From Microbulbifer agarilyticus (lineage in GTDB: Bacteria > Pseudomonadota > Gammaproteobacteria > Pseudomonadales > Cellvibrionaceae): a stretch of DNA of 64,000 nt. This document shows, one piece after another, positions 1-64,000 of the stretch (the first letter of the stretch is position 1; each line of letters starts with the position of its first letter). Under the pieces are notes generated by a model. That model was not told where the DNA came from, made no database searches, and saw nothing but the letters and a program-made list of their open reading frames with translations. The DNA is taken from positions 2,905,001 to 2,969,000 of the forward strand of contig NZ_CP019650.1 in the NCBI RefSeq assembly GCF_001999945.1, read 5' to 3'. The position numbers and the translations under genes are program-made.

Positions 1-97
1 CGATACGTACCTGGTTGCCTTTCACACCCAATACGGTAACCGTCACATTGTCACCAACCATCAGCGTTTCACCGATACGGCGGGTTAAAATTAACAT
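1..97 (-). CDS. csrA: Carbon storage regulator CsrA, N-terminal part
   Basis: The first 32 codons read [16 protein letters not shown] and continue into the first beta strands of CsrA; the rest lies outside the window, where the family is about 60 residues long. CsrA is a small dimeric RNA-binding protein that binds GGA motifs in mRNA leaders and controls translation and stability. The start at 97 is supported by an AAGGAG Shine-Dalgarno about six bases upstream. It lies 215 bp downstream of lysC on the same strand, the usual gammaproteobacterial order alaS–lysC–csrA. The 98–312 gap could hold its own promoter, but I see no clear box. Confidence 0.95.
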
Positions 98-312
98 TAC
101 CTACATCTCCTTGATCATCCTGTGATTTGGTACGACCGGTTATCCCTGGTCCGCACCTTGGATCATAATAACCCGAGAAGGCCACAAACCGAGAATCTTG
201 TCCGTCACTTTATTCAGTATCGTCCAGACGCGGAAAATCTCAATAGGTCGTACCACACGCCAAGCAACCGAATTGTTATGGTTACCTGGAAGATCCTTCA
301 CTTTAGTTATAA

Positions 313-1551
313 TCAGTCGGCGATCCTGGATTCGGACAACTCAAAAGCGCTGTGCAACGCACGTACCGCCAGCTCGAGATAGCGCTCATCGATAATGACC
401 GAGATCTTGATTTCGGAGGTGGTGATCATCTGAATGTTGATATTGTCCTGACCCAACGCTTCAAACATACGCGATGCCACATTGGCGTGGGAGCGCATAC
501 CGACACCTACGATGGATACCTTGGCGATATTGTCATCCGAGATAACTTCACGAGCACCCAACTCGTCGGCTACGCGCTGGAGTACGCCCTGTGCCTTGCC
601 TGCATCATTGCGGTGTACGGTAAAGGTAAAGTCAGTAGTACCGTCAATGGCGCTGATGTTCTGAACGATAACGTCAACTTCGATATTGGCCGCACCAACC
701 GGGCCCAGGATACGACAGGCAACGCCGGGGGTATCGGGTACACCACGGATTGTCAGTTTTGCCTCGTCACGGTTGAACGCAATGCCGGAGACTACAGGCT
801 GTTCCATATCGTTGTCTTCCTCATCCAGACTAATCAGTGTGCCGTTACCCTCATCAAACGTAGAGAGTACCCGCAGCGGTACTTTGTATTTGCCGGCGAA
901 CTCAACCGCACGAATTTGTAAAACCTTGGAGCCCAGGCTCGCCATTTCCAGCATTTCTTCAAAGGTAATGCGGTCCAGTCGGCGAGCGCTGTCTACAACC
1001 CGGGGGTCGGTGGTGTACACACCGTCAACGTCGGTATAAATCTGGCACTCGGTCGCATCCAGGGCCGCGGCCAGGGCGACACCAGTGGTATCGGAGCCAC
1101 CACGCCCCAGGGTAGTAATGTTGCCTTCCTCATCCACACCCTGGAAACCGGCGACTACGACGACCTTGCCGGAATCGAGATCCCGGCGCATGCGCTCCAC
1201 ATCGATACTTTGAATACGCGCTTTGGTATGCGCATTGTCCGTAAGAATTTTTACCTGACCGCCCGTGTAGGAACACGCGTCGTAACCGCGCTTCTTCAGT
1301 GCCATGCTCAACAGCGCAATGGTCACCTGCTCGCCGGTGGATACCAGTACATCCATTTCCCGGGGGTCAGGATTTTCCTGAATCTGGCTCGCCAGGCCGA
1401 TCAGGCGATTGGTCTCGCCGCTCATCGCGGAAAGAACAACAACCATATCGTGCCCCTGGGCTTTGAACCCGGCCACTTTATCGGCAACGGCCTCAATTCG
1501 CTCAATGGAGCCTACTGAGGTGCCGCCGTATTTCTGTACGAACAAACTCAT
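313..1551 (-). CDS. lysC: Aspartate kinase
   Basis: Phosphorylates aspartate, the first step toward lysine, threonine and methionine. The 412-residue protein starts MSLFVQKYGGTS, carrying the kinase motif KYGGTS at residues 7–12. GRGGSDTTG (149–157) and the nucleotide-binding stretch YTDVDGVYTTDP follow. The last 150 residues form the paired ACT domains that give feedback control. A longer reading from 1620 is open, but the protein family begins at the internal Met at 1551, which has an AAGGAA upstream. It sits between alaS and csrA on the same strand. It is the monofunctional kind, with no fused homoserine dehydrogenase. Confidence 0.95.
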   Translation of the reverse strand: MSLFVQKYGGTSVGSIERIEAVADKVAGFKAQGHDMVVVLSAMSGETNRLIGLASQIQENPDPREMDVLVSTGEQVTIALLSMALKKRGYDACSYTGGQVKILTDNAHTKARIQSIDVERMRRDLDSGKVVVVAGFQGVDEEGNITTLGRGGSDTTGVALAAALDATECQIYTDVDGVYTTDPRVVDSARRLDRITFEEMLEMASLGSKVLQIRAVEFAGKYKVPLRVLSTFDEGNGTLISLDEEDNDMEQPVVSGIAFNRDEAKLTIRGVPDTPGVACRILGPVGAANIEVDVIVQNISAIDGTTDFTFTVHRNDAGKAQGVLQRVADELGAREVISDDNIAKVSIVGVGMRSHANVASRMFEALGQDNINIQMITTSEIKISVIIDERYLELAVRALHSAFELSESRIAD

Positions 1552-1707
1552 CGTTCTAGTGTTCCTTACTACCTTGCTACGCGGTACCAAATCCGCGGGT
1601 GCCGCGCACTTAATCACCAAACCGCGGGCAAATCAACTGAAAACAGACAAACTAACCCAGAAAAAATTCGACAAGCTTGCGAACTCCGGAATAATTGGCT
1701 GTTAGTT

Positions 1708-4320
1708 TCATTTGATATTGTTTTTCACCCAATCCGGGATAGTTTTTATCAGCGCGGGCAGCGCGGACACATCGGTACCACCGCCCTGCGCCATATCCGG
1801 GCGACCACCGCCCTTACCGCCCAGCTCGCCCGCGGCAAAACGCATCAAATCACCGGCTGCCAGTCGGCCCGTAAGGTCCTTAGTCACTACGGCGACCAAG
1901 GCAACTTTCTCTTCACCCGGTGCGGCAAGCAGCAGCACACCACTGCCCAATTTGTTTTTCAGCTGGTCGGCCAGGTCCCGCAGCGACTTCGCATCGGCGC
2001 CATCAATAGAGGCCGCCAGCAATTTAACGCCCGCAACTTCTACGGCCTGGCTGGTCAGGTCACCACCTGCACCACTGGCGAGGCGGGTCTTCATATTCGC
2101 CAGATCTTTTTCCAACTTGCGATTGCTGGCGATCAGCTGTTCAACCTTCTCACCAAGATTTTCCGGGCGCGCTTTAAGCAGCGCAGCCGCGTGATCAAGA
2201 CGCTGCTGGGCCAGATCAAACAGTGCCAGTGCGTGGGCGCCGGTGACCGCTTCAATACGACGTTGACCGGAGGCAATTCCACTTTCGGCAACGATACGCA
2301 GCAGGCCGATGTCGCCGGTGCGCTCAACGTGTGTACCGCCACACAGCTCTACGGAGAAAGCACCTCCATCGGTGCGCTCACCCATGGTCAACACGCGCAC
2401 GGAGTCGCCGTACTTTTCACCAAACAACGCCATTGCACCTTTGGCTTTCGCGGTTTCGATATCGGTCTCTTCCGTTTCCACCGCGGTGTTTGCGCGGATC
2501 TGACTGTTTACCAGCGCTTCAATCGCACGCAGCTGTTTGCTGGTGACTGCTTCCGGATGAGAAAAGTCGAAACGCAGACGCTCTGAATCCACCAGGGAGC
2601 CCTTCTGGGTCACGTGCTCACCCAGCACTTTGCGCAATGCAGCATGCAGCAAGTGCGTGGCGGAGTGGTTTAGCGCGGTGGATTGGCGCACATCGCCGGC
2701 AACTTCTGCCGTTACCGCTTCATCGACGGCCAGACTACCGGAGAGCAACTTGCCCTGATGCAGGTGATTGGCCCCGTGCTTAACACAGTCGGCTACTTCA
2801 AAGCGGCCAGACTCGGACTGCAGGTAACCACTGTCACCTACCTGACCACCGGATTCCGCGTAAAACGGAGTGCGGTCGAGCACGATGGCTGCAGACTCGC
2901 CTTCCTCAATGCGATCGACAAGTTCGCCATCTTTAATAATGGCAACCACATTACCCTGCTCGGTGACGCGGTCGTAACCGAGGAACTCGGTGGCCCCGTC
3001 CAGCTCGACGGTATCGGTGTAGTCCTGCTTGAACTTACCCGCTGCGCGAGCGCGCTCACGCTGGGCATTCATGGCTTTTTCATAGCCTGCCATATCCAGC
3101 GTCAAACCACGTTCGCGAGCAATATCTTGGGTCAGGTCGGTGGGGAAGCCGTAGGTATCGTGCAGGGTGAACACCAGTTCACCGGGAATTTGCGCCCCTT
3201 CGAGGGAAGCCAGTGCTTCGTCTAGCAACGCCAGCCCCTTATCCAGGGTCTTGGCGAACTGCTCTTCTTCCTTGCGCAGGGCGTTTTCGATTACGGACTG
3301 TTTTTCTTTCAGCTCGGGGTAGGCATCGCCCATTTCCGCAACCAGTGCGGCGACCAGCTTGTAGAAGAAAATGTCTTTGTGGCCCAGCTTGTGTCCATGG
3401 CGCACCGCGCGGCGAATGATCCGACGCAATACAAAGCCACGGCCTTCGTTGGACGGCATTACACCATCGGCAATGAGGAAGGAGCAGGAGCGAATGTGGT
3501 CCGCGATGACACGCAGGGACTTCTCTTCGGTGTTGGCACAGCCAACGACCTTGCCTGCCGCGTTCAGCAGCGCCTGGAACAGGTCAATTTCGTAATTGGA
3601 GTGCACGCCCTGCATTACTGCCGCGATACGCTCGAGGCCCATACCGGTATCCACGGAGGGTTTGGGCAGCGGATGCAATTCGCCGTCGGCGGAGCGCTCG
3701 AATTGCATGAAAACCAGATTCCAAATCTCGATATAGCGGTCGAGATCGTCATTTTCAGATCCGGGGGGGCCACCGGGCACATCTGCGCCGTGGTCGTAGA
3801 AGATCTCGGAGCTGGGACCGCAAGGTCCGGTATCCCCCATCTGCCAGAAGTTGTCTTCGTCAAGGCGAGAGAAGCGCTCGGCACTTACACCCATTTCTTT
3901 CAGCCAGATATCCGCCGCCTCATCATCGCTGATGTGCACGGTCACCCACAGGCGCTCTTCCGGAAGCTTCAATTCCTTGGTCAGGAATTCCCAAGCAAAC
4001 TTGATCGCTTCGCGCTTGAAGTAATCGCCGAAGCTGAAGTTACCCAGCATTTCAAAGAAGGTGTGGTGACGCGCGGTGTAGCCCACGTTTTCCAGGTCGT
4101 TATGCTTACCACCGGCGCGCACACAGCGCTGTGAGCTGGCGGCGCGAACGTATGGGCGAGACTCCTGCCCCAGGAAGGTATCTTTGAACTGCACCATGCC
4201 CGCATTTGTGAACAGCAGGGTCGGGTCATCGCCCGGCACCAGCGAGCTGGAGGGCACACGAGTGTGTCCCTGCTCGGCGAAATAGTTTAGAAATGCTTCG
4301 CGTATCTGTGCACTCTTCAT
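1708..4320 (-). CDS. alaS: Alanine–tRNA ligase
   Basis: Charges tRNA-Ala and edits mischarged Ser/Gly-tRNA. The 870-residue product has the full family architecture: a class II catalytic core from the N-terminus ([14 protein letters not shown]), an editing domain with the zinc-binding HSATH and CGGTH motifs near residues 560 and 660, and a C-terminal glycine-rich oligomerisation domain. The start at 4320 matches the family; an upstream in-frame start at 4380 adds 20 non-conserved residues. lysC follows 156 bp downstream. All key motifs appear intact. Confidence 0.97.
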
Positions 4321-4388
4321 TACAGGCTGCTTCCAAATCGTCAGTAAATTCTTGTCAGCCCTGGATCGCTCCGGAACCAACTATTCAA

Positions 4389-4751
4389 TCAGTCTTGCAG
4401 GCCTTCAGCGAGCCCTGCCTCGGGCAGCTTGCGCTGCGCGAGTAAATGTATGTGTAAGTGGAACACCGTCTGGCCAGCACCGCGGCCATTGTTGACCACC
4501 AGCCGAAACCCATCTTCCAAATGCAGGCGCTCGGCCATTTGCGATGCTACCCACATAAGATGACCGAGCAGTGGTACATCTTCTTCGCGTGCGTCTGCCA
4601 CGCTCACCAGCGGTTTACGGGGGATGATCAGCAGATGCGTTGGTGCCTGCGGTGCCCGGTCCTCGATGACGATACAGTGCTCATCTTCATACAGCCGCCG
4701 CGCCGGCAGCTCTCCGGCAATAATCCGGCTGAATACACTGACATCTTCCAT
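4389..4751 (-). CDS. HIT family protein (histidine triad hydrolase)
   Basis: A 120-residue histidine-triad protein with the diagnostic HLHIHLL motif at residues 98–104, close to the C-terminus as in bacterial HinT-type nucleoside phosphoramidases. The N-terminal FSRIIAGELPARRLYED segment is also typical. Family members hydrolyse AMP-lysine or other phosphoramidates; the true substrate is unknown here. The start at 4751 is chosen because earlier in-frame codons are not family-like. It lies 68 bp upstream of alaS on the same strand and may be cotranscribed with it. Confidence 0.88.
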   Translation of the reverse strand: MEDVSVFSRIIAGELPARRLYEDEHCIVIEDRAPQAPTHLLIIPRKPLVSVADAREEDVPLLGHLMWVASQMAERLHLEDGFRLVVNNGRGAGQTVFHLHIHLLAQRKLPEAGLAEGLQD

Positions 4752-4845
4752 GCTCGTCCCGCCCTGCTCTTCCTTGGCATATGCGCACTGCACCGAAACC
4801 CGGCGCAAACTCCGCCTATACCACCTAGGCGGTCACCACTAGGTG

Positions 4846-5031
4846 TTACTTGGCCAGCTTCTCGTCCGTAGTAAGGGGACGGGCTTCAGACTCCAACATC
4901 ACTGGAATGCCGTCGCGAATCGGGTACGCCAGGCCGCTTGCCTTGCACACCAGCTCCTGGGTTTCTTCGTGATATTCAAGAGGGGCCTTGCTGACGGGGC
5001 AAACCAACAAACTCAGTAATTTCTTGTCCAT
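4846..5031 (-). CDS. Trm112/YcaR-like small zinc-ribbon protein
   Basis: A 61-residue protein beginning [15 protein letters not shown], with CPVSK at 11–15 and the family signature [11 protein letters not shown] near residues 36–46. This is the YcaR/Trm112 family (UPF0434). The eukaryotic relative Trm112 activates methyltransferases; the bacterial role is not settled. Only some of the metal-binding cysteines of the zinc-ribbon forms are present (C11, C29). It lies between glpK and the HIT gene on the same strand. Confidence 0.85.
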
Positions 5032-5208
5032 TTCTATCTCGGAATAACACTCGGATGGCGCCCCAGAACCCGACTCACGGGACTCTCTGGGGCCTTGGAG
5101 GGCCAAAAATGACCGCGTATGGTACAACGCTTTTTCGGTGTTTTCACGACTGAGGGGAGAAATCCCCCGCGCAGTCTACCGGCGGGGGTAGATACGGTGG
5201 AGAGATGC

Positions 5209-6687
5209 CTAGAAGTGGCGGCAGGCGGAGACAGCGTTGCGCCACCCCGCGAGAAGGCCCTGACGTGTCTGGGGAGACATCTGCGGCAGAAAATCCTGCT
5301 CGATATCCTGCAGTGACGCCGGCAACGACTCACTCTGCCAGATTCCCGCCCCAATTCCGGCGAGCAGCGCCGCCCCAACCGCGGTGGACTCGATCTGGCG
5401 GGGGCGTTCGATCCGCAGGCCGGAAATATCCGCCTGGAATTGCATCAGGAAGTTGTTGGCGCTCGCACCGCCGTCGACCCGCAAACACTCGAGCTCAACC
5501 CCAAGGGTGCGCGCCATAAGCTCAGCCAGCTCGTGACTCTGGTAAGCGATGGATTCGAGCGTCGCGCGGACAATCTCGGCGCGCCCGGCGCCCCGCGACA
5601 GGCCAAATATGGCCCCGCGCGCATCGGCATCCCAATAGGGAGCCCCCAGGCCACTGAAGGCCGGCACCATATAGACACCCCGTGTATTGGGGATTTCCTG
5701 CGCCACTTTTTCAGATTCTGCCGCCTGGTGGATGATGCCGAGATCATCCCGCAGCCATTGCACCGCCGCACCGGCATTGAACACCGCACCCTCAATCACA
5801 AACTGGGGCATCCCCTTGGCATCACAGCCGATGGTGGTCAGCATGCCCTCCGGAACTAACGGGCGCTCCTGGCCGGCGCTGGCAAGTAAAAAACAACCGG
5901 TACCGTAGGTATTCTTCATGGTGCCGGGCTCGAAACATCCCTGCCCATAGAGTGCCGACTGCTGATCACCTGCCACCCCGGCGATGGGTACTGACGCACC
6001 GAGAAACGCGGCGGGATCGGTGGTACCAAAGCTGCCTGCGGAAGGCCGGATCTCCGGCAAGATCGCGGCCGGGCAATCAAACATCCGCAGCAGCTCCCTG
6101 TCCCACTGGCGGCGATCGAGATCGTAGAGCAAGGTACGGCAGGCGTTGGTGTGGTCGGTGAGATGCTGGCGCCCACCGGTAAAGCACCAGATAAGCCAGC
6201 TATCGATGGTGCCGAAGCAGAGCTCGCCGGCTTCCGCCCGGCGATGGAGCTCCGGGGATTCGCGAAAAATCCAGCGCAGCTTGCTGGCGGAAAAATAGGC
6301 ATCCAGCAGCAACCCGGTTTTAGCCCGCACCATGGGCTCGGCGCCGGCATTGCGCAACTCCCGACAAATACTCGCAGAGCGGCGGCACTGCCACACAATC
6401 GCCCGATGCACCGGCTCACCGGTTGCGCGGTCCCACAGCACCGTTGTTTCGCGCTGGTTGGTGATACCCAGTGCTGACAGCTCAGAGGGCTCGATACCGG
6501 CCCGCTTAATGGCCGCAGCACACACCTTGAGCGTGACCTGCCAGATTTCACTGGCATCGTGCTCCACCCAGCCCGGTTGCGGGTAGTACTGGGAAAATTC
6601 CGAGTAACTGCGTCCGCGCAGGTTGCCGTCGCGGTCGAAGACGAAAGCCGTGGTACCGGTGGTACCCTGGTCAATAGAGAGAATCAT
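5209..6687 (-). CDS. glpK: Glycerol kinase
   Basis: Phosphorylates glycerol to glycerol-3-phosphate in the cytoplasm. The 492-residue protein begins MILSIDQGTTGTTAFVFD, the FGGY-family phosphate-binding motif. It carries the typical core (ITNQRETTVLWD, GDQQSALYGQGC, TYGTGCFLL) and a C-terminal DGGAS segment, with length normal for GlpK. The N-terminus is some four residues shorter than the Escherichia coli enzyme. No glycerol facilitator or glpD is adjacent, so the uptake route is not visible here. Confidence 0.93.
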   Translation of the reverse strand: MILSIDQGTTGTTAFVFDRDGNLRGRSYSEFSQYYPQPGWVEHDASEIWQVTLKVCAAAIKRAGIEPSELSALGITNQRETTVLWDRATGEPVHRAIVWQCRRSASICRELRNAGAEPMVRAKTGLLLDAYFSASKLRWIFRESPELHRRAEAGELCFGTIDSWLIWCFTGGRQHLTDHTNACRTLLYDLDRRQWDRELLRMFDCPAAILPEIRPSAGSFGTTDPAAFLGASVPIAGVAGDQQSALYGQGCFEPGTMKNTYGTGCFLLASAGQERPLVPEGMLTTIGCDAKGMPQFVIEGAVFNAGAAVQWLRDDLGIIHQAAESEKVAQEIPNTRGVYMVPAFSGLGAPYWDADARGAIFGLSRGAGRAEIVRATLESIAYQSHELAELMARTLGVELECLRVDGGASANNFLMQFQADISGLRIERPRQIESTAVGAALLAGIGAGIWQSESLPASLQDIEQDFLPQMSPQTRQGLLAGWRNAVSACRHF

Positions 6688-6712
6688 GGGCGCTCCTTGC
6701 CGTTGTCCTCTA

Positions 6713-8767
6713 TTAAAGTGACGCCTCTTTTACCGCGGGCACACGGGTAAATGGCTTGACCCCAAACTCCGGATACACTTCCGTTGGATAGAAAAACTTG
6801 CCATTAGTGGTCACCATCGAGATGGTTTTTATTGCCTTTAGATCCTGAGTAGGGTCGCCAGGTACCAGGAAGAAGTCTGCCTGTTTGCCAACTTCAATAC
6901 TCCCGAGCGTATTGCCATGCCCCAGATACTCTGCCATATCATAGGTGCCGCGCTTTAATGCTTCCGCAGCACTCATACCAAACTCCTGGAACAGCTCCAG
7001 TTCGCGGTGTTGTTCAAAGGCCCCACCGAGATCGGTACCAGGCACCAGCAAGATGCCCTTTTGATGCATCAGTGCCAGAGTATCGATGATTTTTTGATAA
7101 GCCGCCTTGTATGCCTGGTCTTCCGCGTCATCTGCCACATTCAACATGGCAACCTTGGCGCGGCGCTGCACGCTCACTGGCATATTTTCGATGTAATCCA
7201 GCGCGCCCTGGCGAGTGATTCCATTTCTCGACGTCATGCCAAGTTCGTGAATCACCGTAGTTGGATCAAGCGCAATGTCGTTTTCAACCATCATCTCCAG
7301 GGTCTTGGCCACTTTGTCGCTGGTTAAATCCAGGTCGACAAAACGCTTCATCCCCGTAATACGGAACAAGGTGCGCGTGTCCTCTTCTGGGGTCAGCACC
7401 CAACCCAACATCAACTGGTTAATATGAGTGATCTCATTGTAGCCAGCCTCAATCATCTGATCGGCGGTATAAAACGCGGGGATATGGCCGGCAACCCGCA
7501 ATCCCAGTTTATGTGCTTCTTTGGCAACATCCGGGATCCACTCGCCATTCATCGAGCTGTAAATTTTGATCTGCGTGTAGCCATCTTTGGCCGCGTAATC
7601 ACGCACTAGCTGCAAAGCGTCTTCTTTGGTGGGTGCCAATTCACCGGTTGAATTACTGTATTCACTAACGCCTTCGATAAAACCACTCTTGATAATGCGG
7701 GGACCAATCAATTGCCCGCTATCGATTTTTTCTATCAGTGACTCCAGTACATCCGACTCATTACCCATATCGCGTACGGAGGTCACACCGGCAATCACGT
7801 TTAGCAGCGCATCGTTGTCACTCATATGGCCGTGCATTTCGTAGAGACCAGCTACCAGAGTGCCGCCCTCACCATCAATCATGACTTCGCCTAGGTTTTG
7901 CTCGGCCTGGACATCGTCAATCGCCACGATGACTCCGTCTTTAACCAACACAGACACAGGCTGAGTGAGCCCAAGTGCCTTGGGGTCGAAGACGCGGACG
8001 TTATTTACCCGCACCGGCTGTTGGTACTGATGGGTGACCCGACTGGCAATTTCTTCAAACCTGGCGGCGTTCAGTGATGCAGCCAGCTCTCGCAAGCGTT
8101 TTTCCTCACCCTCCAATCCCTGGCGAATAAATGCCGCCCGCGGGGACACAATTGCAACGAGTTCCTGCTGCTCATCCAGCACCAGGTATTGTGGATCCAT
8201 ATCGATGCCGCCCACCGCGTACATGGTGGCACTGAGATCTTTACTTTCGCCTTTTAATTGCAGCTCCCGCTTGGGTGTCACAACCAGATCACCCGCCGGC
8301 AGAGCCGGATAGCTATCGCGGCCAGATTCCAGCACCGCTTGGGTATACAAAAACAGAGAGTAAGGGCTAGCGTTTTGTGCAATATAGATCGGGTTTGCGG
8401 TTACATCTGCTTGCCCCTCACCGGATGCGGAACGCCAGCGTGCGGTACCCTCGGTACGTATATACTCTTCGTCCACCGCATTACCAAAAGTGGTTTTCCC
8501 GGTGATTTTCCACTCGGTGGGCACGTTGCCTTCGCCCAATACCAGCGTTTCCTGACTACTCGCACCGCGGCCATTGTTACTGAAGCCAAACTCAATCTGT
8601 AGTTGATTGCCGGTGTGAACAACAGTCATATCCCCCACTTTCGTACCACCAAACATGACAGAATAGGTTTCTTCAGTTACGTCTTTTTTCGTTCCCGCGA
8701 CTTCATCTGCCGGCTTTGAGCAGCCAAACAGAGCAAGCAGGAATAGGCAGGTGGTTAATGTGCGCAT
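6713..8767 (-). CDS. Amidohydrolase-family lipoprotein
   Basis: A 684-residue lipoprotein: the signal peptide MRTLTTCLFLLALFGC ends in a lipobox (LFGC) and is followed by a roughly 300-residue N-terminal extension. The C-terminal half is an amidohydrolase of the imidazolonepropionase-related type, with the metal-binding MHGHMSD, AGHIPAF, ITHINQ and PGTDLGG motifs in the expected order. Such enzymes hydrolyse amide or peptide-like bonds in the periplasm; the substrate cannot be told. The start at 8767 has an AGAGGA upstream and gives the lipoprotein signal; the 42 residues open before it do not look coding. It could belong with the other periplasmic peptidase lipoproteins of this window. Confidence 0.85.
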   Translation of the reverse strand: MRTLTTCLFLLALFGCSKPADEVAGTKKDVTEETYSVMFGGTKVGDMTVVHTGNQLQIEFGFSNNGRGASSQETLVLGEGNVPTEWKITGKTTFGNAVDEEYIRTEGTARWRSASGEGQADVTANPIYIAQNASPYSLFLYTQAVLESGRDSYPALPAGDLVVTPKRELQLKGESKDLSATMYAVGGIDMDPQYLVLDEQQELVAIVSPRAAFIRQGLEGEEKRLRELAASLNAARFEEIASRVTHQYQQPVRVNNVRVFDPKALGLTQPVSVLVKDGVIVAIDDVQAEQNLGEVMIDGEGGTLVAGLYEMHGHMSDNDALLNVIAGVTSVRDMGNESDVLESLIEKIDSGQLIGPRIIKSGFIEGVSEYSNSTGELAPTKEDALQLVRDYAAKDGYTQIKIYSSMNGEWIPDVAKEAHKLGLRVAGHIPAFYTADQMIEAGYNEITHINQLMLGWVLTPEEDTRTLFRITGMKRFVDLDLTSDKVAKTLEMMVENDIALDPTTVIHELGMTSRNGITRQGALDYIENMPVSVQRRAKVAMLNVADDAEDQAYKAAYQKIIDTLALMHQKGILLVPGTDLGGAFEQHRELELFQEFGMSAAEALKRGTYDMAEYLGHGNTLGSIEVGKQADFFLVPGDPTQDLKAIKTISMVTTNGKFFYPTEVYPEFGVKPFTRVPAVKEASL

Positions 8768-8972
8768 GGAAAGTCCTCTGTAATCGTTATTGGGACAGCA
8801 TTGCATAATCATTTTCGGAAAGCCCATTGCGGGTCGTCCGGACGTTCCCAAAGTATGTATTTGGCATTTTGGCGAGTCAATGTGGCTCGACAAGGCCGGC
8901 CTGGCGGGAACTTAGAGAGGACTCAGCCGAGATGGATGCGGCTTTCTGGCATGGCCACGGGTGCATACCGGT

Positions 8973-9479
8973 TCAAATCAGGCCATCACCGCATCGAGCT
9001 TCACGCTCTAAGGTATCCAACGCATAACCGATGGCATCTGCCGAGAAGCCGCGGTATGCCAGAAAGCGTTGGCGCCGAGCGCGTTCGCGCATCTGATGCT
9101 CGCGCTTCAGGTTTGCCACCGCACCGCGACCGGCAAACTTACGCTGCAACACTGAGTAGGCCAATTCGAACCAGTCTGTATCGAGGGTGTCGATCGCGCT
9201 TGTCGCCATACTGTTGGGGATACCGCGCTGCTGTAAATCCTGACGGATACGCAGGGGGCCGTGGCCACGCTGTACCCGTGAGCGGGCAAACATCTCCGCA
9301 AAGCGCTGGTCGGATTGATAGTTGAGTTCTTCCAGCCGCAGGAACAGGGCTGAAAAATCCGCATCGGGGAATTTTGGTGAGAGCTTTTGAGTGAGCTCCC
9401 GACGCGAGTGATCGCGTCGGGATAGCAGCTCAAGCGCTGCGGTGAAAAGCGCCTGAGCGGGGTCGGGAGTGGAAAACAC
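8973..9479 (-). CDS. recX: RecA regulatory protein RecX
   Basis: RecX binds RecA filaments and limits their extension. The 168-residue protein shows the family's helical repeats, including LLSRRDHSRREL near residue 19, the central RGHGPLRIRQDL and the C-terminal YRGFSADAI. The start at 9479 is GTG with only weak Shine-Dalgarno support, consistent with translation coupled to recA, whose stop lies 26 bp upstream. Order pncC–recA–recX is standard in gammaproteobacteria. Confidence 0.92.
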   Translation of the reverse strand: MFSTPDPAQALFTAALELLSRRDHSRRELTQKLSPKFPDADFSALFLRLEELNYQSDQRFAEMFARSRVQRGHGPLRIRQDLQQRGIPNSMATSAIDTLDTDWFELAYSVLQRKFAGRGAVANLKREHQMRERARRQRFLAYRGFSADAIGYALDTLEREARCGDGLI

Positions 9480-9505
9480 TGAAGTAAATAATACAGGGAC
9501 TAAAA

Positions 9506-10537
9506 TCAGCCCTCTGATACTTCCTCAGCGTCTTCAGCAACCGGCGTTATATCGCCGAGCAGCTGGGAACGCAGCAGGCCTTCAATTTCATTGCGGATAT
9601 CCACGTTTTCCTTGAGGAACTTCACCGCATTGGCCTTACCCTGGCCAATCTTATCGCCCTTGTAGCTGTACCAGGCACCGGCTTTATCCACCAGTCCCAG
9701 CTTCACGCCGTAGTCGATAATTTCACCAATCAGGTTAATACCCTGGCCGTACATGATTTGGAACTCGGTCTGCTTGAAAGGCGGCGCAACCTTGTTCTTT
9801 ACGACCTTAACGCGGGTCTCGTTACCAACCACTTCGTCGCCCTCTTTTACGGCACCGATACGACGGATATCCAGGCGTACAGAGGAGTAGAACTTGAGTG
9901 CGTTACCACCGGTGGTGGTTTCCGGGGAACCGAACATCACACCGATCTTCATACGAATCTGGTTGATAAACACACACAGGGTGTTGGTGTTTTTGATGTT
10001 ACCGGTGAGTTTACGCAGGGCCTGGGACATCAGGCGGGCTTGCAGGCCAACGTGAGAATCACCCATTTCGCCTTCGATTTCCGCACGCGGTGTCAGTGCC
10101 GCTACGGAGTCGACAATCAATACGTCTACCGCGCCAGAGCGCACCAGCATGTCGGCCACTTCCAGCGCCTGCTCACCGGTGTCCGGCTGGGATACGATCA
10201 ACTCGTCTACGTTTACGCCGAGCTTTTCCGCGTAAATCGGGTCCAGCGCGTGTTCCGCATCGACGAATGCACAGGTACCGCCATTGCGCTGCGCTTCCGC
10301 GATCACCTGCAGGGTCAGGGTGGTTTTACCGGAAGATTCCGGGCCGTAGATCTCGACAATACGTCCACGTGGCAGGCCGCCAATGCCCAAGGCTACGTCC
10401 AGTCCCAGGGAACCGGTGGAGATTGCAGGGATACGCTCGCGCTCCTTGTCTCCCATGCGCATAACGGTGCCTTTGCCGAACTGACGCTCGATCTGAGACA
10501 GCGCCGCCTGTAAAGCCTTGTCTTTATTGGAATCCAT
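9506..10537 (-). CDS. recA: Recombinase RecA
   Basis: The 343-residue DNA-dependent ATPase performs strand exchange and stimulates LexA cleavage in the SOS response. Walker A GPESSGKT lies at residues 65–72, and the DNA-binding loop and the [14 protein letters not shown] segment are intact. The C-terminus is acidic (EDAEEVSEG), as in other RecA proteins. The start at 10537 is preceded by GGAAGGG and matches the family; an upstream in-frame Met at 10549 is not needed. A LexA box with an overlapping sigma-70 promoter lies 82–101 bp upstream. Confidence 0.98.
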
Positions 10538-10603
10538 GACCCTTCCCATGTGTACCTGAAAATTGGTGAGAAATACTGCAATTGATACTGCTATTGGGGG
10601 AGG

Positions 10604-10638
10604 AGCTTAGAGAAAAATTACTGTATAAGCAACCAGTA
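10604..10638 (-). promoter_or_regulatory. LexA (SOS) box and promoter of recA
   Basis: At 10619–10638 the plus strand reads TACTGTATAAGCAACCAGTA, which differs from the classical Escherichia coli recA SOS box at only three of 20 positions; the left CTGT is perfect and the right half-site is CCAG instead of ACAG. On the minus strand a −35 TTGCTT (10632–10627) and a −10 TAAGCT (10609–10604), separated by 17 bp, overlap the box. LexA bound there would block RNA polymerase. Confidence 0.85.
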
Positions 10639-10714
10639 ATCGGGAATGATCGGTATTCGTTTCGAAGCGGCTAAATTTTGTGCGGAAACAACGAGACACT
10701 GGTGCCAACTCTGG

Positions 10715-11245
10715 TCAGTCGGTATGGCTTTTCGTGATCGCCAGCAGCCCCTCCAGTGCCGTTACCACGGTCTGCGCCTGGACTTCTGCGCGACTGCCGC
10801 CAAACTGCATGCACAGGGCCTTTACTTCCAGAGGCTCCTGCCCCTCGCCATGGGCCCAGGCGATCCACACGGTACCAACGGGCTTTTCTTCGCTGCCCCC
10901 GTCCGGTCCGGCAATACCACTGACCGCCACAGAAACATTGGCATCCAGGCGATTCAGCACCCCCACAGCCATCTGCCGTACAACCGTTTCACTGACGGCG
11001 CCATCGGTGTCCAGCGCGCGCTGATCGACTCCCAAAAACCCGCGCTTGATACGGTCGGCGTATGACACCAGTGCACCATCAAACCACCCCGACGAACCTG
11101 CAACAGACGTAATTGCCGCGGCAATGGCGCCGCCGGTACAGGATTCAGCGGTGGTCACCTTCCACTCCAGGCGGGTCAACTCCGCTCCCAGTTCGATTGC
11201 CAGGTTTTTGGCCAGGGATAGTTGCTGCGCTGCGCGGTCTTTCAC
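10715..11245 (-). CDS. pncC: Nicotinamide-nucleotide amidase, CinA C-terminal type
   Basis: Deamidates NMN to NaMN, recycling the nicotinamide mononucleotide released by DNA ligase. The 176-residue protein is the stand-alone CinA C-terminal domain: TAESCTGG (catalytic serine region), the GWFDGALVSYA stretch and SGIAGPDGGSEEKPVGTV are all present. I favour the GTG at 11245, with AAAGGA seven bases upstream, over a TTG at 11275. It lies directly upstream of recA on the same strand. Confidence 0.9.
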   Translation of the reverse strand: MKDRAAQQLSLAKNLAIELGAELTRLEWKVTTAESCTGGAIAAAITSVAGSSGWFDGALVSYADRIKRGFLGVDQRALDTDGAVSETVVRQMAVGVLNRLDANVSVAVSGIAGPDGGSEEKPVGTVWIAWAHGEGQEPLEVKALCMQFGGSRAEVQAQTVVTALEGLLAITKSHTD

Positions 11246-11323
11246 CAGATATCCTTTTCCAAACGCTCTGAACAAATTGAATGCAAATTGGGGCTCAGAT
11301 ACATCTCCCCGAAGTAATAGCGA

Positions 11324-12265
11324 CTATAGCGGTTGCAACTGCCCGTTGAGATACAAGGTCTTGCCACTCTGATCCTGGACCCGGAAACCGGTGCCGCCGT
11401 CGCCTCGAGTGTAGAGGAATTGTGCGGACGCAGGCAGTAACACCGGGCGCTTGAACTCTACACTCATGCGGAAGGCAGCCGGCAAACCCCGTTCACCCGT
11501 TTTAGATTCCAGGGCAGCGAGACATGCGGCCTTCGTCCACATACCGTGCACGATCGCGCTGGAGAATCCGAACAGGCGCGCCGATGAGGCGAACAGATGA
11601 ATGGGGTTCCAATCGCCAGAGACTTTGGCATAACTGCGCCCTGCTGCCTCGGAAATGGACCAGGGGATGCTCGAAGCCCCTGCCATATCGGGCATATCCT
11701 GAGGGAATGGCGCCAGATTCGCGTGCTTCGGGGCGTCCTTGTCGGCGTGCTTACCTCGCACCAGCATGGCGCTCTCGCACTCCCATACCAGCTCATCCCC
11801 CACCTTAACCCGGGTCACCAGGGCAAACTCATAACCGCGCTTTACCGGCACCGGTGCCAGCAAATCACAGTGGATATCCATGGACTCCTCAACCTGGATC
11901 GGGCGGTGCTGGGTAATCTGGTTGCGTAGATGCACCATGCCGAGGACCGGGAAGGTAAAGGCATCAGAGACAAGCAGCTTTAAGTGCAGAGGCATGGCCA
12001 GCACAAACGGGTAAGTGGCCGGCAGATCAGTCCCCGCGGCAAAGCCACATACATCGCAGTAGGCGCGTACGCGCTCGCGATCCACCCGCTGCTCACGCAG
12101 GCTAACGCTGGCCAGAACGGAGGAATTGTGTGCCTGGGTAGTACGCTTTTTACGCGCAGTCAGGGCGCGGAAGTACAACGGCAATACCGCCGGACGGGCA
12201 TTGAGCTCGATATGAAGGGGGGGTGGTCGGTGGTTTGCCTTGGGCACAGGGATAAATCTCGGCAT
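11324..12265 (-). CDS. MaoC-like hotdog dehydratase domain protein
   Basis: A 313-residue protein whose C-terminal half is a MaoC-type hotdog domain: YAKVSGDWNPIHL at 212–224 carries the Asp/His hydratase dyad and GFSSAIVHGMW at 233–243 is the following helix. The N-terminal half probably forms a second, non-catalytic hotdog fold, as in fungal-type and mycobacterial double-hotdog hydratases. The likely reaction is hydration of an enoyl thioester, with unknown chain specificity. It starts at an ATG and is flanked by a strong palindrome at 12291–12341. Confidence 0.82.
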   Translation of the reverse strand: MPRFIPVPKANHRPPPLHIELNARPAVLPLYFRALTARKKRTTQAHNSSVLASVSLREQRVDRERVRAYCDVCGFAAGTDLPATYPFVLAMPLHLKLLVSDAFTFPVLGMVHLRNQITQHRPIQVEESMDIHCDLLAPVPVKRGYEFALVTRVKVGDELVWECESAMLVRGKHADKDAPKHANLAPFPQDMPDMAGASSIPWSISEAAGRSYAKVSGDWNPIHLFASSARLFGFSSAIVHGMWTKAACLAALESKTGERGLPAAFRMSVEFKRPVLLPASAQFLYTRGDGGTGFRVQDQSGKTLYLNGQLQPL

Positions 12266-12290
12266 AAATCTGATGGCTCCAGATAATAAC

Positions 12291-12341
12291 CCGGGCCAGA
12301 GTGGCTAGCTAGAGACCATTCGGTCACGCCACTCTGCCCGG
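12291..12341. repeat. Long imperfect palindrome, possible terminator or cruciform
   Basis: CCGGGCCAGAGTGGC (12291–12305) pairs with GCCACTCTGCCCGG (12328–12341) with one bulged base, and an inner GACC-ATTC-GGTC hairpin sits in the loop (12313–12324). It lies between the peptidase stop (12408) and the next gene's start (12265). On the minus strand it could act as a terminator, but the bases after it form no clean T-run. Confidence 0.6.
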
Positions 12342-12407
12342 CTCACTATGCTATTTGCCAAATACTACCTGTCATAGATGCCGAAACGATGACAAGCAGT
12401 CCGGCGA

Positions 12408-14570
12408 TCAGCTCTCCGGAAGCTCGGAGACACCCATATTGAACAGGGTAAAGCCGAAGATGTCCGCGTACTGCTCGATGATCTTCGAGACCGGGGTACC
12501 GGCGCCATGGCCAGCGTTGGTTTCGATACGGATCAGGGTCGGCGCAGCGCCTGCCTGCTTGCTCTGCAGCTCGGCGGCGAACTTGAAGGAGTGCGCCGGC
12601 ACAACACGGTCATCGTGATCGGCAGTGGTCACCAGGGTCGCTGGATACTCGGTGCCCTGCTGTACGTTATGTACCGGGGAATACCCTTTCAGGTACTGGA
12701 ACATTTCTGCACTCTCTTCCGCGGTACCGTAGTCGTAGGCCCAACCGGCGCCGGCAGTAAAGGTGTGGTAACGCAGCATATCCATTACGCCCACGGCAGG
12801 CAGTGCCACCTGAACCAGCTCGGGACGCTGAGTCATTACCGCACCCACCAGCAGGCCGCCGTTGGAGCCACCGCGAATCGCCAGATAATCGCTGGAGGTG
12901 TAACCCTGATCGATCAGGAATTCACCGGCGGCGATAAAGTCATCGAATACATTCTGCTTCTGCAGCTTAGTACCGGCGTCGTGCCAGCGCTTGCCGTACT
13001 CACCACCACCGCGCAGATTGGGCACTGCGTAGACACCACCAAGCTCCATCCATACTGCATTGGTAATACTGAACGATGGCGTCAGGCTGATATTGAAACC
13101 GCCATAGCCGTACAGGATGGTCGGGTTTTTACCGTTCAGCTCCAGGCCTTTCTTGTGGGTAATCAGCATGGGCACACGGGTGCCGTCTTTGGAGGTGTAG
13201 AACACCTGCTTGGACTCATAGGCAGATGGGTCAAACTGGGCACCGGACTCCCGGTATACGGCAGATTCACCTTCGGCTACGTCAAACGCGAAAATCGTGG
13301 AAGGTGTTTTGTAGTTGGTGAAGGAGTAGTACAGGGTGGCGTCTTCACGCTTGCCGCCCAGGGAGGAGGCACTACCCGGCCCCGGCAGGGCGATTTCACG
13401 GACTTGTTCACCGTCGTAGTCGTACTGGTAGATTTTGGACAGCGCATCGACCATGTACTCGGCGAAGAAATAGCCACCGCCGGTGGAGGCCGTCAGTACA
13501 TTTTCGGTTTCACCGATAAAGTCCTGCCAATTTGCAGGCGCCGGGTTGGCGGCGTCCACGGTGACTACTTTCTTGTTCGGGGCTTCGCGGTTGGTCACCA
13601 GGAACAGCTTGCTGCCCTGATTGTCGATTACATAAGTGTCGGAATCGAAATCGGTGAGCACGGGTACCAGCGGAGCATCCGCTTTGGTGAGGTCGCGAAT
13701 AAACAGGTCGTTGCCGGAAGTGGAGGTCGCTCCGGAAATTACCAGGAAGCCATCATCTTCGGTCACTACACCGGAGACGTAGCGACGTTTTTCTTCCTCG
13801 GTGCCGCCGAATACCAGTGTATCTTCTGATTGAGGCTGGCCCAGCTTGTGGTAGTACAGTTTGTGCTGATCGGTTTTTGCCGACAGCTCACTGCCATCGG
13901 GCTTGTCGTAGCTGGAATAGTAAAAACCTTCATTCCCTTTCCAGGAAATACCGGAGAACTTCACGTCGACCAGCGGCTGCTCAAGGATTTCCTTGGTCTC
14001 GGCATCAATAATGAAGATTTTGCGCCAGTCACTGCCGCCTTCAGATACAGAGTAAGCGGCGATACTGCCATCTTTGGAAAATTTCAGGGTCGCCAGGGAG
14101 GTGGTGCCATCTTCACTGAAGGTATTCGGGTCGAGGAAAATTTCCGCTTCGCCGTCGCCCTTCTTGCGCCACACTACATACTGGTTCTGCAAACCATCGT
14201 TGCGATAGAAATAAGTGTAATCGCCTTCCTTGAACGGCGAGCCCACTTTTTCGTAGTTCCACAGGGCTTCTAGGCGCTGCTTTAGGGTATCCCGGTAAGG
14301 GATCTGATCCAGATAGCCAAAGGTTACCGCGTTCTGTTCTTTCACCCAGGCCTCGGTCTCGGCACTGCGGTCGTCTTCCAACCAGCGGTAAGGGTCAGCC
14401 ACTTCGGTGTCAAAATAGCTGTCTACCACTTCGCCCATACGGGTTTCCGGATAGGCCAACGCCACTGCGGCAACAGGCTGGGTTGTTTCAGCCTCTTTCG
14501 CCACGTCCTGGGACTCTCCCGAGCAAGCTGCCAATACGCCAGCGGCCGCCAAGATGGTTATTTTTTTCAC
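12408..14570 (-). CDS. Prolyl oligopeptidase family S9A lipoprotein
   Basis: A 720-residue serine peptidase exported as a lipoprotein ([16 protein letters not shown], lipobox LAAC). After an N-terminal seven-bladed propeller region, the alpha/beta-hydrolase domain holds the triad: Ser569 in GGSNGG, Asp near 653 in ADHDDRV, and His688 in NAGHGAG. Prolyl oligopeptidases cleave short peptides after proline. An outer-membrane or periplasmic site is inferred from the lipobox. Family length is normal once the signal is removed. Upstream lies a short tandem repeat (14609–14656). Confidence 0.93.
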
Positions 14571-14608
14571 GTATGAGATTCCTTCGGCTGGTGAATGAAT
14601 AATTAAGC

Positions 14609-14656
14609 GAGTAACTGCTCAAGTAACTATGCGAGTAACTATGCAAGTGACTATGC
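14609..14656. repeat. Four tandem 12-bp repeats upstream of the S9 peptidase gene
   Basis: Four consecutive 12-mers (GAGTAACTGCTC, AAGTAACTATGC, GAGTAACTATGC, AAGTGACTATGC) lie 39 bp before the gene's start, in its presumed leader or promoter. A helical-turn spacing is not matched exactly (12 rather than 10.5 bp), so replication slippage is the simplest origin. A role in regulation is speculative. Confidence 0.75.
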
Positions 14657-14815
14657 GATTAGGTAACCAAGTGGCCTAGGAAACCGAATTCCCGCAGATG
14701 AATCAAGGAATTGGTACCCAACGACACCTCACAATGTATTCTCTGGCAAAACTGAAGGTTTAAGGTTTTTTTAACTCCCTATCCTTCAGTTGCCATCAAT
14801 TATTTCGGATTAAAT

Positions 14816-16192
14816 CTAAACCAACATCACCCAGCAGACGCCGGCGATGATCAGCGACGCCAGCACACTGAGTACGGCCCCCTCACGGACCATCTCCTGA
14901 ATACGCAGTTTGCCGGTGCCGTAGGCGATGGCATTGGGGGCCGTCGCCACCGGCAGCATAAAGGCACAGCTGGCACACATGGCTGCGGGAATCATCAGCA
15001 CCATGGGATCAAACCCGGCACTGGTAGCGACTACCGCGAGGATCGGCATCAACAGCGTGGCAGTAGCCGTATTGCTGGTAATCTCGGTGAGGAAGGTGAC
15101 CGACAGACAGAGCAGAATCATCATCAACCACAGCGGCATGGCGGTGAGGAAGTTCAGGCCCTGCCCCATCATGTCGCTCAAGCCCGAAGCCGAGAAGCCT
15201 TTGGCGATGGCGATACCCCCGGCAAACAGCAGCAACATGCCCCAGGGAATACTCTCGGCAGTTTGCCAGTCCAGCAATCGCCCGCCCTTGCCGTTTGGAA
15301 TCAGGAACATCAACACCACCGCCGCCAGCGCAACGGTGCTATCGCCAGCGCCGGGAACACCCAGCAGATCACTCCAGCCACCAAATGGCTCATTGCGGGT
15401 TACCCAAAACAAGATAGCCACCCCGAACACCGCCAGGGTGCGCGCCTCTTCCGGACGCCACGGGCCAACACTGGGCGCCTCGAGGGACTTGTGCAGATGA
15501 ATCCCGCGGGTGAGCCACAGTGCCATCAGCGGCAGAGTGATCAACACCACTGGCAATCCGATCTTCATCCAGCGGGCAAAACTGAACTCCCGGCCGGTCA
15601 CTTCCTCGTAAATACCCATAAAGATCACGTTGGGCGGTGTACCCAATGGGCTGCCCACACCGCCGAGACTCGCCGCGTAGGCAATACCCAGAATCAGAGC
15701 GACCGTGAGCCGGTGATTGTCGGTGCGGGAGGCAATCGCGAGGGCAATAGGCAGCATCATCAAGGTGGTGGCGGTGTTGGAAATCCACATGCTCAACAGG
15801 CCCGCCGCCAGCATGAATCCCAGCACCAGTCGCCGCCCACTGGTAAGACCGACTACACGCAGCATATACAGTGCCAGCCGTTCGTGAGCACCGCTTCTCT
15901 CCAGCGCTTTGGAGAGGATAAACGCCCCCATCAGCAACAGGATCACATGGCTGCCCAGCGAAGCGGCCACGCCCTTGTGATCCAACACCCCAAACAGGGG
16001 TAAGAGCACAAATGGCACCAGCGATGTTGCCGGAATCGGCATGGCCTCCGTCACCCACCAGATGACGGTCAACAGAGTAATGGCCGCGGTTACCGCGGGC
16101 AGATACGCCATACCCGCCGCAGACAGCGCAAAATAGAAGGCTCCGGCGAACAAGGGCCCCAATAGCATTAAAAAGGATTTCTGCACATTCAT
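14816..16192 (-). CDS. DASS (SLC13) family anion/dicarboxylate transporter
   Basis: A 458-residue inner-membrane protein with about twelve hydrophobic segments. The two SNT signature motifs of divalent-anion:sodium symporters are visible: ISNTATTLMMLP in the first half and TSNTATATLLMP in the second, plus GSPLGTPPNVIF after the first. The likely substrate is succinate or another C4 dicarboxylate driven by sodium; sulfate cannot be excluded. I chose the ATG at 16192 over the GTG at 16216. It seems to be transcribed alone. Confidence 0.88.
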   Translation of the reverse strand: MNVQKSFLMLLGPLFAGAFYFALSAAGMAYLPAVTAAITLLTVIWWVTEAMPIPATSLVPFVLLPLFGVLDHKGVAASLGSHVILLLMGAFILSKALERSGAHERLALYMLRVVGLTSGRRLVLGFMLAAGLLSMWISNTATTLMMLPIALAIASRTDNHRLTVALILGIAYAASLGGVGSPLGTPPNVIFMGIYEEVTGREFSFARWMKIGLPVVLITLPLMALWLTRGIHLHKSLEAPSVGPWRPEEARTLAVFGVAILFWVTRNEPFGGWSDLLGVPGAGDSTVALAAVVLMFLIPNGKGGRLLDWQTAESIPWGMLLLFAGGIAIAKGFSASGLSDMMGQGLNFLTAMPLWLMMILLCLSVTFLTEITSNTATATLLMPILAVVATSAGFDPMVLMIPAAMCASCAFMLPVATAPNAIAYGTGKLRIQEMVREGAVLSVLASLIIAGVCWVMLV

Positions 16193-16253
16193 TTTCTTAT
16201 TTTCCGTTCTCGCCACGCTCTGCTATCGGCGCTCACCTTATACGCCCGTTTTA

Positions 16254-17957
16254 CTAACAGGGCTCACTCATTTCTTCGGTCTGTGTTGCAGAGTCTTTGG
16301 GAGCGATCGGTGGAACTGTCTCCGAATTTACCACCGATCGTTTGCGCAACACCAAATCCTGCATTTCCCAATCCACCGAAGGCGCCTGCTGTGCGTCGCA
16401 GCCGGTGATGTTCCAGCACAAAATCTGCACGCGCACATCGCCGTCGACAGTACCGGGCTCGAAACGCAGGGTAACAAAATTGTTGTTACAGCTGTTTGCG
16501 GCACGCTTGCCACCGTCACCAATGGCACTGCCTGCCTGCAGATATTCCACCTCAGCGTGGATATGATCGGTCGGACGATCAGGGAAAACCGCAAGAGTCT
16601 GATCTGCCCCGGCAACGGCACTGGGAAGGCAAGCTAGCGGCGAAGACACCACCTCTACGACCTGCTTGCCTCCCAGGTCAAAACGGGCGAGACGACTGAA
16701 ATGCACATCCCCCGCCAGGATCAACAGGTCCTGCGAACAATCGCGTATCGCCCGTACCAGATCCTGGTACTGCCCGGTATCCGCCAGGGAATGATCCCCC
16801 AGCCCCAGTTTTACCCGCAGCGACTTGAGCAGGCCCCCGTCGCGGAACTGCCAGCGCGTCAGTAGCGGCGCCGGCAGCACCAGTACCCCGGGGCGGTCCA
16901 GCTCTCTGAGCCAAGTGGTGGCCGCAGCAAAGGTCTGGGTATCGGTAAAGTTGGCATCCTGCCCACTGGCACGCTGCAGACGTGTATCCAGCACGAAGAA
17001 CTTCAATGCATCGGCCACGTCGAACTGGCTGGAAGATGCCCCCGATGGCAGCTGGTATGCGTCGAACAGGTCCCGCGCACAGCTCTGCCAGGTATCACGC
17101 ACCTTGCGCGACCAGAGCGTGGGTAGGAAACCAGGCGGATTCGGGAAGTCGTTCCAGAATTCGTGATCGCCGGCGAGGAAATAGTGAAAACCCTGCCGCA
17201 GCTTGGTGCGTAAACCGCGCCGCCAGTTGCGCAGGTACTCGGCGGTAAATACTGCGTTTAGCTTGCGGCGAATCTTGCTGCGGGAATGGAAACCCAGGGG
17301 GGAAAAATTGCGGCTACTGAAGCCGGGGATGACACTGGCACCCCAACCGGTGTTGGAAAATGCCGTATCCAGATAAACCTGGTCACCGCCGAGAAAGGAT
17401 ACCTGGGGGCGATACGCTGCAGGCAACGCGTCCATCGCTTTGCTCAAGGCACCGCCGTCCGCGTCGCCATAAAAACAGGTTCCGTACCAGACATTGAAGC
17501 CGTCTTTAAGCGTACTAGGGCGCCCACGGCACTCCGCATCGGCCAATTGATGGGCCGATTCTTGTTGCTGCCACAAAGACAGGCGGTAGCGTACATCCGG
17601 AAGTAAGGCGAGGGTTACCAGCGTAAACCCGACGCCGGGTGCGGAGCGATCAAACACAACCGGGATATCCCGGCAGGCTGATTCCCGCGCCAGGGTCGCA
17701 GCTGTCCCTTCAATGGGCTCAACCCGCAGCCAGTAACGTAGTGGTGAAGCGACAGCACCCCCGCTTTGCGCATCTGAGGCGGACTCTGGCCCGTTAAAAT
17801 CCGCTATCCAGACCTGCCCCGAATCACCGGCGCTATACCCGTGCGGCACGATCATGTAGCGATCGTGTTGCGCGCTCTCAGCGGGGTGACACTGCTCCCC
17901 ACTCGAAACCTCTTCCGCCGCCGGATCGGCCGCGTGCATTTGAATCCTTGTATTCAT
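16254..17957 (-). CDS. PhoD-like metallophosphatase domain protein
   Basis: A 567-residue protein with metallophosphoesterase blocks in PhoD order: FLGGDQVYLD, AGDHEFWNDFP and LILAGDVHFSRLA. It has no recognisable signal peptide or Tat motif, unlike secreted PhoD, so it is probably cytoplasmic. The N-terminal 150 residues resemble the beta-sandwich that precedes the catalytic domain in this group. The substrate is unknown. Codons 1 and 7 are both Met; the first is used because a G-rich stretch lies before it. Confidence 0.78.
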   Translation of the reverse strand: MNTRIQMHAADPAAEEVSSGEQCHPAESAQHDRYMIVPHGYSAGDSGQVWIADFNGPESASDAQSGGAVASPLRYWLRVEPIEGTAATLARESACRDIPVVFDRSAPGVGFTLVTLALLPDVRYRLSLWQQQESAHQLADAECRGRPSTLKDGFNVWYGTCFYGDADGGALSKAMDALPAAYRPQVSFLGGDQVYLDTAFSNTGWGASVIPGFSSRNFSPLGFHSRSKIRRKLNAVFTAEYLRNWRRGLRTKLRQGFHYFLAGDHEFWNDFPNPPGFLPTLWSRKVRDTWQSCARDLFDAYQLPSGASSSQFDVADALKFFVLDTRLQRASGQDANFTDTQTFAAATTWLRELDRPGVLVLPAPLLTRWQFRDGGLLKSLRVKLGLGDHSLADTGQYQDLVRAIRDCSQDLLILAGDVHFSRLARFDLGGKQVVEVVSSPLACLPSAVAGADQTLAVFPDRPTDHIHAEVEYLQAGSAIGDGGKRAANSCNNNFVTLRFEPGTVDGDVRVQILCWNITGCDAQQAPSVDWEMQDLVLRKRSVVNSETVPPIAPKDSATQTEEMSEPC

Positions 17958-18086
17958 GCCCCAATAAATTCCCTAAGCACCCTGTTAAATCCTTCTCAGT
18001 AAGCGAGAGGCGGGCAACATGGTCGCAGAATTTCACCTCAGGTCAATAATCGACCCGGTAACTCAGGTAACAGGCAGGAACTTCGT

Positions 18087-18971
18087 GTGGATGCTTTTCT
18101 CGTCGTAATTCTCATCGCCGTACTGGCGTGGGTCGTCCCCTTGTTGTGGCAGCGCTGGCGTCGCGACTACCTGCGCTCGCGTCCCCTAAGCGCCAAGCAG
18201 GAACGTATTCTTGCGAACCGCCTGGCCCTGTTTCCCTACTTACCTGCAGACAGGCAGCGGGAGCTAAAGGAGAACATCAGCCTGTTCCTGCGCGATAAGG
18301 AATTTGTCGGCTGCAATGGGCAGGTAATCACCGACGATATCCGCATAACTATTGCCGCCCACGCCTGCCTGCTGTTGCTGGAACGCCCCAATAACTGCTA
18401 TCCCGACCTGAAAACCGTACTCGTGTACCCGGATGCGTATGTCGCCAGGGAAACCCGTCACGATGGGCATGTACAGTCGTCACATATGAGTGCGCGCGCC
18501 GGCGAAGCCCACTATCGGGGTCCGGTGGTATTGTCCTGGGGAGACTTGATCGATGGACTGCAGAGCCCAGAGAGGGGGCACAATGTGGCGATCCATGAAT
18601 TCGCACACAAGCTGGACGAAGAAGATGGCTATGTGGACGGACGCCCACCATTCGAGAACAGCGCCGATGGCAAAACTTGGGCGCCGGTCATGCGCGAGGC
18701 ATTCACCGAGTTGCGCCAGCGAATCCAAACTCTGCACGCAGGTACTGAACTGGCCGCCAGTGAAACCGCGGTAGCGCTTGGGGAAAAACCCTCGGTACTG
18801 GACACCTACGGTGCCCAGTCACCTGCAGAGTTCTTTGCGGTAGTGACGGAGGCGTTTTTTATTATTCCGACGGCGATGGAATCGGCGCATCCGGCACTGT
18901 ATCGGGAGATGCAAAAATTTTTCCGAACAGATCCGGCCGCATTGCTGCGTGGAAGTCGTCCGGGCGGTTGA
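18087..18971 (+). CDS. mtfA: MtfA-like zinc-dependent peptidase
   Basis: A 294-residue relative of MtfA, the Escherichia coli factor that binds the glucose repressor Mlc and has aminopeptidase activity. HEFAHKLD at 170–177 gives the HExxH zinc site, and the downstream EFFAVVTEAFF supplies the third ligand. An N-terminal membrane segment (residues 2–20) is followed by basic residues, so the enzyme is probably anchored with its domain in the cytoplasm. The start is GTG with AGGA seven bases upstream. Its 3' end overlaps the convergent gene by 110 bp. Confidence 0.88.
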   Translation: MDAFLVVILIAVLAWVVPLLWQRWRRDYLRSRPLSAKQERILANRLALFPYLPADRQRELKENISLFLRDKEFVGCNGQVITDDIRITIAAHACLLLLERPNNCYPDLKTVLVYPDAYVARETRHDGHVQSSHMSARAGEAHYRGPVVLSWGDLIDGLQSPERGHNVAIHEFAHKLDEEDGYVDGRPPFENSADGKTWAPVMREAFTELRQRIQTLHAGTELAASETAVALGEKPSVLDTYGAQSPAEFFAVVTEAFFIIPTAMESAHPALYREMQKFFRTDPAALLRGSRPGG

Positions 18972-19527
18972 TATCGCAATTGATCGCCGGGTCCGCCACC
19001 TCGACATCAATCACCGCATCGGCAAATATGCGCAATACCTTTTCCATACCGGTATTGCGCAAACGGGACAGTGCTGACAAGTATTTGCGACCGATGGCGA
19101 TCGGGTAACCGCGCGTGCCGGCACACACCGGTACGCAGATACGGTCTTCTTCCGCGGCCTGCATCAGGCGAGTGAGTGTTTCCGGCTCGACAAACGGCAT
19201 ATCCCCCAAACAAACCAGTACCGCCTTGGGATTAGCGCCAGACCGCTGCAACTGTTCGACCACATGGGCCAGGCTGGTACCGATACTCACCGGCCACACC
19301 GGCGCATGAATGACCTGAACAGGAAGTTTTTTCAGACCGTTGCCGAGTACGGTATCACGTGCGCGCAATACTACCTGCACCCCCGCATCGTCGAACTTGT
19401 CGGCTGCATCCAGCGCCGCCTGCAAGGTGCGCAATATCATGGGCTCCCCATGAATACTCGCCAGGCGCTTGTCGGTACCAAATCGATGAGAGTATCCGGC
19501 GGCCAAAACCACGATTGAATATTCCAT
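18862..19527 (-). CDS. MocA/MobA-like nucleotidyltransferase
   Basis: A 221-residue protein with the NTP-transferase signature LAAGYSHRFGTDKRL at residues 8–22, a central LVCLGDMPFVEPETL (metal-binding Asp) and a late DINRPDDF. This is the MobA-like/MocA group, which transfers CMP or GMP to molybdopterin, or a nucleotide to a sugar phosphate. No molybdenum-cofactor gene is nearby, so the substrate is open. Its last 110 bp lie antisense to the mtfA 3' end, giving an extra 20 or so residues with low complexity (SPDTVPDAPIPSPSE). Confidence 0.8.
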   Translation of the reverse strand: MEYSIVVLAAGYSHRFGTDKRLASIHGEPMILRTLQAALDAADKFDDAGVQVVLRARDTVLGNGLKKLPVQVIHAPVWPVSIGTSLAHVVEQLQRSGANPKAVLVCLGDMPFVEPETLTRLMQAAEEDRICVPVCAGTRGYPIAIGRKYLSALSRLRNTGMEKVLRIFADAVIDVEVADPAINCDINRPDDFHAAMRPDLFGKIFASPDTVPDAPIPSPSE

Positions 19528-19574
19528 TATCTTTCTCGCATCGCTTTTTTTTAGAGTTCAGTTTATATAGCTGG

Positions 19575-22500
19575 TCAGTAGTCCTTCTTCCACTGTAGCT
19601 CCACACTTCCGGCACCACTTTCGCTACCGTCGGAGGATTTGATGTCGAGGCGCAAGTTTTTGCGCAGCTCAATTTGCATTTCCGCCTGCCAGGGGTTGAG
19701 CGGGTCGGTACTGCGCTGCAACTCCAGATAAATCCGGCTGGTAATGTATTTGCCGAGACTCAAGGAGTACTGATCCCCCTCATCCGTTGCCTCCGAATCG
19801 AAGTCCAGCGTATCCAGCCCCACCAGATCGCGGGTGCTGGCCAACGGGTCGAACCCGGTGCCACCAGTCTGCAGAGCGCGCACCACGCTGACCAACCGCA
19901 CCGCTTGCAGCGGTGAAATATCGGTCAGCGACTTGCCAAACAACAGCTGGGCAAAAATTTCATCCTGGGCGGCCGCCGGGTTCGAACTGAATTCGATTTT
20001 GGGATCATCCGTAGTGCCAGAAATTTCTGCGGTAATCTCACCGTCGGTATAGGTGTGCACCCCTTTTACATAAATCGCCGCCACATTATTTTCGAACTGC
20101 ACCTCACCTTCCTGCAGGTCAAACTTCTTGCCGAGTAAATCGAACTTTCCGCGCACGATGGTGATGGTACCCGCCGCTTCCGGACTGGCCGCGGTGCCGC
20201 TGATGTCCACCTCTCCCTTAAGCTGAGAATCCAATCCCAACCCCCTGACGACAGATTGTTGGTCCAGCACAACCTCAATCTGCAAGCCAATATTTTCCAG
20301 CAGGCTCGACCCCGTGAATTCGTCTTCCCCGCCATCGACTTCCACCTCAATCACGTCAATTTCCGGCACACTGCTGCCGATAAAGTGCTCCACCTGAACA
20401 GTCAACGGCCGTAGGTTAATGGTGCCCGCCAGCAAGGCATCTTCGGTAGTACCTGATAGACGCAGGTCACCGTTAATCGCTCCTTTGGCGCCAGGCATAT
20501 TGAGCAAACGCGCCCTGCGAGCAGACAGAGTGAAATCCATTGCCGCCGGTGCCGGGGCGTTAAAGCGGGCGGCCCCGGACAATTCAACACGCCCTCGATC
20601 CCGGTCGCGGGCACTCGCCTCGACAATTCGCCAGGCACCGGGGGTCAACTCGGCAATAAACACAATACGCCGCAGGCGCGTATTGCTGGGGCGGTGTTCG
20701 TAGTAACCCTCACGCAGGTTGATATTGCCGCGCAGGTTGGGCTTGCTGCTGGTGCCTCTGGCAGACAAATCAAAATTCAGGTTGCCCCGCAAGGTATGAA
20801 TCTCCGGGTCATACAGCACACTTAACGCCGCCAGATCGGCACTGCCACCCGCCTTAAAGTCAATGGGCAGAGGCGGGCGTTCCGACGCTGGTTGTTCGCT
20901 AAATAGTTGCGTAAGAATGGGGGCAATGGCGAGCGACGCCCGGGCGTTGGCCGCCTGACGATTTCCGTGGCTTGCACCCAATTGCATCTGCAGGTTTTTC
21001 GCAACGGTTTCCCAACTCAGCGACAGAATCACCGGCACTTGCACCAGCGCATCGTCCTGTAACGTCGGCGCCTGCCCGGTAATACGCAGCTCACCGGAAA
21101 GGTCTGGGTTGCGCGGAGTACCGGATGCGGTGGCGCGCAAGGACAGCTCACCGGTATCGCTGATATCTGCGTTTAACCACGTATTGAAGTCCGCCAGTAC
21201 CGCCTGCGCATTCACCTGGAGATCGAGTCCGGAGGCGCTCATGGCGCCATCGATGGAGAGCTGGTTGCGATCGGCCCAGAGTAACTTCACTTCAGACAAG
21301 GTGATGGCCGCTTGCCCATAACTCACATCCCCCTGCGCCTGCCAGGGCTCACCCTGAAACTCGCCCATACCCAGCACATTGACACTGGCTTCCACCGACG
21401 AGAATGGGCCGGTAAAGTTGCCGTCCAGACTCAATTCACCACTCAGGGAGAGTGGCAACGGCACCCCCACCAGTTCCGCCAGGCCAATGGGAATGTTGCG
21501 CCCGGCAACACTGCCATTGACCTGCTGCGCTTTCGGCTCCAGCACGCCGTTTAGTTCCAGCCAAGCGCTGCCTTCTGCGCGGGCGCGCTCTGCGTCCCGC
21601 GCTAACGCCCGGGTACCCACTACCCGCTCGGCAGATTGGCGCAATGGATACTCTTCGTCCGGATCGATTACCTCACCCACACGCAGAGACTGTTGATTGG
21701 AGCGGCGCGGTATTCCGGCGCTACTGCTAAACAGATCGAGACGCAAACGGTCGAACGTAATCGCATCCAGATTACCGGCGGCACCACCTCTGAGACGATA
21801 GCGGTAATCTCGATACTCGCCGTCGGACATAATGCGGGCAGACATTTTGGGGTTATCCCAGGGGCCGGTTACCGATACCACCGCATCCAGGTCAACTCGG
21901 GTACCGGGATCAACGGGCACATTAAACTGTTCCGCCGGTTGCAGCCCCCGCGCAGCGACATCCAGCTGCAACTGCAACGTCTTACTCTGCACTGCCACTT
22001 CACCACTGCCGCTTACGCGAAGTCCCTCGCCCTCCAGCAGCAAGTCCTGCACCGCAAAGCTTTCCAGGTTACCGCTGGCGTGTGCCTGCGCGTTTACCTC
22101 AAAGCTTCGATACTGCAGTGCGCTGGTGACTTCCACGGCGAGATTCGGGTTGTCCCACGGCCCCTTGGCGGTAACACGCAATTGCTCGACGGTGCCGGCA
22201 ATATCCTCAGGAATCTCCACACTTTGCGTCTGCTCGATTCCCCCGAGTATTTCGCGCACCTCGTCAACCGACAGCTGTTCGAGAGACGCCTTTACATCAA
22301 TGGATTTCCCTTTAACGTTCACTACACCCGCGACGGCAGCTTTGGCATCCGAGAGTGATAGTTGAGCACTGCGGATATGAATGTCGTCCTCAATGGTTTC
22401 CACTTCACCATTGAAGCGAAGCGGCTGGGATTGAAAGGTAGAGCGCAGTTCCAGCGTGCCATTGGCATTCGGCAACTTCAGCGGCCCCTGAATATCGAGC

Positions 22501-23555
22501 TTGGCCGACAGCCAGCCCCCTTCGAGAAAATTCTGAAACGGCTGCGAAATGGCGACTGGTAAGCGATTTAACCGAACCTTTAAATCAACAGATTCAGCAT
22601 CGACCTCACCGCGCACGGTGTGGTAGGTATCGTCCACCCGCAAAGTGAGATCGCGAGTGGCGACCGACCAGGGTGACAGGGCCAGCTCCGCCGTTCCCTG
22701 CAAACCAAAGCGGTGATTCACCAGCGGCAAGGAAAACTGCTCCACAGTGACTTGCGCATTATTTTCGTCACGCACCTGCAATAGCACACGACCTTTCGCA
22801 TCCAGGGCTTCCCCATCGGGAAGGTGTAAAAAGCGCCCGAGGAAGCCACCGGATAGCTCACTGGCGGACAGCGTTAAGCGGTACTGTTGCTCCGATATCA
22901 TCTGCCCGTCGAGACGCAGGTGCAGCTGATGGCCCTGATGCTCGGCAACCTCCAAAGACAGTGCCGACGGCTCTCCGGGCCATTGATAACTTGCCCGTCC
23001 ATCCACCCGTACGGTGGGTAATCCCGCAACGGCCTCGTCAATAATCGTCAGGCGATTGATCGCCAGCTTCTCCAGCCAGATTGCCGGAATGGAAATTTCG
23101 CTGCTTTGTGTCGGCGGAACGTCATCATCCTCCCCTGCGTGCTGCTGGAGATACGCCTGCAGTACCGTGTTATCAAACAGCAGTTTCTCAGCCGTCACTT
23201 CCGGAATATGTATCTGCTTGTGCAGCAGCGGCAATAGGTCGACGTGCAGTGTAAGCTGCTGCCCCTCGAGCAACGTGCGCTCCTTGTAGCGCACTCGCAG
23301 CAGTTCAAAATACCACTTGCCCCACTGTGGACTTCGCATCCCCTCTTCTTGAATTTCCAGATCGGGCAAGTAATGACGGGCAGCGGCAAGACCAGCGTGA
23401 GTTAGGGTTTCCCGACCTTTTTCCGAGCCGAGAAAGACCAGTGCAAAGCACAGTGGTAGTAACAGCAAGACCGCGAGCAAGGTCAGGCGAGGCCGGTTGC
23501 GCCAGGGCCGCAATCGTTGCCTGCGCGTTGATTTGGCGGAGCTTGAATCCACCAT
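19575..23555 (-). CDS. tamB: Translocation and assembly module protein TamB
   Basis: A 1,326-residue inner-membrane-anchored protein spanning the periplasm. An N-terminal membrane segment (about residues 23–45) follows a basic tail, then comes a long repetitive beta-helical (AsmA-like/DUF490) region and a conserved C-terminal TamB domain ending LRLDIKSSDGSESGAGSVELQWKKDY in two adjoining pieces. TamB works with TamA in outer-membrane protein assembly and probably in phospholipid transport. It starts three bases after the tamA stop, so the two are cotranscribed. Confidence 0.94.
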   Translation of the reverse strand: MVDSSSAKSTRRQRLRPWRNRPRLTLLAVLLLLPLCFALVFLGSEKGRETLTHAGLAAARHYLPDLEIQEEGMRSPQWGKWYFELLRVRYKERTLLEGQQLTLHVDLLPLLHKQIHIPEVTAEKLLFDNTVLQAYLQQHAGEDDDVPPTQSSEISIPAIWLEKLAINRLTIIDEAVAGLPTVRVDGRASYQWPGEPSALSLEVAEHQGHQLHLRLDGQMISEQQYRLTLSASELSGGFLGRFLHLPDGEALDAKGRVLLQVRDENNAQVTVEQFSLPLVNHRFGLQGTAELALSPWSVATRDLTLRVDDTYHTVRGEVDAESVDLKVRLNRLPVAISQPFQNFLEGGWLSAKLDIQGPLKLPNANGTLELRSTFQSQPLRFNGEVETIEDDIHIRSAQLSLSDAKAAVAGVVNVKGKSIDVKASLEQLSVDEVREILGGIEQTQSVEIPEDIAGTVEQLRVTAKGPWDNPNLAVEVTSALQYRSFEVNAQAHASGNLESFAVQDLLLEGEGLRVSGSGEVAVQSKTLQLQLDVAARGLQPAEQFNVPVDPGTRVDLDAVVSVTGPWDNPKMSARIMSDGEYRDYRYRLRGGAAGNLDAITFDRLRLDLFSSSAGIPRRSNQQSLRVGEVIDPDEEYPLRQSAERVVGTRALARDAERARAEGSAWLELNGVLEPKAQQVNGSVAGRNIPIGLAELVGVPLPLSLSGELSLDGNFTGPFSSVEASVNVLGMGEFQGEPWQAQGDVSYGQAAITLSEVKLLWADRNQLSIDGAMSASGLDLQVNAQAVLADFNTWLNADISDTGELSLRATASGTPRNPDLSGELRITGQAPTLQDDALVQVPVILSLSWETVAKNLQMQLGASHGNRQAANARASLAIAPILTQLFSEQPASERPPLPIDFKAGGSADLAALSVLYDPEIHTLRGNLNFDLSARGTSSKPNLRGNINLREGYYEHRPSNTRLRRIVFIAELTPGAWRIVEASARDRDRGRVELSGAARFNAPAPAAMDFTLSARRARLLNMPGAKGAINGDLRLSGTTEDALLAGTINLRPLTVQVEHFIGSSVPEIDVIEVEVDGGEDEFTGSSLLENIGLQIEVVLDQQSVVRGLGLDSQLKGEVDISGTAASPEAAGTITIVRGKFDLLGKKFDLQEGEVQFENNVAAIYVKGVHTYTDGEITAEISGTTDDPKIEFSSNPAAAQDEIFAQLLFGKSLTDISPLQAVRLVSVVRALQTGGTGFDPLASTRDLVGLDTLDFDSEATDEGDQYSLSLGKYITSRIYLELQRSTDPLNPWQAEMQIELRKNLRLDIKSSDGSESGAGSVELQWKKDY

Positions 23556-23558
23556 GGT

Positions 23559-25385
23559 TCAGAACGCCTGCCCGAGGCTGACATAGATCTGATAACTGCT
23601 GTCATCAAGCCCGTCGCGACGATCCAATGGGAACGCGATATCAAACCGCAGAGGTGCAAACGAGGTCATGTAGCGCACCCCAAGCCCGACACCCCAGTAG
23701 AGGTCGTCAAAGCTCGGCTGGGGGTCCTCATAGGCATTACCGCCATCCACAAACAGTACCCCGCCCCAGGACTCGGTAAAGCGAAACCGTCCCTCGAGCG
23801 AAACTTCACTGAGCGCCCGGCCACCGATGGGGTCAGAAAGTGTCGGTGGCTCCCCCGCAACCGTCGAAGGAATCAGCCGGCGCGGGCCAAGCGCCTGATA
23901 GCTGTAGCCGCGCACCGAGCCGCCACCGCCCGCATAAAAGCGTTCGTCAGCGGGGATCTCGAGGTTGTCGATCCCATTGATGACCCCGGCCTTGATGCGC
24001 AGTGCGAGCGTCGGGTCAAAGCGTACGTCGTCACCAGTGAGATAACCGGTGGCTACCAGGGTATTTTTGACGAAGCGGGTGCCGCTATTGCGAAGGTCAA
24101 AATAGGGCTTCACTTCAAACGCGACGGTGGCACCACGGCGGGCATCCAGCAGATTGTCGGTGGTGTCGATCTTCAGGCCGAGAGGAAACGACAGCAAGTT
24201 GTAGTTTTCACTCTCCTCGCCCTCTTCCTGAACCTCACTGAACTTCAGTTCGCTACCGATACTGAAAGTGCGGTGCTTGGTATGGCGGCGGGAAATGGTG
24301 CCGCCGATGGTGACGGACTCGGCGTCGTAGGAGTCACGCTCCTCATTGGACGCTTCGGCCTTGGCTGAGAAGTTCTGGTCGTCGCGGAAAAAACGCGGCA
24401 CCAGAATTTCGGTCTTGATCGACTGCTTTACCTCGTTGACGCGGGTTTCTACTTCGATCTTTTCCCCGCGGCCAAGGATATTGCGATGCTCCCAGCCGGC
24501 GGAAACACCCGCCCCCTCGTCGGAGGTATACCCCACCCCGAGGCGTACGGTGCGGTGTTTGCGCTCGGTCAGCAGGAAGGTGATGTCAACGACACCATCA
24601 TGGGGTTCCGAGACTTCGGTATTCACCCCAGCGATCAGATTGGTGCGCAACAGGCGCAATTTGGCGGCGTCGAGTTTTGCGCGATTGAAACAATCGCCCG
24701 TCGACAATTGCAGGCGCTTGCGCAGGTAGGGCTCATTAATACTAGTGACACCTTCCACATAGAGTTGCCCAATGCGGACCTCTGGGCTGGGCGCCACTCG
24801 ATACTCCAGCCGCGCGGCGTGCTCGCTGTGGATAACCGTAGCTTTGTAGTCCACGTCCAATTCGAGCAGGCAGGCATTTTCCGATAGGTAGGTTTCAATT
24901 TTTTTGACGCCCTCGGTGACCTTCACTGCCTCCAGCGGATCACCGACCTGCAGCCCAACACCGGGAAAGCCGGGTTTGAGCCTCAGGGGCATATCGATTT
25001 CCAGCGACTTGATCCGAAATACCTGCCCCGGGACTACCCGGTAAAGAATCTCGCCATTGTCGACCGTCTGTCGAACCCGGCCGTCGTAATAACCGCGGGA
25101 GCGCAGTAACTTTTCCAGGGTACCGCGCTCGTAGCGGGCCACATCCTGGGGGTCATCGTATGACTTGAGTACGCTGCTGGATTTACGCTGCTCGTTAAGT
25201 TGGTCTTTCAGCCATTCCTGCAGTTTGGCGTTTTCCAGTACACGTACTTTGAATTTGGGAAGACGGTCAAAAAATGGAAGTGCAGCAGAGGGGTGCGGCA
25301 ACAGAAAAAGCACCGACAACAGAACAACAGAAATGTAGTGAAGAAATGCCGCTCCACGAGCGGGAAGAGAATCGCGCAAGACCAA
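23559..25385 (-). CDS. tamA: Translocation and assembly module protein TamA
   Basis: A 608-residue Omp85-family outer-membrane protein. After a signal peptide ending near SAALPFF come three POTRA-like periplasmic domains (to about residue 270), then a 16-strand barrel with the family RGY motif (GGGSVRGYSYQALG). The C-terminus ends in an aromatic (YVSLGQAF), the signal read by the BAM complex. It is paired with tamB downstream at 3 bp spacing. Start chosen at the first ATG, which gives a good signal sequence. Confidence 0.94.
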   Translation of the reverse strand: MVLRDSLPARGAAFLHYISVVLLSVLFLLPHPSAALPFFDRLPKFKVRVLENAKLQEWLKDQLNEQRKSSSVLKSYDDPQDVARYERGTLEKLLRSRGYYDGRVRQTVDNGEILYRVVPGQVFRIKSLEIDMPLRLKPGFPGVGLQVGDPLEAVKVTEGVKKIETYLSENACLLELDVDYKATVIHSEHAARLEYRVAPSPEVRIGQLYVEGVTSINEPYLRKRLQLSTGDCFNRAKLDAAKLRLLRTNLIAGVNTEVSEPHDGVVDITFLLTERKHRTVRLGVGYTSDEGAGVSAGWEHRNILGRGEKIEVETRVNEVKQSIKTEILVPRFFRDDQNFSAKAEASNEERDSYDAESVTIGGTISRRHTKHRTFSIGSELKFSEVQEEGEESENYNLLSFPLGLKIDTTDNLLDARRGATVAFEVKPYFDLRNSGTRFVKNTLVATGYLTGDDVRFDPTLALRIKAGVINGIDNLEIPADERFYAGGGGSVRGYSYQALGPRRLIPSTVAGEPPTLSDPIGGRALSEVSLEGRFRFTESWGGVLFVDGGNAYEDPQPSFDDLYWGVGLGVRYMTSFAPLRFDIAFPLDRRDGLDDSSYQIYVSLGQAF

Positions 25386-25558
25386 GTCCGTTTGCCAACC
25401 ACTCCTACTGCGACGCCGTGAAACGAAAAAAGTTGCCTCCGCTTCGACGGCGCCTGCGGTATTTACCGCTGCTTAACCTGTGAATACCCGTGTGCGTCCT
25501 GCACCGGGCGTTGAGCCCTCCCCTTGCAATGCTCTCCAGACACCACCTAATTCATTGT

Positions 25559-25945
25559 TTAGCGAGCGGGAACAGCCGGGCGCTCTTTTGCCTCAATCAA
25601 TGGATTGCAATTTTTGATGACCACGCGGCCTTCCAGCAGGTTGCCCTTGGAATACTCACTGAAAATACACTCGTTGGTTTCCGGGTTGTAATTCTCAACC
25701 CACAGGTTGTCATCTTTCCAGGTGGCGCCGAGGTGCCGCTGGCCGGATGGCACGCTGATATACATCACGCCGCCGAAACGCTTTACAAACACCTGCTCGA
25801 AATGGAAGTAGTAGGCGAGCCAACCCACCAGAAAAATGATGGCTGCGACAATCGCGCCTTTGCTGAGGCTGCCCAGGCGCCCACCGGCAAACAAGCTCAA
25901 GACCACCAGTGCGATCACTGCGGCCCAATACAGATAGGTAATCAT
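25559..25945 (-). CDS. Conserved hypothetical membrane protein
   Basis: I do not recognise this 128-residue protein. Two hydrophobic segments (about residues 5–20 and 30–47) precede a soluble C-terminal domain with two cysteines (NECIF and KNCNP). The topology suggests a short membrane hairpin with the C-terminal domain on one side. The start at 25945 has a GGAAG nine bases upstream. It lies 173 bp upstream of tamA on the same strand but need not be cotranscribed. Confidence 0.6.
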   Translation of the reverse strand: MITYLYWAAVIALVVLSLFAGGRLGSLSKGAIVAAIIFLVGWLAYYFHFEQVFVKRFGGVMYISVPSGQRHLGATWKDDNLWVENYNPETNECIFSEYSKGNLLEGRVVIKNCNPLIEAKERPAVPAR

Positions 25946-26286
25946 GCAGATCTTCCGTGAATTTATGGTTTATTAGCGGGGAATCACTACCCCACAGGGT
26001 AGCGCAGTTTGGCGGATCAGACATGCCCGGGGCAAGCCCCAGCCCTGTAACTCAGCGCAGAAATGGAATGGCGATCGCGGAGGGGGTACCCCTATGAAGC
26101 CGTGGCACATGGTGGCGGGAGAATTCGCTGCTCAAATGGGTTATTGCAGGGATTTGTTGTGATATCTGTCCGGGCGCGCATTAAAACCCAGAACCTGCGG
26201 GGCGGTTGATCCAAATCAAGTGCGCTCCTGGGCGCCTGCATACACTGGAACCAATCAAGAGTGCAGCAATGCAATAGGAGTAGAAA
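25946..26286. other. Gene-free divergent intergenic region
   Basis: No convincing gene in 341 bp. It separates the minus-strand membrane gene from the plus-strand DUF3149 gene and so should hold both promoters, but I see no strong boxes. A small GGGGC-AA-GCCCC hairpin occurs near 26030–26041. Confidence 0.6.
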
Positions 26287-26442
26287 ATGGACGCACTGAT
26301 CGACCTGTTCACCAGCTTTTCTGGCCTACTGAGCCTCGGCATCATCGGTTTTGTGTGCCTGATGGGCGCTTACTTCACCCGTATGGCGTTGCGCAAGATG
26401 GATCAGGAACTCGCGCAGCAGGCGGAACAGCAAGCAGCCTGA
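26287..26442 (+). CDS. DUF3149-family single-pass membrane microprotein
   Basis: A 51-residue protein, MDALIDLFTSFSGLLSLG onward, with one membrane span at about residues 12–30, then FTRMALRKMDQEL and a Gln/Ala-rich tail. The arrangement LFTSFSGLLSLGIIGFVCLMGAYF is that of the small DUF3149 proteins of gammaproteobacteria, whose role is unknown. AGGAG lies seven bases before the ATG and the stop is TGA at 26440–26442. It converges on the acetoacetyl-CoA synthetase gene, with a terminator between them. Confidence 0.8.
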   Translation: MDALIDLFTSFSGLLSLGIIGFVCLMGAYFTRMALRKMDQELAQQAEQQAA

Positions 26443-26470
26443 TCCCATACCTGCCTGCGCAAGACCAGCA

Positions 26471-26504
26471 AAAAAATGCCGGGCCAATATCCTTTAGCCC
26501 GGCA
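26471..26504 (-). terminator. Rho-independent terminator of the acetoacetyl-CoA synthetase gene
   Basis: TGCCGGGC (26477–26484) and GCCCGGCA (26497–26504) form an 8-bp GC-rich stem. On the minus strand it is followed by seven T residues, so it terminates leftward transcription. No T-run follows on the plus strand. Confidence 0.85.
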
Positions 26505-26582
26505 ATGTGCTGTTTGAAATTCGGCTAACGGAGAGCGCGCTCTATAGCGCCCTCCCGTGTTCGCTTATCTCGCGGATCTCAC

Positions 26583-28556
26583 TTACTCGCCGGCGAGTGC
26601 CTCAAGATCTTCGTAAAGTTTGAGTGCTTCCGGGTTCGCCAGCGCTTCCTGATTTTTTACCGGCTTGCCGTGTACCACGTTGCGCACCGCCAGTTCGACA
26701 ATCTTGCCGCTAATCGTACGCGGGATATCCGCCACCTGAATCACCTTCGCCGGCACATGGCGCGGGGTGGTATTAGCGCGGATGGTGGTACGGATTTTCT
26801 GGATCAGTTCGTCATCCAGCGTGAGCCCTTCACGCAGTACCACGAACAACACCACCCGCACATCGTCACGCCACTCCTGGCCAATACAGATGCTATCCAG
26901 CAGCTCCTCGACCTTTTCCACCTGACGGTAGATTTCCGCGGTGCCGATACGCACGCCACCGGGGTTCAGCACCGCATCGGAACGCCCGTAAATGATCACG
27001 CCGCCGTGCTCGGTGATTTCTGCATAGTCACCGTGGGCCCAGACACCCGGCCAGCTATCAAAGTAAGCACCGTGGTACTTGCTGCCATCCGGGTCGTTCC
27101 AGAAGCCAATCGGCATACAGGGGAAAGACGTCGCACACACCAGCTCACCCTTTTCCTCCAGCACCGGCTTGCCGTCGTCACTCCACACCTGTACCGCCAT
27201 ACCCAGGCCGCGGCATTGCAGCTCCCCCGGATAAACCGGCAGCGTCGGGTTGCCCAGCGCAAAACAGGAAATGATATCGGTGCCGCCAGAGATCGAACTC
27301 AGGCACAAGTCGGGTTTAATGTCGCGATACACGTAGCGGAAGCCTTCGTGGGCCAGTGGTGAGCCGGTCGACAACACCGCGCGCAGGCGCTCCAGCTTGT
27401 GGCTCTCGCGGGGCTTGCACCCGGCCTTCTCCAGTGCGGCAATATATTTGGCGCTGGTGCCAAACACACTGATGCTTTCTTCATCGGCCATGTCCCACAG
27501 GCACTCGGCCGCCGGGTAGAACGGCGAGCCATCGTAGAGCACCAGAGTTGCGCCACAAGCCAGTCCGCTAATCAGCCAATTCCACATCATCCAACCACAG
27601 GTAGTGAAGTAGAACAGGGAATCGTTGCGGGAAATATCGGTGTGTAGGCGATGCTCTTTAATGTGTTGCAGCAGTGTGCCGCCCACCCCGTGCACAATAC
27701 ATTTGGGTACACCGGTGGTACCGGAGGAGTACATGATGTACAGCGGGTGATTAAATTCGGTCTGCTCAAAAGTGAGCGGTCGCGCCGGCGCATTTTCCAC
27801 AAATGCACGCAGGCTCACCGCGCGATCCAGCCCCGCGATATCAGTTTCCGTCTGCTCTGGCGAGCGCGCCACCGGCACCACGACCAGCTGCTGGATCGAC
27901 TCGATCTGGTCAACGATCTGCTCAAGGCGCGGCAGCGAGTCGATGGTTTTGCCGTTGTAGAAATAGCCCTCGCAGGCAAACAGTACCTTAGGGCCCACCT
28001 GACCGAAGCGATCCAGCACACCATTAATACCAAAGTCCGGTGAGCACGAGGTCCAGACAGCGCCCAGGCTGGTGGTGGCGAGCATGGCCACTGCGGTATC
28101 AATAATATTCGGCATAAAGCCGGCAACACGGTCGCCCTTGCCCACACCCGCATTGGCCAGCGCCGCAGCCAGCTTCTCCACCTCGGCAAACAGCTCGCCG
28201 TAGCTGAGTTCTCGGCGACGACCATTTTCCAGCCGCTCAACCAGCGCCGCCTTGTCGTCGCGGAAGCGCAGCAGGTTTTCGGCAAAGTTCAGACGCGCGT
28301 CGGGGAACCATTCCGCACCGGGCATGGTGTCTTTACCCAGGACACGCTCGCCGCGCTCACTGGCGATCACCTCGCCAAAGTCCCACAGCTGGTTCCAGAA
28401 GGCTTCGCGGTTATCCACAGACCACTGATGCAGGGCGTGGTAATCCGGCAGCGACTGCTGATGTAGTTCATTTACCTGACGGCGAAACTGGTCCATCTGC
28501 GTAGCGGCGATCGCTTCCGCAGTGGGCTGCCAAAGGGGTTGCACGGGATTACTCAT
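26583..28556 (-). CDS. aacS: Acetoacetate–CoA ligase (acetoacetyl-CoA synthetase)
   Basis: A 657-residue ANL-superfamily enzyme that activates acetoacetate with ATP and CoA. The N-terminal helix-rich segment (MDQFRRQVNELHQQSLPDY, residues about 21–39), LNFAENLLR and the adenylation motif YSSGTTGVPKCIVHG are characteristic of AacS rather than acetyl-CoA synthetase, and IIYGRSDAVLNPGGVRIGTAEIY is the C-terminal hinge region. ATG at 28556 gives family length. A LysR-type regulator is divergently placed 288 bp away and is the obvious candidate to control it. This suggests use of ketone bodies or polyhydroxybutyrate breakdown products. Confidence 0.93.
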   Translation of the reverse strand: MSNPVQPLWQPTAEAIAATQMDQFRRQVNELHQQSLPDYHALHQWSVDNREAFWNQLWDFGEVIASERGERVLGKDTMPGAEWFPDARLNFAENLLRFRDDKAALVERLENGRRRELSYGELFAEVEKLAAALANAGVGKGDRVAGFMPNIIDTAVAMLATTSLGAVWTSCSPDFGINGVLDRFGQVGPKVLFACEGYFYNGKTIDSLPRLEQIVDQIESIQQLVVVPVARSPEQTETDIAGLDRAVSLRAFVENAPARPLTFEQTEFNHPLYIMYSSGTTGVPKCIVHGVGGTLLQHIKEHRLHTDISRNDSLFYFTTCGWMMWNWLISGLACGATLVLYDGSPFYPAAECLWDMADEESISVFGTSAKYIAALEKAGCKPRESHKLERLRAVLSTGSPLAHEGFRYVYRDIKPDLCLSSISGGTDIISCFALGNPTLPVYPGELQCRGLGMAVQVWSDDGKPVLEEKGELVCATSFPCMPIGFWNDPDGSKYHGAYFDSWPGVWAHGDYAEITEHGGVIIYGRSDAVLNPGGVRIGTAEIYRQVEKVEELLDSICIGQEWRDDVRVVLFVVLREGLTLDDELIQKIRTTIRANTTPRHVPAKVIQVADIPRTISGKIVELAVRNVVHGKPVKNQEALANPEALKLYEDLEALAGE

Positions 28557-28630
28557 TGCGGCGGTTTCTCTCGTTGTTCTATTCCGACGTTCTGCTTCAC
28601 CCTTATCCACAGTTGTGGGGTCAGGGCCTT

Positions 28631-28669
28631 AATACGGGGCCGAGTTACGGGGCCAAAATACGGGGTTAG
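28631..28669. repeat. Three tandem 13-bp repeats in the aacS/LysR promoter region
   Basis: AATACGGGGCCGA, GTTACGGGGCCAA and AATACGGGGTTAG follow each other exactly every 13 bp, 75–113 bp upstream of the aacS start. The unit core TACGGGG is invariant. They could be slippage products or regulator-binding repeats. Confidence 0.7.
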
Positions 28670-28790
28670 GTCACAGGGCTGCTGCGGAGTTCGTTCGCAG
28701 TTTCAGCGCCCGTATGAATGGTTGACCATTATTCGCGGTCTCGCCATGTGCACAATCATGCCTTGGTCTAACACTTTAAACTAATTTAAA

Positions 28791-28809
28791 CTTATTAATA
28801 TTTATTAAG
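28791..28809. promoter_or_regulatory. AT-rich imperfect palindrome, candidate LysR operator
   Basis: CTTATTAATATTTATTAAG is a near palindrome centred on 28800, 36 bp upstream of the LysR-type gene. LysR regulators commonly autoregulate from AT-rich dyads containing T-N11-A in the divergent promoter. The assignment is by position and symmetry only. Confidence 0.45.
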
Positions 28810-28844
28810 TTTTACTTATATTTAAACCGAACCTCAAATTACCC

Positions 28845-29759
28845 ATGAGCACCACCATCAAGCAGCTAAGGGCCTTCGTGGCCGTGGCCAAAACCCACAG
28901 CCTGGCCGAGGCCAGCGCCCAGCTGCACGTGTCGCAACCGGCGATTTCCATTGCCATCCGCAGCCTCGAGGAATCCCTCGGTGGCGCACTGTTCAGCCGC
29001 GATGGCCGCCAGCTGGCACTCACACCCGAAGGCGCTGCCTTTGTGGAGCGCGCACAGCAGCTACTGCACAACTGGGATAACACTCTGGATGCCGCGCAGC
29101 AACGTTTTCGCTTGCAGCAGGGGCAGCTGTCCATTGCCGCCATCCCCGCATTCGCCCTGAACCAATTGCCGGGGCTGCTCAAGGAATTTCATCAGCGCTA
29201 CCCGGATATCAATATTGTGCTGGAAGACATTGTGATGGAGCGTGTAGTGAGCGCGGTGCAGGAGGGGCGTGCGGAGCTGGGGTTCAGCTTCCGCCCGGAG
29301 GACTTGGGCAACCTGACCTTCACCGCGCTCGGGGACGATCGCTTTGTCGCGGTACTACCGCAAGGCCACCCACTGCAAGGCAAGAAGCTGGTGCACTGGC
29401 GGGATCTGGCGCAAGAGCCCTTCATTGCAATGAACCGGGGATCGGCGGTGCGGCGCTGGACAGATAGCGCCTTCTCCCAATGTGGCAAGCCCGATGATAC
29501 GAGCCCTCGACTGCTGTGTGAGGCCTATCAGCTCAGCACCATCGGTCGCTTGGTACAAAGTGGACTGGGCGTCAGTGCAGCGCCCAGTTTATGTGTCGAG
29601 CAAATGCAGGCTTATGGGCTTATTTGCAAACCACTGGCAGATCCCATCGTAAGCCAGCCAGTGGGCATTCTCGCGCGAGAATTCGGCGCTCTGTCTGCGC
29701 CGGCCCAGGCGTTTGTGTCCGTCGCGTTAGACAATAACCCAGGTGCGCGCGCGAACTAA
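28845..29759 (+). CDS. LysR-type transcriptional regulator
   Basis: A 304-residue regulator: the winged helix-turn-helix covers residues 1–62 (LRAFVAVAKTHSLAEASAQL, then the recognition helix region SQPAISIAIRSLE), and a two-lobed substrate-binding domain from about residue 92 follows. It is divergent from aacS, which makes it the likely activator of that gene. The 3' end overlaps the end of the next, convergent gene by 33 bp. Confidence 0.9.
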   Translation: MSTTIKQLRAFVAVAKTHSLAEASAQLHVSQPAISIAIRSLEESLGGALFSRDGRQLALTPEGAAFVERAQQLLHNWDNTLDAAQQRFRLQQGQLSIAAIPAFALNQLPGLLKEFHQRYPDINIVLEDIVMERVVSAVQEGRAELGFSFRPEDLGNLTFTALGDDRFVAVLPQGHPLQGKKLVHWRDLAQEPFIAMNRGSAVRRWTDSAFSQCGKPDDTSPRLLCEAYQLSTIGRLVQSGLGVSAAPSLCVEQMQAYGLICKPLADPIVSQPVGILAREFGALSAPAQAFVSVALDNNPGARAN

Positions 29760-30686
29760 GCGACGCAAGTCCAACAGCAAGTCCCACACCGTAATCGCGA
29801 TGACAACGCCGACCGCTACCTGCCAGGCACCCTGGCTCGGCTGCCAGAACTCACCGCTTTGCCACTCGACAGAAAACGGCACGGGATTACTGAGGAGGAC
29901 GCCCAGCAACACTAACCAATAGCTGTGTAGTGCCGCATCCACAATCAAGCGCGAGCGCGTCCAGAAGGGCGAAAGCAGTTTGAACAGTGACATCAATACA
30001 CTTCCACCCAGCGCTACATTGAGCCAGGGTAGCAGCGACGCCAACAGCGGAGAAAATACCAGCGAAGATGCCCATTCAGAGCCTGCAGACAACCAGATAT
30101 CATTCAGCCAGGCGATTGCCAGCAGGGTTACAATAAATTCGAATGCTGTATCAAAACGTTTAATCCGGCGGCCACTGTCCACCACCTTCGACATGGAGCG
30201 CGGATTCCAGTTATCAAACACGCGGCGATAACCGAAGCCCTCACCGATCAGGTAAAACACCAAAGTAATCCAGGCGAACGAGTGAATCCCGCTTTCATAC
30301 AAACTGGCAAACCAGCGAATGGTGGCGGACAGCAGGTTCGGGTTTTCATCCACGTACAGCGATGCCACGACACCAATAGCGGAAGCAGCTGCAATGAACA
30401 GTAACACCCATTTCAACACCTGCAGATACAGAGGGAACAGTGGTTCACTGATCAGGGCCCGACGCGGCTGGTAGGCCGCCGCCACCGACATGGGGTGCCC
30501 CTTTTGCTTCAATAAATCGAGGATATCCTGCTCACCGGGCTCTCGCGCCAGCGAAGCCTGCAGCTCATCCCGCTGATCCTGCAAGTCTGATAGCAGTTCG
30601 TTTCCAACATCCTCGCGCAGTCGCGCCGGCAAATAAATGCGGACATTATCGACATAGCGCTGTAACCAATCGACCTGATTCGTCAT
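29727..30686 (-). CDS. HAAS-like membrane protein paired with PadR
   Basis: A 319-residue protein with an N-terminal helical domain (WLQRYVDNVRIYLPARLR, LLSDLQDQRDEL, LLKQKGHPMSVAAAY) that resembles the HAAS domain, then six or so membrane segments from residue 88. Genes of this kind commonly follow PadR regulators and may sense or modulate envelope stress. It starts 17 bp after the padR stop, so the two probably form an operon under the double palindrome at 31057–31096. The exact function is unknown. Confidence 0.7.
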   Translation of the reverse strand: MTNQVDWLQRYVDNVRIYLPARLREDVGNELLSDLQDQRDELQASLAREPGEQDILDLLKQKGHPMSVAAAYQPRRALISEPLFPLYLQVLKWVLLFIAAASAIGVVASLYVDENPNLLSATIRWFASLYESGIHSFAWITLVFYLIGEGFGYRRVFDNWNPRSMSKVVDSGRRIKRFDTAFEFIVTLLAIAWLNDIWLSAGSEWASSLVFSPLLASLLPWLNVALGGSVLMSLFKLLSPFWTRSRLIVDAALHSYWLVLLGVLLSNPVPFSVEWQSGEFWQPSQGAWQVAVGVVIAITVWDLLLDLRRLVRARTWVIV

Positions 30687-30703
30687 CGACTTTTTCTCCT
30701 AGG

Positions 30704-31057
30704 TCAGTGTTCTTCTGCGAGATGCCCGATCACTTGATCGAGGCTTTGCCACTCGTCACGCATTGCGGCCAGAGCAACCTCTCCCCCTTGATCGATCTGA
30801 TAAAAACGGCGTTTACGGCCCTCTTCCTGCTGCCAGTAACTCGACAACAGGCCGTGTTCTTCCAGTCGGCGCAGTAGCGGATAGAGGGTTCCCTCATCGA
30901 TTTCCAAGCCTTTCGCCGCCAGCTTTTTACGCAGCGAGTAGCCATAGTGAGGCTCGGCGAGCGCGAGCAGCACCGCCAGGGTCAGTGCACCACGGCGCAC
31001 TTCCATCACCATTCTGTGGAGTTTTTCTGGCGTCTCTACCATTCTCTCGTCATCCAT
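30704..31057 (-). CDS. PadR-family transcriptional regulator
   Basis: A 117-residue PadR regulator: winged helix (RRGALTLAVLLALAEPHYGY, then the DEGTLYPLLRRLEEHGLL core with the recognition helix) and a short C-terminal dimerisation helix ending QVIGHLAEEH. Such proteins repress by binding inverted repeats and are relieved by small ligands. The ATG at 31057 lies inside an operator palindrome and lacks a Shine-Dalgarno; the Met at codon 6, 16 or 18 may be the true start. It is followed by a HAAS-like membrane gene. Confidence 0.88.
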   Translation of the reverse strand: MDDERMVETPEKLHRMVMEVRRGALTLAVLLALAEPHYGYSLRKKLAAKGLEIDEGTLYPLLRRLEEHGLLSSYWQQEEGRKRRFYQIDQGGEVALAAMRDEWQSLDQVIGHLAEEH

Positions 31058-31096
31058 ACTGTGCATCACACAGTATATACTGTGCACCACACAGTA
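31057..31096. promoter_or_regulatory. Two tandem palindromic operators of the PadR regulator
   Basis: Two perfect 19-bp palindromes, each TACTGTG-N5-CACAGTA, lie at 31057–31075 and 31078–31096, with spacers CATCA and CACCA. Their centres are 21 bp apart, two helical turns, so two regulator dimers could bind on the same face. They sit at the very start of the padR gene, where bound protein would block its transcription. Confidence 0.85.
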
Positions 31097-31097
31097 A

Positions 31098-31153
31098 GGA
31101 TATGCAAGTGTGGATATGCAAGTGAGGATGTGTAAGAAAGGATGTACACAGAA
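31098..31153. repeat. Four 14-bp tandem repeats upstream of the PadR operators
   Basis: GGATATGCAAGTGT, GGATATGCAAGTGA, GGATGTGTAAGAAA and GGATGTACACAGAA follow one another exactly every 14 bp; the first two are nearly identical and the later two degenerate. They begin one base after the second operator. Confidence 0.7.
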
Positions 31154-31164
31154 AACTGCGGACA

Positions 31165-31191
31165 TAAAAAAACCGGCCAAAGGCCGGTTTT
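31165..31191 (-). terminator. Terminator of dps
   Basis: AAAACCGGCC (31169–31178), loop AAA, GGCCGGTTTT (31182–31191): a 10-bp stem with a T-run on the minus strand downstream of the dps stop. The same hairpin also ends in TTTT on the plus strand, so it can act both ways. Confidence 0.88.
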
Positions 31192-31214
31192 GATGTGATA
31201 TCTCTCGATGTCGT

Positions 31215-31685
31215 TTACTGGGACGTAGCCCGCAACATCCAGGCTGTTTTTTCGTGCTCTCGCATCCGGTCAGAAACCAGAGCCGCGGTCGATTCGTCAT
31301 CCGCATCCTGCGCCGCCTTCAACACGTCTCGGCAAGTCTTCACGACTTGCTCGTGACCCTGAGTCAGAATACGCACCATCTCCTCCGCCGCAGGTACATC
31401 CTCCACTTCCTTGATTGAGCTGAGCTCAGAGAATGCTTTGTACGTACCTGGCGCTACCACATCGAGGGTACGGATCCGCTCGGCAATGTCGTCCACGGCC
31501 GTCGCCAATTCCGTATACTGCTCTTCGAACATCAGGTGCAATTCACGAAACAAACGACCGGTCACGTTCCAGTGAAAGTTATGTGTTTGCAGGTAGAGCG
31601 TGTACGAATCCGCCAGCAGGCACTTCAGCCCATCGGCAATTTTTTCGCGGTCTTTTTCTCCAATCCCAATATCAATATTGCTCAT
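31215..31685 (-). CDS. dps: Dps family DNA-binding / ferritin-like protein
   Basis: A 156-residue four-helix protein that forms 12-mers, oxidises and stores iron and shields DNA under stress. Ferroxidase residues appear in [10 protein letters not shown] (His35, His38) and in the next helix [19 protein letters not shown] (acidic ligands near 54–66). No basic N-terminal tail is present, so direct DNA binding is not certain. The ATG at 31685 follows a GAGG; the longer TTG at 31691 is less likely. Confidence 0.92.
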
Positions 31686-31854
31686 TAGCAACCTCGTTCG
31701 TATGGCTCGATTTCAATCCTTTTGACCGGCACACCACTTCGGATATTCGGTCGTGTTTAACGCAGTCTCGTAGTGAGCAGACAAAAGCATCCCACTCGAC
31801 TTCCGATAAATCTCCGAACATTTTAAGGTCACAAATTCTGATTCAAACCCCTAA

Positions 31855-31886
31855 CCCCATTGGCAATTTCTAAGCGGCCAATAGGG
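31855..31886 (-). terminator. Weak hairpin downstream of the M2 peptidase gene
   Basis: CCCATTGGC (31856–31864) pairs with GCCAATAGGG (31877–31886), with one bulge. It lies 48 bp beyond the peptidase stop on the minus strand. The following bases have no clean T-run, so termination is only suggested. Confidence 0.35.
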
Positions 31887-31933
31887 TCAGGCAATAGACT
31901 CTGGCAACAGGAAGGAGCAGTGCGTACTAGCGA

Positions 31934-33871
31934 TTACCAACCACAGTCGCGATCTTTATTTTGCTCTTCCAGATACACCATCAGCGGTTGGAAATAATCC
32001 ACAATCGCCGTAGCATCCAGCTCGCGCTCACCGGTGAGCGCCTCCATGGCATCCGGCCACGGTTTGCTTGCACCCATAGCCAACATGTTACGCAACTTTT
32101 CACCGGCCGCCTTGTTTTTGTAAATGGAACAGCGGTGCAGCGGCCCGGTTTCGCCAGCGGCCTCGCAGAGCGCGCGATGGAATTGGAACTGTTGAATACG
32201 CGCTAAAAAGTAGCGGGCGTATGGTGTGTTTCCTGGGATGTGATACTTGGCGCCCGGATCGAAGTTCGCTTCGCTGCGCTCTACCGGCGGGGTAATACCC
32301 TGATACTCTTCGCGCAGTTGCCACCACGCCTTGTTGTAATCACCCGGGGCAACTTCACCGTTGAACACCTGCCAACGCCACTTATCCACCAGTAAACCGA
32401 ACGGCAAGAATGCAATTTTATCCAACGCCTGCTGCATCAGATAACCGAGATCCTTGTCTTCGCCGGGAATCTCGTCCATCAGGCCGATTTCTTTCAGATA
32501 CTTGGGCGTGATAGATAGCGCAATGGTATCCCCCACCGCCTCGTGGAAGCCGTCATTGGCACCTTCTTTGTACAGGAACGGCTGCTGGTTGTAGATACGT
32601 TGGTAGAAGTTGTGCCCCAACTCGTGGTGGACGGTGATCAGGTCTTCACCGGTCTTGTTGATGCACATTTTGATACGGATATCGTCCTGGTTATCCAGGT
32701 TCCAGGCACTTGCATGGCAAACCACGTCGCGGTCTTTTGGCTGGACAAACTGAGAGCGCTCCCAGAAGGTATCCGGTAGCGGTTTAAAACCGAGTGAAGT
32801 AAAAAACTTCTCGCCGGTCTTCACCATATCCTGTTCCGTCATGCCGGAATTCACCACCAGCTCGGTGAGATCGTAGGGCGCCTCCATATCGTCATCTTTG
32901 ACGATATCGTAAACGTTGCCCCACTCCTGCGCCCACATATTACCGAGCAAGTGCGCAGGAATTTTGCCACTCGCCGGCGCTACTTTATCGCCATAGTGCT
33001 CATTCAGTTTTGCACGCACGTGGCAATGGAGCGCCTCATACAGGGGCTTAACCTTGTTCCACTGGTTATCCATGTCCGCAGAAAATTCGTCCGCAGGCAT
33101 ATCGTATTTGGAGCGCCACATGACGCTGAGATTGTCATAGCCCAGGTCCTTGGCACCGGCATTACCGATCTCAACCTGACGTTCGTAGAGTGGCTTCATC
33201 GGCGGCGCAACCTTGCGCCAACCCACCCAGAGATCTTTCAGCAACTTCGGATCGCGGCTGTTGGCCATCATCTGGCCCATTTCCGTAAGGGTGTAGCACT
33301 TGCCTTCTTTCTTAACGGTCGGATCCAGTCCCGCCGTTTCCTCAGGGCAGTACTTGCCGGCACCGTACATGCCCTGCATCTTGGAACCAATTTGTGCAAG
33401 TTCCGCGGTCATTTCGGGATCATTCGGGGCGGGGAAAACCAGGCCCTGTTTGAGCATGGTCAGCATGCGGCGGGTTTCAGGATCGAGATCTACATTATCG
33501 AACTTGGCTGCCTCACCGGCCAGTTCGACCGCAAGTGCGGTATAGCGCTCCATCGCCAGGGCTTCGGTGTACTGGGAATCCAGGTTGATATAAGTAGAAG
33601 CTACCCAGCTCGCGTGGCTAGCTTCCTGAGCCATTTTTTCCAGACGGGCCTGGGCTTCATCGAGGAATGCCTTGGCATCCTCCGCACTCGGTTGCCCATT
33701 GCTGTCGGCGATGTTCATCTCCGCGTTGGCGGTCGCCGAGTTTTCCGCTGAGCCCTGCACGGTCTCAGAAGTGGCCCCCTCAGAGACTGGTGCCCCAGTT
33801 TCAGCAGGGTCACGGTCACAGCCTGCCAGGGTGAAAGTGGCAACAGCGATTACTAGCGCAAGCTTTTTCAT
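31934..33871 (-). CDS. Peptidase M2 (angiotensin-converting-enzyme-like) lipoprotein
   Basis: A 645-residue zinc dipeptidyl-carboxypeptidase of the ACE family. The signal MKKLALVIAVATFTLAGC ends in a lipobox, then a Ser/Glu/Ala-rich linker precedes the helical catalytic domain. The zinc site HHELGH is at 415–420 and the third ligand is Glu444 in FHEAVGD. Bacterial ACE homologues act in the periplasm on oligopeptides; the physiological substrate here is unknown. The enzyme is not truncated: length matches the single-domain bacterial type. Confidence 0.93.
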   Translation of the reverse strand: MKKLALVIAVATFTLAGCDRDPAETGAPVSEGATSETVQGSAENSATANAEMNIADSNGQPSAEDAKAFLDEAQARLEKMAQEASHASWVASTYINLDSQYTEALAMERYTALAVELAGEAAKFDNVDLDPETRRMLTMLKQGLVFPAPNDPEMTAELAQIGSKMQGMYGAGKYCPEETAGLDPTVKKEGKCYTLTEMGQMMANSRDPKLLKDLWVGWRKVAPPMKPLYERQVEIGNAGAKDLGYDNLSVMWRSKYDMPADEFSADMDNQWNKVKPLYEALHCHVRAKLNEHYGDKVAPASGKIPAHLLGNMWAQEWGNVYDIVKDDDMEAPYDLTELVVNSGMTEQDMVKTGEKFFTSLGFKPLPDTFWERSQFVQPKDRDVVCHASAWNLDNQDDIRIKMCINKTGEDLITVHHELGHNFYQRIYNQQPFLYKEGANDGFHEAVGDTIALSITPKYLKEIGLMDEIPGEDKDLGYLMQQALDKIAFLPFGLLVDKWRWQVFNGEVAPGDYNKAWWQLREEYQGITPPVERSEANFDPGAKYHIPGNTPYARYFLARIQQFQFHRALCEAAGETGPLHRCSIYKNKAAGEKLRNMLAMGASKPWPDAMEALTGERELDATAIVDYFQPLMVYLEEQNKDRDCGW

Positions 33872-34110
33872 CGACTTCCTCGGATCATTTTATGGTGTTA
33901 TTTGGGATCTCTACCCGGCCAAGCGAGTGGAATGAAGCAAAGATTGTCGTCGTTTTATAGCACACACCAAGCCACGAATTAGGCTCAGCACACGCGTCGC
34001 ACAACACAACGGCACCAAATTCCCCAAAGATTCGGAGAAACAGAGAAAAATATTGCAGTAGCAAGCGTTAAGAAAAGGGAGAACAGATGGGAGCGGGGGA
34101 GAAATGGAGG
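33872..34110. other. Gene-free stretch between the M2 peptidase gene and ffs
   Basis: I see no coding region, RNA motif or strong palindrome here. It should contain the promoter of the minus-strand peptidase gene. With the SRP RNA and the leader beyond it, the protein-free gap runs from 33,872 to 34,525. Confidence 0.5.
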
Positions 34111-34218
<108 letters not shown>

Positions 34219-34235
34219 ACAACGTTCGAGCACTC

Positions 34236-34263
34236 AGATTAGCACTGACGGTTGTGACTGCAA
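34236..34263 (-). promoter_or_regulatory. Promoter of the SRP RNA gene
   Basis: On the minus strand a −35 TTGCAG (34263–34258) and −10 TAATCT (34241–34236) are separated by 16 bp, placing the transcription start about 10 nt before the RNA's 5' end; processing would trim the leader. Another TATAAT (34308–34303) lies further upstream. Confidence 0.55.
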
Positions 34264-34525
34264 GAATCGCAAATACACACCACTGCGCTCGAAGAGGGCG
34301 CGATTATAGAGACTCCTGCCGCCAGGTTCCAGCCCCTATTTTCAGCTTTGTTTTCGCCTCTGCTTTCACCTTTGCCTTCACCCTTGATAGCCGCGCGTCA
34401 TTTTGTGCCGGGGACAGGTCAAATTGCATGCATAAAAAAGCTATACTGTGCCGCGCCCGATCCGGGCCCATTTCCAGCAATTACCCTAATCTAGCGATTA
34501 CTCAAGCGAATTTACCGAGTCTCCT

Positions 34526-35380
34526 ATGCACCTGTTCGTCGACAGTCTCACCAATGTGGATTTCAGCTATCTCCACCACACCCGGGGTGTTGTCGGTGAA
34601 ACCTGGCTGGCTAATGCCGCCCTCGACGGTGCGCTCGACCACCAGGGTATGGTGTGTGACTTCGGCATCGTCAAGAAGACCCTGCGCAACTGGCTGGATC
34701 ACGAGCTGGACCACCGCTTGCTGGTACCGACCCGCTCGCCGCACCTGACCATGCAGCAAGATGGCGACCAGATTCAGCTGACCTGGGCCCTGCCCGACGG
34801 CGAGCACATCACGGTGGGCGGCCCCGCTCAGGCCTTCGCCCTGGTTGCGGTGGAGTCCATCACCCCGAAGTCCGTAGCGGCCTGGTGCGTGAATGAACTG
34901 GATGGGATTTTCCCGACCAGTGTGGACAAGCTCAGCCTGAGCTTTAGCGTAGAGTCCATCGACAGCCCGTTCTACCACTACAGCCACGGCCTGAAAAAGC
35001 ACGATGGCAACTGTCAGCGTATTGCCCACGGCCACCGCTCGCGTATCCGTATCGACATCGATAGCGAACGCAGCCCTGCGCTGGAATCCCAATGGGCGGA
35101 ACGCTGGGCGGACATCTACCTCGGCACCAGAGAAGATCTCACCGGTGAAGATACGCAGGGCCAAACCACACAATTGCACTTTGCTTACAAGGCACAACAG
35201 GGTGAATTCACTCTGACGATTCCAGCGAGCCGCTGTGAGATCCTCGACTGCGACACCACAGTGGAACAGCTCGCGCAGTACATCGCCGATGTACTCGCGG
35301 CAGAAAACGCCGGCAAGCAAATTACGGTGCGCGCCTATGAAGGCATTGGCAAAGGCGCGGTAGCGTTCGCCGGGCGCTAA
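34526..35380 (+). CDS. QueD-like 6-carboxytetrahydropterin synthase, two-domain form
   Basis: A 284-residue protein with two PTPS/QueD-fold repeats. The first (residues 1–105) has the CDFGIVKKTLRNWLDHELDHRLL segment that carries zinc and catalytic residues in two contiguous blocks; the second (from about 135) has FYHYSHGLKKHDGNCQRIAHGHR and closes with YEGIGKGAVAF. The family converts 7,8-dihydroneopterin triphosphate to carboxytetrahydropterin for queuosine, or makes pyruvoyl-tetrahydropterin. It is followed by rsmE at 4 bp spacing, so both are probably cotranscribed. Its specific product is inferred from family only. Confidence 0.8.
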   Translation: MHLFVDSLTNVDFSYLHHTRGVVGETWLANAALDGALDHQGMVCDFGIVKKTLRNWLDHELDHRLLVPTRSPHLTMQQDGDQIQLTWALPDGEHITVGGPAQAFALVAVESITPKSVAAWCVNELDGIFPTSVDKLSLSFSVESIDSPFYHYSHGLKKHDGNCQRIAHGHRSRIRIDIDSERSPALESQWAERWADIYLGTREDLTGEDTQGQTTQLHFAYKAQQGEFTLTIPASRCEILDCDTTVEQLAQYIADVLAAENAGKQITVRAYEGIGKGAVAFAGR

Positions 35381-35384
35381 CCCC

Positions 35385-36101
35385 ATGAATCTGATCTTAC
35401 TGGAGCCCGAGGATTTTCAATCCTCCAGCCAGGTAGTACTGCGCGGCCGTCGTTTCCAGCATATGGCGGAAGTACAGCGTGCAGAAGTTGGCGACCGCCT
35501 GAAAGTTGGCGTGGTGAATGGACAGGTTGGTGCAGGCGAAATCACCGAGCGCAGCGAAAACCATATCGCCATGACGGTGTCACTTGTGGCAGAACCTCCG
35601 GCGGCGCTGCCACTGACCCTGCTCCTCGCCCTGCCCCGCCCCAAAATGCTTAAGCGTACAATTCAGCACGCCACTGCACTGGGGGTAAAAAAGCTCTATC
35701 TGATTAACGCCTACCGCGTAGAAAAGTCTTACTGGCAAAGCCCTTGGCTAGCTGAAGAAAAGCTGCGGGAACAGTGTGTACTTGGACTTGAGCAGGCCGT
35801 AGATACCGCCATGCCGGAAATCCAATTGCGCAAGCGCTTCAAGCCCTTTGTCGAAGACGAACTCCCCGAAATCGCGAATCAGTCTCTCAAGCTGGTTGCA
35901 CACCCGGTGACGGACGCGCCCTGCCCGGTGGATATCGAGCAGCAAACCACGCTCGCCGTCGGCCCCGAGGGCGGGTTTATCCCCTACGAAGTGGAAAAGC
36001 TGCAGGAAGCCGGGTTTCAGTCGGTTCACCTGGGGCCGCGCATTTTGCGTGTCGAAACCGCTTTGCCGGTACTGCTGAGCCGCCTGTTTCCCGCTCGCTA
36101 G
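35385..36101 (+). CDS. rsmE: 16S rRNA m3U1498 methyltransferase
   Basis: A 238-residue SPOUT methyltransferase. The N-terminal PUA-like domain (RFQHMAEVQRAEVGDRLKV) precedes the knotted domain with ALPRPKMLKRTIQHATALGV, AVGPEGGF and GPRILRVETA, which bind S-adenosylmethionine and form the trefoil knot. It methylates N3 of U1498 in 16S rRNA. It begins 4 bp after the QueD-like gene and is followed by a five-copy tandem repeat. Confidence 0.95.
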   Translation: MNLILLEPEDFQSSSQVVLRGRRFQHMAEVQRAEVGDRLKVGVVNGQVGAGEITERSENHIAMTVSLVAEPPAALPLTLLLALPRPKMLKRTIQHATALGVKKLYLINAYRVEKSYWQSPWLAEEKLREQCVLGLEQAVDTAMPEIQLRKRFKPFVEDELPEIANQSLKLVAHPVTDAPCPVDIEQQTTLAVGPEGGFIPYEVEKLQEAGFQSVHLGPRILRVETALPVLLSRLFPAR

Positions 36102-36130
36102 TATTACAGCGGGCAAACGCCCCACCCCAA

Positions 36131-36200
36131 CTCTTAATCCTCAGCTCTCAATCCTCAGCTCTCAATCCTCAGCTCTCAATCCTCAGCTCTCAATCCTCAA
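36131..36200. repeat. Five tandem 14-bp repeats downstream of rsmE
   Basis: CTCTTAATCCTCAG, three copies of CTCTCAATCCTCAG, and CTCTCAATCCTCAA follow head to tail every 14 bp. The three central copies are identical. They lie between the rsmE stop and the ald terminator and code for nothing visible. Confidence 0.88.
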
Positions 36201-36211
36201 CTTACGGGCAT

Positions 36212-36237
36212 AAAAAAGCCGCGCTAATCAGCGCGGC
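36212..36237 (-). terminator. Terminator of ald
   Basis: GCCGCGCT (36218–36225), loop AATC, AGCGCGGC (36230–36237), followed on the minus strand by six T residues. It ends transcription of ald. A second small hairpin (GGCAGT-GACAAA-ACTGCC) follows near 36244–36261. Confidence 0.85.
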
Positions 36238-36393
36238 CATAACGGCAGTGACAAAACTGCCGGGGTCTCACAGAGCGGGGCGTGAAGCAGCCCCAGAAGA
36301 GAACCTTTTGCGGAGCGAGGCCGAGACTTCCCTAATTTGAAATCTCACACCACGCTCCAGTCATTTCCATCACGTGACGATGAACAATTTGGC

Positions 36394-37539
36394 TTAGGCA
36401 GCAACACCTGCGTCAATGGCAGACTTCTGCAGTGCCAGCTTCGGATCTACGTATTCGTAGCCCAGTACGTCGGCAACAGCCTTGTAAGTCACCATGCCGG
36501 CGTGCACGTTCAGGCCTTCCAGCAGGTTGGCGTCGTCCAGCAGCGCCTGCTTGGCACCCTTGTTCGCCAGAGCAACTGCAAACGGCAGAGTCGCATTATT
36601 CAGGGCCATGGTGGAGGTGCGCGCAACGCCGCCCGGCATGTTGGCAACACAGTAGTGCACAACGCCATCAACTACGTAGGTCGGCTCTTGGTGCGTGGTT
36701 GCCTTGGAGGTTTCGAAACAACCGCCCTGGTCAATCGCCACGTCTACCACAACCGCGCCTTTCTTCATGCGGCTGATGATGTCGCGGGTCAGCAGTTTCG
36801 GCGCAGCGGCGCCCGGAATCAGCACCGCACCTACAACCAGGTCCGCTTCCAGCGCGTGGGATTCAATTGCGTCGTCGGTAGAGTACTCGGTACGTACCGC
36901 ACCACCGAAAATGTCGTCCAGCTGACGCAGACGCGGCAGGGAGCGATCCAGAATAGTTACGTCGGCACCCATACCCAGGGCCATCTTGGCTGCGTTGGTA
37001 CCTACTACACCACCGCCAATAATCAGTACTTTAGCCGGCGCTACACCCGGTACGCCGCCCAGCAGCACACCCAGGCCACCCTGAGCTTTTTCCAGATGGT
37101 GTGCACCACACTGCACGGACATACGGCCGGCAACTTCAGACATCGGAGCCAACAGCGGCAACGCGCCGAAACGGTCGGTTACGGTTTCATAAGCAATACA
37201 GGTTGCACCGGACTTCACCAGCAGCTCGGTTTGCTTGGGGTCTGGGGCGAGGTGCAGGTAGGTGTACAGCAGCTGGCCAGGACGCAGCATTTCGCACTCG
37301 TGCGGCTGAGGCTCTTTTACCTTCACGATCATGTCGGCAGTGGCAAAGATCTCTTCCGGAGTGTCGATGATCTTGGCGCCGGCATTTACGTACATTTCGT
37401 CGGTAAAGCCGATGGACGCACCACCGTCTTTCTGCACGATCACTTCGTGACCTTGACCAATCAGTTCGCGAACACTCGAAGGCGTCAGGCCAATGCGGTA
37501 TTCGTGGTTTTTAATCTCTTTTGGGACACCGATTAACAT
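36394..37539 (-). CDS. ald: Alanine dehydrogenase
   Basis: A 381-residue enzyme interconverting L-alanine and pyruvate with NAD and ammonia. MLIGVPKEIKNHEYRIGLTP is the family N-terminus, KVKEPQ and YLHLAPD (residues about 74–100) hold catalytic Lys/His, and the nucleotide-binding Rossmann motif is VLIIGGGVVGTNAAKMA. The ATG at 37539 is preceded by GGAG. A divergent Lrp-family gene 252 bp away is the probable regulator, a common AldR arrangement. Confidence 0.95.
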   Translation of the reverse strand: MLIGVPKEIKNHEYRIGLTPSSVRELIGQGHEVIVQKDGGASIGFTDEMYVNAGAKIIDTPEEIFATADMIVKVKEPQPHECEMLRPGQLLYTYLHLAPDPKQTELLVKSGATCIAYETVTDRFGALPLLAPMSEVAGRMSVQCGAHHLEKAQGGLGVLLGGVPGVAPAKVLIIGGGVVGTNAAKMALGMGADVTILDRSLPRLRQLDDIFGGAVRTEYSTDDAIESHALEADLVVGAVLIPGAAAPKLLTRDIISRMKKGAVVVDVAIDQGGCFETSKATTHQEPTYVVDGVVHYCVANMPGGVARTSTMALNNATLPFAVALANKGAKQALLDDANLLEGLNVHAGMVTYKAVADVLGYEYVDPKLALQKSAIDAGVAA

Positions 37540-37623
37540 AGCGAATCTCCTCAATTACTCTGTCAGCGCCATCGAGTGCGCATTGCGTTCTTGTTGGATT
37601 CCCGCAGTATAGGCACCTATATA

Positions 37624-37668
37624 AAGTGGATTTTTACACTTATTTAATTATGATTAGTGGAATCCACT
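37624..37668. promoter_or_regulatory. Candidate Lrp operators between ald and the Lrp gene
   Basis: AAGTG-N8-CACTT (37624–37641) and the 13-bp perfect dyad AGTGGA-A-TCCACT (37656–37668) lie in the AT-rich divergent promoter region. Both share the AGTGGA core. Lrp-type regulators bind several such degenerate dyads in phase; here the centres are about 29 bp apart. Confidence 0.5.
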
Positions 37669-37791
37669 GAAAAATTTAGTGAAAGACTATTTTTCAGCCA
37701 TCCGAAACCGCTTTTTAACCATTGGCCAAGTCAAGCCCACCCAGTTCCCGTGCTGCAGCAGGCAAGCTTGGGCAATATTCGAGAGATTCAG

Positions 37792-38277
37792 ATGAAGAGA
37801 CGCGCCGGCGAACTCAGCACTATTGACCGCAATATTCTCCGTGTACTGCAGAAAGACGGCCGCACCAGCTACGCAGAACTGGCCCGTCAGGTCGGCCTTA
37901 CGGCGACGCCTTGCGTCGAGCGGGTCAAAAAGATGGAAAGTGATGGGGTTATTCAGGGCTACACCACGCTGATCAATCCGGAATACCTCGATGCCGCGCT
38001 GGTGGTGTTCGTGCAAATCCGCCTGAACCGTTCCGCCCAGGATGCCTTTGAAGCATTTCGCAACGCCGTTGCGGAGCTACCGGAAGTGCAGGAGTGCTAT
38101 CTGGTGTCGGGCAGCTTTGACTACCTGATCAAAGCCCGAGTGGCCGATATGAGCGCGTACCGAAAATTCTATGGGGAAACGCTACTGACTCTGCCGGAAG
38201 TACAGGAATGTACCAGCTACGTAGTTATGGAAGAGGTAAAAGAAACGTTGGAAGTACCGGTGCACTACAACCGGTAA
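37792..38277 (+). CDS. Lrp/AsnC-family regulator (AldR-like)
   Basis: A 161-residue protein with the Lrp winged helix at the N-terminus (LSTIDRNILRVLQKDGRTSY, then ELARQVGLTATPCVERV) and a C-terminal RAM ligand-binding domain (EVQECYLVSGSFDYLIK). Lrp proteins sense amino acids and act as octamers. Being divergent from ald suggests alanine-responsive control. I chose the ATG at 37792 with GAGAG before it; the open frame to 37657 lacks family residues. Confidence 0.92.
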   Translation: MKRRAGELSTIDRNILRVLQKDGRTSYAELARQVGLTATPCVERVKKMESDGVIQGYTTLINPEYLDAALVVFVQIRLNRSAQDAFEAFRNAVAELPEVQECYLVSGSFDYLIKARVADMSAYRKFYGETLLTLPEVQECTSYVVMEEVKETLEVPVHYNR

Positions 38278-38352
38278 ACGAAAAACGGAAGAGAGCCAAC
38301 TGAGGTAGCAGGAAGCGAGCACCCGAATGTCCGCGGTGCTCGCCGACAAAAC

Positions 38353-38817
38353 TCAGTATTTGATGCCGAGTTTGCGATACAGGAAACCAATTACCCAGGC
38401 AGGGCCAATCAACAGGAACTGCAGGTCTTTAAAGAAAGACGGCTTTTTACCCTCGATATGGTGACCAATAAACTGGAATACCCACATCACTACGAACAGG
38501 CCCACAGACCACCAGAGCACGCTCAAGCCGGCTCTTTCCAGGGCGCTGCAAATACCCAGGCAGATCAGTGAAAGCGCGATCATACCCAGCCCCACCGGGA
38601 ATGACATCAGTAGGTAAAAAAGCATAGTGGGCACCATTGCTGCCACCGCCCAGTTTAACCAGGGCAGCGCTGCCATCCAATCTGGCTGAGGGATGGCCCA
38701 AAGCAGGCCCACAACGGTGAAGTATATGACCGGCACTGCAATCCAGTGGATGGCCTTGTTGGTGGAGTTCTGATGGCTCTCGCCGTATTCGCTGAACCAT
38801 TGCTGTGCTGTACGCAT
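38353..38817 (-). CDS. DUF962/Mpo1-like membrane protein
   Basis: A 154-residue membrane protein of the DUF962 (YGL010w/Mpo1) family. The family histidines are present in SHQNSTNKAIHWIAVP near residues 14–29 and FQFIGHHIEGKKPSFF near residue 114. The yeast relative Mpo1 is an Fe(II) dioxygenase acting on 2-hydroxy fatty acids; bacterial members are not characterised. About four membrane segments are visible. GAGGG precedes the start. Confidence 0.85.
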   Translation of the reverse strand: MRTAQQWFSEYGESHQNSTNKAIHWIAVPVIYFTVVGLLWAIPQPDWMAALPWLNWAVAAMVPTMLFYLLMSFPVGLGMIALSLICLGICSALERAGLSVLWWSVGLFVVMWVFQFIGHHIEGKKPSFFKDLQFLLIGPAWVIGFLYRKLGIKY

Positions 38818-39005
38818 CGTTTTCCCTCGCCTTGGTTGTTATATGGGTTGGCTTTTCAGAGATGGTACATTAGAACCAGGCTAGACCAAATGGTCACAAA
38901 AATATCTACTTTCCGGGAGGGTTGCCGCCCGGCAACGCCGGGCGCAACGTGAAAATGCAGAGGCAGAATGTTTATAAATTCTGTCGGGCAGGTACAAAAC
39001 TCGGA

Positions 39006-39518
39006 CTATCTTCGCACGCAGGCATCCAGCTGCATGCGATACAACTCGGCCATATCTTCGTCAATGCAACAGAAAATTACATGGCGCGGTCCACCATCGC
39101 GGTCGAGGTGCTGCTGCGCCTGCTCCACGGCAACTTCAACAGCGAGTTCAGGGGGATAGTCGTAGACCCCGCAACTAATGGCGGGAAAGGCGAGCGAATG
39201 GGCGTTTTCACGGCGAGCGAGATTGAGACACTGACGATAACAACTGGCCAGTAATTCTGGCTCGCCCAAATTACCGCCGCGCCACACGGGTCCTACCGTG
39301 TGATAGATGCGTTTGACCGGGAGACCATAACCTTGTGTGGCGCGCACTTCTCCGACCGGACACCCGCCGATAACACGGCAGGCCTCCAACAGTGCCGGAC
39401 CGGCCGCGCGGTGAATGGCGCCATCGACGCCACCCCCACCCAGGAGCCTCTGGTTGGCTGCATTGACGATCACATCCACATGCAACCGAGTGATATCACC
39501 GAGGTGTACTTCGATCAC
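39006..39518 (-). CDS. Macrodomain O-acetyl-ADP-ribose deacetylase
   Basis: A 170-residue stand-alone macrodomain of the YmdB/MacroD type. Ligand-binding motifs are NAANQRLLGGGGVDGAIHRA at about 20–39 and AFPAISCGVYDYP further on. These enzymes hydrolyse O-acetyl-ADP-ribose and remove mono-ADP-ribose from proteins. The GTG at 39518, with GGAG about eight bases upstream, fits the domain start better than the TTG at 39560. Confidence 0.88.
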   Translation of the reverse strand: MIEVHLGDITRLHVDVIVNAANQRLLGGGGVDGAIHRAAGPALLEACRVIGGCPVGEVRATQGYGLPVKRIYHTVGPVWRGGNLGEPELLASCYRQCLNLARRENAHSLAFPAISCGVYDYPPELAVEVAVEQAQQHLDRDGGPRHVIFCCIDEDMAELYRMQLDACVRR

Positions 39519-39584
39519 TCTAACTACTCCAGCCGCGGCACCACCGATCAATACGTGCAACGTTGCACTTGTACCGCAATCTAA

Positions 39585-41060
39585 CTACTGCTTTTGCCCC
39601 AGTATTTGACGGTGGCGCGTTGAAATTCCTTCGGGGCAATGCGTCACGGCACTTACTAAAACAATAGCAGCTGCGGAGAGGACAAAACCCGGTAAAAGCT
39701 CGTATATATCGAAGATGCCACCAGAGAGCTGTTTCCAAACCAATACGGTTATACCCCCAACAAGCACCCCGGCGATGGCACCGGCGCCGGTCATACGCGA
39801 CCAATACAGGCTAATCAGTACGGCCGGGCCAAACGCCGCACCCAGACCCGCCCAGGCATAGGCGACCACATCCAGCACTTTCGAACCCGGGTCCATGGCG
39901 ACGCCCACCGCAATCAGGGACAGCGCCACCACCGCCCAGCGGCCCACTACAACCAGATGCTCAGAGGAAACCTTTCTGCCGAACCAGACGTGGTAAATGT
40001 CTTCTGCCAGGGCCGCGGAGGAAACGAGCAACTGCGAGTCGGCGGTACTCATAATCGCCGACAGAATGGCCGCGAGCAGAATACCGGCAATCAGCGGGTG
40101 GAACAGGGATTCCACCAGCGCCATAAAAATACGCTCGCCATCGGGCAGCGCCTGGGTCAGTTCCAGGTGCCCAAACAGGCCAACGCTCAAGGCACCGAGG
40201 AAACCCGCGAGGGACCAAATTGCAGCCACACTCGCCGCCGCCGGCATATCGTCGGGATGACGCAAGGCCTTGAAGCGCGCGAGGATATGCGGCTGACCAA
40301 AGTACCCCAGGCCCCACGCCAGTGAACTCAAGATGGCCGCAACGCCGAGCGCCGCTCCGGTTTTATCCGTCATCAGGTGCATCAATTCCGGGTGTTGCGC
40401 CTGCATCTGCGCCCAGGCACCACCTACGCCACCCTCATCGGAAATAATCATGATGGGCACGATCAGCAGTGCCAGGCTCATCAACAGCCCCTGAAACACA
40501 TCGGTCCAGGACACCGCGAGAAAGCCACCGAACAAGGTGTACGAAATCACCGCAATCGCGCCAATCACCACCGCCCACTGATAGTCCCAACCAAACACCG
40601 TCTCAAACAGCTTGCCGCCGGCAATCAATCCAGATGCCACGTAGAAGAGGAAAAACAGCAAAATAAAAAACGCACACACGGTGCGCAGCCACGGTGTATT
40701 CAGATCGAACCGCCGGTGTAGATAAGACGGCACCGTCAGCGCATCATCCAGTGCAAAACTGTAAATGCGCAGGCGGCGCGCCATGATGGTCCAGCTCAAA
40801 ACGATTCCGCCGAACAGACCAAACGCGATCCACGCAGAGGAAAGGCCACTGGCGTAAGCCGCACCGGGCAACCCGAGCAGCAACCAGCCACTCATATCGG
40901 AGGCACCGGCACTCAGCGCCGCCACCGCCGGCGGTAGGGAGCGCCCCCCGAGAAAGTAATCGCTCGCATCCTTGGTACGACGGTAGGCGTAGACACCGAT
41001 CGCAAGAATAAGAACGAGATAAGCAATGAAGGTAAGGGCGACAAGCCATTGTCCAGACAT
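39585..41060 (-). CDS. putP: Sodium/proline symporter
   Basis: A 491-residue sodium:solute symporter with thirteen predicted membrane segments. Diagnostic stretches are DYFLGGRSLPPAVAALSAGA (residues about 34–53), SDMSGWLLLGLPGAAYASG and the sodium-site region LSAIMSTADSQLLVSSAALAED in two pieces. The overall match to PutP suggests proline uptake, though related substrates are possible. It is monocistronic, 67 bp upstream of the macrodomain gene; no putA is seen. Confidence 0.9.
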   Translation of the reverse strand: MSGQWLVALTFIAYLVLILAIGVYAYRRTKDASDYFLGGRSLPPAVAALSAGASDMSGWLLLGLPGAAYASGLSSAWIAFGLFGGIVLSWTIMARRLRIYSFALDDALTVPSYLHRRFDLNTPWLRTVCAFFILLFFLFYVASGLIAGGKLFETVFGWDYQWAVVIGAIAVISYTLFGGFLAVSWTDVFQGLLMSLALLIVPIMIISDEGGVGGAWAQMQAQHPELMHLMTDKTGAALGVAAILSSLAWGLGYFGQPHILARFKALRHPDDMPAAASVAAIWSLAGFLGALSVGLFGHLELTQALPDGERIFMALVESLFHPLIAGILLAAILSAIMSTADSQLLVSSAALAEDIYHVWFGRKVSSEHLVVVGRWAVVALSLIAVGVAMDPGSKVLDVVAYAWAGLGAAFGPAVLISLYWSRMTGAGAIAGVLVGGITVLVWKQLSGGIFDIYELLPGFVLSAAAIVLVSAVTHCPEGISTRHRQILGQKQ

Positions 41061-41268
41061 GTGGAATTCCCCGTCAGAATTGGCAGATCCAGCCTCTTTT
41101 GGTGAAAGATTAGGCTGATTCCGTCGTTATTGGTCTTTATTGCGCGTAAATCTACCCATTCACTGGCGGTTACTCAATCCGCAAACTAAACCATGGATAT
41201 GTACAGCTTGTGCAAACTACCACGGACGGTGGTTTCAGACTGAAGTACACAGGGAAAAATTAAACACT

Positions 41269-42000
41269 ATGGGTATTTGCCTGGACGAACTGCGTTTATT
41301 CGTCGTTCGTCCCACATTAAAGCAGCTCCGTGCCTGGTCCCCCGGGATGGAAGCGTTGTTACTGGGCACCGCCGCTCAGGAATCCCAGCTCGGCTTTCAC
41401 CTCAAGCAGGGGCGCCGACACGGCATGGGTATTTTCCAGATTCTGCCGAGCACACACCGCCAGATCTGGGACAAATACCTGATCAACTTTCCGCCGCTCG
41501 CCTCCAAGGTGCGCGGCCTCGCCAGCCAGCGCGACTTTTTGCAGCACCCCCACTCGGAACTCGCCACCAACTTGCGCTATGCCACCGCCATTGCGTGGCT
41601 GATATACCGCGCGGCCGGTGTCGAACGTGTGGAGACGACCGATTTGCCGCGCATGGCCAAACTGTGGAAAAAACACTTTCACCACGGCCCCAGTGCGCGC
41701 TTGCGGGACTTCGTCGACAGCTACGCCAAGCTTGTAAGACCGTCAGAAAATGCCCTACCAGAACTAGAACCCGAAAACGAAACAGCCGCGGTAAAAACCG
41801 CGGCTGCTCAAAAAACCGATACGCTACTGGTTGAGGACGAATCGCCTACAGATTCCGCGCCTCAATATACAGCGGCTGAGCCGGCTCCTCCTGAGAAGCT
41901 TTTGGAGAAACTTCCGGCTCCTCATCGCGAGCATCTTCAGGAATCCAGGAATCCACATACTGCTCAATCGCGCGCGCGTCCACCGCAGGCGCGGGTTTAG
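41269..42000 (+). CDS. Lysozyme-like (transglycosylase SLT-related) protein
   Basis: A 243-residue protein whose first 150 residues look like a lytic-transglycosylase fold: [18 protein letters not shown] (Glu near 38 is the putative catalytic acid) and [19 protein letters not shown]. There is no signal peptide, and phage-like or spanin-linked endolysin relatives also look like this. From about residue 165 the sequence is acidic and low complexity, and the reading frame runs through a 9-bp terminator hairpin and then 155 bp antisense to ttcA. The C-terminal tail is therefore suspect. Confidence 0.6.
41784..41805 (-). terminator. Stem-loop downstream of ttcA, inside the convergent gene
   Basis: AGCCGCGGT (41784–41792), loop AAAA, ACCGCGGCT (41797–41805) is a perfect 9-bp stem. 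It lies 41 bp beyond the ttcA stop on the minus strand. The run of A residues at 41811–41816 and the missing T-run on the minus side make it imperfect as a classical terminator. Confidence 0.55.
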
Positions 42001-42802
42001 AGCGGTCCAGTTCCAGACTCTCAAAATCGTACAGATCGCGATCCGCCAATTGGGATGGAGATACCCGGGTTAGCGCAGCGAAAATATTGTCGCTGCGGCC
42101 GGGATATTTTTTATCCCACTCACTCAACATACCCTTGATCGCCTGACGCTGCAGATTTTCCTGACTACCACACAGGTTGCACGGAATAATCGGGAACTGC
42201 TTGTGGTCGGCAAACGCAATCAGGTCCGTCTCGCGGCAATACGCCAGCGGGCGAATCACAATATTGCGGCCATCGTCTGCGCGCAGTTTCGGCGGCATCG
42301 CTTTCAGACGGCCGCCGTAAAACATATTCAAAAACAGCGTTTCAACAATGTCGTCCTTGTGGTGACCGAGCGCTACCTTGGTCGCTCCGATTTCTTCGGC
42401 AAAACCGTACAAAGTGCCACGACGCAGGCGCGAACACAGGCCACAGGTCGTCTTGCCTTCCGGCACCACTTCCTTCACCACACTGTAAGTATCTTTGTTC
42501 ACGATGTGATACGGCACGCCGATGGACTGCAGGTACTCCGGCAGGATGTGCTCGGGGAAGCCCGGCTGCTTCTGATCCATATTCACCGCCACCAACTCAA
42601 AGTGCACTGGTGCGGTCTTCTGCAGGTTCATCAGGATTTCCAGCATCGCGTAGGAATCCTTACCACCAGACAGGCACACCATCACCTTGTCGCCCTCTTC
42701 AATCATATTGAAGTCGGCGATCGCCTTGCCCACATTGCGGCGCAGGCGCTTTTGCAGCTTATTGAATTCCAGCCGGTCGCGGCGGTTTTCCAGGTCAGAC
42801 AT
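41846..42802 (-). CDS. ttcA: tRNA 2-thiocytidine synthetase TtcA
   Basis: Thiolates cytidine 32 of tRNA using an iron-sulfur cluster. The 318-residue protein has the PP-loop SGGKDS at residues 45–50 and the cluster-binding cysteine pairs Cys120/Cys123 (CGLC) and Cys208/Cys211 (CNLC). [16 protein letters not shown] lies between them. The start ATG at 42802 gives the family N-terminus [17 protein letters not shown]. The acidic C-terminal tail overlaps the convergent gene by 155 bp. Confidence 0.95.
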
Positions 42803-42874
42803 CGGTAAATCTCGAAAATAACGTGCGGTATTACCCGGGGGACAGACAGAAGTGAAAGCTTGCATGCGCAGGCG

Positions 42875-42982
42875 CTGACACCGGGGAAGCCAGTGCGGGA
42901 CCGTCTGTGGCCAGGGATGGTCACAGCCGAGCGTTCATGGATGAACTCGTAGCGTGTCCCGCAGTGGCTTCCCCGGTGGCAG
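42875..42982. repeat. Two-hairpin structured repeat element, copy 2
   Basis: A 23-bp outer stem pairs 42879–42901 (CACCGGGGAAGCCAGTGCGG at its start) with 42956–42978, one mismatch, and extends four more pairs outward with another mismatch. Inside are two hairpins: CTGTGGCC-AGGGAT-GGTCACAG (42905–42926) and GTTCAT-GG-ATGAAC (42933–42946), followed by TCGTAGCG. It lies between ttcA and tesA and shares architecture and loop motifs with 47085–47186, but its stems have unrelated sequences. Confidence 0.8.
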
Positions 42983-43063
42983 TGCCGCCCCGGAACCATC
43001 TACGGAGCCCCACTACCAAAGCGGGGCCCGACGAAAATCAGGCCGCGATTGTACGCTTTCCGA

Positions 43064-43765
43064 TCAAGAAGTGCACAAACTATCGGACCGCGTGTCCACA
43101 CTGCCCTTCAATAGAATTTCAAGGCAAGGCCACACATGGTCCAGCAGAGCAGGCTGCGCTTTCGCCGTGGGATGAATACCATCGGTCTGCATAGCGCCAT
43201 CTAACAGTGCCACCGTCTCCAGAAAGAACGGCACCAGCGGCACCTTCTGCTCCGCCGCCACCTTAGGGAACACCTCGGCAAACGCCTTGGTATACGCCTT
43301 GCCGTAATTCGGCGGCATTTGCATACCCAGCAGCAGCACCTCGGCGCCATGCTCCCGCGCCATCTCCACCATGCGCACCAGGTTCTGCTTTAGCATCCGC
43401 GGCGGATAGCCACGCAATCCATCGTTACCACCGAGCTCCAGCACCAGCCAGTCAGGCCCATGCTCGCTCAACAGCCGCGGCAAACGCGCCAAACCGCCCG
43501 CAGATGTCTCGCCACTCACGCTGGCATTCACCACCTTCACCGCCAGATCCTGCTCCGCCAGACGGTCGCGCAACAGCTGCACCCAGCCGTCGCGCTCATC
43601 AATGCCATAGGCCGCGCTGATACTGTCCCCAAGCACCAACAGAGTGCCTGTCTCCAGCGCACCCCGCTCATCCGCTTTGACTGCTGCCGCGTAAAATAAA
43701 ACGATCAACAGCAGGCCACGCGAGATAAAACCGGGTACAAGACTCCGGAAAAAAACCGCCGCCAT
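43064..43765 (-). CDS. tesA: Periplasmic SGNH esterase (TesA-like)
   Basis: A 233-residue SGNH hydrolase: the signal peptide spans residues 1 to about 30, block I GDSISAAYG follows, GGNDGLRGYPP gives block III, and DGIHPTAKAQ gives the catalytic Asp/His. TesA (thioesterase I / lysophospholipase L1) hydrolyses acyl thioesters and lysophospholipids in the periplasm. I prefer the ATG at 43765, which has GGAGAG six bases before it, to that at 43786. The gene is divergent from ybbA, the standard gammaproteobacterial arrangement. Confidence 0.92.
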   Translation of the reverse strand: MAAVFFRSLVPGFISRGLLLIVLFYAAAVKADERGALETGTLLVLGDSISAAYGIDERDGWVQLLRDRLAEQDLAVKVVNASVSGETSAGGLARLPRLLSEHGPDWLVLELGGNDGLRGYPPRMLKQNLVRMVEMAREHGAEVLLLGMQMPPNYGKAYTKAFAEVFPKVAAEQKVPLVPFFLETVALLDGAMQTDGIHPTAKAQPALLDHVWPCLEILLKGSVDTRSDSLCTS

Positions 43766-43822
43766 GTCATACTCTCCACTATTCATCTAAAGCGCATTTT
43801 GCAGAAATTCCAGGGACTTGCC

Positions 43823-44563
43823 ATGTCAGTGATGCTAAAAGCCGAAAACCTTCACCACCGAGTCAGCACAAGTGAGGGCCCACTAACCCTGCTGAACGAC
43901 ATTTCCTTGCAACTCCCTACCGGCCAGAGCCTCGCCATCACCGGTGCCTCCGGCTCCGGTAAATCCACACTCCTGGGCCTGCTGGCCGGGCTCGACCGCC
44001 CCACCGAGGGCAAGATCTGGCTGGCCGGCGAGGAAATCACTGCCATGGACGAAGAACAGCGCGCGGCGCTGCGCGCCCGCTGTGTCGGCTTCGTGTTCCA
44101 GACCTTCCAGCTGCTGCCCGGCCTCACCGCGCAGGAAAACGTCATGCTGCCCAGTGAACTGCGCGGTGAACGCAACGCTGGCAAGCGCGCGCAGGAGTTC
44201 CTTGAGCGCGTTGGTCTCGGTCACCGTTTGCACCACTATCCGCGCCAGCTCTCTGGTGGCGAGCAACAGCGCGTGGCCATCGCCAGAGCGTTCTGCAGTA
44301 TCGCCAATGACTCTTCGACCGCCGACAACGGCATTTTGTTCGCCGACGAACCCACTGGCAGCCTGGACGCCCACAACGGCGAAAAGGTGATTGACCTCTT
44401 GTTCAAGCTGAATGAAGAGACCAACACCACTCTCGTACTGGTCACTCATGAACAGCGCCTGGCGGAGCGCTGCGGCGCACACCTGCGTATGGCCGCCGGC
44501 GAAATCACCACTGCCGATATTCCCGACAACTATCTGGGCGACCAGGCGGAGGTATCTGCCTGA
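43823..44563 (+). CDS. ybbA: ABC transporter ATPase (YbbA type)
   Basis: A 246-residue ATPase with Walker A GASGSGKST (41–49), the Q-loop FQTFQLLPGLT, signature LSGGEQQR and Walker B ILFADEPTGSLD. This is the LolD/MacB-like group that couples to large FtsX-type permeases. The permease gene begins within its stop codon (TGATG), so the two are translationally coupled. The divergent tesA suggests a link to lipid or envelope turnover, but the transported substrate is unknown. Confidence 0.9.
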   Translation: MSVMLKAENLHHRVSTSEGPLTLLNDISLQLPTGQSLAITGASGSGKSTLLGLLAGLDRPTEGKIWLAGEEITAMDEEQRAALRARCVGFVFQTFQLLPGLTAQENVMLPSELRGERNAGKRAQEFLERVGLGHRLHHYPRQLSGGEQQRVAIARAFCSIANDSSTADNGILFADEPTGSLDAHNGEKVIDLLFKLNEETNTTLVLVTHEQRLAERCGAHLRMAAGEITTADIPDNYLGDQAEVSA

Positions 44564-47016
44564 TGCTGCCGCTGAAACTACTGGGCCGCGACTGGCGCGG
44601 GGGCGAACTGGCCCTGATCGCCACCGCCCTGGTCCTCGCCGTAAGCTGCGTCACCGCGATCGCACACTTCTCCGATCGCCTCACCCGCGCCATGCACATC
44701 CAGTCGCAAAGCTTCCTTGCCGCAGAACGGGTAGTGCAGAGCAGCAAAGTGGTTCCGCAGGAGTGGTTAAGCAAGGCGGAAGAATTGGGTCTGGAACAGG
44801 CGCAAACCACCACCTTTGCGTCCATGCTCTCCGCCGGTGATGAATTCCAGTTCGCCTCGGTGAAAGCCGTCACCGACGACTACCCGTTGGTTGGCCACCT
44901 GGAAATGCGCGCCAACGCCAGCGATGAACCACGCACCGTGCAACAGGGCCCGGCACCCGGCCAAGTGTGGCTGGAAGCCCGCTTGCTGCCGCTGATGGAC
45001 CTGCAAATCGGCGACCAGCTGCAGCTGGGCGATGGTGACTTTGCGATTACCGGTATCCTCGATCACGAGCCAGATCGCGGTGCCAACCTCTTCTCCATGG
45101 GCGCGCGACTGATGATGCATCAGTCGGATCTCGCCGCCACCAACATCCTGCAGCCAGGCAGCCGCGTGACCTATCGCTACCTGTTCTCCGGCGATGATGC
45201 AGCGCTCAACAACTACTTCAACTGGCTGAAACCGCAGCTCACCGAACACCAGCGCGTGATCGACCTGGAAGAAGGCCAGCCGCGGGTGGCGCGTACACTG
45301 GATCGCGCCGAGAGTTTCTTGTTCCTCGCCGCCAGCCTCGCAGTTCTGCTCGCCAGTGTTGCCGTGGGCCTCGCGGCACGCCGCTACGGCCTGCGCCACG
45401 CTAACTACGTAGCGGTGATGAAAAGCCTCGGCGCTGGCAAAAATAAAATCCTCGGTATTTATATCGGCCAGATGACCGCGCTCGCTCTGATTGCCACTGT
45501 CATCGGCCTGGCCATCGGCTCGCTGATTCAGTCCCAGGCAGTAAACCTGCTGGAAGGCTTCTTCCCGGTTACCCCGCCCCCCAGTGGTATTCAGCCGTTG
45601 TGGGTTGGCCTTGCTACCGGTGTCGCCTGCGTAATCGGTTTCGCCATGCCGCCACTGTTCCGCCTGGCCCAGACCGACCCCATGCAGACCCTGCGTCAGG
45701 ACTGGAGCAACCCGGACAAGCGCGAATGGCTCGGACTGATTCCCGGCCCGCTGTCGATGTTGCTGCTGATCTGGTGGTTGTCCGGCAGCCTTGCCATCAC
45801 CCTTGCCCTGCTCGCTGGTCTCGGCCTGCTGATTGCCGGTGCTGCCGTAGTGAACCGACTACTGGTACGCGGACGCCTCGCCTCCCTGGGCGGTAGCTGG
45901 CGTATTGCGCTCGGTAGCCTGCAGCGCCGCGCCGGCTTCAACACCCTGTTGATTGCCGCCTTCGGCACCGGGCTGCTGGCCATGCTCTCCATGTTTTACG
46001 CGCGCACCGCACTAATCGACGAGTGGCAGATGCAGCTGCCGGAAAATGCCCCCAACCATTTCCTGGTGAATATCGCCCCCTACGAACTGGACGGCGTAAA
46101 GCAAAAAGTTGAAGGCAAAAACCTCGAAGGCACCGAGTTCTACCCCATGGTGCGCGGCCGCCTGATCGCGGTGAACGGCACCCCGGTGAATGAACGCGAG
46201 CAGAAAGACGGCTCAATCCGCCGCGAGCTCAACCTCAGTTGGACAGATACCGTTCCTGCGGACAATAAAATTGTTGCCGGTGAATGGTGGAGCGAAGACC
46301 TGAACGAAGGCGTATCCGTGGAAGTGGAAGTCGCCGCGCGACTGGGCTTGGACCTTGGCGACGTGCTGCGCTTCTCCATTGGCGGCCTCGAAACCGAAGC
46401 CACCATCACCAGCCTGCGCACCCTCGACTGGAACAGCATGCGCCCCAACTTCTTTATGCTGTTCGCCCCCGGCAGCCTGGACACCTTCCCGGCCACCTAC
46501 ATCCAGAGCTTCTACCTGCCGCCAGAAGACAAACTGTTCGTCAACGAACTGGTGAAAAACTTCCCCAGCGTCAGCATCATCGAACTGGATAAGATTCTCG
46601 AAAACATCCGCGAGACCATTGGCCAGGTTGCCATTGCCGTGGAATCCGTACTCGCACTGATGCTGGTTGCCGGCGTACTGGTGCTGGTTGCCGGCGTGCG
46701 CGCCAGTATTGCCGAGCGCTTGCAGGAAGCCGCGGTAATCCGCACACTGGGCGGCCGTCGCCAGCTGCTAATTCGCAGCCTGATGATTGAGTTTGGCCTG
46801 CTCGGCGTTGCCGCCGGACTGCTCGCAGCGTTCGGCACCGAAGCAACACTGGTCGTGCTCACCCAGCAGGTATTTGATATGCCCCTCCAGTTCCATCCGG
46901 GACTGTGGGTGCTTGGGCCGCTGGTCGGCGCATTGCTGGTGGGCACAGCCGGCACGCTGGCGTGTAGAAGTGCCGTTAGCCAGCCTCCGCTTAAGGTCTT
47001 GCGCGAACTCGCCTAA
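44563..47016 (+). CDS. ybbP: ABC transporter permease (YbbP type)
   Basis: An 817-residue FtsX-family permease partner of YbbA. It has an N-terminal membrane segment (about 14–36), a large periplasmic domain, a membrane block from about residue 245 to 430, a second periplasmic domain, and a C-terminal three-span FtsX block (from about 690 to the end). The double-FtsX layout and length are typical of YbbP. Start overlaps the ybbA stop by one base. Confidence 0.9.
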   Translation: MLPLKLLGRDWRGGELALIATALVLAVSCVTAIAHFSDRLTRAMHIQSQSFLAAERVVQSSKVVPQEWLSKAEELGLEQAQTTTFASMLSAGDEFQFASVKAVTDDYPLVGHLEMRANASDEPRTVQQGPAPGQVWLEARLLPLMDLQIGDQLQLGDGDFAITGILDHEPDRGANLFSMGARLMMHQSDLAATNILQPGSRVTYRYLFSGDDAALNNYFNWLKPQLTEHQRVIDLEEGQPRVARTLDRAESFLFLAASLAVLLASVAVGLAARRYGLRHANYVAVMKSLGAGKNKILGIYIGQMTALALIATVIGLAIGSLIQSQAVNLLEGFFPVTPPPSGIQPLWVGLATGVACVIGFAMPPLFRLAQTDPMQTLRQDWSNPDKREWLGLIPGPLSMLLLIWWLSGSLAITLALLAGLGLLIAGAAVVNRLLVRGRLASLGGSWRIALGSLQRRAGFNTLLIAAFGTGLLAMLSMFYARTALIDEWQMQLPENAPNHFLVNIAPYELDGVKQKVEGKNLEGTEFYPMVRGRLIAVNGTPVNEREQKDGSIRRELNLSWTDTVPADNKIVAGEWWSEDLNEGVSVEVEVAARLGLDLGDVLRFSIGGLETEATITSLRTLDWNSMRPNFFMLFAPGSLDTFPATYIQSFYLPPEDKLFVNELVKNFPSVSIIELDKILENIRETIGQVAIAVESVLALMLVAGVLVLVAGVRASIAERLQEAAVIRTLGGRRQLLIRSLMIEFGLLGVAAGLLAAFGTEATLVVLTQQVFDMPLQFHPGLWVLGPLVGALLVGTAGTLACRSAVSQPPLKVLRELA

Positions 47017-47084
47017 AAATTCAGCTTTCTCTGTTCGCGAAACAAAGAGAAGGCTAACGAAGTAAAAAATTAAATGCGAAGGTG

Positions 47085-47186
47085 GTGAGCGGGGATTCAT
47101 TTTCAGAAGCGTCGGCGACATGGACGTCGCCGACGCAGCTTACAGGGATGTATTTATAGCGGTTCTGAAAATGAACCCCCGCTCAC
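47085..47186. repeat. Two-hairpin structured repeat element, copy 1
   Basis: A 24-bp outer stem pairs 47085–47108 (GTGAGCGGGGATTCATTTTC at its start) with 47163–47186, one mismatch. Inside are GCGTCGGCGAC-ATGGAC-GTCGCCGACGC (47109–47136, 11-bp perfect stem) and TACA-GGGA-TGTA (47141–47152), followed by TTTATAGCG. It fills the ybbP–bioA gap. Loop motifs ATGGAC and GGGATG and the final TAGCG recur in the 42875–42982 element. Confidence 0.85.
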
Positions 47187-47217
47187 TGCCGCCACATCAG
47201 ATATTCAAAGCACAAAA

Positions 47218-48489
47218 ATGATCGATCTCGAATTCGATAAACAGCACATCTGGCACCCCTACTCCTCCCTGATCAACCCACCACCCGTCTACCCCATCGC
47301 CCGCGCCGAAGGCGTCCGAATCTATCTGGAAGACGGCCGTGGCCTGATCGACGGAATGAGTTCCTGGTGGAGCACCCTACATGGCTACAACGTTCCCGAG
47401 CTGAACGCCGCCATGCAGAATCAGATGGAGAAAATGAGCCACGTCATGTTTGGTGGCCTCACCCATGAGCCTGCGATCGAACTGTGCAAAAAGCTCGTGG
47501 CGCTCACCCCTGAACCATTACAAAAAGTTTTCCTGTCAGACTCCGGTTCCGTCTCCGTCGAAGTCGCTATCAAAATGGCGCTGCAATATTGGCATTCCCA
47601 AGGCAAGCCCGAGAAAAGTAAATTGCTGGCACTGCGCAACGGCTACCACGGCGACACCTTCGGCGCCATGGCCACCTGCGACCCGGTCACCGGTATGCAC
47701 CACCTGTTTGCCAAAATGCTGCCGCAGCACCTGTTTGCCCCCGCACCGACACCAAAATTCGGTGAACCATGCGCGGATAGTGATACCGCAGGGATACAGC
47801 AGCTGATCGAACAGAACCATGAGAGCCTCGCGGCCGTCATTCTCGAACCCATCGTGCAGGGCGCAGGCGGCATGCGTTTCTATTCGCCAGAATACCTGCA
47901 ACGCGTCCGCGCACTGTGCGACCAGTACGATGTGTTACTGATCGCCGATGAAATTGCCACCGGCTTCGGCCGCACCGGCAAACTGTTTGCCTGTGAACAC
48001 GCAGAGATCTCACCCGACATCCTCACCCTGGGTAAAACCCTGACCGGTGGTGTACTCACCCTGGCCGCCACCCTGTGCACCGACAAAGTCGCCAACGGTA
48101 TCTGCACCGGTGAAGCCGGCGTATTTATGCACGGCCCCACGTTTATGGGTAACCCCATGGCCTGCGCCGTGGCGAACGCCAATATCGACCTGTTGCTCAA
48201 AAGCGACTGGAAGCTGCGCATCAGTGATATTGAACAGCAGCTGCAAAATGAGCTCGCGCCGCTAAAAAATGCACCAGGCGTTGCCGACGTACGCACACTC
48301 GGCGCAATTGGCGTGGTGGAAATGCAGCAGCCTGTAGATAATAAAACACTGCAGGAGAGCCTAATCGAACAGGGTGTTTGGTTGCGCCCATTTGGCAAGC
48401 TGGTTTACACCATGCCACCTTACGTGATCAGTCCAGAAGAGCTCACGCAATTGACCGGTGCCATGAACAGATCGCTGTCCACCCTCTAA
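47218..48489 (+). CDS. bioA: Adenosylmethionine–8-amino-7-oxononanoate transaminase
   Basis: A 423-residue PLP enzyme making 7,8-diaminopelargonate for biotin. Family blocks are FDKQHIWHPYSS near the start, DGMSSWWSTLHGYNVPELN, DEIATGFGRTGKLFACEHA and the PLP lysine in LTLGKTLTGG. Specific BioA residues (HPYSS, SSWW) distinguish it from other class III transaminases. No other bio gene is adjacent. The Shine-Dalgarno is weak. Confidence 0.95.
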   Translation: MIDLEFDKQHIWHPYSSLINPPPVYPIARAEGVRIYLEDGRGLIDGMSSWWSTLHGYNVPELNAAMQNQMEKMSHVMFGGLTHEPAIELCKKLVALTPEPLQKVFLSDSGSVSVEVAIKMALQYWHSQGKPEKSKLLALRNGYHGDTFGAMATCDPVTGMHHLFAKMLPQHLFAPAPTPKFGEPCADSDTAGIQQLIEQNHESLAAVILEPIVQGAGGMRFYSPEYLQRVRALCDQYDVLLIADEIATGFGRTGKLFACEHAEISPDILTLGKTLTGGVLTLAATLCTDKVANGICTGEAGVFMHGPTFMGNPMACAVANANIDLLLKSDWKLRISDIEQQLQNELAPLKNAPGVADVRTLGAIGVVEMQQPVDNKTLQESLIEQGVWLRPFGKLVYTMPPYVISPEELTQLTGAMNRSLSTL

Positions 48490-48516
48490 GCCGAGCCGCA
48501 AACAATTAGGTCGCAT

Positions 48517-48553
48517 AAAAAAAGGCGCTCCCGGAATCCGGCAGCGCCTTCTT
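48517..48553. terminator. Bidirectional terminator between bioA and the redoxin gene
   Basis: AAGGCGCT (48522–48529) pairs with AGCGCCTT (48543–48550). T-rich sequence follows on both strands (CTTCTTTCT on plus, seven T on minus), serving the two convergent genes. Confidence 0.85.
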
Positions 48554-48578
48554 TCTAGCTACGAGCTAGGGCTGTAAA

Positions 48579-49208
48579 TCAGTATTTCACACTGCAGCCA
48601 TACGCACGCGAGGAAGCCACCTCAATGGCCTTGCCTGCCAGTGATGCATCCAGTGCTGCCGCAACGTAGTTAGCGGAGTCCGGGATCACTGCCGGGTTCG
48701 CTGAGTCGTTATCATCAATGGCACCGGCGTACACTACCTCGCCTTGTGGATTGATGATAAACATATGCGGTGTGGTCTTGGCGCCATAGGCACGGCCCAT
48801 ACTGCCATCGCTATCGAGCAGGAACGGCGCGCTGGCTTTCAACTTGTGGTTCTTCGCCACGTCCAGCGCCTCAGCCGGCTCCAGGTAACCCTGCTTGCCC
48901 TTTGCAGAAGAAATCACGGTCAGCCAATTGATATCTGCGTCCGCGTACTTTTTTTGCAGCGCCTGCATGTTGCCGCTACCGTAGTGCTTTTTCACGTAAG
49001 GGCAGTCTTTGTTAAACCACTCCAGCACCAGCCACTGGCCCTCATAGTCCTTCAGATTGTGGGTTTTGCCGGCGGCATCCACTTCACTAAATGCCGGGGC
49101 TTTCTCACCCGGTACCGCGGCCGCCATGGCCAGAGCTGGCAGAGCAAACAGCACGGCGCTGCCCAGGAATTTAGCAATCGAACGTTTACTACGTATACCT
49201 TGTTTCAT
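48579..49208 (-). CDS. Exported thioredoxin-fold redoxin (AhpC/TSA-like)
   Basis: A 209-residue protein with a signal peptide (SIAKFLGSAVLFALPALAMA) and a redoxin domain. The expected active-site Cys is in EWFNKDCPYVKKHYGSGNMQ; there is no CxxC, and a second conserved Cys sits at the extreme C-terminus (YGCSVKY). This resembles a family of peroxiredoxin-like periplasmic proteins of unknown substrate. It lies 37 bp downstream of the DsbD-like gene, which could deliver electrons to it. Start at 49208 chosen over 49256. Confidence 0.82.
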   Translation of the reverse strand: MKQGIRSKRSIAKFLGSAVLFALPALAMAAAVPGEKAPAFSEVDAAGKTHNLKDYEGQWLVLEWFNKDCPYVKKHYGSGNMQALQKKYADADINWLTVISSAKGKQGYLEPAEALDVAKNHKLKASAPFLLDSDGSMGRAYGAKTTPHMFIINPQGEVVYAGAIDDNDSANPAVIPDSANYVAAALDASLAGKAIEVASSRAYGCSVKY

Positions 49209-49245
49209 CACGACAGTGCATCCTCTTTGGTTACAGAGTTCCGGG

Positions 49246-51327
49246 TTAATTCTCACTAAATAAATCTTTAATCATGCTGACCTGCAAAATCTGTGGCAGC
49301 AGTACCGGCGTCCGCTCGCCTGCTGGATACCAGGCATACACGGGTACGGAATTGCGCCCCAGCTCGCCCAGTGCGCGGGTAATTTCCGGATCTTGGTTGG
49401 TCCAGTCGGCACGCACCAGATAGACATCGTTTTCGCGGAACAGATCTGCAACTTCCGCCGTATCCAGCACCAGTTTTTTATTCACCTGACAGGTAATACA
49501 CCAGGCTGCGGTGTAATCAATAAATACCGCCTGCCCACTGGCCAGCGCCTGGGCAATAGCATTGCGGTCGTAGGGCTGCCAGCCCGCCGCGGCCTCCTGC
49601 TGCTGCACGCTACCACTGGCAACGCCCTGCTCCTGCAGGCGGTTTGCCGCACTAAAACTTGCCGCGAGAGCAGCCAGAACTAATCCCCAGGCCAGCCAGC
49701 GGCTACCGCGGAATGCGTGGCGCCCCAACCAGAAGGCGAACACGATCACCAGCATCAGCATCGCGCCGATCAGCCAGCCACTCTCGCCTACCAAACGCCC
49801 CAGCACCCACAGCAACCAGATCACCGTGGCATAGAGTGGGAAGGCCAGCGCCTGGCGCAATGTTTCCATCCACGGGCCCGGCGCCGGTAAGCGGTTCAGC
49901 AGCGCAGGGAACACACACAGCAACACAAATGGCAGTGCCAGGCCGATACCCAGGCCGAGGAAGATCGCCATGGCACTGTATGCCGGCAACAAGGTAGCGG
50001 CGCCCAGGGCCGCGCCCATAAAGGGACCGGTACAGGGGGCCGCGACAAACACCGCCAGCACGCCGGTGGCAAAACTGCCGCCGCGGCTGCGCCCCGCCAC
50101 ATTCATCAGGTGATGGCCAAATTCATACAGGCCACTGAAGGACAATGCCATCACCCAGAACAACAGAATCAGTCCAAGCACCACCGGCGCCGATTGCAGC
50201 TGGAAACCCCAGCCAATGGCGGAACCGCCTGCGCGCAACACGAGTAACAGTGCACCGAGTGCGGCAAAGGTCACCAGCACCCCGGCAGCATAGCGCAGCC
50301 CTTCCTTCACCCGATGCGCCGCCTGTCCGTCGTGCCCGGCCAAGCTAAACAGCTTGATCGAAAGCACCGGGAATACGCATGGCATTAAATTGAGAATTGC
50401 ACCACCGGCAATGGCGGCCAGAATCAGTAGCCACAAGGGCTGAGTGCTCGCTGGCGCAGAACCAGCAGTACCGGCAGCAGCAGACGCACTCGCCGCGCCA
50501 GCCTGAATTTCCTGATCGTCCAGCTGCCAGCCCCGCTCGCCGTCGCTCACCACAAAGCCAGTGGTTGGGGGCATGGGAGCGCCGGGGACCCGCTCAAAGG
50601 TATAGCGGATGTTTTCGCCAGCTTGCGCCACCTCTGGCGCTTTTGCCGTCAGCAATCCGCCGTCGAGGGGAAAAACATCCGGTGTGGATAACTCCACCCC
50701 CGCTTCTCGTGGCGCCAGCTCAAGCTGAAGGGTGTTCGCCTGTGGCGAAGCCGCAACCGCCGCTACCTGCCAGGGAAAGTTCTCCGCAGTGGCCTCAGCC
50801 GGGACCATTGCCTGAAAGCGGTCGCGCAACTGCACATCCTGTGGCTGCCAGCTCGCTGCTTCGCCCACGGGCCGCGACAGGGTCATGATGCCGTAGCCGG
50901 GAATGCAGTCCACTTTGCACACCAACCACTCCAGATTCACCACAATATCCATCGCCCCAGCGTTGGGGGTCACCTCAAACAAATAGGCGACATCGCCCTC
51001 GTAACCGAGGTTTGTCAGGTGCTCGATGGGCAGGCGCACAGGAAATGGCCACTGGATAGGCCCCACCTCGCCGGTGGCACCGGCAAAATCAAAGCGCGGC
51101 GCGGCACCGGAATCCCCGGCATTGCGCCAGTACACGTGCCAGCCAGGGTCTACCTCAAAGTAAAAACCAATGGTTTCGGCACCTGGGCCAAAGGTATCGG
51201 GCACCAACCAGCGCACCTTGACGTGATCGCCACTGGCGGTTTCCTGAGCAGCAGACAAACCACTCCAACAGGCGATCAGCAGCACAGAGGCCAGAAAAAC
51301 AGTGCGGTTAAAAATCGAAAGCAACAA
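49246..51327 (-). CDS. DsbD/ScsB-type thiol:disulfide interchange protein
   Basis: A 693-residue electron carrier across the inner membrane. A signal peptide and N-terminal periplasmic domain (with KVDCIPGYG) precede eight membrane segments of the CcdA type (from about 300), and the C-terminal thioredoxin-like domain has WCITCQVNKK. Cys pairs in each part relay electrons from cytoplasmic thioredoxin. The likely start is the TTG at 51327 with GGAG six bases upstream; an earlier TTG (51339) overlaps that site. It is followed by the redoxin, a plausible client. Confidence 0.88.
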   Translation of the reverse strand: MLLSIFNRTVFLASVLLIACWSGLSAAQETASGDHVKVRWLVPDTFGPGAETIGFYFEVDPGWHVYWRNAGDSGAAPRFDFAGATGEVGPIQWPFPVRLPIEHLTNLGYEGDVAYLFEVTPNAGAMDIVVNLEWLVCKVDCIPGYGIMTLSRPVGEAASWQPQDVQLRDRFQAMVPAEATAENFPWQVAAVAASPQANTLQLELAPREAGVELSTPDVFPLDGGLLTAKAPEVAQAGENIRYTFERVPGAPMPPTTGFVVSDGERGWQLDDQEIQAGAASASAAAGTAGSAPASTQPLWLLILAAIAGGAILNLMPCVFPVLSIKLFSLAGHDGQAAHRVKEGLRYAAGVLVTFAALGALLLVLRAGGSAIGWGFQLQSAPVVLGLILLFWVMALSFSGLYEFGHHLMNVAGRSRGGSFATGVLAVFVAAPCTGPFMGAALGAATLLPAYSAMAIFLGLGIGLALPFVLLCVFPALLNRLPAPGPWMETLRQALAFPLYATVIWLLWVLGRLVGESGWLIGAMLMLVIVFAFWLGRHAFRGSRWLAWGLVLAALAASFSAANRLQEQGVASGSVQQQEAAAGWQPYDRNAIAQALASGQAVFIDYTAAWCITCQVNKKLVLDTAEVADLFRENDVYLVRADWTNQDPEITRALGELGRNSVPVYAWYPAGERTPVLLPQILQVSMIKDLFSEN

Positions 51328-51568
51328 ATGCGACTCCAACTTGCCGTAGTAATCCGGTGGACCGGATCTTTTTTATACTGACCAACTATCTAAATGGATT
51401 GCCCGCACCTCCGCAAGTCCCTGATGCTCAATCTCGACGAAACGTGTCGAAGAAAAGACCAAAATGAAAGAACCAACAAAAAGAACCAAGATGAAAGGCT
51501 CGACGGGGACACATGCTTCTACAGGCCGCCGCTGGTAAAATTGCCGCCACGCAAATCCCGGAGCCCCC

Positions 51569-52636
51569 ATGAGCGATTCCACACCATCAACCCCAGTACG
51601 CCTCACCCAGTACAGCCACGGCGCTGGCTGCGGCTGCAAGATCTCGCCCGCGGTGCTCGACAAGATTCTCGCCGATAGCGATGCGCCGCAAATGGACCCG
51701 AACCTGTGGGTTGGTAACCACTCACGGGACGACGCTGCCGTATACGGCCTGGATGAACAGCTGGGCGTGGTTTCCACCACCGATTTCTTTATGCCCATCG
51801 TAGATGACCCCTACGATTTCGGGCGCATCGCCGCGACCAATGCAATCAGTGACATCTACGCCATGGGCGCAGACCCACTGATGGCCATCGCCATCCTCGG
51901 CTGGCCGGTAAATCTATTGCCGCCTGAGGTAGCCCGCGAAGTAATTCGAGGTGGCCGCGCGGTTTGCGCCGACGCCGGCATCCCCCTCGCTGGCGGCCAC
52001 TCCATCGATGCGCCCGAGCCGATCTTCGGTTTGGCAGTAACGGGCGTTGTGGAAAAGCAGCGCCTGAAGCGCAACGACAGTGCGCGTGCCGGGGATAAGT
52101 TGTTCCTAACGAAACCTCTGGGTATTGGTATTCTGACCACCGCTGAAAAGCAGGAAAAGCTGCGCTCCGAAGATGCCGGCACTGCCCGCGACCTCATGTG
52201 CACCCTGAACCGCCCGGGCAGTCGCTTTGCACGTATGGACGCCGTCAGCGCAATGACCGACGTTACCGGCTTTGGCCTACTCGGGCATCTGGTGGAAATG
52301 GCCGATGGCAGCAACCTCACCGCACGTATTCGCTACGATGCGGTGCCGCGCATCCCGGGAGTCGACCACTACCTGCAGCAGGGCTGTGTGCCCGGCGGTA
52401 CTGGTCGAAACTTCGACAGTTACGGGCACCGGGTCAGCCTGTCGAGCGAAGATCAAAAACAGCTACTTGCCGACCCGCAAACCAGCGGTGGTTTGTTAGT
52501 TGCGGTTGCGCCACAACAGGAAGCGGAGTTTCTCGCGGCGACCGCGGAATTTGGGCTGGAACTGCAACCGATCGGCGAACTGGTAGCGCCAGACTCTGAA
52601 GGTGCACAACGAGGCCCTGCGGTGATTGTGGAATGA
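51569..52636 (+). CDS. selD: Selenide, water dikinase (selenophosphate synthetase)
   Basis: Makes selenophosphate from selenide and ATP. The 355-residue enzyme has the N-terminal [13 protein letters not shown] motif; the catalytic Cys21 and Lys24 are encoded normally, so the gene does not need selenocysteine. [18 protein letters not shown] and the C-terminal [12 protein letters not shown] are family blocks. GGAG lies six bases before the ATG. The start of mnmH overlaps its stop by four bases, so the selenophosphate probably feeds tRNA selenation. Confidence 0.96.
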
Positions 52637-53745
52637 GTGGCGCCGGCAGCAGACCCGACAGCACGGACTACCGGGAAATCTTTCTCAGCGATCGGCCACT
52701 GATCGACACCCGCGCCCCGCTTGAATTCAATAAGGGCTCCTTCCCCTGCGCCACCAGCCTGCCGTTGATGACCGACGCAGAACGGCAAAAGGTCGGTACC
52801 TGTTTCAAGCAACAGGGACAGGATGCCGCCATAAAACTGGGGCACCAACTGGTCAGCGGCGCGATCAAAGAAGAGCGGGTAAACGCTTGGGCCGAATTCG
52901 CCCGCAAACATCCGGAAGGCTACCTGTTTTGCTTCCGCGGTGGCCTGCGCTCACAGATTAGCCAGCAGTGGCTGCATGAGGCAGGCGTCGATTACCCTCG
53001 GATACAGGGTGGCTACAAAGCCATGCGCACCTTCCTGCTGAATGAAATAGAAAGTGCCGTCAGTGAATGCCAGTTTACCCTCGTGGGCGGTATGACCGGC
53101 ACCGGCAAAACCGAAGTGCTCAACGTGCTCGCCAACGCAGTAGATCTGGAGAAGCACGCCAACCACCGCGGCTCCACCTTCGGAAAACGAGCTACACCAC
53201 AACCGTCGCAGATCGGGTTCGAGAATGCGCTGGCTATCGACTTTTTAAAGCGCCGCGCTGCAGCCCAGCACCACTTCGTGCTGGAAGATGAAAGCCGCCT
53301 GATTGGCCGCTGTTCCGTACCCTTCTCATTACACCAGCAAATGCGCAGCTATCCACTCGTATGGCTGGATGATGCATTTGAAAACCGCGTTGAGCGCATC
53401 CTCGGGGACTATGTCATCGACCTGTGTGCAGAATTTATCTCCGAACATGGTACGGAACAGGGCCCAGAAATATTTGCCACGTCACTCAAGCAAAACCTGT
53501 CCAATATCACCAAACGCCTCGGCGGTGAGCGTTACCGCCAGTTAGCCGCAATGATGGACCAGGCGCTGGAGCAACAGCTTGCCACCGGCAATGTCGAGCG
53601 ACACAGGGACTGGATCAGCAGCCTGCTACAAGAATACTACGACCCGATGTACGACTACCAAATCGAAAAAAATGCTGAACGCATTATATTTCGCGGCAAG
53701 CAACAGGAAGTGGTGGAATACCTGCGGGAGCAAGCACCGGCGTAA
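52633..53745 (+). CDS. mnmH: tRNA 2-selenouridine synthase
   Basis: Exchanges sulfur for selenium at U34 of Lys, Glu and Gln tRNAs (also known as selU, ybbB). The 370-residue protein has an N-terminal rhodanese domain with active Cys100 in CFRGGLRS and a P-loop GGMTGTGKT at 152–160. ATGA overlap with selD shows translational coupling. It is the last gene of ordinary GC content before the AT-rich region on the right. Confidence 0.94.
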
Positions 53746-53827
53746 CGACCGCTCATTTACGGTGTGCGAGGTGGAGCAGCTCGTCAAAAGTAGGGATCAC
53801 TATGATCCGCAGACCATCTTAGAAAGC

Positions 53828-54196
53828 TCAATGCGGCTTGTTAAATATGGCGAGATTTAGGTCACAGGGCTTCCCAAGCCAATAGACATAATCCGTGTGA
53901 TCTTTCAGATCATCACCAGTAAGCGCGTGAATCAGCACGCTCAACTCACCGCGATTGCACTCCAACCAGGACACGAAGCCCGCAAAATCTTCACGACCAA
54001 AAATGACCTGAAAACTGCCCGCAGGATGTGGCCCTACAGGCTGCTCATGGAACCGCCCAACCTTGAGAGCAAACTCTTTCTGAAGCATACCCCGGAGTTC
54101 AGACGCAAATACCGCGCTGTTTTCATCGAAGTAAATATGCGCATGGTACGCAACGTGCTGGTTAATAGGATGTGTTGCCTTAGACATGTGATTCAT
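53828..54196 (-). CDS. DOPA 4,5-dioxygenase family protein
   Basis: A 122-residue protein with the family pattern YHAHIYFD, GRFHEQPVGPHPAGSFQV and LSVLIHALTGDDLKDHTDY; the conserved histidines are candidate iron ligands. Fungal relatives cleave DOPA; bacterial substrates are unknown. It opens the AT-rich region after mnmH and points the same way as the cassette genes to its right. A scrap resembling part of an attC site lies just upstream (54251–54269), so it may be an old cassette, but this is only suggestive. Confidence 0.85.
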   Translation of the reverse strand: MNHMSKATHPINQHVAYHAHIYFDENSAVFASELRGMLQKEFALKVGRFHEQPVGPHPAGSFQVIFGREDFAGFVSWLECNRGELSVLIHALTGDDLKDHTDYVYWLGKPCDLNLAIFNKPH

Positions 54197-54250
54197 AGAA
54201 ATCCAAAAAATCAGAGTCCATCGTGCATCTGCACAACTATTAGATGCCCC

Positions 54251-54269
54251 GGGCAGCTTACATTGCGCG
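54251..54269 (-). repeat. Possible remnant of a long attC site
   Basis: GGGCAGCTTACATTGCGCG matches 17 of 19 positions of the left arm seen in the intact sites at 61915, 63455 and 63880. The sequence around it lacks the partner arm and core heptamers. It may be a decayed cassette site or chance. Confidence 0.35.
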
Positions 54270-54304
54270 ACAACCAGAAGTTACCTTCATGCCCCTGTCA
54301 ATCA

Positions 54305-54634
54305 CTAGGAACTTTTCTTCGAAAACCTGACTCCGGCATATACCGACCGTACAACAACATACAGCCCCGCGGCCACGCAAATCGCCACCAGCCAAGCATC
54401 ACTAATTAAACCTAGATAACTCCCCACAGCAGCAAACAATACCGCAAGACCCGCATAAATCAGGGATCGACCTATGGTATTTGGCAACTCTGGATGCTTT
54501 GGCTTATCGCCCTCTTTCCAGCCGACGATCAAATGATATTTCTTCTTAACGGCTATGGCATAACCAAATGCTATTAGTGGAATCGCACCTAGAAGAATCA
54601 GTATTAAGGGACCAATAAATGGTTGTTGATTCAT
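54305..54634 (-). CDS. Small membrane protein, DUF3784-like
   Basis: A 109-residue protein with three hydrophobic segments (about 7–27, 54–70, 75–94) and a central KKKYHLIVGWKEGDKPKHPE region, which resembles DUF3784 proteins (pattern YHLIxGxN). I am not certain of the family. The ATG at 54634 is preferred over the TTG at 54664. Function unknown. Confidence 0.55.
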   Translation of the reverse strand: MNQQPFIGPLILILLGAIPLIAFGYAIAVKKKYHLIVGWKEGDKPKHPELPNTIGRSLIYAGLAVLFAAVGSYLGLISDAWLVAICVAAGLYVVVRSVYAGVRFSKKSS

Positions 54635-54738
54635 GGTACCGACCCCACTCCTTACCCCTGACAAACACAGGCCTGAACAGCAGCAACCCAGTCAATTAGC
54701 CTAATGACGCCAAGGTACTGATTCAGTACGCTTGATTG

Positions 54739-55062
54739 TCACAAGCTCGCTAGCTCCCTAAACAGACCGTGTGCTGTGACACCGATTACCACCAGTATAA
54801 TCAGGCAAGTCAGCCGATGAAAAAAACGGTATCTGAATGAGCTATACCCAGCAACGAGCCAAACTGCTATCGAGTAAAGAATAAGCTCCCCGAACAATTT
54901 TGAAGCGATTAACCGATGCGACGTCCCATCAACCCAAATAGAACTGGGCGCATCTTGAAAATACATATACCAAGATACTTGATACAGCACTGCTACTGGC
55001 AATATACATAGCCAAAAAAGTTTCCACAGCTGAAACTTACCTCTTATTGCAAAAACACTCAT
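54739..55062 (-). CDS. Hypothetical membrane protein
   Basis: I do not recognise this 107-residue protein. It has three probable membrane spans (about 12–28, 57–72, 83–101), aromatic-rich, with no catalytic motif. It begins with ATG but no strong Shine-Dalgarno. It sits between the DUF3784-like gene and a 465-bp gene-free stretch. Confidence 0.5.
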   Translation of the reverse strand: MSVFAIRGKFQLWKLFWLCILPVAVLYQVSWYMYFQDAPSSIWVDGTSHRLIASKLFGELILYSIAVWLVAGYSSFRYRFFHRLTCLIILVVIGVTAHGLFRELASL

Positions 55063-55527
55063 ATACTATTTGTCGTCGCTAGGTATACCCAAGTCACTAA
55101 AGCCTCCTCAAAAGATCGCCTGAATTACTGAAAGTCTTAACCAGAGTAGCAACCATAATCTAACCCACCGGACAACCGAAACGAGCCCCCACCAAAGGTC
55201 AGCTCAGAAAACGCACCTTGACTGTGCAATTTATACGTAGTGACGACAGCAAATATTCAGCTATTAACTGCAACGAGCCCTGGTAACATCAAAACTTCGG
55301 CTATTACAAAACTTATTTTATCTAAAGAGTATAAACAAGATACTCCGAGCCTATGCGCCAATAAAATATAGCCACTTAGAGCTAAGCGAACCTCCGTAAA
55401 TGAACAAAAAATTACATGTCATTTCACAAAGCTTGAGGGGACACTATTAGCGCAGTAGTATCCATATTAATAAGTCTGAAATTGACACCACTCTTGTTGC
55501 ACAAAAGCTAGACATTAGGACTTTTGG
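55063..55527. other. Gene-free AT-rich stretch before the radical-SAM gene
   Basis: No gene, RNA or attC-like site is evident in 465 bp. It should hold the radical-SAM promoter. A 16-codon ORF near 55401 has no ribosome-binding site. Confidence 0.6.
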
Positions 55528-57000
55528 ATGAAAGTTTCCATAGTTGATCTAAATAACTTTTCCCGATATCCAACGTTATCTATCGGATACTTTGTAGCGA
55601 TTCTACGAAAAGAAGGCATCGATGTTGAAGTATGCTCACCATTGAATTTCGGCGTACATGGATATCCGAGAACAGTGAAGCAACCATATTGGAAAAGATT
55701 TTCAGAGTTTTTAAATTACTGGATGGCGGTTTCTAGAGCCTCCCTAGTCAGACGCATCAGAGATACAATCAAGAACTGGTATCGACCAGGAGGAAATAGC
55801 GATCAAATACGGATCACCGAAGCAGTTGAAGCACTTATTGCAGATACCCCTGACGTCCTCCTTATCTCTGCGTATACAATGTATCACGATATCTGTAAAA
55901 ATATCGGACACCTATGCTCGAAGAAAGGAATCCCTGTTGTAGTAGGAGGCAGCGGATTCTATATAGCTGAAACTTGTAGAGAATGGCTTGAAACTTGCGG
56001 AATTACAGCTGTGTACTCTGGTGAACCGGAGCAGCACTTTATTGAACTCATTAGCGCACTCGCAAAAGAAGGGGATTTTGAAAATATACCCGGCGTAATT
56101 ACGAGAAACAAACCATTCAATACAGCTCAGCCACTCACACAACTTGACTCTCCCCCCTTCCCTGACTTCAGCGATTTCCCCTGGAAAAATTACCCCAACA
56201 AAATTATTCCTATTATGACGGGAAGAGGATGCGAATGGGGATTATGCACATTTTGCTCTGACGTAAAAACCACATCAGGAAGAACATTTCGATCTCGCGA
56301 CCTAACACCCGTATTATCAGAAATACAAACTCAACAGCAACGCTACCAGGCCAATCTATTCGTATTCCTAGACCTGAAATTGAATTCTAATGTCACACTA
56401 TGGAGAGGGTTAGCAAGTGGACTAAGCAAACTCGAGAAGCCCATAAAGTGGACGGCATCAGTTCATGTCGACTCTAGAAACGAAAATGGCCTTTCTTTCC
56501 ATGACCTGAAAAAAGCTTCAGATTCAGGCCTCGTACGGATCACTTGCGGTCTCGAATCCGGAAGTGAAAGCGTATTACGCCATATGGCGAAGGGTGTAAA
56601 GCTAAGTAGAATGTCAAAATTCATCGAAGATGCCCATAGGGCTGAGATCAGTGTTCGCATTACTTGCATGATTGGATACCCCAACGAAACAGCTAAAGAC
56701 GTACTGGAAACGGTTAATTTTCTAAGAAAACATCGAAATCAGATCGAGAGGGTGACACTTAACCGATTTGCAAACATGCCGAAGACACCAATTGAAAGCA
56801 AGCTCCGCGAAGCAGAAAAAGAATACCCCCATATAGCTGTCAAAGAACTCGATATCTCAAACGGAATTATCCCATATGAAAATCGACGAATGAGCTCAAC
56901 TGCATTTCTTGGAGCGGCCTATCAGCTAATTTCAGAAGTCAATACTATTAACAGAAAACCTTTACTTGAAAAAGCAAAAGAGTTTGAGGGTGCCTTCTAA
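55528..57000 (+). CDS. Orphan B12-binding-type radical SAM protein
   Basis: A 490-residue enzyme: an N-terminal Rossmann-like (B12-binding-type) domain to about residue 180 (PDVLLISAYTMYHDICKNIG; VVVGGSGFYIAETC), then a radical-SAM barrel with cluster cysteines 235, 240 and 243 in GRGCEWGLCTFCSD, spaced Cx4Cx2C rather than the usual Cx3Cx2C. GLESGSESVLRHMAKG follows. Clusters of this spacing occur in some cobalamin-dependent methyltransferase or RiPP-modifying families. No precursor peptide or partner is visible. It is on the strand opposite the cassette genes and is AT-rich, so probably acquired. Substrate unknown. Confidence 0.82.
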   Translation: MKVSIVDLNNFSRYPTLSIGYFVAILRKEGIDVEVCSPLNFGVHGYPRTVKQPYWKRFSEFLNYWMAVSRASLVRRIRDTIKNWYRPGGNSDQIRITEAVEALIADTPDVLLISAYTMYHDICKNIGHLCSKKGIPVVVGGSGFYIAETCREWLETCGITAVYSGEPEQHFIELISALAKEGDFENIPGVITRNKPFNTAQPLTQLDSPPFPDFSDFPWKNYPNKIIPIMTGRGCEWGLCTFCSDVKTTSGRTFRSRDLTPVLSEIQTQQQRYQANLFVFLDLKLNSNVTLWRGLASGLSKLEKPIKWTASVHVDSRNENGLSFHDLKKASDSGLVRITCGLESGSESVLRHMAKGVKLSRMSKFIEDAHRAEISVRITCMIGYPNETAKDVLETVNFLRKHRNQIERVTLNRFANMPKTPIESKLREAEKEYPHIAVKELDISNGIIPYENRRMSSTAFLGAAYQLISEVNTINRKPLLEKAKEFEGAF

Positions 57001-57033
57001 GTGATAGAGGATTTTTCCAATCTAAATCTCTAT

Positions 57034-57174
57034 GTGTAACGCGGCCAACTGAGACAGCGTACTTTGTGCCTTTACAGCGTAAAAATGGCACTCAATCTCC
57101 GGAGGAAACTCAGGAAAGATAAGCTATCCCACAAAGGGCTGCACGCTCAGAAAAATTTTCCGGCCTTGCTAGAT
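57034..57174 (-). repeat. Degenerate long attC site
   Basis: This 141-bp stretch aligns along its whole length with the 144-bp attC at 63455–63598: it shares TAACGC at one end, CAGC-TACTTTGTGC, GTAAAAATGG, GATAAGCTATCCC and TTTTCCGGCCTTG at the other. The core heptamers have drifted: R' is GTTACAC and R'' is ATCTAGC. The RimJ-like gene's stop lies inside the R'' end. Confidence 0.75.
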
Positions 57175-57693
57175 ATTTGTTGGATTGAGGAGGGACGTTA
57201 GCACGTGATCCTCCCAAATCCCATTAATTTTCAAATACCGCTTCGCCTCACCCTCTTTGACAAAACCAAGGCTCTTGAGCAGTATCGCCGACCTACCGTT
57301 TCTCGGCATGTAGTTTGCCATAACTCGATTTAACGAGAGGTCCGTAAACGCGTAATCGATGACGTGCTGACAAAGTGCCTTCATGACACCTCTACCCTCG
57401 TATCGATGATCAACCGCGTACCCCATATAACATGCCCTGAACGGACCTCGGACGACATTCGTGAGCGAACATGTAGCAACGATTTTATCGCTGCTAGGAT
57501 CGATTGAAATAAAGTGAAATGAATTGTCGCTTTCGGCTGGAGAGCACCACTCTTGCAAACGTGCCTCCCAGACAGATTCAGAGTGGTACTCTTCAGACTT
57601 ACTCGGTTCCCAAGCCTGCAGATGCGTCTGATTTACCTCATAGAACCTGGATAACCGGGCGGCGTCATCAATAGCGATTAATCTAACGTCCAT
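57169..57693 (-). CDS. RimJ/RimL-type GNAT acetyltransferase
   Basis: A 174-residue N-acetyltransferase. The acetyl-CoA-binding region is DHRYEGRGVMKALCQH, and the family's C-terminal block NYMPRNGRSAILLKSLGF and YLKINGIWEDHVLT is clear, as in RimJ/RimL, which acetylate ribosomal protein N-termini, though some members modify antibiotics or other small amines. The start ATG at 57693 is preceded directly by GTTATGC, an attC R'-like heptamer. Its stop sits in the degenerate attC at 57034–57174. Confidence 0.85.
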   Translation of the reverse strand: MDVRLIAIDDAARLSRFYEVNQTHLQAWEPSKSEEYHSESVWEARLQEWCSPAESDNSFHFISIDPSSDKIVATCSLTNVVRGPFRACYMGYAVDHRYEGRGVMKALCQHVIDYAFTDLSLNRVMANYMPRNGRSAILLKSLGFVKEGEAKRYLKINGIWEDHVLTSLLNPTNI

Positions 57694-57792
57694 GCATAAC
57701 TCTTAGTGACACAAAACTTGAATGGACGAGAACTCCACTCTCTAACACGAAAAAACAGCATCCCCATTCAGGTCATCCAATATTTCTACTTC

Positions 57793-58526
57793 TCATGAAG
57801 CGAAGGGGAACGCAATCAACTTACCCAGCTCTGTTCCTGGCAATACAGCGATACAAATGATCTGTGTACTGATGTAGAGCGGAATAGTCCATTTAAAGAC
57901 CGGGTGCACAGCACCAAACTTGAAACGGTCAATCAACACAGGGGCAACCAACAATCCATATGTACTCAGTAAAACGAGAGCCGTACCATCAACAGGAACG
58001 CCAGGTAGGTAGGCGACGCGTGTGATAGATGCAGAGACCATGCTTAATGATGCCAGAAGCATAAGACGCTTATGAGTATGGACATCGCTTCTAGCAATTA
58101 GAGCCGCGAGATAGAACGCAGAAAAGAAAAGTATCGTGTGGAGAATCCCCCATATCAGGCTCAGCTTGAACTGATCATTGCTTTTCATCACTTCGACTAG
58201 CATTTCAATACCGCTGACCTGGAGCAGGACAAAGAAACGATACTTGCATAGCCAAGATTTCTATGCAGGTTTAGCCTCCGCGATTGCACAAAGTTGCATT
58301 GCACACTGAACAAAATATACCACCCCAGATACAGGGCAGCGTGGATGATAAAATTTAATGGTACCGCTTCAGATGGACTTGAAATCTTTGAGTAATGAGG
58401 CATTACTGTTATAAAAATAACGCCGAGCAAAAATATGGAAAATTTTCCATATATAGGTTCCCTAGTAAAGCCTACGGATTCATTGCGATCACTTCCAGCT
58501 ACAACCCCTTTCTGAACCTGTTCCAT
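57793..58526 (-). pseudogene. Frameshifted membrane protein gene
   Basis: Two overlapping frames together make one multi-span membrane protein. The first (from the ATG at 58526, with AAGGAG six bases upstream) runs through FSIFLLGVIFITVMP and HAALYLGWYILFSVQ to LHRNLGYASIVSL, then changes into an unrelated tail (SCSRSAVLKC) and stops at 58197. The other frame supplies VLLQVSGIEMLVEVMKSND and continues with four hydrophobic segments to 57793. A single-base indel near 58213–58226 explains this. The intact protein would resemble DUF2306-like membrane proteins. A programmed frameshift is less likely, as I see no slippery heptamer there. Confidence 0.75.
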
Positions 58527-58618
58527 TTGGAACTCCTTTTTATTATTTAGAGGAAAACCCACTAAAGACCGGTATATTCTCCGATCTTATTATTTGACCA
58601 CAAACTTCTGCGCTACAC

Positions 58619-58879
58619 CTACGGGTATCGAACCTTATAGCCATAAGAATCCTTAAACTCGCCGAAAGCAATAATAATAAAGTCAACCAAAGCCCAAATA
58701 CCTAAGCCACCCAATGTCAGTAATTGAATAATCGCTGACAAATAGCGCTGAGCATAAAACCGATGCGCACCGAAAACTCCCAGAAAAAATGAGAGAACCA
58801 GCATAAGAAATATATTTAAGTCGCTTCTTTTCTGCGCATTACTATCTGAGACAATTCTTCCTTCCGTAGCTGAACTCAT
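58619..58879 (-). CDS. TM2-domain membrane protein
   Basis: An 86-residue protein with the TM2 pattern: two membrane helices joined by a short turn, with GVFGAHRFYAQRYLSAIIQL, LGGLGIWALVDFIIIAFGEF and a C-terminal DSYGYKVRYP. TM2 proteins are widespread small membrane proteins of unknown role. AAGGAG lies seven bases before the ATG at 58879. It sits between the frameshifted membrane gene and a GNAT gene in the cassette region, but no attC is seen beside it. Confidence 0.85.
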   Translation of the reverse strand: MSSATEGRIVSDSNAQKRSDLNIFLMLVLSFFLGVFGAHRFYAQRYLSAIIQLLTLGGLGIWALVDFIIIAFGEFKDSYGYKVRYP

Positions 58880-58981
58880 AGATTTCTCCTTTCTTAAACT
58901 GAGCGATGGCGCCGCAATCATCACCTAAGGCCTATAACAGTCATCAACCCAGCCCTCTGACAATCGACAACATAAAACTTT

Positions 58982-59443
58982 CTAGCCAGAGATCAGCTTC
59001 TTTTTTAGACAAAGAACACTGTGGCGCTCCGGAAAATCATCGAGCTCAGCGTAAACGCGGTATCCATACTTTTTATAGAACTCTGCTGCACTAAAACTAA
59101 AGGTATTAAGATATGAATAGCGGCAGCCGTTTCTGCGTGCTTCAGATTCTATAGTAGCCAGCAGCTTAGCTCCGAGCCCCTTTCCGCGAACAGAGCTCGA
59201 TACCCACAGGGTATCAATCCATAACCAGCTATAGTTCCCATAACTACCCTTAACACCACCAACTACATTATCTTCTATACCCCTAGCGAAGAATGTCAGC
59301 TCCTGGCGGTTTTCCGACCCGATGTACTTTTCAGTAAACTCGGCGATACCATCTGAAAGGGTATTGAGCTCACTAACGGTTGGGTTTAGCTCTTTTGTAA
59401 TTTCGTGGGTGCGCTTTATGCCTAGCGCCTCATTCAGAGGCAA
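58982..59443 (-). CDS. GNAT-family acetyltransferase (cassette gene)
   Basis: A 153-residue acetyltransferase with the acetyl-CoA loop WVSSSVRGKGLGAKLLATIE, then LNTFSFSAAEFYKKYGYRVYAELDDFP, typical of a GNAT group often found in integron cassettes. I chose the TTG at 59443 because it falls at the end of the preceding attC R' heptamer; an earlier TTG at 59485 would have the frame run through the attC itself. No good Shine-Dalgarno is visible. Confidence 0.75.
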   Translation of the reverse strand: MPLNEALGIKRTHEITKELNPTVSELNTLSDGIAEFTEKYIGSENRQELTFFARGIEDNVVGGVKGSYGNYSWLWIDTLWVSSSVRGKGLGAKLLATIESEARRNGCRYSYLNTFSFSAAEFYKKYGYRVYAELDDFPERHSVLCLKKKLISG

Positions 59444-59494
59444 ATAACTGTTGGCTAAAATATGCGACGCAGGAGCAAAAGCCAACTGTTATTT
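59442..59494 (-). repeat. Short (53-bp) attC site
   Basis: On the minus strand AAATAACAGTTGGCT (59494–59480) and AGCCAACAGTTATTT (59456–59442) form an inverted repeat with one central mismatch, enclosing 23 bases. The ends are complementary R'' (AAATAAC) and R' (GTTATTT) heptamers. The stop of the ankyrin gene overlaps R''. It is less conventional than the 59-bp element because the stem lacks the usual unpaired bases. Confidence 0.65.
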
Positions 59495-61381
59495 GTCCTG
59501 TTGCAATGACTTGTTAAGTGCCGATTGTATAGACTCTAAATATCTTATCCGAGCCCTGGTTGTTCGTGCCAAGCAAGCATTAAGCTGTTCATCTGTTGAA
59601 TAAATTTTGCATTCTGAATTCCTTCTCTTTAACCATGAAATTTGACTCGATTTTATATCAATAGTTAAATTATTGCTTGCAATAATATCTCGATAACCTT
59701 TGCTCAGCTCACGATCATAAATCGAAAGGCCTGCACTATTACATATCGCTTTTTCCAGACGGTTAAGCTTCCCGTCACACGAATAACTTGGTTTTATATC
59801 TTTTAGTTTTGAATATGTTTTTAACACGCTCTCAAATCCAGACATTTTTTCTTCCGCTGAAAATCTAGGATTTAAGTTGAGATAGTAGTCGAGGTTATTT
59901 CCCTTACTATCTTTGATTTTAACATCTGCTCCTGCATCAACCAAAAGTCGCATAACTTCAATAGAAGCATTTTCAGCTGCGTAAGTCAGAGCACTCCTAT
60001 TAAGACGCTCTAATTTAGAACCACATGAATATCCTGAGTCATGGCTAGTTACTTTATCTACAGGCCAACCAGAATCGAGCAAATATTTTACTGAATCAAA
60101 ATTATTCATGTGAGCAGCAAACATTAAAACATCTTTCTTGTAAAAAGATTCAATTGAGCTTTGACTAATAGTAGAAGGTAGCATTTCATAGGCTCGAGGA
60201 GAGTCTACCATTAACGAAAGCGCAACAAGTGGAACACTGCCGTATTTGAGTTTCAAATCCTGATTAATACTTTCCCAGTTATTGTAAGTTCCATCCACCA
60301 TTTGTTGAAAAATCGAAAAATCTTTGTCTTGGTTATAATAAACTCCTAGCGAATAATATCTACCAGGTATAGATTGAATAATTTTAGATGCATGTTCATA
60401 GGCTTCAGGCTCTGAATAGGAGTAATTAGAAACATAATGATTTTTTAGCTCTGCAATTGCATCAAACATTAAGTTTTTATTTGTAGCATGCTCTCTATAA
60501 CTCCAGATATCTTGATATTTCCAATCTTCAAAGTGCTTCTGCTGGAATTCAATTCTTGCTGCATCCCAACTATTTTTCGTACTTTTCCATGTTGGCTCAA
60601 TTGCCCAAGGCCTAATTATTGCCATTGAAGAAAAAAATTGACCACTCCACCTAGCTGCTACTTCAGGTCGAGAAGTCCCACAATCTCCATCAGATAACAC
60701 AATTTGTTCAACAGAACGCTTATATGCTGTAAACAATGGTAGTGACTCTTTCACGCCATCATCAAAATTCTGAAATATCTTTACTGTGCAAACATTTTTT
60801 GATGATCCATCTTGCTGAATTTGGTACACACTTCTTTGCGAGTTGTGACGATGAAAGTCGCCATAGTCAGTTAAAACATACCATTTATCTTTAAATTGAA
60901 ATGGGAGGTTTTCCCACCACGAAAAATCAGAACCATACGCCAAGGCACCCATTGGATAAAAAGGTACAAAAACATCTGTTTTTCTTTCTATTAAGTGGCT
61001 TTCTAAAACGTCTATTTCTTCGGACTCAATAATATAGCCAGTATATATATCACCACGCCAACTGTGTGAACGCTCATGGAATACATACATCTTTTGTGAG
61101 CCATAAAAATCAACGATCGCTGTTTTTAAATTTCCTCGACCATTTGAAACTTCTCGTAAGGAAAACTCAGGGAATGTAACCCCCTTAGATTTTTTGAGCC
61201 CTTCGGTACTTCTCTGCTTAGACTTAAAAAGTTCGCTATAGTGATTAAGCGCTAGATTACAAACATCACTATCGCTTGATTCAATTATATAGGGTTTAAA
61301 TGTTTCCCCTCTAACCGAAAAACTGAAACAAGTAAAAAATAACAAGGTGAAGGTGAAAACTTTTTGCATTGAACTCTTCAT
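59489..61381 (-). CDS. Secreted ankyrin-repeat protein with C-terminal LprI-like domain
   Basis: A 630-residue protein: a signal peptide (KVFTFTLLFFTCFSFSVRG), a long unrecognised central region, two ankyrin repeats (about 416–445 and 462–496; RSALTYAAENASIEVMRLLV is typical), and a C-terminal domain with CDGKLNRLEKAICNSAGLSI, then WLKRRNSEC and LNACLARTTRARIRYL, which matches the LprI/DUF1311 lysozyme-inhibitor-like pattern with its cysteines. The combination suggests a periplasmic protein-binding or lysozyme-protective role, not tested. Start between 61369 and 61405 is uncertain. It lies between two attC sites as a cassette, unusually large. Confidence 0.7.
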   Translation of the reverse strand: MKSSMQKVFTFTLLFFTCFSFSVRGETFKPYIIESSDSDVCNLALNHYSELFKSKQRSTEGLKKSKGVTFPEFSLREVSNGRGNLKTAIVDFYGSQKMYVFHERSHSWRGDIYTGYIIESEEIDVLESHLIERKTDVFVPFYPMGALAYGSDFSWWENLPFQFKDKWYVLTDYGDFHRHNSQRSVYQIQQDGSSKNVCTVKIFQNFDDGVKESLPLFTAYKRSVEQIVLSDGDCGTSRPEVAARWSGQFFSSMAIIRPWAIEPTWKSTKNSWDAARIEFQQKHFEDWKYQDIWSYREHATNKNLMFDAIAELKNHYVSNYSYSEPEAYEHASKIIQSIPGRYYSLGVYYNQDKDFSIFQQMVDGTYNNWESINQDLKLKYGSVPLVALSLMVDSPRAYEMLPSTISQSSIESFYKKDVLMFAAHMNNFDSVKYLLDSGWPVDKVTSHDSGYSCGSKLERLNRSALTYAAENASIEVMRLLVDAGADVKIKDSKGNNLDYYLNLNPRFSAEEKMSGFESVLKTYSKLKDIKPSYSCDGKLNRLEKAICNSAGLSIYDRELSKGYRDIIASNNLTIDIKSSQISWLKRRNSECKIYSTDEQLNACLARTTRARIRYLESIQSALNKSLQQDK

Positions 61382-61403
61382 ATGCACTGAACTATCCGTA
61401 GGC

Positions 61404-61462
61404 ATTTTACGCTTCAAACAGACGCGCGTGACAGCGCGTCGGCTTGCTTTGAATTGTTAAAC
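61404..61462 (-). repeat. Classical 59-base attC element
   Basis: Exactly 59 bp from R'' GTTTAAC (61462–61456, perfect consensus) to R' GTAAAAT (61410–61404, one mismatch). Inside is the perfect palindrome GACGCGC-GTGACA-GCGCGTC (61421–61440) and the outer TTCAAA/TTTGAA arms. The preceding gene's stop lies inside the element. This is the hallmark integron recombination site. Confidence 0.85.
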
Positions 61463-61902
61463 CTACGACCAATTTGCACAAAGAATCCCAGCAGTAAGAC
61501 CAGGAACATGAATGCCATTATGTAGCGAAACCAATTCATATAACTAATCCAATCCGTAAAGCTCATGAAGACTTCAGTTTTGCTCTCAATGCTAACAACA
61601 TGCTGATCGTACACTTTATATGTTATCTCGAAATCATTTCGCTCCAAGAACTCAGCGTAGGCAGTACATGGTTCGTCATGAGGTATTGCAGAGGTCGAGA
61701 CCCAATGGCGACCAGAAAGCTCCAATTTCCGTTTCGCTAGACCATCACGGCAATGAACATACTCTGCCTTTTTTGATATAGAAAGGAGGTTATTATCAGT
61801 TATCTCGAGCATCGACATTTTCCATGTATCCACGCATAGATAGCCCATGAGCACGCACATCAAGAGCATGATTACATTATTTAATTCTTTGCTTCTCGTC
61901 AT
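61414..61902 (-). CDS. Hypothetical cassette membrane protein
   Basis: I do not recognise this 162-residue protein. It has a membrane segment near residues 8–25, a soluble middle with cysteines in VHCRDG and EPCTAY, and a C-terminal span near 127–145 (WFRYIMAFMFLVLLLGFF). The last 20 codons run through the 59-bp attC. Its start at 61902 lies 13 bp after the R' heptamer of the next attC, the usual cassette spacing; the frame is open further upstream, but that stretch is inside the attC. Confidence 0.75.
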   Translation of the reverse strand: MTRSKELNNVIMLLMCVLMGYLCVDTWKMSMLEITDNNLLSISKKAEYVHCRDGLAKRKLELSGRHWVSTSAIPHDEPCTAYAEFLERNDFEITYKVYDQHVVSIESKTEVFMSFTDWISYMNWFRYIMAFMFLVLLLGFFVQIGRRFNNSKQADALSRASV

Positions 61903-61914
61903 ACTTACTGGTTG

Positions 61915-62059
61915 GTTTAACGCCCACAGCAGGGGCAGCTTACCTTGTGCGCATTTTGCGCAAAAATGGGAGCGTAGCGACCAGCGCAAAATGTGCACAA
62001 GGTAAGCTGTCCCGCGGAGGCTCGTAGGGCCGTAGCTTTACTGCCTGTGATTGTTAGAA
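61915..62059 (-). repeat. Long attC site (145 bp)
   Basis: R'' TTCTAAC (62059–62053) and R' GTTAAAC (61921–61915, perfect GTTRRRY) bracket a long inverted-repeat stem: AGCTTACCTTGTGC pairs with GCACAAGGTAAGCT. The same arms recur in the sites at 63455 and 63880. The previous gene stops two bases before R''. Confidence 0.9.
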
Positions 62060-62060
62060 A

Positions 62061-62564
62061 TCAAATGGACTCTTTAAGTGGCACTAAGTCCTTTATAGCT
62101 ACCTCTGTTTCCTTTTGGTAAAGCGCATGCGCACCAGAAGAAAACACATGAGTTCGACCAGCGCTTAATCCTAAGCCGACCTTTTTGATAGCAAGAGCAT
62201 CATCAGTTACGTTGCCGCTAGTAAAAATGAACTCGTAAAAATACGTTTTTCCTGGCTCCGCAGTGAACTTGTATTCAATTAATCTAGGTCCCATGAAAGC
62301 ATTAGTTTGAAGCGCTAACTCTTGCTCTCCGGGTGACACCTCCGCACGCAGAAACCCTTGCCCCCAAAGACATCCATGCTCCGCTTCGTTAAGTAAAAAT
62401 TTAAGGCACGCGGTCACGCCATCATCTGAATATTTTTTGTATATATAAACAACAGATTTTGACTCTTTCGCTTCATCTAGCCCAGAGAATACTGGCCCTT
62501 TCGCCACTGTCGATATACAACCGCTGAGAAGCATTGCAAGTATCGCTATCGCTAATTTCTTCAT
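62061..62564 (-). CDS. DUF2846-like cassette lipoprotein
   Basis: A 167-residue lipoprotein (MKKLAIAILAMLLSGC; lipobox LSGC). The body resembles DUF2846: SVVYIYKKYSDDG, then a lone Cys pair, and EVSPGEQELALQTNA before TAEPGKTYFYEFIF, a small beta-sandwich-like protein of unknown role. The start has a GAGGA upstream. It stops two bases before the R'' of the downstream attC and lies 26 bp below the next one, so it fills a whole cassette. Confidence 0.78.
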   Translation of the reverse strand: MKKLAIAILAMLLSGCISTVAKGPVFSGLDEAKESKSVVYIYKKYSDDGVTACLKFLLNEAEHGCLWGQGFLRAEVSPGEQELALQTNAFMGPRLIEYKFTAEPGKTYFYEFIFTSGNVTDDALAIKKVGLGLSAGRTHVFSSGAHALYQKETEVAIKDLVPLKESI

Positions 62565-62589
62565 TTTTTTCCTCGATATTTCATTATAT

Positions 62590-62733
62590 TTCTAACGCCC
62601 GCAACAGGGGCGACCAATGCTATGCACCTTTTGTGCAAAAATGGGGTCGCAGCGACCAGCACAAAAGGTGCATAGCGTTGGGCGTCCCGCGGAGGCCCAG
62701 AGGGCCGAAGCAACTTGCTTGCGCTTGTTATGC
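62590..62733 (-). repeat. Long attC site (144 bp), divergent subtype
   Basis: R'' GCATAAC (62733–62727) and R' GTTAGAA (62596–62590) bracket a stem with CCAATGCTATGCACC/GGTGCATAGCGTTGG, different from the common arms of the other long sites. The loop side keeps the same GCGTCCCGCGGAGGC segment. It lies between two cassette genes. Confidence 0.88.
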
Positions 62734-62736
62734 TTT

Positions 62737-63081
62737 TCAGAAGCTGTCATTGCACTCCCACAGATCCGGTACGCATCTTTCAATATCACTCATCTGGCAT
62801 ATAGCCATCTTTCGTTCTGTAGATACTCTGTAGAAGAAAACATTCTCTTCTGGAGCAATGCCACACCTAAATGAAACTATATCGCCACATTGCTTTGGTT
62901 TGACACATGCAGAGGCTGTAAATTCATGGTAAGCGGCACCAGTGAGGTCTTCTACAGCTATAGAGTTTGCGCGACGCTCTTGGACTCGATCATAAGGAAA
63001 TGGAGTACATGCAGATTGCATACAAACGAACACTAAGAGCGATACTAATCTACATGTCATCGAAAATAGGGCCCGAAGCAT
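62737..63081 (-). CDS. Hypothetical cassette lipoprotein
   Basis: A 114-residue protein that I do not recognise. It starts MLRALFSMTCRLVSLL and has a probable lipobox-like site (VCMQSAC); the mature part is rich in cysteines (SACVKPKQCGD, FRCGIAP, ERCVPDLWEC), suggesting disulfides outside the cytoplasm. The ATG at 63081 is provided by the attC R' heptamer GTTATGC; a second Met at 63060 would also do. Confidence 0.65.
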   Translation of the reverse strand: MLRALFSMTCRLVSLLVFVCMQSACTPFPYDRVQERRANSIAVEDLTGAAYHEFTASACVKPKQCGDIVSFRCGIAPEENVFFYRVSTERKMAICQMSDIERCVPDLWECNDSF

Positions 63082-63172
63082 AACGCCGCTAGCAGGGGCA
63101 GCCGGAGCGCAGCGTAGGTTGTCCCAGCCGAGCCCCGAAGGGGCTGGGCGATCCTGCCTAGCCTCGTTATTG
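63078..63172 (-). repeat. attC site (95 bp)
   Basis: R'' CAATAAC (63172–63166) and R' GTTATGC (63084–63078). The inner hairpin CCCAGCC-N15-GGCTGGG lies at 63123–63149. It keeps the GCCGCTAGCAGGGGCAGC segment next to R' seen in other sites but is shorter. Confidence 0.85.
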
Positions 63173-63237
63173 CGGCCGCACTCTGAACCCACTACTAGCA
63201 CTCTGCCAGCCACGGCTTGGCTGGCCACTGCCTAAAT

Positions 63238-63423
63238 TTACGAGGAAAGAATACCGCACTTCCCCCAACTATTTTTTATCTTACTGGCACTCCAGGGAAA
63301 TGCTCTGGATTGCCTTCCTCTACCGGGCCTGATCGAACACTCTAGGAACGAACATACTTGAATAGCAACCAGCCAAACTAGCTCAATGCCGGATGCTATT
63401 TTGAGGTAATGAAACTTCAGCAA
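63238..63423 (-). CDS. Possible small cassette protein
   Basis: An open frame of 61 residues with a TTG start and one hydrophobic stretch (GIELVWLVAIQVCSFL). It is the only candidate in this cassette, between the attC sites at 63078 and 63455. GAGG directly precedes the TTG, too close for a normal site. It may be non-coding. Confidence 0.35.
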   Translation of the reverse strand: MLKFHYLKIASGIELVWLVAIQVCSFLECSIRPGRGRQSRAFPWSASKIKNSWGKCGILSS

Positions 63424-63454
63424 CCTCGAATAAACGAAAAAAACCTACCGGCAC

Positions 63455-63598
63455 CAATAACGCCGCCGGCAGGGGCAGCTTACCTTGTGCGCATTTTGCG
63501 CAAAAATGGGAGCAAAGCGACCTGCGCAAAAGGTGCACAAGGTAAGCTGTCCCGCGGAGGGCCGAAGGCCCGGAGCAAATTGCCCGGCCTTGTTATGT
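63455..63598 (-). repeat. Long attC site (144 bp)
   Basis: R'' ACATAAC (63598–63592) and R' GTTATTG (63461–63455) bracket the same stem arms as at 61915. The upstream gene's TAA stop overlaps R''. This and the 61915 site are nearly identical over the left half. Confidence 0.9.
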
Positions 63599-63883
63599 GT
63601 GACCAACCACTCTTGCCAAAAGCGCAATGAAAGCCCAACCGACCAGCCCCCAAAAACTAAATTTTTGTACTTGAACAAGCAACCAAAATTTCTCAAATTG
63701 CTCTGGCACTATTCTTTCTCTAGCAGCGTCTTTATGCCAGATCGACCCTTTTATTACAAAGCGTGATCCTGGCTTTGAGAATGCCACGATGAAGAGCAAA
63801 ATCAGAAAAGACGAAACTCCCACCCCAAACACTAATACTTTAGGTATGTACTCATAAATCAAGGTGTAGTTTCCCTGACACAT
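63593..63883 (-). CDS. Hypothetical cassette membrane protein
   Basis: A 96-residue protein with two membrane segments (about 15–34 and 72–92) and a basic loop between (GSIWHKDAARERIVPEQFEKF). I do not recognise the family. The start ATG at 63883 is inside the R' heptamer (GTTATGT) of the next attC, and the stop TAA is inside the R'' of the next one, so the gene exactly fills its cassette. Confidence 0.72.
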   Translation of the reverse strand: MCQGNYTLIYEYIPKVLVFGVGVSSFLILLFIVAFSKPGSRFVIKGSIWHKDAARERIVPEQFEKFWLLVQVQKFSFWGLVGWAFIALLARVVGHT

Positions 63884-64000
63884 AACGCCGCCAGCAGGGG
63901 CAGCTTACCTTGTGCGCTTTTTGCACGAAAATGGGAGCAGAGCGACCTGCGCAAAAGGTGCACAAGGTAAGCTGTCCCGCGGAGGGCCGCAGGCCCGGAG
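63880..64000 (-). repeat. Long attC site, cut by the window edge
   Basis: R' GTTATGT (63886–63880) and the shared stem arms run to the end of the window; the R'' end is outside. Over the visible 121 bp it closely matches the 63455 site. Confidence 0.88.

Follow-up and report, generated by a model that had tools for sequence, protein, structure and literature searches.

An orphan attI heads a gene cassette array in a Microbulbifer chromosome: a probable satellite integron filled in trans

The right end of the 64,000-nt stretch analysed here (the window), taken from a complete 4.26 Mb chromosome of the Microbulbifer group, carries an array of gene cassettes that extends ~0.8 kb past the window and ends at an attI-like site (attI profile, E 4e-10) with no integrase gene beside it. 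We think it likely that this array is a satellite integron, i.e., an attI and cassettes standing without intI and filled in trans by distant integrases. At the level of sequence, the reading is built on the orphan attI, the lack of an adjoining intI, a near-identical cassette in first place after three orphan attI sites, and differing cassettes at orthologous orphan sites. An attI and its cassettes would thus stand, without an integrase gene, after a housekeeping gene, and integrases made elsewhere (IntI-A from 114 kb away, IntI-B from a gene at 215 kb) would insert and excise cassettes through ordinary attI x attC and attC x attC recombination.

The attC sites between the minus-strand genes (Table 1) are real by covariance model, by pairing of each cassette's own R' and R'', and, for some sites, by folding. 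Five of the window sites match the covariance model by construction, because they are among its 25 seeds; three further sites are matched without being seeds. The remaining four covariance-model matches in the window are weak plus-strand mirrors of seed sites, and positions 1-57033 contain no match at E <= 1. Independently of the model, the R' of a cassette is complementary to its own R'' over the outer 3 nt, as in an integron gene cassette, in all four cassettes of the array that were tested and in 47 of the 55 cassettes drawn from five arrays of the genome; in a control that pairs the two boxes of the same site, complementarity is found in only 6 of 55. The bottom strands of three of six attC sites fold far better than shuffles (z about -7), and the other three give z of -3.3, -1.4 and -0.8. 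A strict hairpin search with ungapped arms missed real attC sites, and looser arm scans supplied the seeds; Rfam gave no attC family in the window. The genome-wide attC search is based on 150 scored candidates out of 1162 (the window site at 59420, e.g., was missed) and on 65 of 108 matches, the other 43 all overlapping a used site on the opposite strand.

Table 1. Features of the array, in window positions; those past 64,000 are genome position minus 2905000
Feature	Position	Strand	Evidence
attC, degenerate, distal (left) array end	57034-57174	-	covariance model 31.4 bits, E 1.9e-6; not a seed
GNAT acetyltransferase, RimJ-like	57169-57693	-	PF13302 E 2.4e-15; NF008072 162.9 bits, below NCBIfam cut-off 190
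136-aa ORF, no family	57793-58203	-	
121-aa ORF, no family	58197-58562	-	
TM2-domain protein	58619-58882	-	PF05154 E 3e-17
GNAT acetyltransferase	58982-59485	-	PF00583 E 2.5e-14
attC	59420-59519	-	covariance model 41.1 bits, E 3e-9; not a seed
642-aa ORF, ankyrin repeats and LprI-like C-terminus	59489-61417	-	PF12796 E 7.7e-9; PF07007 E 1e-5
weak attC candidate	61404-61462	-	21.1 bits, E 2.5e-4, with filters off only; not a seed
162-aa ORF, no family	61414-61902	-	
attC	61915-62059	-	model seed; own R'/R'' match; fold z -7.6
putative lipoprotein (by eye)	62061-62564	-	weak DUF2846 match, PF11008 E 7e-7, below cut-off
attC	62590-62733	-	model seed; among sites tested for R'/R'' and folding
114-aa ORF, no family	62737-63081	-	
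attC	63078-63172	-	model seed; among sites tested for R'/R''; fold z -1.4
attC	63455-63598	-	model seed; among sites tested for R'/R'' and folding
96-aa ORF, hydrophobic stretches by eye, no family	63593-63883	-	
attC at window edge	63880-64000 (whole site to 64023)	-	model seed
second-cassette ORF	64042-64407 (beyond window)		
first cassette	64421-64819 (beyond window)		
orphan attI	64817-65066		
mscS-like gene	65277-66134 (beyond window)		

The left part of the array is sparse in attC and looks decayed. There is no attC between the ORFs of 57.2-59.0 kb, and the degenerate site at the distal end folds, on its bottom strand, no better than shuffles; the earlier description of the minus-strand genes as separated by attC sites therefore holds mainly for 59.4-64.0 kb. 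GC content is 0.434 in 57034-64000 versus 0.568 in positions 1-55000. The site at 63078-63172, together with the ORF-poor cassette to its right, matches part of the intI-A array (2851714-2852230) at 95% identity over 518 bp. As had been noted from the sequence, the cargo is not made up of resistance genes: none of the ten ORFs scanned matches a resistance family above its curated cut-off, and both acetyltransferases match ArsN-type models only weakly, at 23-31 bits where the cut-offs are 125-170.

The first-pass annotation had recognised a chromosomal integron array read leftwards, with its insertion end on the right, and this agrees with the position of the attI-like site. It had also placed the integrase past 64,000, and there it was mistaken: extension to the right, as it proposed, leads to the attI and then to the mscS-like gene and fumarase, and tblastn with both integrases of the genome detects no intI remnant in the 15 kb from attI onwards (best E 1.3). 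An integrase on the contig and covariance-model matches, both of which it predicted, do exist, the nearest intI being 114 kb from the array. The array thus has the cassettes with attC and the attI at the insertion end of a complete chromosomal integron, lacks an intI adjoining them, and, having at least two attC but no intI in its vicinity, belongs to the integrase-less cassette clusters (CALINs), which are themselves already known.

Across 252 bp the orphan attI shares 71% identity with the attI region of intI-A, and this homology ends just short of the integrase promoter region. The chromosome encodes two integrases, intI-A at 2,854,665 and intI-B at ~215 kb, each with its own attI and intI-A also with its own array. 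A LexA-type box lies upstream of both genes, which are therefore probably SOS-induced. A sigma-70 scan of positions 4400-5280 of locus L005 gave no promoter-like site (1.8 expected in shuffles) and so lends no support to a Pc promoter in the orphan attI. Rfam returned nothing convincing for the region of the attI and the first cassette. The covariance model misses the attC of this cassette, which was recognised by eye and by the end points of the cassette's copies.

Orphan attI sites are common in the relatives. A profile built from 18 integrase-linked attI alone, and tuned to the genus and near relatives, was applied to 16 complete genomes. In the source genome it finds seven attI-like sites at E <= 0.05, none inside the window: two are linked to intI and five are orphans, one of them weak (E 0.018). 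Four of the five head multi-cassette arrays; for the orphan at 1268 kb, all that lies downstream, at ~360 bp, is a truncated attC-like site of 30 nt (19.8 bits). The 278 kb locus resembles the attI of intI-A over only 22 bp. G047 has a site orthologous to it, which makes it look like an attI lineage as well. At E <= 1e-3 there are 55 orphan attI in 14 of the 15 complete relatives, and no match in 113 other genomes of the class under stricter filters. A correctly oriented attC, counted by hand, lies within 2.6 kb downstream of 49 of these orphans; for the other six none was found within reach. In four complete genomes, at least 16 of 26 orphans (E <= 0.05) are followed within 3 kb by an attC on the same strand, where ~0.2 are expected (attC matches used: 48 of 52 for G029, 78 of 81 for G036 and 24 of 26 for G047). 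The nearest intI to an orphan of the relatives is never closer than 22,991 bp among the 30 matches used, which leave out five of 78-87 bits, below the cut-off. Partial intI genes are present in the genus. An orphan attI adjoins fumarase in seven genomes (with an mscS-like gene between them in G000 and G001) and sucCD in seven (only part of the attI being matched in G002); intI, where listed for these genomes, is located elsewhere.

Signs of cassette movement come from two kinds of comparison. One cassette is present in four copies of ~99% identity, lying first after three mutually differing orphan attI and internally in a fourth array, and the similarity starts at the crossover point and stops at the next one. 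The orphan attI of the array and that at 2052 kb have at least 18 nt in common before the crossover, so between these two the left breakpoint can be placed no more finely than that stretch; for the 1186 kb site the common stretch is 6 nt. The second comparison concerns orthologous sites in two pairs of closely related species. At the locus behind fumarase and mscS, the 1200 bp leading up to the crossover are 92.6% identical between G000 and G001, and behind sucCD the corresponding value for G024 and G027 is 95.3%; past the crossover only attC stretches match in either pair, and the cassettes are unrelated. By tblastn there is no intI at the G001 loci. G024 has no intI at E <= 1e-40, and its present array may therefore be frozen. 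Of the 36 pairs compared at the two loci, no others match without a break as far as the crossover; elsewhere the long match of the flank stops earlier or is absent within 1200 bp, and in some pairs a separate weaker match (68-69%) or a short core match reaches the crossover. The pair G032/G031 has a 1.1-kb stretch in common downstream, at 64%. We infer that cassettes at the orphan sites arrived through integrase-made insertion.

Published explanations of CALINs are decay of integrons, off-target insertion and rearrangement (passages in PMC8618304 and PMC9024848). A dead relic, in which a complete integron lost intI by deletion and the array has only decayed since, would fit the proposal of degraded integrons in those passages, the end point of the attI homology, the partial intI genes of the genus and the degenerate left end; we nevertheless regard it as unlikely, given the same cassette at three orphan sites without an adjoining intI and the unrelated cassettes at orthologous intI-less sites. 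Only the inactive version of this reading is disfavoured, and loss of intI may be the origin of orphan sites, which would have arisen either by old intI loss from former integrons or as copies of an attI region.

Homologous recombination between near-identical attC repeats could also move cassettes with no integrase, and the attC sites of the genome's arrays are indeed often 85-97% identical over ~140 bp. This is very improbable, however, because there is no attC on the side of the first cassette that faces attI, because the similarity ends at or within a few nt of the crossover on left and right (with the 18-nt limit for one pair), and because the complementarity of own R' and R'' marks integrase-made units. 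Even harder to credit is an off-target insertion at a chance secondary site (attG) followed by growth, a route to CALINs proposed in PMC8618304, with attG also mentioned in PMC12444791 (parts of both sources), and one that the 22-bp similarity at 278 kb might suggest. An attG is a target unrelated to attI, whereas the orphan of the array has 250 bp of attI-type sequence, an orphan attI adjoins fumarase in seven genomes, and even the 278 kb site has its counterpart in G047. The idea that the array was split from the intI-A array by rearrangement was dropped because other species, too, have an orphan attI beside the same gene.

According to part of PMC12444791, a functional IntI can mobilise CALINs in trans; for the array, the evidence of this is indirect and comes from the comparisons above. 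Like other CALINs, the array has several attC and cassettes and no intI nearby; it differs in the recognisable attI at its head, the same chromosomal neighbours in several species and the evidence of insertion at attI. With the sedentary chromosomal integrons of Vibrio and Xanthomonas it has in common an attI, a directional array, long similar attC and mostly unknown cargo, and all seven attI of the genome are read in the direction of positive GC skew, which we take to be the leading-strand direction. A leading-strand reading direction is reported for sedentary chromosomal integrons in a passage of PMC11023631. Unlike these, the array has no intI in cis and belongs to a chromosome where two complete integrons are accompanied by five more attI-like sites. 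Saccharophagus degradans 2-40, presumably a relative of the source bacterium, offers another comparison. It too is a marine bacterium, for which part of PMC2386152 describes a core integron as well as several other cassette-like regions; attI is absent from the main text of that paper. In the open-licence papers searched, we found no description of attI-headed, positionally conserved CALINs with received cassettes.

Should integrases act in trans at orphan attI sites, a CALIN would not have to be a dead array, several insertion sites could be supplied by one integrase, integrons per genome are being undercounted, and candidates for active CALINs can be tested by which of them begin with an attI. 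The standard program has no attI detection outside class 1 integrons (passage in PMC9024848), so attI-headed clusters would count as plain CALINs. Comparison of the relatives' sequences shows stand-alone attI docking sites to be common and to have taken in new cassettes. Whether the genus as a whole has a distributed integron seems to us evenly balanced: one to three SOS-controlled integrases would work on stand-alone attI sites that outnumber them and are kept in fixed positions after housekeeping genes, and would thereby spread cassette capture and expression over the chromosome. Both SOS control and cassette expression would be part of such a system, and an SOS-type (LexA-box) cassette, repeatedly first, may put some arrays under SOS control.

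The enzyme acting at the orphan attI is presumably IntI-A or IntI-B. Some chromosomal integrases appear to depend on factors of the host (passages in PMC8946536). The cores of orphans resemble the intI-linked attI of their own genome at 24.0 of 30 nt, versus 19.8 under permuted genomes, and none of 5000 permutations reaches the observed value (45 of 55 orphans usable), a result confounded by kinship; several orphans fit another genome's site better. Two coarse core types, with three or four A, sort imperfectly by genome.

The minus-strand cassette array at the right end of the window is, with good confidence, best read as a satellite integron, that is, a set of cassettes headed by an orphan attI (an attI-like site with no intI beside it). 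The first-pass annotation had predicted an integrase beyond the right edge. What follows there instead is two more cassettes, the end of the array at genome position 2969820, and approximately 250 bp with 71% identity to the attI region belonging to intI-A, one of the two integrases of this genome (intI-A and intI-B, each with its own attI). Next in order come what we take, by eye, to be an mscS-like gene and a fumarase gene. A tblastn search with both integrases of the 6.8 to 15 kb beyond each of the five orphan attI sites of this genome revealed no intI (best E value 0.47; both controls were recovered). Both intI genes are preceded by a LexA-type box, and no such box was detected less than about 490 bp from the orphan sites. 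The two integrases score 416 and 402 bits against TIGR02249 and are 69% identical to each other, and their four closest named relatives are all from Microbulbifer.

That the array is a real minus-strand cassette array, as had also been proposed, is borne out. A covariance model built from 25 attC seeds, every one from this genome, places minus-strand attC sites across window positions 57034-64023 in the complete 4,255,625-bp chromosome, whose positions 2905001-2969000 make up the window, and gives no match in window positions 1-57033. The five strongest sites of the array are model seeds, which makes their scores uninformative as a test; the three non-seed sites score 41, 31 and 21 bits. Across five arrays, 47 of 55 cassettes have a starting R' that is complementary to their own terminal R''; between the two boxes belonging to a single site, such complementarity occurs in 6 of 55. 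The corresponding count is 4 of 4 in this array and, at its weakest, 1 of 6 perfect in the 1187 kb array. The cargo comprises two acetyltransferases, a TM2 protein, an ankyrin/LprI-like protein, a putative lipoprotein and family-less ORFs, and recognisable attC sites are sparse in the leftmost 4.7 kb. Elsewhere in the window, positions 34114-34210 hold an ordinary bacterial small SRP RNA (RF00169).

Of 21 intI loci from this genome and its relatives, 17 have a core resembling TGAATAAA(A)CTG^TTA some 300 bp upstream of the intI gene; it was not found at the other four (L045-L048), two of which have less than 500 bp of upstream DNA. A profile of 18 sequences, consisting of these 17 loci and the attI of intI-B and including no orphan site, recovers both intI-linked sites of this genome and five others (see table). 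Among the matches listed in the genome attC search, four of the five directly precede attC arrays, and all four multi-attC arrays without intI start at an attI-like site. At the fifth, behind sucCD, the sole downstream attC-like site is truncated (30 nt, about 360 bp away, 19.8 bits with filters off). A single attC at 2750200-2750343 has neither attI nor intI adjoining by the models used. Scored under stricter filters, the profile has no match at E <= 1e-3 in 113 genomes from the rest of the class. All seven attI sites point along positive GC skew, on the plus strand in regions of positive skew and on the minus strand in regions of negative skew; the arrays themselves add to the skew measured.

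attI sites and first cassette in the M. agarilyticus chromosome (genome positions unless stated)
Feature	Position	E value (attI profile)	Remark
Orphan attI	1186744	3e-11	
Orphan attI of the array at the window's right end	2969817	4e-10	
Orphan attI	2052623	8e-8	
Orphan attI	1268384	8e-6	behind sucCD
Orphan attI	277864	0.018	weak
First cassette of the array at the window's right end	2969421-2969819 (window-equivalent 64421-64819)		LexA-type box and 58-aa ORF
Seven attI loci compared for skew	214-286 kb, 1187 kb, 1268 kb, 2052 kb, 2841-2970 kb		

Orphan sites are common in the genus. In 15 complete relatives, 70 attI matches at E <= 1e-3 divide into 15 intI-linked and 55 orphan sites, the latter never less than 22,991 bp from the closest intI. 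An attC in the expected orientation lies within 2.6 kb of 49 of these 55, all of whose loci were fetched; the exceptions are L218, L225, L228, L231, L240 and L250. In the four genomes whose attC lists are complete or almost so, an attC lies within 3 kb of 16 of 26 orphans (E <= 0.05), compared with about 0.2 expected, and no attI has a listed attC in the 14 kb upstream. Of 48 genus genomes, 43 give intI matches at the E <= 1e-40 threshold (two or three in 28 of them) and at least 47 have attI matches at E <= 0.05, among them all five without an intI match. Those five (G024, G033, G038, G040 and G042) nevertheless have both attC and attI matches, in G033 a single marginal attI (E 0.045), and their arrays are possibly remnants left after every integrase was lost. 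Partial intI genes occur in several genomes (e.g., G028 at 2120379 and G034 at 922717), and some intI matches carry one flagged internal stop, which is either a break in the gene or the gene's own stop.

Sequence comparisons suggest that the orphan sites received cassettes with no integrase adjoining. The first cassette of the array has four copies in this genome, about 99% identical, three of which directly follow orphan attI sites that differ in sequence (the present site, 2052 kb and 1186 kb), while the fourth is internal in the 278 kb array. Similarity runs from the crossover point to that of the next cassette, which is different in all four. Between species, identity in the 1200 bp before the crossover is 92.6% for the present site and its counterpart in G001, and the sucCD sites of G024 and G027 are 95.3% identical up to that point; beyond it, only attC stretches match in either pair. 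None of the other 34 pairs compared has one unbroken match reaching the crossover, and one (G032/G031) has 1.1 kb in common downstream at 64%.

As to the enzyme, we infer that resident integrases act at the orphan sites. Orphan cores agree with intI-linked cores of their own genome at 24.0 of 30 nt, compared with 19.8 when permuted; the observed 24.0 was reached in 0 of 5000 permutations (45 of the 55 orphans were included). Kinship alone could account for part of this resemblance, and some orphan cores fit the intI-linked core of another genome better.

We hypothesize that the first cassette is SOS-responsive. Of six matches outside this genome, those in G007 (81%) and G047 (79%) keep the LexA-type box and a frame homologous to the 58-aa ORF, and both stand first after an attI-type core, which matches the profile in G007 and, in G047, does not match it and was recognised by eye. 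The second G047 copy and the G011 and G012 homologues are without the box, and the G028 match covers 53 bp. In all four copies of this genome the attC ends in T^TTA rather than the usual G^TTA (2969420, 2052 kb, 1186 kb and 279 kb), with a different cassette after each. Gene-less cassettes bearing promoters are known in Vibrio (PMC11014356), and LexA does not occur in that text.

An attI-headed satellite would be a form of the already known integrase-less cassette clusters (CALINs), for which off-target insertion, intI loss and rearrangement are the origins proposed (PMC8618304). Alongside these two articles, the integron and CALIN literature drawn on includes PMC2386152, PMC12444791, PMC9229058, PMC9024848, PMC8946536 and PMC11023631. 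By title and abstract start, we found among the open-licence papers searched neither an account of integrase-less attI sites heading arrays nor one with Microbulbifer integrons as its subject.

Flank comparison shows that orphan sites have conserved neighbours. In seven genomes the neighbour of an orphan attI is fumarase; between the two, the mscS-like gene is seen in this genome and G001 only, because the other five match in the fumarase part of the flank alone. The sucCD flank likewise accompanies an orphan attI in seven genomes, although in G002 the attI is matched in part only. A third conserved site, beside a putative ubiD-like gene, is shared with G047 (flank 83% over 966 bp). A third attI-like type, which the profile nearly missed in this genome and missed in G047, occupies orthologous sites in the two species (277864-277886 here and 2764680 in G047).
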